The position numbers and the translations under genes are program-made. Below the pieces are notes generated by a model that saw only the letters and a program-made list of their open reading frames with translations, searched no databases and was not told where the DNA came from. Below, piece by piece: positions 1 through 24,352 of a DNA stretch of 24,352 bases (position 1 is its first letter; each line of letters starts with the position of its first letter). This stretch comes from a virus. The stretch lies in IMG/VR virus record IMGVR_UViG_3300046660_000787, positions 1 through 24,352 of that record; one strand, written 5' to 3'.

Positions 1-1050
1 CTATTTCGATGGCTTGGCAATGGCGCCAATTCGTCGATAGACGCGCTCGGTAATGTCTCCTTTGGTGTGCCCCAAGAGTAGGCTCGCATCGCCGACGTCG
101 AGGATTTCCGACGCCGCTTTCGGCCTGATGTCTCTGAACTGGAAGCCTCCGATTTTCTCAGCCAGCTGAACATCGCCTTTTTCTTCAGCTTCTTTCTTGG
201 CCCTTTCTCTGGCGTCGTCCCATCGATCGCGAAGCATCTTCGCTGTCATCCGCTTGCCGCGTGCGCTCACGATTAAGTAGCTGCAAATATGCTGAGCATT
301 GCGCTCGGCCATTTTCCCGATCAACAGGCCCAGACTGTTTGGCTCATCACCGTCAGTTATCTGGATACGCAGCTTTTTGTGTGTTTTGTTCTGCTGCACA
401 CCCAAGTAATTTCCCTCGACATCGTCCTTCCTCATGACCAGGACATCTGCCGGTCTTTGCCCGGTCAGATAGGCCAAGTCCATCGCGTCCTTCAGCTCTT
501 GAGCTGCCTTCATGTAAACAGCATCCCAAACCACATCATTTGCGTAATAGTCCCTCGGCGTTTCCTTGTTTTTTCGCACGCCCTGGCAGGGGTTTTCTTT
601 GGTCGTCAGTCCCCATTCTCGAGCAATGTTGAAAACGTGGGAGAGGGTGGCAATCTCGCGATTCGCTCGAACCTTGGCGGTCCGCGCGTCGCGGTACCCT
701 GCGATAGTTGCTGGGGTGATTGAGTCGATGGGAGCGCTGTCGAACATGGGCCGAAGCTGCTTGATCTCCGCCAAATTGTCCTTCTGCGTCCGTGCCGCTT
801 TCTTCGATACGATGTCGCGGATATATCGGTCGAAGATGCCTTTCATGGTGCGCAGATCAAGCGGCTTTTCCTTCGCCTCCAGCTCCGCCCATTTGACCCG
901 GGCCAAGTCCAGATCCTTGCCCAGCGGGATCGCCTTGCCTGTCATATCCAGATAGTAATAGGCGATCCAAACCTTTCCGCTTTTTCGTGTTCGTGTCCAC
1001 TGGTACATCCGAGGCGGCAAGCTGCGTGTGTCGGCCTTGCGGGGGCGCAT
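1..1050 (-). CDS. int: Prophage integrase (tyrosine recombinase)
   Basis: This 349-residue tyrosine recombinase should catalyse integration and excision of the prophage by strand exchange at att sites. The catalytic set is visible: R199 in TGQRP, K222 or K225 as the lysine, R306 and R309 in FRDIRPKAAS, H328 in LLGHT and the nucleophile Y338 in ERVYRR. The usual histidine of the HxxR box is replaced by arginine (RDIR), a variant I recall in some phage integrases. The N-terminal ~60 residues are basic and match an arm-binding region, and residues 65-160 look like the SAM-like core-binding domain. The ATG follows the stop of the DUF4224 gene after a single base, so the two are translationally coupled. 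The stop codon is at the very edge of the window, so attP/attL must lie outside it. The assignment is firm; target specificity is not visible. Confidence 0.95.
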   Translation of the reverse strand: MRPRKADTRSLPPRMYQWTRTRKSGKVWIAYYYLDMTGKAIPLGKDLDLARVKWAELEAKEKPLDLRTMKGIFDRYIRDIVSKKAARTQKDNLAEIKQLRPMFDSAPIDSITPATIAGYRDARTAKVRANREIATLSHVFNIAREWGLTTKENPCQGVRKNKETPRDYYANDVVWDAVYMKAAQELKDAMDLAYLTGQRPADVLVMRKDDVEGNYLGVQQNKTHKKLRIQITDGDEPNSLGLLIGKMAERNAQHICSYLIVSARGKRMTAKMLRDRWDDARERAKKEAEEKGDVQLAEKIGGFQFRDIRPKAASEILDVGDASLLLGHTKGDITERVYRRIGAIAKPSK

Positions 1051-1051
1051 A

Positions 1052-1294
1052 TCAATTCACTCGCGAGTAGTCTGGTGTCCATACCGGTGCAGCCGGCGGC
1101 GGGTTCGTATCGGCGATCGTAGGGCTGATCATGCCCAGCTTCATGCGGGCATACATGCGGCCCACCAGCGGGCGCTTGCCACGGCTTTCGACGAACACCC
1201 ACTGGCGATCAATCAGCCAGCGGCGCTGGTAGGCTCGGGCCTTGTAGCCGGTGAGTGCGGCCAGTTCCTCGTCGGAGAGAATTTCAGTTTCCAT
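1052..1294 (-). CDS. DUF4224-type small protein next to integrase
   Basis: This 80-residue protein begins METEILSDEELAALTGYK, a pattern I recognise as the DUF4224 family, which sits beside integrases in many proteobacterial prophages. The reading frame is open further upstream, but the ATG at 1294 is preceded by GGAG seven bases before it, so I chose that start. The N-terminal half resembles a small winged-helix DNA-binding fold (residues 5-45: LSDEELAALTGY...QRRWLIDRQWVF), and the C-terminus is proline-rich. It is coupled to int by a one-base gap. Position and size suggest an excisionase-like or int-regulatory role, but that is an inference; I see no direct evidence of Xis function. Confidence 0.85.
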   Translation of the reverse strand: METEILSDEELAALTGYKARAYQRRWLIDRQWVFVESRGKRPLVGRMYARMKLGMISPTIADTNPPPAAPVWTPDYSRVN

Positions 1295-1338
1295 TGTGAT
1301 GCTCCATGCCGCGCCTGGCGGTAGAAGTTGGTGATGGG

Positions 1339-1587
1339 TTATGCGGGCAACAAACCTTTCTCTTTTGCTTCTGCCCGGCACTGCTCGCGAAACTCCCGAG
1401 CCTTTTCGATTGCTTGCTGCTTTGTCGCGGCCTTCCAAGTGGGGCCGACCTGAATGAACTTGCCGCGCAGCTTCCCGCACCAGTGCTTCACAAAATCGCC
1501 ATTCTCGATCTGACAGATGGTGCCGGCCGATGCTTTCGGTGCCGTTGCGTAATCCACCAGCTTCTGGTCGTACGTTAATTCGGGCAT
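1339..1587 (-). CDS. Small phage protein of unknown function (82 aa)
   Basis: An 82-residue protein of the leftward operon that I do not recognise. The start at 1587 is chosen because GAGGA lies seven bases upstream; the frame extends eight codons further without a better signal. It is basic (many K/R), with an amphipathic helical C-terminus (residues 55-80, rich in A, K, E and Q) and a more hydrophobic middle containing HWCGKLRGKFIQVG. There is no signal peptide or membrane segment. It lies 44 bases upstream of the DUF4224 gene on the same strand, so it is probably co-transcribed with int. Good GC-rich third positions and a clean ribosome binding site support it as a real gene. Confidence 0.7.
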   Translation of the reverse strand: MPELTYDQKLVDYATAPKASAGTICQIENGDFVKHWCGKLRGKFIQVGPTWKAATKQQAIEKAREFREQCRAEAKEKGLLPA

Positions 1588-1638
1588 GAGAATTCCTCGC
1601 CCGCTGAACACTGGCAGGCTGTTGAGTTGGGGGAGAGA

Positions 1639-1833
1639 TTACGGGTACTGGCGTTTTATGCGATCGGCGATGCCTTCGAGCTTTCCCGCCATATACCGCA
1701 TGTCATTGTTATCGCGGCGGGAGACGACGCCCGATCGCCTAACGTTGCGACCGTCGATGATCCAGGCTGCTAAGAGGATGATTGCGGATTCGAGCCGACG
1801 CCGAAGCCAGCCGGTGTGTGGGACAACCTTCAT
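1639..1833 (-). CDS. Small phage protein with duplicated C-terminal tail (64 aa)
   Basis: This 64-residue protein starts at the ATG at 1833, with GGGGG eight bases upstream; a GTG at 1839 in the same frame is too close to that site. Residues 14-28 (ESAIILLAAWIIDG) form a short hydrophobic helix, possibly a membrane anchor. Its last ~25 residues, RDNNDMRYMAGKLEGIADRI followed by KRQYP and the stop, are closely matched by the end of the neighbouring gene at 2258, in DNA and in protein, so this tail has been duplicated within the operon. The ATG overlaps the stop of an 18-codon ORF (ATGA), which suggests coupling. The function is unknown. Confidence 0.6.
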   Translation of the reverse strand: MKVVPHTGWLRRRLESAIILLAAWIIDGRNVRRSGVVSRRDNNDMRYMAGKLEGIADRIKRQYP

Positions 1834-1886
1834 CGCCACGGCCCCCTGCAGATCAGGGAGGCCATGTAGAGCGAGGCAAAGATCAT
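1830..1886 (-). CDS. Possible 18-residue coupling ORF
   Basis: A very short ORF (MIFASLYMASLICRGPWR) links two better-supported genes. Its ATG overlaps the TGA of the 107-residue gene (ATGA), and its TGA overlaps the ATG of the 64-residue gene. A strong Shine-Dalgarno match, GAGGTGA, lies four bases before the ATG. It is hydrophobic with a basic end. It may be a coupling or leader peptide rather than a functional protein. The evidence is the arrangement and the ribosome site only. Confidence 0.35.
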   Translation of the reverse strand: MIFASLYMASLICRGPWR

Positions 1887-2206
1887 GGCGTCACCTCGTG
1901 TCGCGCCCACCAGCAGACTGGGCCGTCGTCGGTGTCGTGGATTGACAGGCAAAACCAGCCCTCGCCTCCCGGTTTATCCGGGTCCCAGTAGCTGCAATCC
2001 GAATCATGGGAGCCGAAGTAGCGCTCCGATATCTCGTCCGTCGCGTCCTCAATGCTAGTCATCTTCACGACAAGGCGCTGCTCGGCAAGCCACTTCTTGC
2101 ATTTCTCGCCATCACCTTCATCAAATGGCGGCAGCTCCGAGTGCCAGAACATGCCGTTTTCATCGCGCACAACCGGCACCGGCTGAATCAATTTTATCGT
2201 TTCCAT
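1883..2206 (-). CDS. Acidic phage protein of unknown function (107 aa)
   Basis: A 107-residue acidic protein beginning METIKLIQPVPVVRDENGMF. The ATG at 2206 is preferred over a TTG two codons upstream; AAGGA lies 11 bases and GAG seven bases before it. It has several aromatic and cysteine residues in the C-terminal half (FGSHDSDCSYWDPDKPGGEG, then GWFCLSIHDTDDGPVCWW), suggesting a compact beta-rich domain, perhaps binding metal, but no recognised motif. It lies in the leftward early operon between the frameshifted gene at 2258 and the 18-codon ORF. Codon use matches the other GC-rich phage genes, so it is probably a real accessory early protein. Function not recognised. Confidence 0.7.
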   Translation of the reverse strand: METIKLIQPVPVVRDENGMFWHSELPPFDEGDGEKCKKWLAEQRLVVKMTSIEDATDEISERYFGSHDSDCSYWDPDKPGGEGWFCLSIHDTDDGPVCWWARHEVTP

Positions 2207-2257
2207 GGGCAAGCTCGTCCTTGCCGCTATAGCGGCTGATTTTGAAGAGGGAGGGAA

Positions 2258-2507
2258 TTACGGGTATTTGGTGCTTATGCGCGAGGCGATCGCTTCGAGC
2301 TGTTCGGCCATACGCCACATGTCGTTGTTGTCCCTTCAATACATCGATAACGATCTTCACGCCGCTGGCTGCGATGTGTGGCTGCTGCTGGGCGTAGTGG
2401 ATCAGGTCGGCAATGGCTTTGGTTCTGATTGCCTCCCGGCGGATTAAGTCGAGGGCAAGCCGCTTGCCCTCCAGTTCCATCGCGCGGTTGATCTGGCCGG
2501 TGATCAC
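2258..2507 (-). pseudogene. Frameshifted 82-residue early gene
   Basis: Reading from GTG at 2507 gives a plausible helical protein up to ...GVKIVIDVLK. The next codons in that frame give an unlikely tail that runs into the following gene. If one base is removed from the CCC run at 2332-2334, the frame continues DNNDMWRMAEQLEAIASRIS, then TKYP and a TAA. That ending closely matches the C-terminus of the intact 64-residue gene at 1639-1833 (RDNNDMRYMAGKLEGIADRI). Both the first and second portions therefore look like genuine coding sequence in different frames, and a single-base insertion (or a sequencing error in a homopolymer) is the simplest explanation. A programmed shift cannot be excluded. 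The GTG start overlaps the stop of a 23-codon ORF (GTGA). The function is unknown. Confidence 0.6.
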
Positions 2508-2575
2508 AGATCAGCTACCGGCTCAGCGGCTGAAGCCGTGGTTTTTCCTGTGGGGGCGTGCAGGGTTCTGCCCAT
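2504..2575 (-). CDS. Possible 23-residue ORF or gene remnant at insertion edge
   Basis: An ATG at 2575 opens a 23-codon ORF (MGRTLHAPTG... AAEPVADL) that ends in a GTGA overlap with the frameshifted gene. In the overlapping frame, a stretch ending NPARPHRKNHGFSR with stop at 2523 also looks like phage coding sequence but has no start codon before the AT-rich insertion begins near 2650. One of the two may be the stump of a phage gene whose 5' end was replaced when the gene at 2681 was inserted. I cannot decide between them. Confidence 0.25.
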   Translation of the reverse strand: MGRTLHAPTGKTTASAAEPVADL

Positions 2576-2680
2576 AGCGCTCGAGCGCCTGTTGTGCGAG
2601 CGAGTTAATGGGAGCCGCTGTTGCTTGGTTGGCGTTCGACGTTCGCGTAGAGTTGGCCGATATAAGTGAGGAGTGCAGAA

Positions 2681-3391
2681 ATGGACAAAAAAGAAGTTGT
2701 TAGGGACGGCTATGGACTGGTTTTATGGCTATCTATTGCTGGACTGTTGATATCTCTTTTCATATCGATTTATTACTACAGGCAAGCTTTTGGTTCGACG
2801 ATTTCCTCAGATCCTAATTACTGGTCAGCGTTTGGAACCTATTTCGGCGGAGTGTTTGGGCCTCTTGTGTCCTTTGTAACACTCATGGCAATTCTTAAAA
2901 CCATTAAGCTTCAAAGTGTTTTGCTTGAAACTCAAAACCACGAGTTTTCTGTCATGCAAGAGATTCAGATGAAAACTTTGGTATCGCAACAGGAGCTATC
3001 CGATCGCGCCTTGCGGGACTCGGCGCGTCAGGAAATAGAGGCTTGCAGGAGCAATCTTTTAGCGATGCTTGATCGCTACATGCACCAGGCGCAGACCCGA
3101 TTGGAAAGCAGCGTAAATCGTTTTGATACGTTCGCTCAGTGGATCCTGGACGGCAAAGCAGCGAACAGAGAAAACGATGTGATTGGTTTAACCAAAATGA
3201 TCGAAGGTATCCGGCGTGAAATTACCGAATTAAATTTATTAATTATTGATGTCAATTTTAAGTCGTTTGATTCGACAGAGCTAATGAGGGAGTTTTTTAA
3301 TATCAATGTTCAAGCTGTTTTCAGAAATAGTGCAAAAACTCATTACGAGGCAAAGTCTTACCAAACTGCTTCCAAGCCACCAAGTTCGTAA
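2681..3391 (+). CDS. Putative abortive-infection membrane protein (AbiC-like)
   Basis: This 236-residue protein has two N-terminal membrane segments (about residues 11-33 and 55-75), linked by a stretch containing SDPNYWSAFGTYFGGVFGPL. It then has a long helical cytosolic part. The W..FG.YFGG..GP.VSF pattern after a first membrane helix is what I remember of the putative AbiC family (PF16872), proteins linked to phage abortive infection. The ATG at 2681 has GAGGAG seven bases upstream; a GTG five codons earlier overlaps that site. The gene is AT-rich and runs against the leftward early operon, with its end overlapping the end of the gene at 3358. This points to a separately acquired cargo gene with its own promoter. 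Family membership is from memory; a defence role is an inference. Confidence 0.75.
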   Translation: MDKKEVVRDGYGLVLWLSIAGLLISLFISIYYYRQAFGSTISSDPNYWSAFGTYFGGVFGPLVSFVTLMAILKTIKLQSVLLETQNHEFSVMQEIQMKTLVSQQELSDRALRDSARQEIEACRSNLLAMLDRYMHQAQTRLESSVNRFDTFAQWILDGKAANRENDVIGLTKMIEGIRREITELNLLIIDVNFKSFDSTELMREFFNINVQAVFRNSAKTHYEAKSYQTASKPPSS

Positions 3392-3582
3392 ACGCGACGC
3401 TGCAGCCACCTCTCGTGGTTGCGTCTGTGTTCTTCAGGCTTTGGTTGATCCCAATGAGAAAGGCAGCGCATGAAGATCAATCGTCTTGCCTTTATCCAGT
3501 ACTCGACCTCCGACTCAGCCGCGTCGGGCTCTGAAGTCGGTGAAAAGCACAAAGCCAATTGAAAAAGATTTATCTGTTTCAT
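3358..3582 (-). CDS. Small phage protein of unknown function (74 aa)
   Basis: A 74-residue protein, basic and tryptophan-rich in its C-terminal half (HWDQPKPEEHRRNHERWLQR). The ATG at 3582 has GGGAG five bases before it. Residues 1-15 are mildly hydrophobic but too short and polar to call a signal peptide. Its last 34 bases overlap the end of the convergent AbiC-like gene, so the two share their termini on opposite strands. Composition fits the GC-rich phage backbone rather than the neighbouring cargo. I do not recognise the family; it is probably an early-operon accessory protein. Confidence 0.6.
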   Translation of the reverse strand: MKQINLFQLALCFSPTSEPDAAESEVEYWIKARRLIFMRCLSHWDQPKPEEHRRNHERWLQRRVYELGGLEAVW

Positions 3583-3646
3583 TACCGCTCCCTTTAAGCA
3601 GATGGTTCCTTCTGATGAGCCAGATCATGGGTAGGTGAGAGTGGGC

Positions 3647-4423
3647 TCAGGCGGTTGCGGAGATCGCGAATGTGTCGTCGCTGCCGCGTGCAATGCCTGC
3701 GTGCAGGTCCACCCTGCGGCCGGCAAGCATGCCCGCGATTTGCGCATTCAGATCGATATCGACATCACGCGCTTTGCGGCCCTTGCCCACGCCTTTGTTT
3801 GCGAGGTATTTGGTGATCAGCGCCTTGTCTTGCGCTTCGACGGGAATGATTCCACGTCCGTCGCTTGCTGGCGGGGCTTCGTTTTCGGCTTTCGGAACAA
3901 GGGCGTTCAGCTTCCCGTAAACCTCGTTGACCCATGCCAGGGCGAAGTGGTCGCCTGATGTTTCGGCTGAGTACGAGCTGCAGTGAACACCTGTGCGCAC
4001 CGCTGCGACGTACTGCTTGCGGGCAAGTTTCAGCTTTGTTAGCAGCGCCTCGAATGCATACAGCGCGATGTGCTGTGCAGGTGTCACCCCCACGAAGGAC
4101 GTGCGGGCGATGATCCGATCCTTTTCATTGCAATACTTTCGGCCGTATAACGACGTGCAACCGAAGACATGAGCAACTGCCCCGGCCAAGCTCCGCTCCC
4201 ACACGGGAAGGCGTTCGGCCCGGGAGAATTGCGACTCGACCTCACCGACGTCGCTCAACTTCACATCCATTTCGGTAAGCCGGTACTCGCGCATCAGTGC
4301 TTGGGCCTGCCGGAGCGCTGTTGCGGCTTCGTTCTCGTTGGCGCTTTGGGCCAGTGCCAGGCAGTGCTTGATCTTGCGGATAGCGCGCTCGAGTTTCTTC
4401 TCGTCGATCTGTTGTGCGGACAT
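3647..4423 (-). CDS. DUF2786 domain protein
   Basis: This 258-residue protein opens with a helical region (residues 7-55, KKLERAIRKIKHCLALAQSA through MREYRLTEMDV) typical of DUF2786 proteins, in which an N-terminal KI..LLALA.S.N..EA..A...A..LM..Y pattern recurs. The following ~130 residues (W..L...VA..FGC......N) match the companion domain usually found with it. The last ~60 residues are a basic, low-complexity tail. The start at 4423 is set by GAGGA seven bases upstream; the frame is open for 29 more codons without a signal. DUF2786 proteins are common in phage early regions, and their biochemical role is unknown to me. No catalytic motif is obvious. Confidence 0.8.
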   Translation of the reverse strand: MSAQQIDEKKLERAIRKIKHCLALAQSANENEAATALRQAQALMREYRLTEMDVKLSDVGEVESQFSRAERLPVWERSLAGAVAHVFGCTSLYGRKYCNEKDRIIARTSFVGVTPAQHIALYAFEALLTKLKLARKQYVAAVRTGVHCSSYSAETSGDHFALAWVNEVYGKLNALVPKAENEAPPASDGRGIIPVEAQDKALITKYLANKGVGKGRKARDVDIDLNAQIAGMLAGRRVDLHAGIARGSDDTFAISATA

Positions 4424-4520
4424 AGGGGGATCCTCGCCTGAGGTGGCGTGAGTTGATGATTTGGGGTATTTAGGGGGTTGTGGACGGCAATGTGCCATCC
4501 TTATAAGCAAGGAGTTTTGC

Positions 4521-4817
4521 GTGGAGCAGGTCAGAGCTGCATTTGCTGAGGCAATTTTTGAAGCAGTCAGGGAATGCCACGAGTTCGGGTATCACCCAAC
4601 TAAATGGGAGGCAATGAACCGAGCCCAGCATCCGGTTGAAGCATCGATCAAACTGGTTCAATCCCCCGAGTTTCAAGACGGCTTCAGGAAGCTATTGCGA
4701 GAGGGAAGGGAGCACCTGACAGTGGAGGCGATCATGCTCAGACCTGGCTTCGCTTCCTTGTTCAGTGGTCAACTGCTCCAAGCCGCTAGGTGGCGATTGC
4801 AGACCGCCCCCCGGTAA
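4521..4817 (+). CDS. Small cargo protein with a domain often found as an extension (98 aa)
   Basis: A 98-residue helical protein starting at GTG 4521, with AAGGAG six bases upstream; longer in-frame starts lack a ribosome site. Its pattern (FGYHPTKWEAM... HPVEASIKLV.SPEFQDGFRKL, then L..TVEAIMLRPGFASLF) resembles a stand-alone version of a domain I remember as an extension on various bacterial proteins, with the shape Y.P....M....G...A...L...D...GF..L...G.LDLTVE..VL.P....LF. I know no function for it. It is on the plus strand, against the early operon, and its end overlaps a truncated methyltransferase gene on the other strand, so it probably arrived with the event that removed the rest of that gene. 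Confidence 0.65.
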   Translation: MEQVRAAFAEAIFEAVRECHEFGYHPTKWEAMNRAQHPVEASIKLVQSPEFQDGFRKLLREGREHLTVEAIMLRPGFASLFSGQLLQAARWRLQTAPR

Positions 4818-4887
4818 ATCTGGTGATGCAGCGCGCGCAGGTGGACCATCCGCCGAGACCGGCGAACAAATCGATTGCAGTGGCCAT
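4786..4887 (-). pseudogene. 5' remnant of a cytosine-5 DNA methyltransferase
   Basis: The reading frame from ATG 4887 encodes MATAIDLFAGLGGWSTCAR and then diverges to a stop after 33 codons. DLFAGLGGWS is the first conserved motif (SAM-binding, FxGxG) of Dcm-type C5-cytosine methyltransferases, which in phages commonly begin M.TAIDLFAGLGGWSTGA. AGGA lies six bases before the ATG, so even the ribosome site survives. None of the later motifs (PC, ENV, QRR) follows. The remainder seems to have been lost where the plus-strand gene 4521-4817 now sits. The remnant is non-functional as an enzyme. Confidence 0.75.
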
Positions 4888-5045
4888 GGGGAGTCCTATA
4901 CCGGGGCATGCCCGGAGGAAAACGAGTATATTTTTAGAAATAAATGGCGGTGATATAAGAAAATGTGGTCAACGATTGAAATGCTAAGTATGAATTTTTG
5001 CGGAATCTATAATGTTCGAAATAATTTGGAAGCGGAGTAATTGCG

Positions 5046-6149
5046 TTGATTGAGGACTTGACCACAACAATTAAAGCTCAGCTTTATGAGAGAGTTAGTA
5101 GTCCGCTGCTAAGTTCTTTTTTTATTTCGTGGTGTGGGTGGAATTACAAGTTCATTTTAATATTGTTTTCTGGTATGGCAAGTCATGAAAAGATAGTTTA
5201 TATTGATTTGAATATTTTTCCGAATCTGACGAGTGCTGTGGTTTATGGTGCTTTGTTGCCTGCGCTTACCAGTCTATTGCTTATCTTCGTTTATCCGATC
5301 CCTGCTGAGTTCATTTACAGGCATGTAAAAATTAATCAAAGAAGACTTAAAGAGATTCAGCAGTCTATTGATGATGAAAGCCCATTATCCAAAGAGCAGG
5401 CTCGTAAGCTTCGAAGAGAGTCACTTGAAAATCAGTTGAAGTACGAAGCTGAGATCGATTCCAAGAACATTGAGAATGCGAGGCTGAAAGAAATTATTTC
5501 TGATCTTCAACAAAAATTAGAGAAGCCGAAGGAGGATCTCGTTGCTGAAGACGTAATACCAGATAGTAACGAGGAAGCTGACATACAAGCTAACGTATTA
5601 GATGATCAAGACGATGACTTTCTTGCTGCGTATCAAATAGCACGTGACCGTCCCTCAGCCAGCGACACAGAAAATGCAACGGTCGGTACATCTATCGCTA
5701 GCGAAGAGCAAAGCTTAGACGCTTTTGTGAGAGAAACTCTACTTGACTATTTAGGCGATCTTAGAGAGTTTTCGAATTTGGAGTATGATGTTTCTGCAAG
5801 TCGCGGAAAAATTAAAGTGTTATTGGGGCGCCATGATGGTTTGTTTCTTCCTTATGTAACCGGTGAATATACGAAAGACACCGCCTTGGAAGTACTAGAG
5901 ACAATCAAACGAGCGCTTTCGAGTGGCTCTCCGCCTGCTATTAGTAAATCAGCGTCAAAGGTTGAAAATGGTAAGTCCGGTCCAGATTTTAATGTCGTAA
6001 AGAATCTTGTACTGAAAAGCTTTGCCGCCGGTGAAACCCCTTCCCAAATACGAACGAAATTGGCTAGCTTGGGCGTTCCTAAGGCGCTGATTATTAGCGT
6101 GATGGAGGAAGTAAGAAAATCGAATTTAGGTTCCGGTCCTGGAATTTGA
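5046..6149 (+). CDS. Two-helix membrane protein with long coiled coil, candidate defence protein
   Basis: A 367-residue AT-rich protein starting at TTG 5046, with GGAG eight bases upstream and no better start. Two membrane segments lie at about residues 20-42 (LLSSFFISWCGWNYKFILIL) and 62-90, followed by a charged coiled coil (93-162, many K/E/Q/R) and an acidic linker (163-200). The C-terminal part (residues 310-360) has a short helical repeat, AAGETPSQIRTKLASLGVPK, resembling a UBA or HTH-like three-helix unit. The N-terminal ER.SSPL..SF..SW..WN.K..L.L pattern reminds me of a two-helix membrane domain on uncharacterised proteins in defence-rich regions. It is on the plus strand against the early operon and probably has its own promoter. 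Function unknown; the membrane anchor plus cytosolic sensor layout fits an abortive-infection effector, but that is an inference. Confidence 0.75.
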   Translation: MIEDLTTTIKAQLYERVSSPLLSSFFISWCGWNYKFILILFSGMASHEKIVYIDLNIFPNLTSAVVYGALLPALTSLLLIFVYPIPAEFIYRHVKINQRRLKEIQQSIDDESPLSKEQARKLRRESLENQLKYEAEIDSKNIENARLKEIISDLQQKLEKPKEDLVAEDVIPDSNEEADIQANVLDDQDDDFLAAYQIARDRPSASDTENATVGTSIASEEQSLDAFVRETLLDYLGDLREFSNLEYDVSASRGKIKVLLGRHDGLFLPYVTGEYTKDTALEVLETIKRALSSGSPPAISKSASKVENGKSGPDFNVVKNLVLKSFAAGETPSQIRTKLASLGVPKALIISVMEEVRKSNLGSGPGI

Positions 6150-6332
6150 TGGTTTCAGTGATCCCATTTTTTCGAATTGCCTCATGTGTCCGGATCGCAA
6201 AACGAGGGTTGGGCAGAGGGAGGGTAATTAATGATTGGCGTTTCAGTACAATGTTCCGCGCGCCTGAGTGGGCTGGCCTGATTCATAGAAGTGGGATATT
6301 TTTCTGCAATCTCACAATGGCAGGAGGCCGAC

Positions 6333-6521
6333 ATGAGGTTGCAGAGCGATGTGGATGCGTTAGCGGCTATCGAAGAGGACGCTAAAGCGATGCTGAAACG
6401 GATAGGGCTGCCGGACGACGCGGTGAAGCTTGAGGTGGTCGTGTTCCTTCGCGAGGTAATCGACCTTGCCAGCTACATGGAGTCGGCACATCAAATCGTT
6501 GAGCCACCGAGTTTCGTCTGA
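6333..6521 (+). CDS. Small acidic protein of unknown function (62 aa)
   Basis: A 62-residue acidic helical protein (MRLQSDVDALAAIEEDAKAM...) starting at ATG 6333, with GGAGG five bases upstream, a very good ribosome site. Its GC-rich composition differs from the AT-rich genes on both sides, and it is on the plus strand, unlike the surrounding phage genes. It has no membrane segment or known motif. The 184 bases before it, after the end of the coiled-coil membrane gene, hold no gene I can support. It may be a small partner protein, but there is no evidence for what it binds. Confidence 0.55.
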   Translation: MRLQSDVDALAAIEEDAKAMLKRIGLPDDAVKLEVVVFLREVIDLASYMESAHQIVEPPSFV

Positions 6522-6563
6522 GCTGGCGTATTGCCGATCGTTGCGGTATTTGTGTTCGGCCCG

Positions 6564-6584
6564 GCATGGAGGCGAACTCCATGC
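6564..6584. repeat. Hairpin with 8-bp perfect stem
   Basis: GCATGGAG and CTCCATGC are perfect complements separated by five bases (GCGAA), lying between the 62-residue gene and the DUF5677-like gene. There is no T-run on either side, so it is not a standard terminator. It could be a protein-binding site or an mRNA structure upstream of the gene starting at 6630. Confidence 0.4.
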
Positions 6585-6629
6585 ACTGAAGCCGCTCGAT
6601 ATGACTCTAAACAGCTGAAGGATCGCAGA

Positions 6630-7364
6630 ATGGACCAACCCGCCTTGGATAATGCTCTGAATCTCAGGGGCTTCTTATCCCCATCAATGGATTTCGTGCG
6701 AGAGAAACTCAGGGCTACCTATGCACAGTCCTTTGAAATCGCTGAGTCTGCATCTGACGATGCTCAACGCTCGATGATGGCGGCAGGCGTTGACTGGCAA
6801 GAACCGCACATGTTGGCTGCTTTGATTTTTCTGCAGCGGACAGTAAGAAGTTGTCAGGCTGCAATTATTTTATGCGAAAGCGGACTCGTCGTAGATGCTC
6901 AAACCGTGACGCGTTCAGCGGCGGAGGCTATGTTTCATGGCGTGGCTTTAATCAATGATCCATCCACATTTTCAAGGATCTCTCGGCAATCCGACATAGA
7001 CGAGAGAAAGCAAGCTAAGGCGATGATCGACTCCCTATCGACTAGAGGCTTGACCGACCAGAACATAGCGGATCTCACTGAAGTCATTCGCCGGGGCGAG
7101 GGTAGTGCTCCAGGTTTTTCAACATATGACGCCGCCCGAATTGCTAACCTCATGCCGATATACGACACCCTTTACCGCGGCCTATCGGTAGCAGCGAGCC
7201 ACGCAACCTTTAGGTCGATGGATTCTTCGCTCCAAGTCTCGGATGAGCAAGTTGGATTAATAACAGGGCCAACTGACTACCACCTTGAATTTACGCTAGG
7301 TCTTGTGCAGAGCTGTCTGGATATAGCTTGTAAGGCTTTAGATGAGAACTTCGTTTCTGAATGA
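6630..7364 (+). CDS. DUF5677-like helical protein
   Basis: A 244-residue, almost entirely helical cytosolic protein. The ATG at 6630 has AAGGA seven bases upstream; upstream codons in the frame look non-coding. The central signature VTRSAAEAMFHGVAL (R95, E99), followed about 90 residues later by YRGLSVAASHATF (H191), is what I associate with DUF5677, a family of uncharacterised helical proteins seen in mobile elements. The helical layout, conserved arginine and late histidine recall HEPN-type folds, but the classic RxxxxH is not evident. It is inserted on the plus strand and ends 15 bases before the end of the convergent gene at 7380. A defence or toxin role is possible but unsupported by direct evidence. 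Confidence 0.7.
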   Translation: MDQPALDNALNLRGFLSPSMDFVREKLRATYAQSFEIAESASDDAQRSMMAAGVDWQEPHMLAALIFLQRTVRSCQAAIILCESGLVVDAQTVTRSAAEAMFHGVALINDPSTFSRISRQSDIDERKQAKAMIDSLSTRGLTDQNIADLTEVIRRGEGSAPGFSTYDAARIANLMPIYDTLYRGLSVAASHATFRSMDSSLQVSDEQVGLITGPTDYHLEFTLGLVQSCLDIACKALDENFVSE

Positions 7365-7379
7365 TTTAAGGGGCGGTAA

Positions 7380-7745
7380 CTAAACCGTCGGCGCATCGAC
7401 TTCGTCTTCTGGCTCTGGCGGGTCGTCGGCGAGCGACTTCATTCCAGCGGCCCGAATAATGCGCGACACTTTTTCAGTAACAACGAAAGGTGTCATGACA
7501 CACTGCAGCATCTTGGCCTGGGTCTCGATGTCGGCGGCGATCAGGTTTCGCAGCAGATTCTGATACACCTCCTGCTGGTTGTTGAAGCCGTGGGTGGCCA
7601 TGACCCGCTTGAGGTCTGGCTTGAACACGCCGGCCACCTCAATCGTAAACTTCTCGACGCCCAATGCAGCGTCCTTTGCTGCTGCCTTCTCGCGCTTTCT
7701 GCGCTGCTTCTTGGCTTCCTCCGTCAGTTCCTTTTCCTCGGCCAT
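7380..7745 (-). CDS. Phage early protein of unknown function (121 aa)
   Basis: A 121-residue protein starting at ATG 7745, with GAGG six bases upstream. The first 28 residues are lysine/glutamate-rich (EEKELTEEAKKQRRKREKAA), followed by a compact helical region (FTIEVAGVFKPDLKRVMATH through FVVTEKVSRIIRAAG) and an acidic C-terminal tail. It looks like a small soluble DNA-associated or regulatory protein. MATHGFNNQQEVYQNLLRN resembles the ribbon-helix-helix-style 'sets of helices' of small regulators, though I cannot place it in a family. It is the last gene before the plus-strand cargo at 6630 and probably part of the leftward operon with the HTH gene upstream. Confidence 0.75.
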   Translation of the reverse strand: MAEEKELTEEAKKQRRKREKAAAKDAALGVEKFTIEVAGVFKPDLKRVMATHGFNNQQEVYQNLLRNLIAADIETQAKMLQCVMTPFVVTEKVSRIIRAAGMKSLADDPPEPEDEVDAPTV

Positions 7746-7830
7746 GGCCTACCTCTTCAATTCCGCTGGCCGGCAAGTCCAGCCAGGTCTGTCGGCGGCG
7801 TGTCGTCGCCCGGTTACTGATGCGTTTCAT
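7639..7830 (-). CDS. Possible overlapping ORF coupled to the HTH gene
   Basis: The ATG at 7830 overlaps the stop of the HTH gene (ATGA), and the first ~28 codons (MKRISNRATTRRRQTWLDLP...) occupy an otherwise empty 81-base gap. The rest overlaps the next gene in another frame and is low-complexity. It may be a translated coupling ORF, or only an accidental reading frame. No family is recognised. Confidence 0.25.
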   Translation of the reverse strand: MKRISNRATTRRRQTWLDLPASGIEEVGHGRGKGTDGGSQEAAQKAREGSSKGRCIGRREVYD

Positions 7831-8117
7831 GAGTTGAACTTGAATCCGTTCTCGCTGGCGATCAGCGCAACCCGCTTGACGTGCATGTGCAGTGTCTTGG
7901 CCGTCTCGCTGATGGTCTTGCCAGCTTCGGCCAGTTCGCGCACCTTCGGGGCGATCTTGTTGCGCTCGACGCGCAGACGGTCGTGGTGCGGTGTGGATGC
8001 CAGCTTTGGATCGCCAGTGACGCCACTGGGGATTTGCTGAGCTTTACCGCCGGAACTGAAGAACTGATCAAGTTGCTGGTTCAGGTTGTCGAGCAACTGG
8101 TCTCGTGGGTTTGGCAT
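7827..8117 (-). CDS. HTH-containing small phage protein
   Basis: A 96-residue protein whose C-terminal half (residues 50-94) reads as a helix-turn-helix: KVRELAEAGKTISETAKTLH followed by MHVKRVALIASENGF, the pattern of a resolvase- or transposase-type DNA-binding helix pair. The N-terminal half is polar and glutamine-rich. The start at ATG 8117 has AGGTG five bases upstream; it is preferred over a start five codons earlier. It is likely a DNA-binding regulator in the leftward early operon, located between the 91-residue gene upstream and the lysine-rich 121-residue gene. Its target is unknown. Confidence 0.7.
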   Translation of the reverse strand: MPNPRDQLLDNLNQQLDQFFSSGGKAQQIPSGVTGDPKLASTPHHDRLRVERNKIAPKVRELAEAGKTISETAKTLHMHVKRVALIASENGFKFNS

Positions 8118-8128
8118 TGGTGCACCTA

Positions 8129-8404
8129 TCAATGCACACCTTCCGCCAGGCGATTGGCCTGCTTTTCGAATGCGAGCGCCATGTTCAGCGCGACCTGATA
8201 ATTGAAGCGAAAGGCCTTTGTCTTGCCGGTGACCAGGTCAACGATGTGGTAGGCATTGCCGACCGTCCTCACCTGAAAGCGCACTTTCTTATCCGGCGCC
8301 GCCAGACCTGCGAGTCGGGCAAACTCTCCACGGGCTGCGTGGGAGCGAACAAACAAGGCGTTGAGAACTTCCCGGCGCTGTTGCATCAGTGGTTGCGGTT
8401 GCAT
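8129..8404 (-). CDS. Small phage protein of unknown function (91 aa)
   Basis: A 91-residue basic protein (MQPQPLMQQRREVLNALFVR...). The frame remains open for 98 codons upstream, but that part crosses a terminator and hairpins, so I start at ATG 8404, although only a weak GAG lies nine bases upstream. The middle contains a beta-like stretch, KVRFQVRTVGNAYHIVDLVT, followed by a C-terminal helix (NYQVALNMALAFEKQANRLA). It looks like a small folded domain of the kind phages use as modulators; I do not recognise it. A strong hairpin lies 34 bases before the start in its mRNA leader, which could control expression. Confidence 0.65.
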   Translation of the reverse strand: MQPQPLMQQRREVLNALFVRSHAARGEFARLAGLAAPDKKVRFQVRTVGNAYHIVDLVTGKTKAFRFNYQVALNMALAFEKQANRLAEGVH

Positions 8405-8437
8405 GGCTGATATCTCGGTGGTGGGGTTGCGTGTATT

Positions 8438-8494
8438 CGTCAGCACTCGGCGCCGCCTGCTGGTTGCCGTTGGGCGCAGGGGAGAGTGCTGACG
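8438..8494. repeat. Large hairpin with perfect 11-bp outer stem
   Basis: CGTCAGCACTC and GAGTGCTGACG are perfect complements, separated by 35 bases that can pair further (CCTGC with GCAGG). In leftward mRNA it sits in the leader of the gene starting at 8404 and directly follows the terminator at 8512-8541. It may be an attenuator, an antitermination element or an operator. Confidence 0.6.
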
Positions 8495-8511
8495 GATAAA
8501 GGCGGGCGAAG

Positions 8512-8541
8512 AAAAGGCCCAACTGGACGGGAGGGCCTTTT
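8512..8541 (-). terminator. Bidirectional Rho-independent terminator candidate
   Basis: AAAAGGCCC and GGGCCTTTT form a perfect 9-bp stem around a 12-base loop, with four T at the end on each strand. In the leftward direction it comes 22 bases after the stop of the 22-residue ORF and before the gene at 8404. Downstream leftward genes, including int, would then need readthrough or antitermination. Confidence 0.65.
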
Positions 8542-8562
8542 GGTGTTTCCGATGCAGTGATC

Positions 8563-8631
8563 TCAGGTGGCGAGATTTTTGGCGGGATCGTTCAGCGCCA
8601 GAACGCGGCGACCCCGGCGGTACATCGCCAT
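8563..8631 (-). CDS. Possible 22-residue basic ORF before the terminator
   Basis: ATG at 8631 (with a second ATG two codons on) encodes MAMYRRGRRVLALNDPAKNL plus two residues. The sequence looks like a real small phage protein: basic N-terminus and GC-rich third positions. It overlaps the end of the 47-residue ORF in another frame and is followed at once by a terminator. The ribosome site is weak, so translation would rely on coupling. No function is assigned. Confidence 0.4.
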   Translation of the reverse strand: MAMYRRGRRVLALNDPAKNLAT

Positions 8632-8735
8632 CGCTTGCGGTGTGCGCGTTGCGGATCGGTTGGAAGCGCGATAGAGCAGGGCGGTTCTGGCCGCACATGC
8701 GAAAGAGCTGCGCCGATCAGGATGATCAGGAGCAT
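8592..8735 (-). CDS. Small membrane or exported peptide (47 aa), possibly longer
   Basis: ATG 8735 has GGAG six bases upstream, an excellent ribosome site, and encodes MLLIILIGAALSHVRPEPPC followed by a basic, Arg/Trp-rich tail. The first 12 residues are strongly hydrophobic, so it is probably membrane-associated or exported. The frame is open upstream to an ATG at 8930 (112 residues in total: MTTRCDEIAAFRSAAQLRSE...), but that start has no Shine-Dalgarno. If the longer form is made, the hydrophobic part becomes internal. It is among the first genes of the leftward transcript from pL. Function unknown. Confidence 0.45.
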   Translation of the reverse strand: MLLIILIGAALSHVRPEPPCSIALPTDPQRAHRKRWRCTAGVAAFWR

Positions 8736-9327
8736 TTGGATCTCCGGTTTAGTGCAGGTGTCCAGCGTCTGCTGAGTTGGCGTCCGCATCCCGATGCACC
8801 CAATCTCCAAGGTGGAGCAGTGATGCTCGTCGCTATGCCGTTGGAACTGGTCTCTCTGCGCGGCGCACCATTCGGACCTGAGTTGTGCCGCGCTCCGGAA
8901 CGCGGCGATCTCGTCGCATCGTGTCGTCATTGACCATTGAGTGCATGGCGATTTACGAGGCCGCGACCGAGATAGCTCTTACATGCACCGCTAACGATTT
9001 CCGATTCCATTGTTCTGACTCCCGGTTGTTTTCCCAATACGCCCGGTTAGCCAGGCGTATCAGTGAAAGTTTCCGTGTCCCTTCGGCGCTACTGGCGCGG
9101 TACGGGCTCGCTCAAATTGTTCGTCCGACCGCGACTTTGTCCGTCAGATAACTCGATTTGGCGCTTTACGCTGCACGCCCGGGTCAGTTGCCAACCCTCT
9201 GAACCGTTGAGGCCGATTCATCGCTGCCTTCGAATCTGGGCCGGTGGTGATCCGGCAAGGTGAAGCGGTGGATCTAAAGAACTGGACGGCTCCTGCTGCG
9301 AGCCGGTATTGCGTTGGCTTGGGAGGC
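8736..9327. other. Leader of the leftward transcript, mostly without supported genes
   Basis: About 590 bases between pL and the first leftward gene with a good ribosome site. They hold hairpins (9037-9060 and a GCCGCG/CGCGGC arm pair at 8887-8906) and three weak minus-strand ORFs. One is a 25-codon ORF at 9144-9221 with AAGG five bases upstream. Another is a 34-codon ORF at 8833-8937 with nine arginines and no ribosome site. The third is the upstream extension of the 47-residue gene. A leader this long and structured is typical of transcripts subject to antitermination, but I see no clear boxA. Confidence 0.4.
9037..9060. repeat. 10-bp hairpin with tetraloop in the pL leader
   Basis: ATACGCCCGG and CCAGGCGTAT pair over ten positions (one G-U pair in leftward RNA) around a four-base loop, CUAA in that RNA. 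There is no T-run, so it is not a terminator. Position and shape allow a boxB- or put-like antitermination element. Confidence 0.45.
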
Positions 9328-9356
9328 AATTTAGCTTGACGCTAAATTTTGGTCAA
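9328..9356 (-). promoter_or_regulatory. Leftward early promoter (pL-like)
   Basis: On the minus strand TTGACC (9356-9351) and TAAATT (9333-9328) are separated by 17 bases, a good -35/-10 pair. The strongest operator palindrome overlaps the -10 and spacer, so repressor bound there would block transcription of the leftward operon. Confidence 0.6.
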
Positions 9357-9371
9357 TAGCTCATAGCTAAA
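9328..9371. promoter_or_regulatory. Left operator (two sites, possibly a third)
   Basis: AATTTAGC-N5-GCTAAATT (9328-9348) is a perfect palindrome with 8-bp arms. A second site, AATAGC-N5-GCTAAA (9355-9371), shares the TAGC/GCTA core. A weaker third, AATAGC-N5-GATGAA, follows at 9373-9389. The same half-sites recur between the repressor and cro genes, so these are the likely binding sites of the CI-like and Cro-like proteins. Confidence 0.65.
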
Positions 9372-9518
9372 AAATAGCGTGATGATGAAGGGCGGGTAGT
9401 GAGATGAGGTGTCGGTGCAGTGGGGGATGAGGTCGGATAGCGACGCTACGCGCGCGGAAGATGTATCAGGGTGATATAAACTGCGGGGAGGGATCAGAAA
9501 TCAAAGAGGAAAGTGAGG

Positions 9519-10577
9519 ATGGTGGAGCATCAGGTAGATATACATCTGAGAAATGTGGGACGCGAAGTCGAGCATGATCGTTGGGAGGATATTGACGCGA
9601 AAGATGTTTTGTTATGGAAGTTCGTGAATGAATCTCTGGAAGCTGGCACCTATTCGCACAATGAAATAGTTGTCACTGTTAAGTGTGATTTTTCAGCGAT
9701 GCTAGAGAGATGCGAATGGCATAAAGAAATTAATTATGCGTACAGGAACTCTGACGAAGTGAAGACTAGGGCTTTGTGGGGGGACGGATCTAGTACTTAC
9801 GGAGTCGATTTTAAAGCCACAGTCATTTTGGTAGGGGAAGAGGCGCTTAGCAAGCACTCGTGGTATCCAGTTTTTTTTGTGGAGAAGTATTTGTATGATG
9901 TTTTTTTTATTATGAATATGTCGCTGCCAGGCTCGTGTAATTTTTATGGTTTAAGGTGTGGCGAAAATAATCTGCAAGGGGAGGCAGGTAGCACGCACCT
10001 TACTGGGTTTCACTTTGAACAGGGCCATTATGATCGCCTGAACGGCAGTAAGCTTGCTCCTATGGAGCTGCCGATAGATACAGTCTCGTCTTGGTATCGT
10101 CGCCTCGGGCTTGGGGTCAAACAAAAATCAGAGACTGGCGTGGAAAAGGCGATATTCTCACTACTGCATCTATGCAAGAAAAACGTGGATGTCAGTTCGG
10201 TGGTGTGGATATTCCATGCATTAGAAGCAATATATGGAACCAGGGTTGGTGAGGGGTTCACAAATATAGTCGAGCGGGTTGCGATGCTTTTGGAGCTTGA
10301 TCTGAAGGAGAAAAAACGTTTGAAAAGAAACTTGCGAGAACTTTATGACTTCCGCAGTTCATTCGTGCATGGCGGCTATAAGGTGCATCACCCGATGAGT
10401 ATGGAGGTGATAGATTCAAGGCTCAATGACGACTACTCAAAAATGCACGAAATTGTTCAGTCTGGATTTAATATTGTTGTGCTGTCTTTGCAGGTGCTTA
10501 TAAGGAATGACTGGTTTGGAATAAAAGTGGATGAATCCCTTTCCGGCTTGCAAGCTAGAAGTTGGGCGGATGTTTAA
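9519..10577 (+). CDS. HEPN-motif protein in the rex position, candidate RNase effector
   Basis: A 352-residue AT-rich protein. ATG 9519 is chosen because AGAGGA lies eight bases upstream; the GTG at 9513 is too close to it. The C-terminal domain (about residues 205-335) contains FHALEAIYGTRVGEG and then LRELYDFRSSFVHGGY. R279-x4-H284 in that context matches the RxxxxH active site of HEPN ribonucleases, in the form seen in ApeA-type and related abortive-infection proteins. The N-terminal ~200 residues are a mixed alpha/beta region without a motif I know, possibly a sensor. The gene lies between pL and the end of the repressor gene, where lambda carries rexAB, but on the opposite strand to the repressor, so it is probably transcribed independently. 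HEPN membership is well supported by the motif; a role in superinfection exclusion is an inference. Confidence 0.75.
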   Translation: MVEHQVDIHLRNVGREVEHDRWEDIDAKDVLLWKFVNESLEAGTYSHNEIVVTVKCDFSAMLERCEWHKEINYAYRNSDEVKTRALWGDGSSTYGVDFKATVILVGEEALSKHSWYPVFFVEKYLYDVFFIMNMSLPGSCNFYGLRCGENNLQGEAGSTHLTGFHFEQGHYDRLNGSKLAPMELPIDTVSSWYRRLGLGVKQKSETGVEKAIFSLLHLCKKNVDVSSVVWIFHALEAIYGTRVGEGFTNIVERVAMLLELDLKEKKRLKRNLRELYDFRSSFVHGGYKVHHPMSMEVIDSRLNDDYSKMHEIVQSGFNIVVLSLQVLIRNDWFGIKVDESLSGLQARSWADV

Positions 10578-10611
10578 TATTCGATAGGACGCAGTTGGGC
10601 TGGAAACGCTG

Positions 10612-11346
10612 TCATCGCGCGTACATTCCCCACCAGAAGACATGCCCCAGAATCACGATCTGCTCATCTTGGACTTGTTGAAAGGTGTAGTCTTCGTCTG
10701 GATGCTCTTCCCTGTTGAAGCTACGAAGTCGAATTCCAGTTGGTAGTCTGTAAAGCTGCTTCACTCTAAGCTGGCCGTTGTGATTAAGGGCGTATAGGTC
10801 GCCGTCCGTTACATCCGCGATAGATGAAATTCCTGTGTTGACTCCAACAGTTGCACCATCTCTCAATATGGGGAGCATGCTGTTTCCGCGAACAGTCACG
10901 CACTTGGCATTTGAGAACTGAACCCCATTCTCGCGGAGGTTTTTTTTCCCAAACCGAAGAAAGGACGTTGTGCTCTCCTCAATGCAAAATCGTCCGGAAC
11001 CCGCTGCGAATTCTATCTCGCGCAAAAAGGGGACTGACACTTCGTCCTCTTCCACAGGCGTCGACTCATCCCAAATTCTGATGTCGTTAAGCGCCCTGTG
11101 GTAAGGCGCGGGGCTGAGGAGAGCTTGTGAAGTGGAATCGTGAACATTATCTAGAAAGCCCTTCGGCAACCCCTCTGCCAACTCAATACGACGCGCGAGC
11201 TCATCCCCAAGGTTTCTCACAGGGTTCTTAGAGAGAATCTGGCTCAAGACCGACGATGAGGTCCCCCACTTCTCTGCACATTCTTTTCGCTTTCTGTCGC
11301 CCGCTAGGGCTTCCAGGTTGCGCTTTCTGATCGCGTATATGTCCAT
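10612..11346 (-). CDS. CI-like phage repressor with S24 peptidase domain
   Basis: A 244-residue LexA/CI-type repressor. Residues 10-60 form the N-terminal HTH (LEALAGDRKRKECAEKWGTS through VLSQILSKNP). The C-terminal peptidase S24 domain has the Ala-Gly cleavage site at A115-G116 (EFAAGSGRF), the catalytic serine S156 in VRGNSMLPIL and the catalytic lysine K196 in LRVKQLYR. RecA-stimulated self-cleavage during the SOS response should therefore induce the prophage. It should repress pL and pR through the TTTAGC-type operators on both sides. No clear Shine-Dalgarno is present before ATG 11346, suggesting a short or leaderless mRNA, as in lambda pRM transcripts. All key residues are intact. Confidence 0.92.
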   Translation of the reverse strand: MDIYAIRKRNLEALAGDRKRKECAEKWGTSSSVLSQILSKNPVRNLGDELARRIELAEGLPKGFLDNVHDSTSQALLSPAPYHRALNDIRIWDESTPVEEDEVSVPFLREIEFAAGSGRFCIEESTTSFLRFGKKNLRENGVQFSNAKCVTVRGNSMLPILRDGATVGVNTGISSIADVTDGDLYALNHNGQLRVKQLYRLPTGIRLRSFNREEHPDEDYTFQQVQDEQIVILGHVFWWGMYAR

Positions 11347-11364
11347 GCGCTGATGATTGCAGCT

Positions 11365-11432
11365 CTTAGCTAAATGATAAATATTCTTGGAGCTAAACTC
11401 TTGCTTGCTAACAAATTTAGCTTGGAGATAAA
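11365..11432. promoter_or_regulatory. Right operator region with pR candidate
   Basis: Between the divergent repressor and cro genes, CTTAGC-N5-GATAAA (11365-11381) and TTTAGC-N5-GATAAA (11416-11432) repeat the left-operator pattern. Right half-sites GCTAAA (11392) and GCTAAC (11407) lie between them. A rightward promoter candidate is TTGCTA (11405-11410) with GATAAA (11427-11432), spacing 16, overlapped by the last operator. Confidence 0.6.
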
Positions 11433-11457
11433 CTGCGTCCGAAAAAGGAGACTACCT

Positions 11458-11697
11458 GTGATCACTCAAATGCAAGTGTGGCTCAAAAAGGCGACCGCAC
11501 TCGAGCGCGATCGAGTTGCGACAGCGGCGGGCACGAGCGTCGGCTACCTCTACCAAATCGGAGGCGGTCATCGGAAGCCGTCTCTTGAGCTTTCGAAAAA
11601 GCTACAGGCCGCAGCAGGTGGAGAACTGACCATGTCCGGCTTACGACCTGATCTTTATGAGCTTCTCACCGAATCCAAATCCCCAGTAGCGGCATGA
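11458..11697 (+). CDS. Cro-like / YdaS-type regulator
   Basis: A 79-residue HTH protein divergent from the repressor. I start it at GTG 11458, with AAGGAG seven bases upstream, giving MITQMQVWLKKATALERDRV...; an ATG four codons later is the alternative. Residues 10-55 (ATALERDRVATAAGTSVGYL through GGGHRKPSLELSKKLQAAAG) form the helix-turn-helix expected of Cro and match the YdaS pattern (A..AGTS..YL.QI..G.R..S...A..L). It should bind the same operators and promote the lytic path by repressing repressor synthesis. Position as the first rightward gene after the operators supports the call. The name YdaS is used as a family label only. Confidence 0.85.
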   Translation: MITQMQVWLKKATALERDRVATAAGTSVGYLYQIGGGHRKPSLELSKKLQAAAGGELTMSGLRPDLYELLTESKSPVAA

Positions 11698-11749
11698 CAA
11701 TCAACGCAACGCTGGCCCCTTGTACCCAGATTAGAAGAGAGCAATCCCC

Positions 11750-12367
11750 ATGGAAACGTCCAGTCCAAGACATAGCGCTCAAACTCGCGACCAGGTGCTG
11801 GTAGCGCATGCAGCAAATCAGATCGCCCGCACCAGTCTCAGTCAGGACGATTTCGCGCAATCCCTCGCCCGAGAGATCTATGTGCGTGTCCCGGCGGACA
11901 AGATCAAAGAAGCAAAGATTCCGGACTTTTATGAGTTAGTGCGCCTCAACGATGTCGGTGAATTCGTGAAGGCGACTGGCCGCTGGCTAAAGCGTATTCA
12001 GCGCTGGTTGTCTGGCGATCAGGAGATTCCGTCTTGGTTGGAGGAGTCATGGGTAAATGCTTTGAAGCCTGAGTTCCGCGACCACTGCATCAACGAACTC
12101 GCTGGGCGCCACGGCTTGATCGGGGCTCGCCAGATGCGCAGTGACCAATGCGCCAACAAAAGCTTCGGTGCGCTGATCCGCGCCCTGGGCGATGTGATCG
12201 ACACCGGCAGTGAGGTCTTTGACGACCAAGTGATGTGCGAAGAGGACCTTCCGCATCTGCCAGCGTTCGCCGAGCAATGCCGTCAGGTAGAAGCGCGCGC
12301 AGGGGAGTTGGGTCGGAAGGCAGAAGCCCTGCTCGCGAAACACCGACTGAATTTGAAGATCGCCTGA
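11750..12367 (+). CDS. YdaT-like / CII-position regulatory protein
   Basis: A 205-residue soluble protein directly after cro, in the place of lambda cII. Its central part (VGEFVKATGRWLKRIQRWLS, then IPSWLEESWVNALKPEFR) follows the shape I remember of E. coli Rac-prophage YdaT (a run of R.W.....I..W......IP..LE), and its partner-like Cro gene resembles YdaS, so the pair may correspond to YdaS-YdaT. The C-terminal ~60 residues are acidic and then a helical, Arg/Lys-rich tail. YdaT-like proteins have been described as toxic to the host when overproduced, and the pair as a Cro-CII-like lysis/lysogeny module. Similarity here is from memory and moderate. ATG 11750 has GAGAG upstream. Confidence 0.6.
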   Translation: METSSPRHSAQTRDQVLVAHAANQIARTSLSQDDFAQSLAREIYVRVPADKIKEAKIPDFYELVRLNDVGEFVKATGRWLKRIQRWLSGDQEIPSWLEESWVNALKPEFRDHCINELAGRHGLIGARQMRSDQCANKSFGALIRALGDVIDTGSEVFDDQVMCEEDLPHLPAFAEQCRQVEARAGELGRKAEALLAKHRLNLKIA

Positions 12368-12378
12368 ACAGCGGGCAC

Positions 12379-12404
12379 AAAAAAGCCGACGGAGAAGGTC
12401 GGCT
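12379..12404 (-). terminator. Rho-independent terminator, stronger leftward
   Basis: AGCCGAC and GTCGGCT form a 7-bp stem with a seven-base loop. On the minus strand six T follow the stem, giving a textbook leftward terminator; on the plus strand no T-run follows. It lies 12 bases after the stop of the YdaT-like gene and could stop antisense transcription heading toward cro and the repressor, or weakly attenuate the rightward transcript. Confidence 0.6.
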
Positions 12405-12431
12405 GATTCGCAAAACTAGAGACGCCCGATT

Positions 12432-12557
12432 ATGCAGAGCCAGCCAAATTCTAGCAATACCCAGAACAATGTCGCGACACGTTTTCAGAGTTCGCAAAGC
12501 GTGTCGCAACACACGTCATCTCGTTTTGCCGAATTGAATATCGGAGCCTCGCTGTGA
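12432..12557 (+). CDS. Small Ser/Gln/Asn-rich ORF before the replication gene (41 aa)
   Basis: ATG 12432 opens a 41-residue ORF, polar and rich in S, Q and N (MQSQPNSSNTQNNVATRF...). Its TGA overlaps the GTG start of the replication gene (GTGA), the same coupling used elsewhere in this operon. The ribosome site is weak (GAGACG). Inside it, GCGACACG (12474) and CGTGTCGC (12500) form an 8-bp inverted repeat, which may be a binding site. No homologue comes to mind; it could be a leader that couples translation of the replication gene. Confidence 0.45.
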   Translation: MQSQPNSSNTQNNVATRFQSSQSVSQHTSSRFAELNIGASL

Positions 12558-13345
12558 GCGTTCAAGCAATGTCATGGGCGCTGTCTTTGCCCACGCAAGT
12601 TCTCAAGGATGCCAGCGCACGGCACGTTCTGCTGTGCCTGGCCAACTATGCCGGATCGAACGGTACTGGCGCGTTTCCGTCAGCTTCCACCCTGGCTCAG
12701 GACACCGGTCTATCCGAGCGTACCGTGCGTTACAAGTTAGATGACCTGGAGAAGTCGGGACTGATCAAGCAGGGCAATCAGGCGATTGCTGCTGTTCACA
12801 TTGATCGCCATGACCGACGCCCAGTCGTTTACGACCTCCAATTATTGCGGGGTGCAAATGCTGCACCCCGTTCCGAGCGGGGTGCAAATGACGGCACGGG
12901 GTGCAATCCACAACAGAACGGGGTGCAAGCTACGACAGAACGGGGTGCAGCGGCTGCACCCAATACGTCAATTAACCATCAGGTAACCGAACAGCAGCTG
13001 CAGCGCGAGTTTCCTGGCGTGGTCGATGATCAGGATCGACAAGCTCTTGATGCTCTCGAAGATCCTCGCCAGCGCTTTTCGATGTTTGCCGACTGGGAGT
13101 TCAGCGCTAAACAGTTGGAAGACCAGCTTCGCCTGATGTGCTTGCCGATCTCGTCGGCTACCGATGAGTTGATTAACTCGTTCAAAGGTTTCTTCATCGC
13201 CAAACCCGATACCCGTGACAACGCCGCCGGCTGGTGCCACCGCCTTGCCAAGTGGATCAAGCGTGATCGCGCTGTGAAGTCCGGCGACATTGAGGAAGAG
13301 ATGGATGCGACCGGTGACTGGACTGCCAAGGGAGTTCGGGTATGA
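12554..13345 (+). CDS. Replication initiation protein with winged HTH and DnaT domain
   Basis: A 263-residue lambda O-like initiator. Residues 15-75 form a winged helix-turn-helix typical of phage replication proteins (STLAQDTGLSERTVRYKLDD, then LEKSGLI). Residues 175-238 (FSMFADWEFSAKQLEDQLRL... WCHRLAKWIKRD) match the DnaT DNA-binding domain found in primosomal and phage replication proteins. The linker between the two (residues 99-137) is low-complexity and coincides with the iterons, so the DNA there is conserved for binding rather than protein structure. GTG 12554 has GGAG seven bases upstream. It should bind the origin inside its own gene and recruit the helicase loader encoded next, with which it overlaps (ATGA). 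Confidence 0.88.
   Translation: MSVQAMSWALSLPTQVLKDASARHVLLCLANYAGSNGTGAFPSASTLAQDTGLSERTVRYKLDDLEKSGLIKQGNQAIAAVHIDRHDRRPVVYDLQLLRGANAAPRSERGANDGTGCNPQQNGVQATTERGAAAAPNTSINHQVTEQQLQREFPGVVDDQDRQALDALEDPRQRFSMFADWEFSAKQLEDQLRLMCLPISSATDELINSFKGFFIAKPDTRDNAAGWCHRLAKWIKRDRAVKSGDIEEEMDATGDWTAKGVRV
12848..12961. repeat. Iteron array inside the replication gene (probable phage origin)
   Basis: CGGGGTGCA occurs five times in direct orientation, starting at 12848, 12878, 12897, 12919 and 12941 (spacings 30, 19, 22, 22). Its exact complement TGCACCCCG lies at 12862-12870, and a partial inverted copy is at 12955-12961. The ~22-base spacing is about two helical turns. In lambda the origin iterons also lie within gene O, so this is very likely the replication origin bound by the initiator. 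Confidence 0.85.
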
Positions 13346-14013
13346 AATCTGCACGCCATCTTATTGCCGAACGGCGAACCGACCCTACCTACAAGCCGAC
13401 GTCCGACCCAGTAGTGGCCGAGGTTGATCCATCGACCAAAGCTGTCATCGACGATTTGTTCCTGCGTCTTCGTGGTGCCTGTGGCGCATGGCGCCAGTCT
13501 TGGCCTACTGAGGCCGTGATGAACGCCTCGAAGCTTGAATGGCTCGGCGAGTTCATGCGCTCCGGGATCAACCGGATGGAGCAAATCGACCACGGCATGC
13601 GCGTCCTGAGTGCGAGTAAGTCGGCATTTGTTCCGGCGCCTGGCGTTTTCGTTAGCTGGTGCTTTGCCCCTGAAGGGCTGGGATTGCCGAGCGTCGAAAA
13701 GGCGTACGCCCAAGGTCTTCGCAACTGCCATCCCGCTATGCGTGATTCGGCCAAGTGGATGCACGCTGCGGTCTACCACGCTACTGCGGCCGCTGGTTTT
13801 CATGGCCTGCCATTGCTCTCGCGTGAACTTGGTTTGGCGAGCTTCGAGCGTCACTACTTGGCCCAGTGCAGGAAGATCTGGAAGGGTGAACCCCTAGGCT
13901 CTATCCCTATTGCTGAACTTGCTGCGCCTAAGCCTGATCGCAACCCCGAAGTGGGTAACACCGCTTTGGCCAACTTGCGCGCGATGCGTGCGGGGAGAGC
14001 AGGACGTGTGTGA
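13342..14013 (+). CDS. Replication protein P-like helicase loader
   Basis: A 223-residue protein of the lambda P family, which delivers the host DnaB helicase to the initiator-origin complex. The pattern VIDDLFLRLRGACGAWRQSW, then A...ASKLEWLGEFMRSGINRM and later FVPAPGVFVSWC, is typical of P-like proteins. The C-terminal ~90 residues are helical with a conserved RHYLAQCRKIW-type stretch and a poorly ordered end. ATG 13342 overlaps the stop of the initiator gene (ATGA). Its own stop overlaps the GTG of the next small gene. No other candidate helicase or loader is present in the window, so this phage must use the host helicase. Confidence 0.85.
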   Translation: MKSARHLIAERRTDPTYKPTSDPVVAEVDPSTKAVIDDLFLRLRGACGAWRQSWPTEAVMNASKLEWLGEFMRSGINRMEQIDHGMRVLSASKSAFVPAPGVFVSWCFAPEGLGLPSVEKAYAQGLRNCHPAMRDSAKWMHAAVYHATAAAGFHGLPLLSRELGLASFERHYLAQCRKIWKGEPLGSIPIAELAAPKPDRNPEVGNTALANLRAMRAGRAGRV

Positions 14014-14215
14014 CCGTCGCCTTGCTGTACCCGAAATCGATACCTATCGCTTTGCAGTGTTCTGCTGCTCGTTCAAGGTCGATTTGAGTTCGCCACCTGA
14101 TCACGCGCTGGCGCTGTTTGCCGACGAGGCCATGGCCAAGCGTTATGGCTCGTGGATGTGGCCGGGGACCTATGAAGTCGTTGACGTCGTGACGGGGAAA
14201 CCTTCATGCGAGTGA
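14006..14215 (+). CDS. Small phage protein of unknown function (69 aa)
   Basis: A 69-residue protein starting at GTG 14006, with GGGGAG eight bases upstream; it overlaps the end of the helicase loader gene by eight bases. Upstream codons in the same frame lie inside that gene. It reads DRRLAVPEIDTYRFAVFCCS then KVDLSSPPDHALALFADEAM and ends with WMWPGTYEVVDVVTGKPSCE, a small alpha/beta domain with two adjacent cysteines. The end overlaps the start of the YbcO-like gene. It is in the segment corresponding to the lambda ninR genes. Family not recognised. Confidence 0.65.
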   Translation: MCDRRLAVPEIDTYRFAVFCCSFKVDLSSPPDHALALFADEAMAKRYGSWMWPGTYEVVDVVTGKPSCE

Positions 14216-14508
14216 GCTCGAAGAAGCTTCGCGCCTCGGCCAATGGCCAAGAGTGCACCGTCCGGATGCCAGGCATCTGCAATCACAATCCAGAAACCAC
14301 CGTCCTCGCGCATCTGCCTTGCGGGCAGAAGGGTATGGGCATGAAAGGCTTTGACACCGTGGCGGTGTACGCGTGCAGCGCTTGCCACGACGTGATCGAC
14401 GGCCGCGCCGCCGGCGAGATCGACTGGCAGGACGTGCCGCGCGCCATCGCCGAAACCCACGAAGCCCTGATCATGGCTGGAATTCTCACCGTGAAGGGGG
14501 CCGCATGA
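14206..14508 (+). CDS. YbcO-like (DUF1364) putative nuclease
   Basis: A 100-residue protein of the DUF1364 group (YbcO of the DLP12 prophage). The key pattern is present: ANGQECTVRMPGICNHNPET, followed by TVLAHLPCGQKGMGMK and later ACSACHDVIDGR. The cysteines and histidines in these stretches resemble an HNH-type metal-binding nuclease core. In the YbcO family this gene sits in the ninR-like segment of lambdoid phages, which agrees with its location between the replication genes and Q. ATG 14206 and stop 14508 overlap both neighbours. A structure-based role as a DNA endonuclease has been proposed for YbcO; activity here is inferred only. Confidence 0.85.
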   Translation: MRVSSKKLRASANGQECTVRMPGICNHNPETTVLAHLPCGQKGMGMKGFDTVAVYACSACHDVIDGRAAGEIDWQDVPRAIAETHEALIMAGILTVKGAA

Positions 14509-15797
14509 GTACCGCCGCGGTGAAGATCACCGAAGCTGAGATCAAACGCCAAGTGGCCGGCACCGTACAGGACGTACGCGACATTGAGAATAAGGGCCTG
14601 TACCTGCGTTTCAACAAGGCTCGAACCGGTGGTTCGTGGTACCTGGTGTTGAAGGGCAAGTGGAATCCCATCGGCACCTTCCCCGAGCTGACTCACAAAC
14701 AGGTTGTAGCGGCGCTGCCGTCGCTTCGGCTGCGTCTGGCCGCCGGGGAGGGCGCGAGCCTGTCGAAGTGGAACGCTGTTGGCGAACTGCTGGACTGGTT
14801 CGCTGATCGCATGTCGCGCGATCGCAATCTGTCGACCAAGCGCAAAAACACCGGCGCCTCGATCATCAAGTGCCACCTGAAGCCGCGTCTCGGTGAGCTG
14901 CCCCTGATCGGCGTCGACAAGCCCGCACTCGACACCCTGTTGATGTGGCCGCTGCAGGAGACGGTTTCCATCGACTACGTGCGTTCCGCGTTCCAGCTGT
15001 TGGCCTTGGCATTCCGGCAGGCGGCCAAGCTGGGGATGATCACGCCCAACCCGATGGCTGCTATCCGGTTCAACGATTTCTCCAAGGCGAAGGTCGGCAT
15101 CAAGCCGTCTCGGCTTCGCGGTGTTCAGTTGGAAGGTCTCCTCGGGCAACTGGCCGACGTCATGGCCACCGCGCCGCTGGATTCGATGCTTGCGCTGATG
15201 ATGCTCTGCCACGGCACGCGGATCGGTGAAACCCGTATGGCGCGCTGGTCGCATATCAGCCTGGCCGAGCGGGAATGGTTCATCCCGGCCGAGAACACGA
15301 AAACCGGTGTCGAGCATCAACTTCCCCTGACGGAGCAAGTGTGCACGCTGCTGACCCGGTACCGCGAAGGTCAATACGCCCGAGGCTATGAGGGCCAGTG
15401 TCTGTTCCCGGCGCGCAACGGCAAGTCACTGGGCGAGGCTCAGGGCTGCGCCGTGTTTCGTCGGTTGGGGCAGGGCGAGTGGACCAGTCACGACCTGCGC
15501 AAGTTGGCCCGCACTGGCTGGGCAGATCTCGGCATCGACCACCTGATTGGCGAGCTGCTGATCAACCACGCGATGGGCCACAACGTGAAGGTTTATATCC
15601 AGTCGGACGTGATGAGCCGCAAGCGTGATGCCCTCGAACAGTGGCACGCACATCTAGATCAGAAAGGCTTTGCAGCGATTCATGGATTGACCGGCTTTAG
15701 ATTTGAAGATTCCGGTAATTCGCTGCAAGCCACAGACGATAAGGCCTGCAAGGCCATTGAAGAAACAATCATAGGCGAGGTTTTAAATCATGCATAA
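14505..15797 (+). CDS. Second tyrosine recombinase (integrase-like) in the ninR segment
   Basis: A 430-residue tyrosine recombinase with the full catalytic set: R239 in CHGTRIGETR, K266 in TKTG, H329 and R332 in SHDLRKLART, H355 in LLINHAMGH and Y364 in VKVYIQSD. The N-terminal ~80 residues look like the DUF4102-type arm domain of P4-like integrases, and the C-terminus after the tyrosine (SRKRDALEQWHAHL) is typical of them. It overlaps the YbcO-like gene (ATGA) and the next gene by eight bases, so it belongs to the replication operon rather than to a separate island. No att-like repeats are visible beside it. Its role is unclear: it may resolve phage dimers or act as an accessory recombinase in replication. 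Distinct from the end-located int. Confidence 0.9.
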   Translation: MSTAAVKITEAEIKRQVAGTVQDVRDIENKGLYLRFNKARTGGSWYLVLKGKWNPIGTFPELTHKQVVAALPSLRLRLAAGEGASLSKWNAVGELLDWFADRMSRDRNLSTKRKNTGASIIKCHLKPRLGELPLIGVDKPALDTLLMWPLQETVSIDYVRSAFQLLALAFRQAAKLGMITPNPMAAIRFNDFSKAKVGIKPSRLRGVQLEGLLGQLADVMATAPLDSMLALMMLCHGTRIGETRMARWSHISLAEREWFIPAENTKTGVEHQLPLTEQVCTLLTRYREGQYARGYEGQCLFPARNGKSLGEAQGCAVFRRLGQGEWTSHDLRKLARTGWADLGIDHLIGELLINHAMGHNVKVYIQSDVMSRKRDALEQWHAHLDQKGFAAIHGLTGFRFEDSGNSLQATDDKACKAIEETIIGEVLNHA

Positions 15798-16110
15798 AGG
15801 GCTAGTGCCTGACTTTAAAAGGGAGCGGATCGAGCTGGACCCTTGCTCGACCTGCCTGGGGAAAGCGGTAGTAAAAGGTCTGTTTTATGAGCTGGTTTGC
15901 ACGAATTGCAACGGTTCAGGTTGGATTGTTAGCGGCAGCAAGTTGGTGCTTTCTTCCGACGAACTGGTCACTCAGTTGAGTTTCAAATTGCAACGAGCAC
16001 TGAGTGAAATTTCAGCACTGAAAGGCTTGCCGCTCACGAGCGAGCCACAGTGCCAATACGAACGAGTGAACCGCCTAGGGGCGGGCGGCACAAACTACAC
16101 AGGAGATTGA
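15790..16110 (+). CDS. Cys4 zinc-finger-like small phage protein
   Basis: A 106-residue protein with two CxxC pairs, C19-x2-C22 (DPCSTCLGK) and C37-x2-C40 (LVCTNCNGSGW), as in a DnaJ-type or zinc-ribbon unit, so it probably binds one zinc. The C-terminal half is a helix (LSFKLQRALSEISALKGL) followed by a polar tail. ATG 15790 overlaps the end of the recombinase gene by eight bases. It sits directly before Q, and zinc modules occur in Q-type antiterminators, so it could take part in late regulation; that is an inference from position only. Confidence 0.7.
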   Translation: MHKGLVPDFKRERIELDPCSTCLGKAVVKGLFYELVCTNCNGSGWIVSGSKLVLSSDELVTQLSFKLQRALSEISALKGLPLTSEPQCQYERVNRLGAGGTNYTGD

Positions 16111-16114
16111 AAAA

Positions 16115-16504
16115 ATGATGATTCGTAAGCCGGCAGGACGACCGCTGGGTGATACCGAGTATTTGCTCGAGCAATGGGGTTGGTGGAGGATGGACGGCAT
16201 GGGAGTGCCAGGTTACACGTCACCTACGTTTGCGCTGATGCGTCAGGCGGTGCCACGATCATCGTCGACCAAGAACTATTGCATCACTGATGATTGGGCT
16301 ATTGCTATCGACAATGCTGTAGCGAAGCTATCGTGCCGTGATCAACAGATGGGCGACATTATCTGGCTATATTACGGTCTCAAATGGCCGATGGTGCGAG
16401 TAGGTAAGCACTACGGTATGAGTGAGGGAAAGGCGAGAGAGTTGGCGAGGGCTGGGGCAGCATGGATTGATTGCGCGGTCAGCAGTACAAGACGTGCAGC
16501 CTAG
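16115..16504 (+). CDS. Q-type late antiterminator
   Basis: A 129-residue protein of the phage antitermination Q family (PF06530 type): YLLEQWGWWRMDGMGVPGYT at the N-terminus, then ITDDWAIAIDNAVAKLSCRD, and an HTH-like C-terminus (YYGLKWPMVRVGKHYGMSEG, then KARELARAGAAWIDCAV). It should load on RNA polymerase at the late promoter and allow reading through terminators into holin, terminase and structural genes. AGGAG lies nine bases before the first of two adjacent ATG codons (16115 and 16118). A near-copy of its last 27 residues occurs downstream at 17703-17789, showing that a second Q gene was once there. Confidence 0.88.
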   Translation: MMIRKPAGRPLGDTEYLLEQWGWWRMDGMGVPGYTSPTFALMRQAVPRSSSTKNYCITDDWAIAIDNAVAKLSCRDQQMGDIIWLYYGLKWPMVRVGKHYGMSEGKARELARAGAAWIDCAVSSTRRAA

Positions 16505-16665
16505 CAAGCATAAGGTGGAGCCGTGGAGTAGTTGATTTTTTAAAGACGAATGGTTTATTCGATACAACGCTTGTCTGGATGCAATCTGTTAGTGCTACCT
16601 GATAATCTATGATCTTTGATCAGGTTTTGATCCCTGATTGTCATACGCACTCCTAGGGAAGAAAT

Positions 16666-17703
16666 ATGGAAAAGGCTGATTTGGTTCAAAAATTTCTGGG
16701 TGAGTATATTGAGGAAGCTGAGAGCCAAGAGTTTCTGAGGGATCACGACAGTAGATTTGAGGGGCTCAGAGCTGTAGTTAAGAAGAAGTCCGAAAATTTA
16801 CGCCCGCCGCTAAATGTGGTATCTCAGCGATTGTATTATGTTGCGGATCATTCATTTTACTGTGTTGAACTGTTTAAATATAAATATTATTTGCTTGCCA
16901 AAGGAGTCCTTGGCGCGCTAGAGACAAATAACCCACTGTCGCTAGCAAATAACTGTCGCTCACTTTTAGAGCAAGTCGCTACGCTAACGTACTGCATGGA
17001 TGCAGTTGAGCAGATGTTGAATGACCTAAAGGATCAGGGTTCACCGGAAAAAATAGATAAAGTGATTGCTAAAGCTGAACAAGTTTTGAAGCGCACGTAT
17101 GCTGGCAAGGGCAAAACGAAAGACTCAACTAAAGAGTCTGAGGCGATTCATGTTAATACAGCGATAAAGGCTCTAGGTTTGAAGGCTTTGGATGCTTCAG
17201 ACTCCTATGATTATTTGTGTGAATTTGTTCATCCTAATTTTGGGAATAATTACCTTATCTCCGCTGGAGAGTTAGGGAAAGGTAAGATAGGAAGCCGGGC
17301 GAACTCTGATGAAACAATCTTGAAAATTGCGGCTATCGCTGTTGGATTACTTGATTTTAGTGCAAAAATAAGCGGGATGTTGTATCCAAGCCTTACTTGG
17401 CGTGCGCACAATCATGTAGAGATTTGTTTTCAGAGAGGAGCAAAAATAACTAACGTCTTTGCAAGCAAAAAGCCAATTCCGGAAGGCGATGGGAAAACAA
17501 GGGAAACAGCATTTTTCTTTAAAAATGCCAGAACTCAGCAAGAATCAATGTCCCTAAATTATCAATATTTGCAGGCGTGTGAGTATGATATTCATCCCGC
17601 CAATAGGACTAATGGGGGCTATAGTAATGGTTATGTTTATGATGTGTGGGAAACAAAGGATGGTGCGATTTGGTTTAAGACTCCGGTATACCATGGCATC
17701 TAA
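16666..17703 (+). CDS. Helical cargo protein after Q, candidate defence gene (345 aa)
   Basis: An AT-rich 345-residue gene with a good start (AGGGA six bases before ATG 16666). The first ~240 residues are helical and contain ANNCRSLLEQVATLTY (R98, E102) and, 80 residues later, SYDYLCEFVHPNFGNN (H189). This RSxxE...YxxL...H layout resembles the DUF5677-like protein at 6630-7364. The last ~100 residues are more beta-like (WRAHNHVEICFQRG through GYVYDVWETKDGAIWFKTPV). It has no membrane segment. It sits between Q and a leftover Q C-terminus, so it entered by recombination within Q sequences and may be transcribed with the late genes or alone. I know no characterised homologue. A HEPN-like, RNA-targeting function is a hypothesis. 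Confidence 0.75.
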   Translation: MEKADLVQKFLGEYIEEAESQEFLRDHDSRFEGLRAVVKKKSENLRPPLNVVSQRLYYVADHSFYCVELFKYKYYLLAKGVLGALETNNPLSLANNCRSLLEQVATLTYCMDAVEQMLNDLKDQGSPEKIDKVIAKAEQVLKRTYAGKGKTKDSTKESEAIHVNTAIKALGLKALDASDSYDYLCEFVHPNFGNNYLISAGELGKGKIGSRANSDETILKIAAIAVGLLDFSAKISGMLYPSLTWRAHNHVEICFQRGAKITNVFASKKPIPEGDGKTRETAFFFKNARTQQESMSLNYQYLQACEYDIHPANRTNGGYSNGYVYDVWETKDGAIWFKTPVYHGI

Positions 17704-17789
17704 GTGAGGAAGGGAATGCTTGTGAATTGGCTACATTGGGGGATGCTTGGATTGATTGTGCGGTAAGCAATACGCCGAAGGCTGCCTAA
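17703..17789 (+). pseudogene. C-terminal remnant of a second Q antiterminator
   Basis: In one frame this stretch reads SEEGNACELATLGDAWIDCA, then VSNTPKAA and a TAA stop, closely matching the end of the intact Q protein (SEGKARELARAGAAWIDCAV, then SSTRRAA). DNA similarity is imperfect, so it came from a different Q allele, not from a recent copy. It has no start and begins right at the stop of the cargo gene. It is a recombination scar. Confidence 0.8.
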
Positions 17790-17797
17790 AACAGTTG

Positions 17798-17834
17798 TAT
17801 GGTATTAGCTGTTGCTTGCTCAGCTAATACCATA
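17798..17834. terminator. Hairpin with perfect 14-bp stem between convergent genes
   Basis: TATGGTATTAGCTG and CAGCTAATACCATA pair perfectly around a nine-base loop, and outer CAGTT/AACTG can extend it. It lies between the ends of two convergent genes. There is no long T-run, so it may act as a weak bidirectional terminator or protect mRNA 3' ends. Confidence 0.5.
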
Positions 17835-17847
17835 GCGATAACTGAAA

Positions 17848-18807
17848 TTATTTTTCCCCTTTCGCGGAGCTGATCATCTTTCCTCCCTTTAGTTGAATGT
17901 TCGAATTTGTGACGCCTTTTAGAATCAGCTCGTAAGGATGGTCTGCCATTTTTTCTCGCTCGGATCGATTGAGAAGTAAGAGCTTTAAAACTTCCACATC
18001 TCTATCTGTTGGAGACGCCCCGGGCTTGAGTCTTTTAAGGTATTCATCCGCATCGTAGTATTTTTTTCCATCTTCGTGGAGAGCTAGAAGTACTGAGGAG
18101 CGAAAGTTTGATGTTCTATAAATATATACAATGAATGCGGCTAAGCTGACATATAGGCCGATGATTGCTGTTACTGCTCTATCGCTGAGAGCTTCTCCAG
18201 CAAAGAAATAGATTAATAGCACTCCAATATTGAATAGTACAAACAGGTTGATCATGACCGTTTTTAACCTGCCGGCACTACGCATTTGCTCCTGAATCGT
18301 GGTTTCGAGAATTGTGCCTCGATTTTCTCGATCTTTTATACGGTTTTGCTCTCGCTGCTCTTGAAGTATTTTTGACGGCGGGTGTTGCGTAAGATAAGTC
18401 GACACTGATTCTTCGATGATTAACTTGAATTCTTCACTCAATGAATTTTCAATTGCTTTAGTTTCTTCAATTTTTTTAGCGATCAGTCCAGGTAGGTCAC
18501 GTGATAACTGGATCTCAAGCTCTGTATCAATTGCTTCTCTTCTACTCTCGCTTGTTTTGCTTGAAAATATTTTTTGTAAGGTTTCAACTTGCATCTCTAA
18601 GTAGAAAAGTCTTTCTAAGTAGTTCTTTGATTGTGAAGAGTCAGATTCGTCGTAAAGGAAAAGTTTTGACATGTTTTTGGTTAGGCGATTAAATGGTCTT
18701 GTTTTAAATGTCAATGTCGCCGATAAGATGAGTGCTAAAAAACTCGCTACAGCCGCTGTATAGCTAGAGAATGGATCGTTTACTAATTGGCGCAGGAATT
18801 CGTTCAT
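17848..18807 (-). CDS. Three-helix membrane protein with coiled coil, cargo gene (319 aa)
   Basis: An AT-rich gene on the minus strand in the late-control region. I start it at ATG 18807, although its ribosome site is weak; the frame is open a further 16 codons to a TTG. Residues 14-34 form one membrane helix (SSYTAAVASFLALILSATLT), residues 60-180 a charged coiled coil (many E/K/Q), and residues 183-204 and 211-231 two more membrane helices. The last ~85 residues form a soluble helical domain (DGKKYYDADEYLKRLKPG...). It ends 14 bases from the large hairpin. Opposite orientation to late genes and its composition indicate a lysogeny-expressed cargo gene. I do not recognise the family; a membrane-anchored exclusion or abortive-infection role is possible. 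Confidence 0.7.
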   Translation of the reverse strand: MNEFLRQLVNDPFSSYTAAVASFLALILSATLTFKTRPFNRLTKNMSKLFLYDESDSSQSKNYLERLFYLEMQVETLQKIFSSKTSESRREAIDTELEIQLSRDLPGLIAKKIEETKAIENSLSEEFKLIIEESVSTYLTQHPPSKILQEQREQNRIKDRENRGTILETTIQEQMRSAGRLKTVMINLFVLFNIGVLLIYFFAGEALSDRAVTAIIGLYVSLAAFIVYIYRTSNFRSSVLLALHEDGKKYYDADEYLKRLKPGASPTDRDVEVLKLLLLNRSEREKMADHPYELILKGVTNSNIQLKGGKMISSAKGEK

Positions 18808-19047
18808 AAAATTCTTTTTAGTGGGTTTTGTTTTTTTGCGGTTAGCTAATTGCAATTCGAACGGCCGTTTTGCAAGGGGCCATCATAGCGCCATCTATCA
18901 CTTCTATTTAGTTCATTGTCAAGGCTAATAGCCACGTCAAGTCAAAAAATCATCCGTTCGAGGGGTAAAAAGACTTTTCCGCGCGGAATAGGCATGGTTT
19001 TATAGCAGCGTGAACTGCTGTGAACGCAGCTAGACGCTTCCAGAAGC
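18808..19047. other. Intergenic region, probable late promoter location
   Basis: No gene is supported here. By analogy with lambda, the late promoter and Q-utilisation site should lie between Q and the terminators before holin, and this is the only gene-free part outside the cargo. I see a short GGCT-AAT-AGCC inverted repeat near 18924 but no convincing -35/-10 pair. Confidence 0.3.
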
Positions 19048-19069
19048 CCGACCATCGAGTCGGTTTTTT
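19048..19069 (+). terminator. Rho-independent terminator 1 before holin
   Basis: CCGAC and GTCGG pair around a six-base loop and are followed by six T. It lies about 120 bases before the holin start and fits the tR' terminator that Q proteins overcome. Confidence 0.7.
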
Positions 19070-19081
19070 ATGCCTATTTAT

Positions 19082-19108
19082 AAGCCCTGCCACCGTGCGG
19101 GGCTTTTT
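19082..19108 (+). terminator. Rho-independent terminator 2 before holin
   Basis: AAGCCCTGC and GCGGGGCTT form a nine-pair stem with one G-U pair and a six-base loop, followed by TTT, CG and TTTT. Two consecutive terminators this close make an efficient stop for unmodified polymerase. Confidence 0.75.
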
Positions 19109-19187
19109 CGTTTTCGGCCCCATGCCTGGCTCTTTGCTCGTAGCGGATGACAGTGACATGGAGGCCGAACCTATTTGAGGACTACAG

Positions 19188-19508
19188 ATGAGCACGGAAC
19201 AGCAAGCTCTCGCGGATGTACCACTTTGGCTTCTGATATTGCTAAGCATGGCGGGCTTGTCCGGGGAGATGCTGAGAGCATCGGGCAGCGACCTCGGGTT
19301 GCGACAGATCCTGCAGCGAGTGGCTTTGCGATTTCTCGCATCGGGTTTGCTGGGAATGGCCACGCTGCTGCTAGCAATGGCGCTCTGGAACAACCTCTAT
19401 CTGGCTGCCGGATTGGGCATCGTCATTGCGGTAATTGGTGCCGATGTAGCGGGGGGGTTGTACACCCGGTTCTTGGCAAAGAAGGCAGGCATTCAAGTCG
19501 ACGAGTAA
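19188..19508 (+). CDS. Phage holin
   Basis: A 106-residue hydrophobic protein with about three membrane segments (residues 10-30 DVPLWLLILLSMAGLSGEML, 46-66 LRFLASGLLGMATLLLAMAL and 68-92), a polar N-terminus and a charged C-terminal tail (RFLAKKAGIQVDE). Size and layout match a phage holin, which forms inner-membrane lesions that release endolysin at the end of the lytic cycle. GAGGA lies six bases before ATG 19188. It is placed just after the tandem terminators and before the packaging genes, a usual position in Pseudomonas lambdoid phages. No endolysin gene is next to it in this window. Confidence 0.8.
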   Translation: MSTEQQALADVPLWLLILLSMAGLSGEMLRASGSDLGLRQILQRVALRFLASGLLGMATLLLAMALWNNLYLAAGLGIVIAVIGADVAGGLYTRFLAKKAGIQVDE

Positions 19509-19511
19509 GTC

Positions 19512-19894
19512 GTTGACAATCAAATATTCCAAGGAGATCGGCCAATGCAGGTCCGCGTGATAGGCAAGGGAGGGAGTTGTGAGTCAAAAGTGAGCCCCGA
19601 CCTGACTTGGCGCTGAAATCGCCGGGGACCCTGGGGTTATCTGAAGGGTACGGGGTCGGAAACCCGCGGGAAAGCGTTAGCCACAGGGCTGGAAAGTTAG
19701 TTGACAACGGTTGACAGGTTGACAAGGAATGCCGGGTTTTCAGCGACAGAATTTGCGTGATCCAAACAAAGGTTTTTAGTGAAGTCCCCCCGGTTCTATT
19801 GGGCTGTAGGCGTTTTTATGCCTGTTCAATTTCTTGAACAGCAGCCCCTGTGCAATGGCCAGAAGGCTTGTCAACTAAGCCGGGTTAGTTGACA
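19512..19894. repeat. GTTGACA repeats and hairpins upstream of terminase (cos/pac candidate)
   Basis: GTTGACA occurs at 19512, 19700, 19710, 19718 and 19888, with an inverted copy at 19869. The last two form a perfect 10-bp inverted repeat, TGTCAACTAA-N6-TTAGTTGACA. Another hairpin, CTGTTCAA-TTTC-TTGAACAG (19822-19841), is flanked by GGGCTG and CAGCCC. The 300 bases before the small terminase gene carry no supported gene. This is where lambda-like phages keep the site cut and bound by terminase. Confidence 0.55.
19545..19616 (+). CDS. Possible 23-residue ORF between holin and terminase
   Basis: ATG 19545 has AAGGAG eight bases upstream and encodes MQVRVIGKGGSCESKVSPDL plus three residues. 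After its stop, another frame stays open (...LKSPGTLGLSEGYGVGNPRE...) with phage-like codons, so this may be the first part of a longer gene broken by a frameshift, or just a small ORF in the packaging region. Nothing further is recognised. Confidence 0.35.
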   Translation: MQVRVIGKGGSCESKVSPDLTWR

Positions 19895-19924
19895 GGCTTA
19901 ACAAGCCACGACGATGGAGGCCGC

Positions 19925-20494
19925 ATGGCTTTTGTAACTCGCAAGGAGTACTGCGAGCTGAAGGGGTGGTCGAGGCAGTACGTCGGCAAGCTGGTCAAGA
20001 ATCAACGACTGGTTCTGAACGCTGCCGGGCAGATTGATGTGGAGGCCAGCGAGCAGCTTCTGGCCATGACGAGCGACCCGAGTAAGGCGGCCGTCGCCGC
20101 TCGACATGAGCGCAATCGCCCGAGGCGGAGTGATCAGCCACCGCTGGAAATAGTCATCGCAGACTTTGTAGATGATCCCTCTGGTCAGGTACCCGACTTT
20201 CAAAAGTCACGCGCTCTTCGTGAGCACTACCTATCGCTTCAGGAGAAAGACAACTTCCTTAAAGCCCGAGGCACCTTGGTAGAGCGCAAAGCGGTCGAAG
20301 ATGCGGCCTATAACGCCGGTCGCTTACTGCGTGATCTTTTGCTTGGAATGGCGCCACAGCTATCGCCGGAACTGGCCTCGCTGTCTGATCCATGGCAAAT
20401 CGAAAAACGTCTGACGTCGGCTTTGCGACAAACACTGGAAGATGCTGAGCGGCTGTCAGCAGCAGATCTACAACAAGCCATTACCCCGAGCTAA
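19925..20494 (+). CDS. Terminase small subunit (Nu1-like)
   Basis: A 189-residue small terminase subunit. The N-terminal winged helix-turn-helix (residues 3-45, FVTRKEYCELKGWSRQYVGK then NQRLVLNAAGQIDVEAS) resembles lambda gpNu1 and should bind the packaging site. The middle is a polar linker, and the C-terminal half is helical (LREHYLSLQEKDNFLKARGT through AAYNAGRLLRDLLLGMAPQL), for oligomerisation and contact with the large subunit. ATG 19925 is chosen because GGAGG lies four bases upstream; an upstream extension of twelve codons crosses the repeats. It ends four bases before the large subunit gene. Confidence 0.85.
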   Translation: MAFVTRKEYCELKGWSRQYVGKLVKNQRLVLNAAGQIDVEASEQLLAMTSDPSKAAVAARHERNRPRRSDQPPLEIVIADFVDDPSGQVPDFQKSRALREHYLSLQEKDNFLKARGTLVERKAVEDAAYNAGRLLRDLLLGMAPQLSPELASLSDPWQIEKRLTSALRQTLEDAERLSAADLQQAITPS

Positions 20495-20498
20495 ACCT

Positions 20499-22493
20499 AT
20501 GTCCTTAGAAATGTCGAACGGTGCGACGGTGTACCGCGAAGCGTATTTCCGTGGGCAGCGACCAGAGCCAGATGTCTGGATTGATCAGTGGGCCGACGAG
20601 TACATGCGCATCCCGCGCGACACGGGTGCGGCCGAGCCTGGTCAATACCACACTTCGCGCACCCCTTATGCGCGTGAGCCGATGCGCTGTCTGTCACCTG
20701 CCCACCCGTGCAAGCGGGTGGTGACCATGGTGGCTTCGCAGTTGATGAAGACGCAGATCGCCTTGAACTGGATCGGCGGCCTGATCCATATGGCCCCGTC
20801 CAATATCCTGACGTTGTTGCCCAGTCTGGGGTTGGCCAAGCGGGTATCGTCGCGGATTGGTAAAACCATCAAGGCTACGCCGGTTCTGCGTGAGCGCGTG
20901 GCGTCCAACCGCTCGCGAGATGCGCGCAACACCATGGACACGAAGGAGTTTGAGGGTGGTTCGCTGTACATCACCACGGCCGGTTCTGCGGCCAACCTGG
21001 CGGAGCTTTCCGCACGCTACATCTACGGCGACGAGGTTGATCGCTGGAGTGTCGACGTGGGCGAAGAGGGCGACCCGGTCGAACTGGCCGAGACTCGCGG
21101 TAGTACTTTCGGCCGTAACGCGAAATTCTACTTTTCCAGTTCGCCGACGGTCAGGGGGGCCTCCCGGATCGCTGATCTGTTTGAGGTCAGCGATCAGCGT
21201 TACTACTACGTGCCGTGCCCAACCTGTGACCACATGCAGGTTCTGGAGTGGGAGCGTTTGCATTACTCGGCGGATTTTCAGGTTGTGCATTACCAGTGCG
21301 CCGGCCCCGACTGCGACGTACTGATCGAGGAACGCTATAAGGGCGAGATGCTGGCGAAAGGGGAGTGGCGGGCACACACCCAGGGCGATGGCGAAACCAT
21401 TGGTTTTAACTTGAATGCGTTGTACTCGCCGCCAGGCTGGACCGGTTGGGCCTCGTTGGCCAAGCAATTCGAGAAAGCTAAAAAGGCTCAGGCCAAAGGC
21501 GATCTGGAGCCGATGCAGGTGTTTTACAACACCCGTCTGGCCAAGGTCTGGGATAGCGCTCAGGAGCAAACCTCGGCCGATGTGCTGAGGGATCGGGCGC
21601 GGCTGGAAAACTACGGGCTTGGCTCAATGCCCGACGGCGTGTTGATGCTGACCGCTTCTGTTGACACCCAAGCCAACCGTCTGGAACTGATGGTGATGGG
21701 TTGGGGGGCCGGCATGGAACGCTGGGTGGTCGACTTTCAGGTGATCTCCGGCGACCCTGCCGATGAGCGCACCTGGGTGGCGCTGGACGAGTTACTCAAG
21801 GCCCGTTACCGACACCCTTGTGGTGCTGAGCTGATGATCATGGCTACGGCGGTCGACTCCGGTGGTAACCATACGGATGAGGTCTATCAGTTCTGTCGTA
21901 TGCGCCGCTGGCGCAGCGTGTTCGCCATCAAGGGGGCGAGCAAGCGGGGCCGGCCGGTGATCGCGCAGCGACCTTCGATGGTCGACGTGACATGGAAGGG
22001 CCTCACTGAACGGCATGGCGCCGAGCTTTGGATTGTCGGTACCGACACGGCGAAGGACTGGATCTACAACCGCTATGTGTTCGACACCGGACCGGGAGCG
22101 CTGCACTTTGCCAACGACCTGCCGGATGACTTTTTCGCCCAGTGCGTGGCTGAGCGAAAAATCACCCGTTACGTCAGGGGGCATAAACGCATCGAATGGA
22201 CCAAGGGCAAGGCCGAGCGCAACGAAGCGCTCGATCTGTTGGTGTACAACCTGGCCATGGCCCATTACCTCGGCATCAATCGCTACCAAGATCACGATTG
22301 GACGCGGATTCGGCAGGCGATCATCCAGTCGGCTTCTGGCGATAGCAGCCAGCCCGTTCAGAGCGAACGGCTCAGCCGGCCAGTCGTAACACCGGCCGCA
22401 CCACAGGCGCCGCAACCCGCCGTGAAATCACGTCCGGCAGCCGCTCCCCCACAACGCCGCAGTTCCACCAGTGGCTACCTGAAGAGACGCTGA
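20499..22493 (+). CDS. Terminase large subunit (GpA family)
   Basis: A 664-residue ATPase-nuclease of the lambda gpA family that cuts and pumps DNA into proheads. Features in order: a Walker A-like stretch MVASQLMKTQIAL (K84), Walker B YIYGDEVDRW (D178, E179), SSSPTVRG coupling region, and a four-cysteine zinc knuckle (C240, C243, C267, C272: VPCPTCDHM and HYQCAGPDC). The nuclease part follows (LMLTASVDTQANRLELMVMG, D-rich) and then TKGKAERNEALDLLVYNLAM near the end. The Walker A lacks the usual GK[ST] order but is normal for this family. The last ~60 residues are a proline/alanine-rich tail. ATG 20499 has only a weak ribosome site, so it probably depends on coupling to the small subunit gene. 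Confidence 0.93.
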   Translation: MSLEMSNGATVYREAYFRGQRPEPDVWIDQWADEYMRIPRDTGAAEPGQYHTSRTPYAREPMRCLSPAHPCKRVVTMVASQLMKTQIALNWIGGLIHMAPSNILTLLPSLGLAKRVSSRIGKTIKATPVLRERVASNRSRDARNTMDTKEFEGGSLYITTAGSAANLAELSARYIYGDEVDRWSVDVGEEGDPVELAETRGSTFGRNAKFYFSSSPTVRGASRIADLFEVSDQRYYYVPCPTCDHMQVLEWERLHYSADFQVVHYQCAGPDCDVLIEERYKGEMLAKGEWRAHTQGDGETIGFNLNALYSPPGWTGWASLAKQFEKAKKAQAKGDLEPMQVFYNTRLAKVWDSAQEQTSADVLRDRARLENYGLGSMPDGVLMLTASVDTQANRLELMVMGWGAGMERWVVDFQVISGDPADERTWVALDELLKARYRHPCGAELMIMATAVDSGGNHTDEVYQFCRMRRWRSVFAIKGASKRGRPVIAQRPSMVDVTWKGLTERHGAELWIVGTDTAKDWIYNRYVFDTGPGALHFANDLPDDFFAQCVAERKITRYVRGHKRIEWTKGKAERNEALDLLVYNLAMAHYLGINRYQDHDWTRIRQAIIQSASGDSSQPVQSERLSRPVVTPAAPQAPQPAVKSRPAAAPPQRRSSTSGYLKRR

Positions 22494-22494
22494 T

Positions 22495-22701
22495 ATGTCA
22501 TTTACGAAAAAGCACCTCGACGCGGTTGAGGCGGCCATTGCTCGCGGTGAGAAAACTGTGCGCTACACCGACCGTACCGTGGAATACCGCACGGTCGATG
22601 AACTGCTCGCGGCGCGCGCGGAAATACGCTCGTCGCTGGCACGCGACGCCGGGCCACGTTCGCGCGTGGTCCGCCTTTATCACGGGGGCAAGGGACTTTA
22701 A
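22495..22701 (+). CDS. Head-tail joining protein gpW-like
   Basis: A 68-residue protein of the gpW family, which sits at the portal exit and completes the head before tail joining. The pattern FTKKHLDAVEAAIARGEKTV, then R.VEYRTVDELLAARAEIRS, is the two-helix and beta-hairpin shape of gpW. It starts one base after the large terminase stop and its TAA overlaps the portal ATG (TAATG), the same order (A-W-B) as in lambda. Confidence 0.9.
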   Translation: MSFTKKHLDAVEAAIARGEKTVRYTDRTVEYRTVDELLAARAEIRSSLARDAGPRSRVVRLYHGGKGL

Positions 22702-24182
22702 TGGCCCGACATTTTCCGACGTTGACCCGTAACGGCTTTGTGCTGCCGTCCAACATCAAGGCCAGTTACGAAGGCGCTGGTGAAGGCCGCCGATCCGCTA
22801 ACTGGGACGCTCCCGACAACGGGATCAACAGCATCAACACCCCGGCACTGCGCAATTTGCGGTCGCGCTCCCGGGCAGCGGTTCGCAATGACCCGTATGC
22901 CTTCAACGTCATCGACAAGCGCGTCAGCAACCTGATCGGCACCGGCATCACCCCTCGGCCAGCGACCGATGATGATGCCCTGCGCAAGCTGCTGCAGGAG
23001 CTGTGGAGCGATTGGGTTGATGAGTCTGATGCGGATGACCGCACCGACTTTTACGGCCAGCAGGCGCTAGTGGCGCGCACGGTGGAAACATCGGGCGAGT
23101 GCTTCGTCCGGTTGCGTCCTCGCAGTCGGGACGAAGGTTTGGCGGTTCCGCTGCAGTTGCAGATCCTGGCGCCGGAGTTCGTGCCGCACGACAAATTCGA
23201 GAGCACCAAGAACGGCAACGTCATCCGTGCCGGCATCGAGTTCACGCCCGGCGGCAAGCGGGTAGCGTATTGGATGTACCTGTCGCACCCGCGTGATACG
23301 GCCTCGTTGAATGCCGGCTACAACCAGCTAGTGCGCGTCCCGGCCGCGCAGGTGCTGCACATCTTCGAACCGGTCGAACCTGGCCAGTTGCGCGGTGTGC
23401 CGCGATTGTCGCCGGTACTCAAACGGCTGCGCAGTCTGGACAACTACGACGACGCGGTGCTGTTCCGTCAGGAGGTGGCCAACCTGTTCGCCGGTTTCAT
23501 CAAGCGCCCGTCGCCTGACGCGGGTCCGGCTCCACGCGATCCGGTTACCGGCGCGTTATTGGATCTGGACCGCGACGGCTTCACGCCCATGGTTGCGCTC
23601 GAACCCGGCACCATGCAGGAACTCGGTCCGGGCGAAGAGGTGGAATTTTCCAAACCGCCGGACGCGGGCAACAACTACCCGGACTTCATGCGTCAGCAGT
23701 TGATGGCTGCAGCGGCGGGTAGCGGTACGCCTTACGAGATCCTCACCGGCGACATGCGCGGCATCAACGATCGAGCGCTGCGGGTGGTACTCAACGAGTT
23801 TCGGCGTCGCCTGGAACAACTGCAGTTCAGCGTGTACGTGCATCAATTCTGCCGCCCGGTACGGGCTGCGTGGATGGACATGGCGGTGCTGTCGGGTGTC
23901 TTGGTGCTGGACGATTACGCACAGAAGCGCCGCCAATACCTGCGCACCCGCTGGGTGCCACAAGGCTGGGCTTACATCCAACCGGTGCAGGACGTGCAGG
24001 CGCGAGCGATGGAGGTTAGAGCCGGTTTTTCGTCGCGCAGCGAGATGGTTTTGCGCACTGGCTACGACGCCGAAACGGTCGATCTGGAAAACGCTGCCGA
24101 TCTGGCGCGCGCCACGGGATTGGGCCTCAACTACAACACCCTTGATGCCGTCGAAGACAACGACGACAAGGAGCAACCATGA
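22701..24182 (+). CDS. Portal protein (lambda gpB family)
   Basis: A 493-residue lambda-type portal, which forms the ring at one head vertex through which DNA passes. Recognisable parts: the N-terminal LRSRSRAAVRNDPYAFNVID and later VANLFAGFIKRPSPDAGPAP, QQLMAAAAGSGTPYEILTGD and MRGINDRALRVVLNEFRRRL, which are hallmarks of this family. The length agrees with gpB-like portals. The start overlaps the gpW stop, and the stop overlaps the protease start (ATGA), showing tight coupling in the late operon. All parts appear intact. Confidence 0.93.
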   Translation: MARHFPTLTRNGFVLPSNIKASYEGAGEGRRSANWDAPDNGINSINTPALRNLRSRSRAAVRNDPYAFNVIDKRVSNLIGTGITPRPATDDDALRKLLQELWSDWVDESDADDRTDFYGQQALVARTVETSGECFVRLRPRSRDEGLAVPLQLQILAPEFVPHDKFESTKNGNVIRAGIEFTPGGKRVAYWMYLSHPRDTASLNAGYNQLVRVPAAQVLHIFEPVEPGQLRGVPRLSPVLKRLRSLDNYDDAVLFRQEVANLFAGFIKRPSPDAGPAPRDPVTGALLDLDRDGFTPMVALEPGTMQELGPGEEVEFSKPPDAGNNYPDFMRQQLMAAAAGSGTPYEILTGDMRGINDRALRVVLNEFRRRLEQLQFSVYVHQFCRPVRAAWMDMAVLSGVLVLDDYAQKRRQYLRTRWVPQGWAYIQPVQDVQARAMEVRAGFSSRSEMVLRTGYDAETVDLENAADLARATGLGLNYNTLDAVEDNDDKEQP

Positions 24183-24352
24183 GCAAAACCGCGAAACCGC
24201 GTATTTACAACCGCGCCGGCAAACGCGTCGAGGTACAGGACAAGACCTGGTACGCCGTTCATGCCAGCGGCGAGGCCACCGAGCGAGTGATCGAAGTCTT
24301 CGTCTATGGCGAGATCGGCGCGTGGGGCATCACTGCGAATCAGTTCGTGCAG
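24179..24352 (+). CDS. Prohead protease / ClpP-type scaffold gene, partial at right edge
   Basis: The first 58 codons of a gene coupled to the portal (ATGA). The sequence KPRIYNRAGKRVEVQDKTWY, then ERVIEVFVYGEIGAWGITAN, ends within the first strand-helix of a ClpP/S49-like fold (VYGEIG.WG.TA), the start usual for the phage head maturation protease that follows lambda-type portals. The catalytic serine and histidine would be beyond the window, so activity cannot be judged. Confidence 0.85.
   Translation, partial: MSKTAKPRIYNRAGKRVEVQDKTWYAVHASGEATERVIEVFVYGEIGAWGITANQFVQ

Follow-up and report, generated by a model that had tools for sequence, protein, structure and literature searches.

Layout of the late-control region and the two Q ends

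The window analyzed in this study, a stretch of 24,352 nucleotides, contains a lambda-like late-control region, in which the replication gene P (starting at 13342) is followed by the gene for a second tyrosine recombinase (PF00589; ORF 14373–15797), two genes upstream of the antitermination gene Q, and by a gene encoding 106 amino acids just before Q. Q itself (16115–16504, plus strand) is intact and encodes 129 residues, the C-terminal end of which reads ...AWIDCAVSSTRRAA; it matched PF06530 above the cut-off (41.8 bits, cut-off 26, E 1.2e-10, residues 15–119) and phrog_79 (E 3.5e-28). Behind the Q stop codon lie an AT-rich spacer reaching to the next start codon (16505–16665), an open reading frame for a 345-residue protein of no known family, hereafter the cargo gene (16666–17703, plus strand), the dead tail of a second Q consisting of its last 27 codons and stop codon (17706–17789, plus strand), a hairpin ATGGTATTAGCTG/CAGCTAATACCAT 10 nt past this tail (17799–17833), and a gene for a 335-residue membrane protein on the minus strand (17848–18855). 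A conserved leader (18966–19187, plus strand), carrying the motif TTTCCGCGCGGA at 18976 and two terminator-like hairpins (19048–19063 and 19082–19105), precedes the holin gene (19188–19508, plus strand; PF16085, E 8.5e-23), which is the first late gene and is followed by terminase genes. The G+C content from 16505 to approximately 18970 was 39–42%, against 51–64% in the flanks. The region 18966–19187 presumably constitutes the late promoter/terminator region and the right edge of the variable interval, and by analogy with lambda and with the phage described in PMC7326022 the leader would act as a Q-dependent late promoter.

The earlier note on this DNA had read a divergent Q 3' end directly after the cargo gene and an intact Q before it, and both were found, at 17706–17789 and 16115–16504; its coordinates proved good, the right limit of 17834 being the end of the hairpin just past the tail. 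With Q as the query, the record gave exactly two matches, one to the gene itself (E 2e-91) and one to the tail (17706–17786, E 2.3e-6). The translation of the tail, EEGNACELATLGDAWIDCAVSNTPKAA*, begins 2 nt past the cargo stop codon and aligns to Q residues 103–129 with 67% identity (67–69% across comparisons), in the Q reading frame and with its stop codon at the homologous place, and at the DNA level the live Q end and the tail form direct repeats (71% identity over 65 nt). A Q profile run over the six frames of 336 loci recovered the tail with E 1e-4, well clear of the background, and in a scan of 59 filled slots, i.e., Q-to-leader intervals occupied by genes, its DNA score was 34 as compared with 20 for the best shuffled slot. 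A match of only 27 codons at 67–69% identity might be taken for a chance resemblance or for the last part of some other genuine gene, but this reading is scarcely credible in view of the E value in the record and the shuffled maximum; moreover, the tail occurs in four contigs, and the tail of a second lineage described below occupies the usual place of the Q end with respect to the leader. The contrary case named in the earlier note, a remnant lying in related phages within a longer real gene unrelated to Q, did not appear, and no start-to-stop gene spans the tail. Its open frame comprises 36 amino acids and is not a full-length PF06530 member; the segment 17706–17789 is a Q fragment and no gene.

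The three further contigs that carry the tail are L135, L137, and L056, which were also the only matches to the common tail peptide GDAWIDCAVS in a scan of viral contigs. L135 matches the window with 99.98% identity across 13 kb and probably represents the same phage population. In the sister phage L056 (92%), the tail is related to that of the window and differs strongly from it outside an identical core of 27 nt, a divergence that needs decay or repeated events.

Searches of the 345-residue cargo protein against Pfam, PHROG, PADLOC, and NCBIfam returned no match. Its relatives were found only in six viral contigs, with none in 399 Pseudomonas genomes, and no relative of either the cargo gene or the membrane-protein gene was found in the phage collection. 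The AlphaFold model of the cargo protein was weak (mean pLDDT 64), and a Foldseek search with it gave nothing under E 0.1, the alignments taken in a second look being generic helical folds only. Since both family and fold searches were empty, we claim no function for this protein. The motif LCEFVHPNF is kept down to a relative of 37% identity and may be HEPN-like. The membrane-protein family, which combines a coiled coil with apparent membrane helices and occurs in at least six phages behind Q or a Q remnant, likewise had no match in Pfam, PHROGs, NCBIfam, or PADLOC, and neither of the two genes (345 and 335 residues) matches known defence families.

The Q-cargo block and the membrane-gene module

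The two halves of the arrangement were found separately in related phages. In L057 (IMGVR_UViG_3300048080_000238), Q, spacer, and cargo gene are collinear with the window and form one continuous DNA alignment of 73% identity, after which the leader follows, with neither tail nor membrane gene; its cargo is 85% identical to that of the window, and its Q is the closest to the window Q outside the lineage (89%). L144 (IMGVR_UViG_3300028585_000498), on the other hand, carries Q, the matching hairpin, a 62%-identical membrane gene, the leader, and the holin gene, and is 89–94% identical to the window on both flanks. There the hairpin follows an intact Q at a spacing from the Q stop codon similar to that from the tail stop codon in the window. 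The membrane gene stands directly behind an intact Q, without intervening cargo, in five phages (L144, L277, L076, L085, and L329), and in our sample this family is always found directly behind a Q end, which in the window lineage is the dead one. The complete Q of the second type that the earlier note proposed to look for thus has its counterpart in such relatives as L144, where the module to the right of the tail directly follows an intact Q.

The identity between the window and L144 switches at Q. In the left arm it was 84–99% from 14070 to approximately 15970, fell to 66% at 15970–16070, ranging from 66 to 86% ahead of Q, ran at 73–75% through Q, and returned to approximately 94% in the late genes. 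A further phage, L003, lacks the segment corresponding to 16483–18966 of the window. Around the 106-residue gene (15770–16070), identity to both L056 and L144 dips to 66–89% and that to L055 stays at 100%, so that this segment may be an additional recombination zone just to the left of Q.

When the tail of L056 was ranked against 287 Q ends, the best match was to a membrane-gene carrier (L277, rank 1); two other carriers, L085 and L144, ranked 17 and 43, and the Q of L056 itself ranked 81. The window tail scored about equally against its live Q group and against the membrane-gene carriers, and no phage with exactly the parental Q, hereafter Q(old), was found among those compared; the assignment of the window tail is therefore based on its position, the hairpin, and the sister tail. 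These features suggest that the dead tail is the former Q of the right-hand membrane-gene module. It is not part of the 345-residue cargo module, because L057 has the cargo gene without a tail.

The indecisive scores of the window tail would equally suit a partial tandem duplication of its own Q, subsequently decayed, in which the cargo gene was inserted between the copies, and the direct repeats formed by the tail and Q would be accounted for as well. We nevertheless regard such a duplication as improbable, since the tail of L056 resembles the Q ends of membrane-gene carriers more than the Q of its own phage, the spacing from tail to hairpin is as in L144, and the switch of sequence partner falls in the live Q and not in the tail.

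Taken together, we consider it very probable that the gap separating the Q stop codon from the leader serves as a slot into which accessory genes are inserted, and that a Q(new)-cargo segment recombined into a Q(old)-membrane-gene module, of which the Q(old) end remained as a scar. In the proposed course of events, an ancestor with the order Q(old), hairpin, membrane gene, and leader would have recombined with a relative carrying Q(new) and the cargo gene. The left exchange would have used ordinary homology upstream of Q or at the Q start, and the right exchange would have joined the cargo end to a point among the final 30 codons of Q(old). The resulting phage would thereby have kept a whole Q, gained the cargo gene, and retained the old module together with the Q(old) end as a scar. 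Most likely, then, a block of Q plus cargo replaced the older Q save its 3' end, so that two cargo layers are stacked, the 345-residue gene being the newest and the membrane-protein gene the older one. The scar, the parental-type arrangements, and the change of sequence partner at Q are observed; the order and number of the events, and that they proceeded by homologous recombination, are our inference.

The interval between Q and the late leader in related phages

The Q contexts comprised 304 distinct examples from 481 loci, 268 of them with at least 2 kb downstream, and the slot was delimited by two anchors, the Q stop codon and the leader motif TTTCCNCGCGGA. The distance between the anchors was 60 nt or less in 76 contexts (nearly all 5–8 nt) and more than 300 nt in 72, with none between; in 120 of the 268 the leader motif was unrecognised. 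The filled slots had a G+C content of 43.6% as compared with 59.1% upstream, and in 69 of the 72 it was lower than in the upstream sequence of the same phage. They contained 105 ORFs of at least 100 amino acids, falling into 74 families, 57 of which were singletons; as the calls were made mechanically, errors are to be expected among them. Both orientations occurred: of 59 slots in an earlier set, 33 had their longest ORF on the plus strand and 26 on the minus strand. Known defence families in the sampled slots were Old/Gabija-like, Septu PtuA and PtuB, AbiGi, ApeA-like HEPN, and PDC-S49. The claim that the position after Q is an exchange hotspot was thus borne out for the interval from Q to the leader, which is either empty or filled with members of 74 ORF families.

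Dead Q tails were also present in a second lineage, located approximately 6 nt before the leader in L043 (Pseudomonas brenneri), its viral-contig counterpart L355, L354, L356, and L358. These tails correspond to the last approximately 18 codons of Q and stand where the intact Q ends in such empty phages as L037 and L246; those of L354 and L358 are decayed and unrecognisable on their own. The members share the left arm up to 110–156 nt past the Q stop codon and, on the right, a block of approximately 390 nt plus the leader. Between these common blocks they are wholly different, with AbiGi and a 206-residue gene in L354 and L355, Septu in L356, and other genes in L358. Here, then, is the same remnant with other cargo that the earlier note had suggested seeking, one tail by the leader accompanying three cargo sets. 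The later cargo swaps in this lineage took place 110–156 nt past the Q stop codon and not inside Q.

Only these two lineages rose above the shuffled controls for dead Q tails among the 59, later 72, filled slots. All other filled slots scored at the shuffle level, and the idea that remnants mark the hotspot in general was rejected; dead Q tails are occasional scars and no standard component of the exchange. The tails are rare, and the general statement is founded on the slot itself and on the profile of linkage between cargo and Q end.

To obtain this profile, pairs of filled slots were compared for identity in successive 30-nt bins running upstream from the Q stop codon, with the identity of the remaining region and that of the leader regressed out. 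Pairs sharing a cargo family exceeded the others by 9.3 points in the last 30 nt of Q, by 4.6, 2.8, and 1.1 points in the three bins before that, and by approximately zero further in. In 1000 label permutations, none reached the values of the first two bins, though such permutation values are inexact because the pairs share ancestry and are not independent. When each cargo family contributed a single value, 10 of the 12 were positive (Wilcoxon p 0.002), and a first version of the test gave the same answer. The membrane-gene family was one of the two exceptions, as expected from the fact that its Q in the window lineage is the dead one. An isolated bin at -300 to -270 was also raised in cargo-sharing pairs (5.4 points, p 0.001).

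By this profile, exchange does run through Q ends. The proposal that cargo recombines through Q ends is supported by the excess identity in the last 30–90 nt of Q, with the limit that the later swaps of the second lineage lie beyond Q. In general, cargo would be exchanged by recombination in the flanks, at the left edge in the last 30–90 nt of Q and at the right edge in the leader, and the right joint would occasionally fall inside the resident Q and produce a dead end. Such joints would survive because a single complete Q and a single late leader are what the phage requires, and newer cargo would come to adjoin Q, with older layers adjoining the leader. More tentatively, the last approximately 60–90 nt of Q, being alike across divergent Q genes, may perhaps serve as a shared recombination adaptor by which Q-plus-cargo blocks are hung before any resident slot. 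If so, the newest defence modules would be found by Q and the older ones, with dead ends, towards the leader, and the order of layers would be a readable order of acquisition.

The location of the exchange edge at the 3' end of Q could alternatively point to a site-specific element, in which the tyrosine recombinase (ORF 14373–15797) inserts cargo at this end together with a replacement Q end, in the style of tRNA-gene elements. A second integrase-like gene near Q is indeed common (198 of 255 contexts tested), and in PseuP_224 it coexists with a normal integrase. The recombinase, however, accompanied 57 of 76 empty slots as compared with 60 of 69 filled ones (Fisher p 0.09), leaving insertion by the Q-side recombinase unsupported in this association test. 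Furthermore, no core as long as an att site is identical between the live Q end and the tail (71% over 65 nt), and a second Q end is absent from most filled slots, making such an element very unlikely.

Known accessory-gene slots, and variation of Q and the leader

The moron or defence hotspot is known as a kind. In the manner of phage morons, the slot genes part genes that are adjacent in relatives, as seen in the 76 empty against the 72 filled slots and in L003, and their base composition differs from that of the phage backbone; as in antiviral hotspots, conserved flanks enclose many unrelated gene sets, with known defence families inside. Lambdoid phages carry morons, including accessory genes after Q in Shiga-toxin phages, and the post-Q interval has been reported to be diverse (PMC8065619). 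These resemble the present case in that genes of foreign composition are inserted at the boundary of Q and the lysis genes, but the Stx cargo is situated past the late promoter, which drives its expression, whereas here the cargo lies between Q and the leader on both strands, and is for this reason probably outside late-operon control. A simple scan gave no sigma-70-like site, and the hairpin past the tail was not scored as a terminator. Variable antiviral hotspots are likewise known in P2 and P4 elements (PMC9122126), which share with the present slot fixed flanks, highly variable content, and known as well as candidate defence families; they differ in lying beside cos, where cohesive-end recombination has been suggested, whereas the present slot extends from Q to the leader and its exchange is tied to the 3' end of Q. 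In the Pseudomonas phage vB_PaeP_YA3, the holin gene is reported to lie approximately 240 bp past Q with no cargo between them (PMC7326022). Both YA3 and PseuP_224 (OP795451) have the order Q, promoter-terminator region, and holin gene, and PseuP_224 also has a second integrase before Q, but neither carries a dead Q tail. In the open-licence literature, we found no description of dead Q ends as scars for the Stx-phage morons, nor of the Pseudomonas Q-leader slot, its layering, or the dead Q ends within it.

These results define a slot for accessory and defence genes, common to a large group of Pseudomonas prophages, which can be mined by means of the Q stop codon and TTTCCNCGCGGA and in which many genes match no known family. 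Module joints are usually argued from mosaic patterns without being visible themselves; in the present phages, dead Q ends and the fall-off of cargo linkage along Q mark the points at which modules are cut and joined.

Some variation of Q and of the leader was also observed. Q is split over two reading frames by apparent frameshifts in L252 (2934–3310) and L352 (662–1045), possibly representing an inactivated Q or sequencing errors. L053 and L054, which have partial Q genes and no intact Q in the stretch examined, were treated as decayed prophages. The leader consensus took two forms among 85 empty and 72 filled contexts, TTTCCGCGCGGATAAACACCTGTTTT mostly in the empty and TTTCCGCGCGGAATAGATCTGTTTTTATAGCAGCGTG mostly in the filled ones. 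Inside the late leader of L057 (7779–7920), about a dozen head-to-tail copies of a unit of approximately 10 nt (TGCTGTGAAC) were found, apparently expanded from a motif of which the window leader has one or two copies (around 19010–19030).
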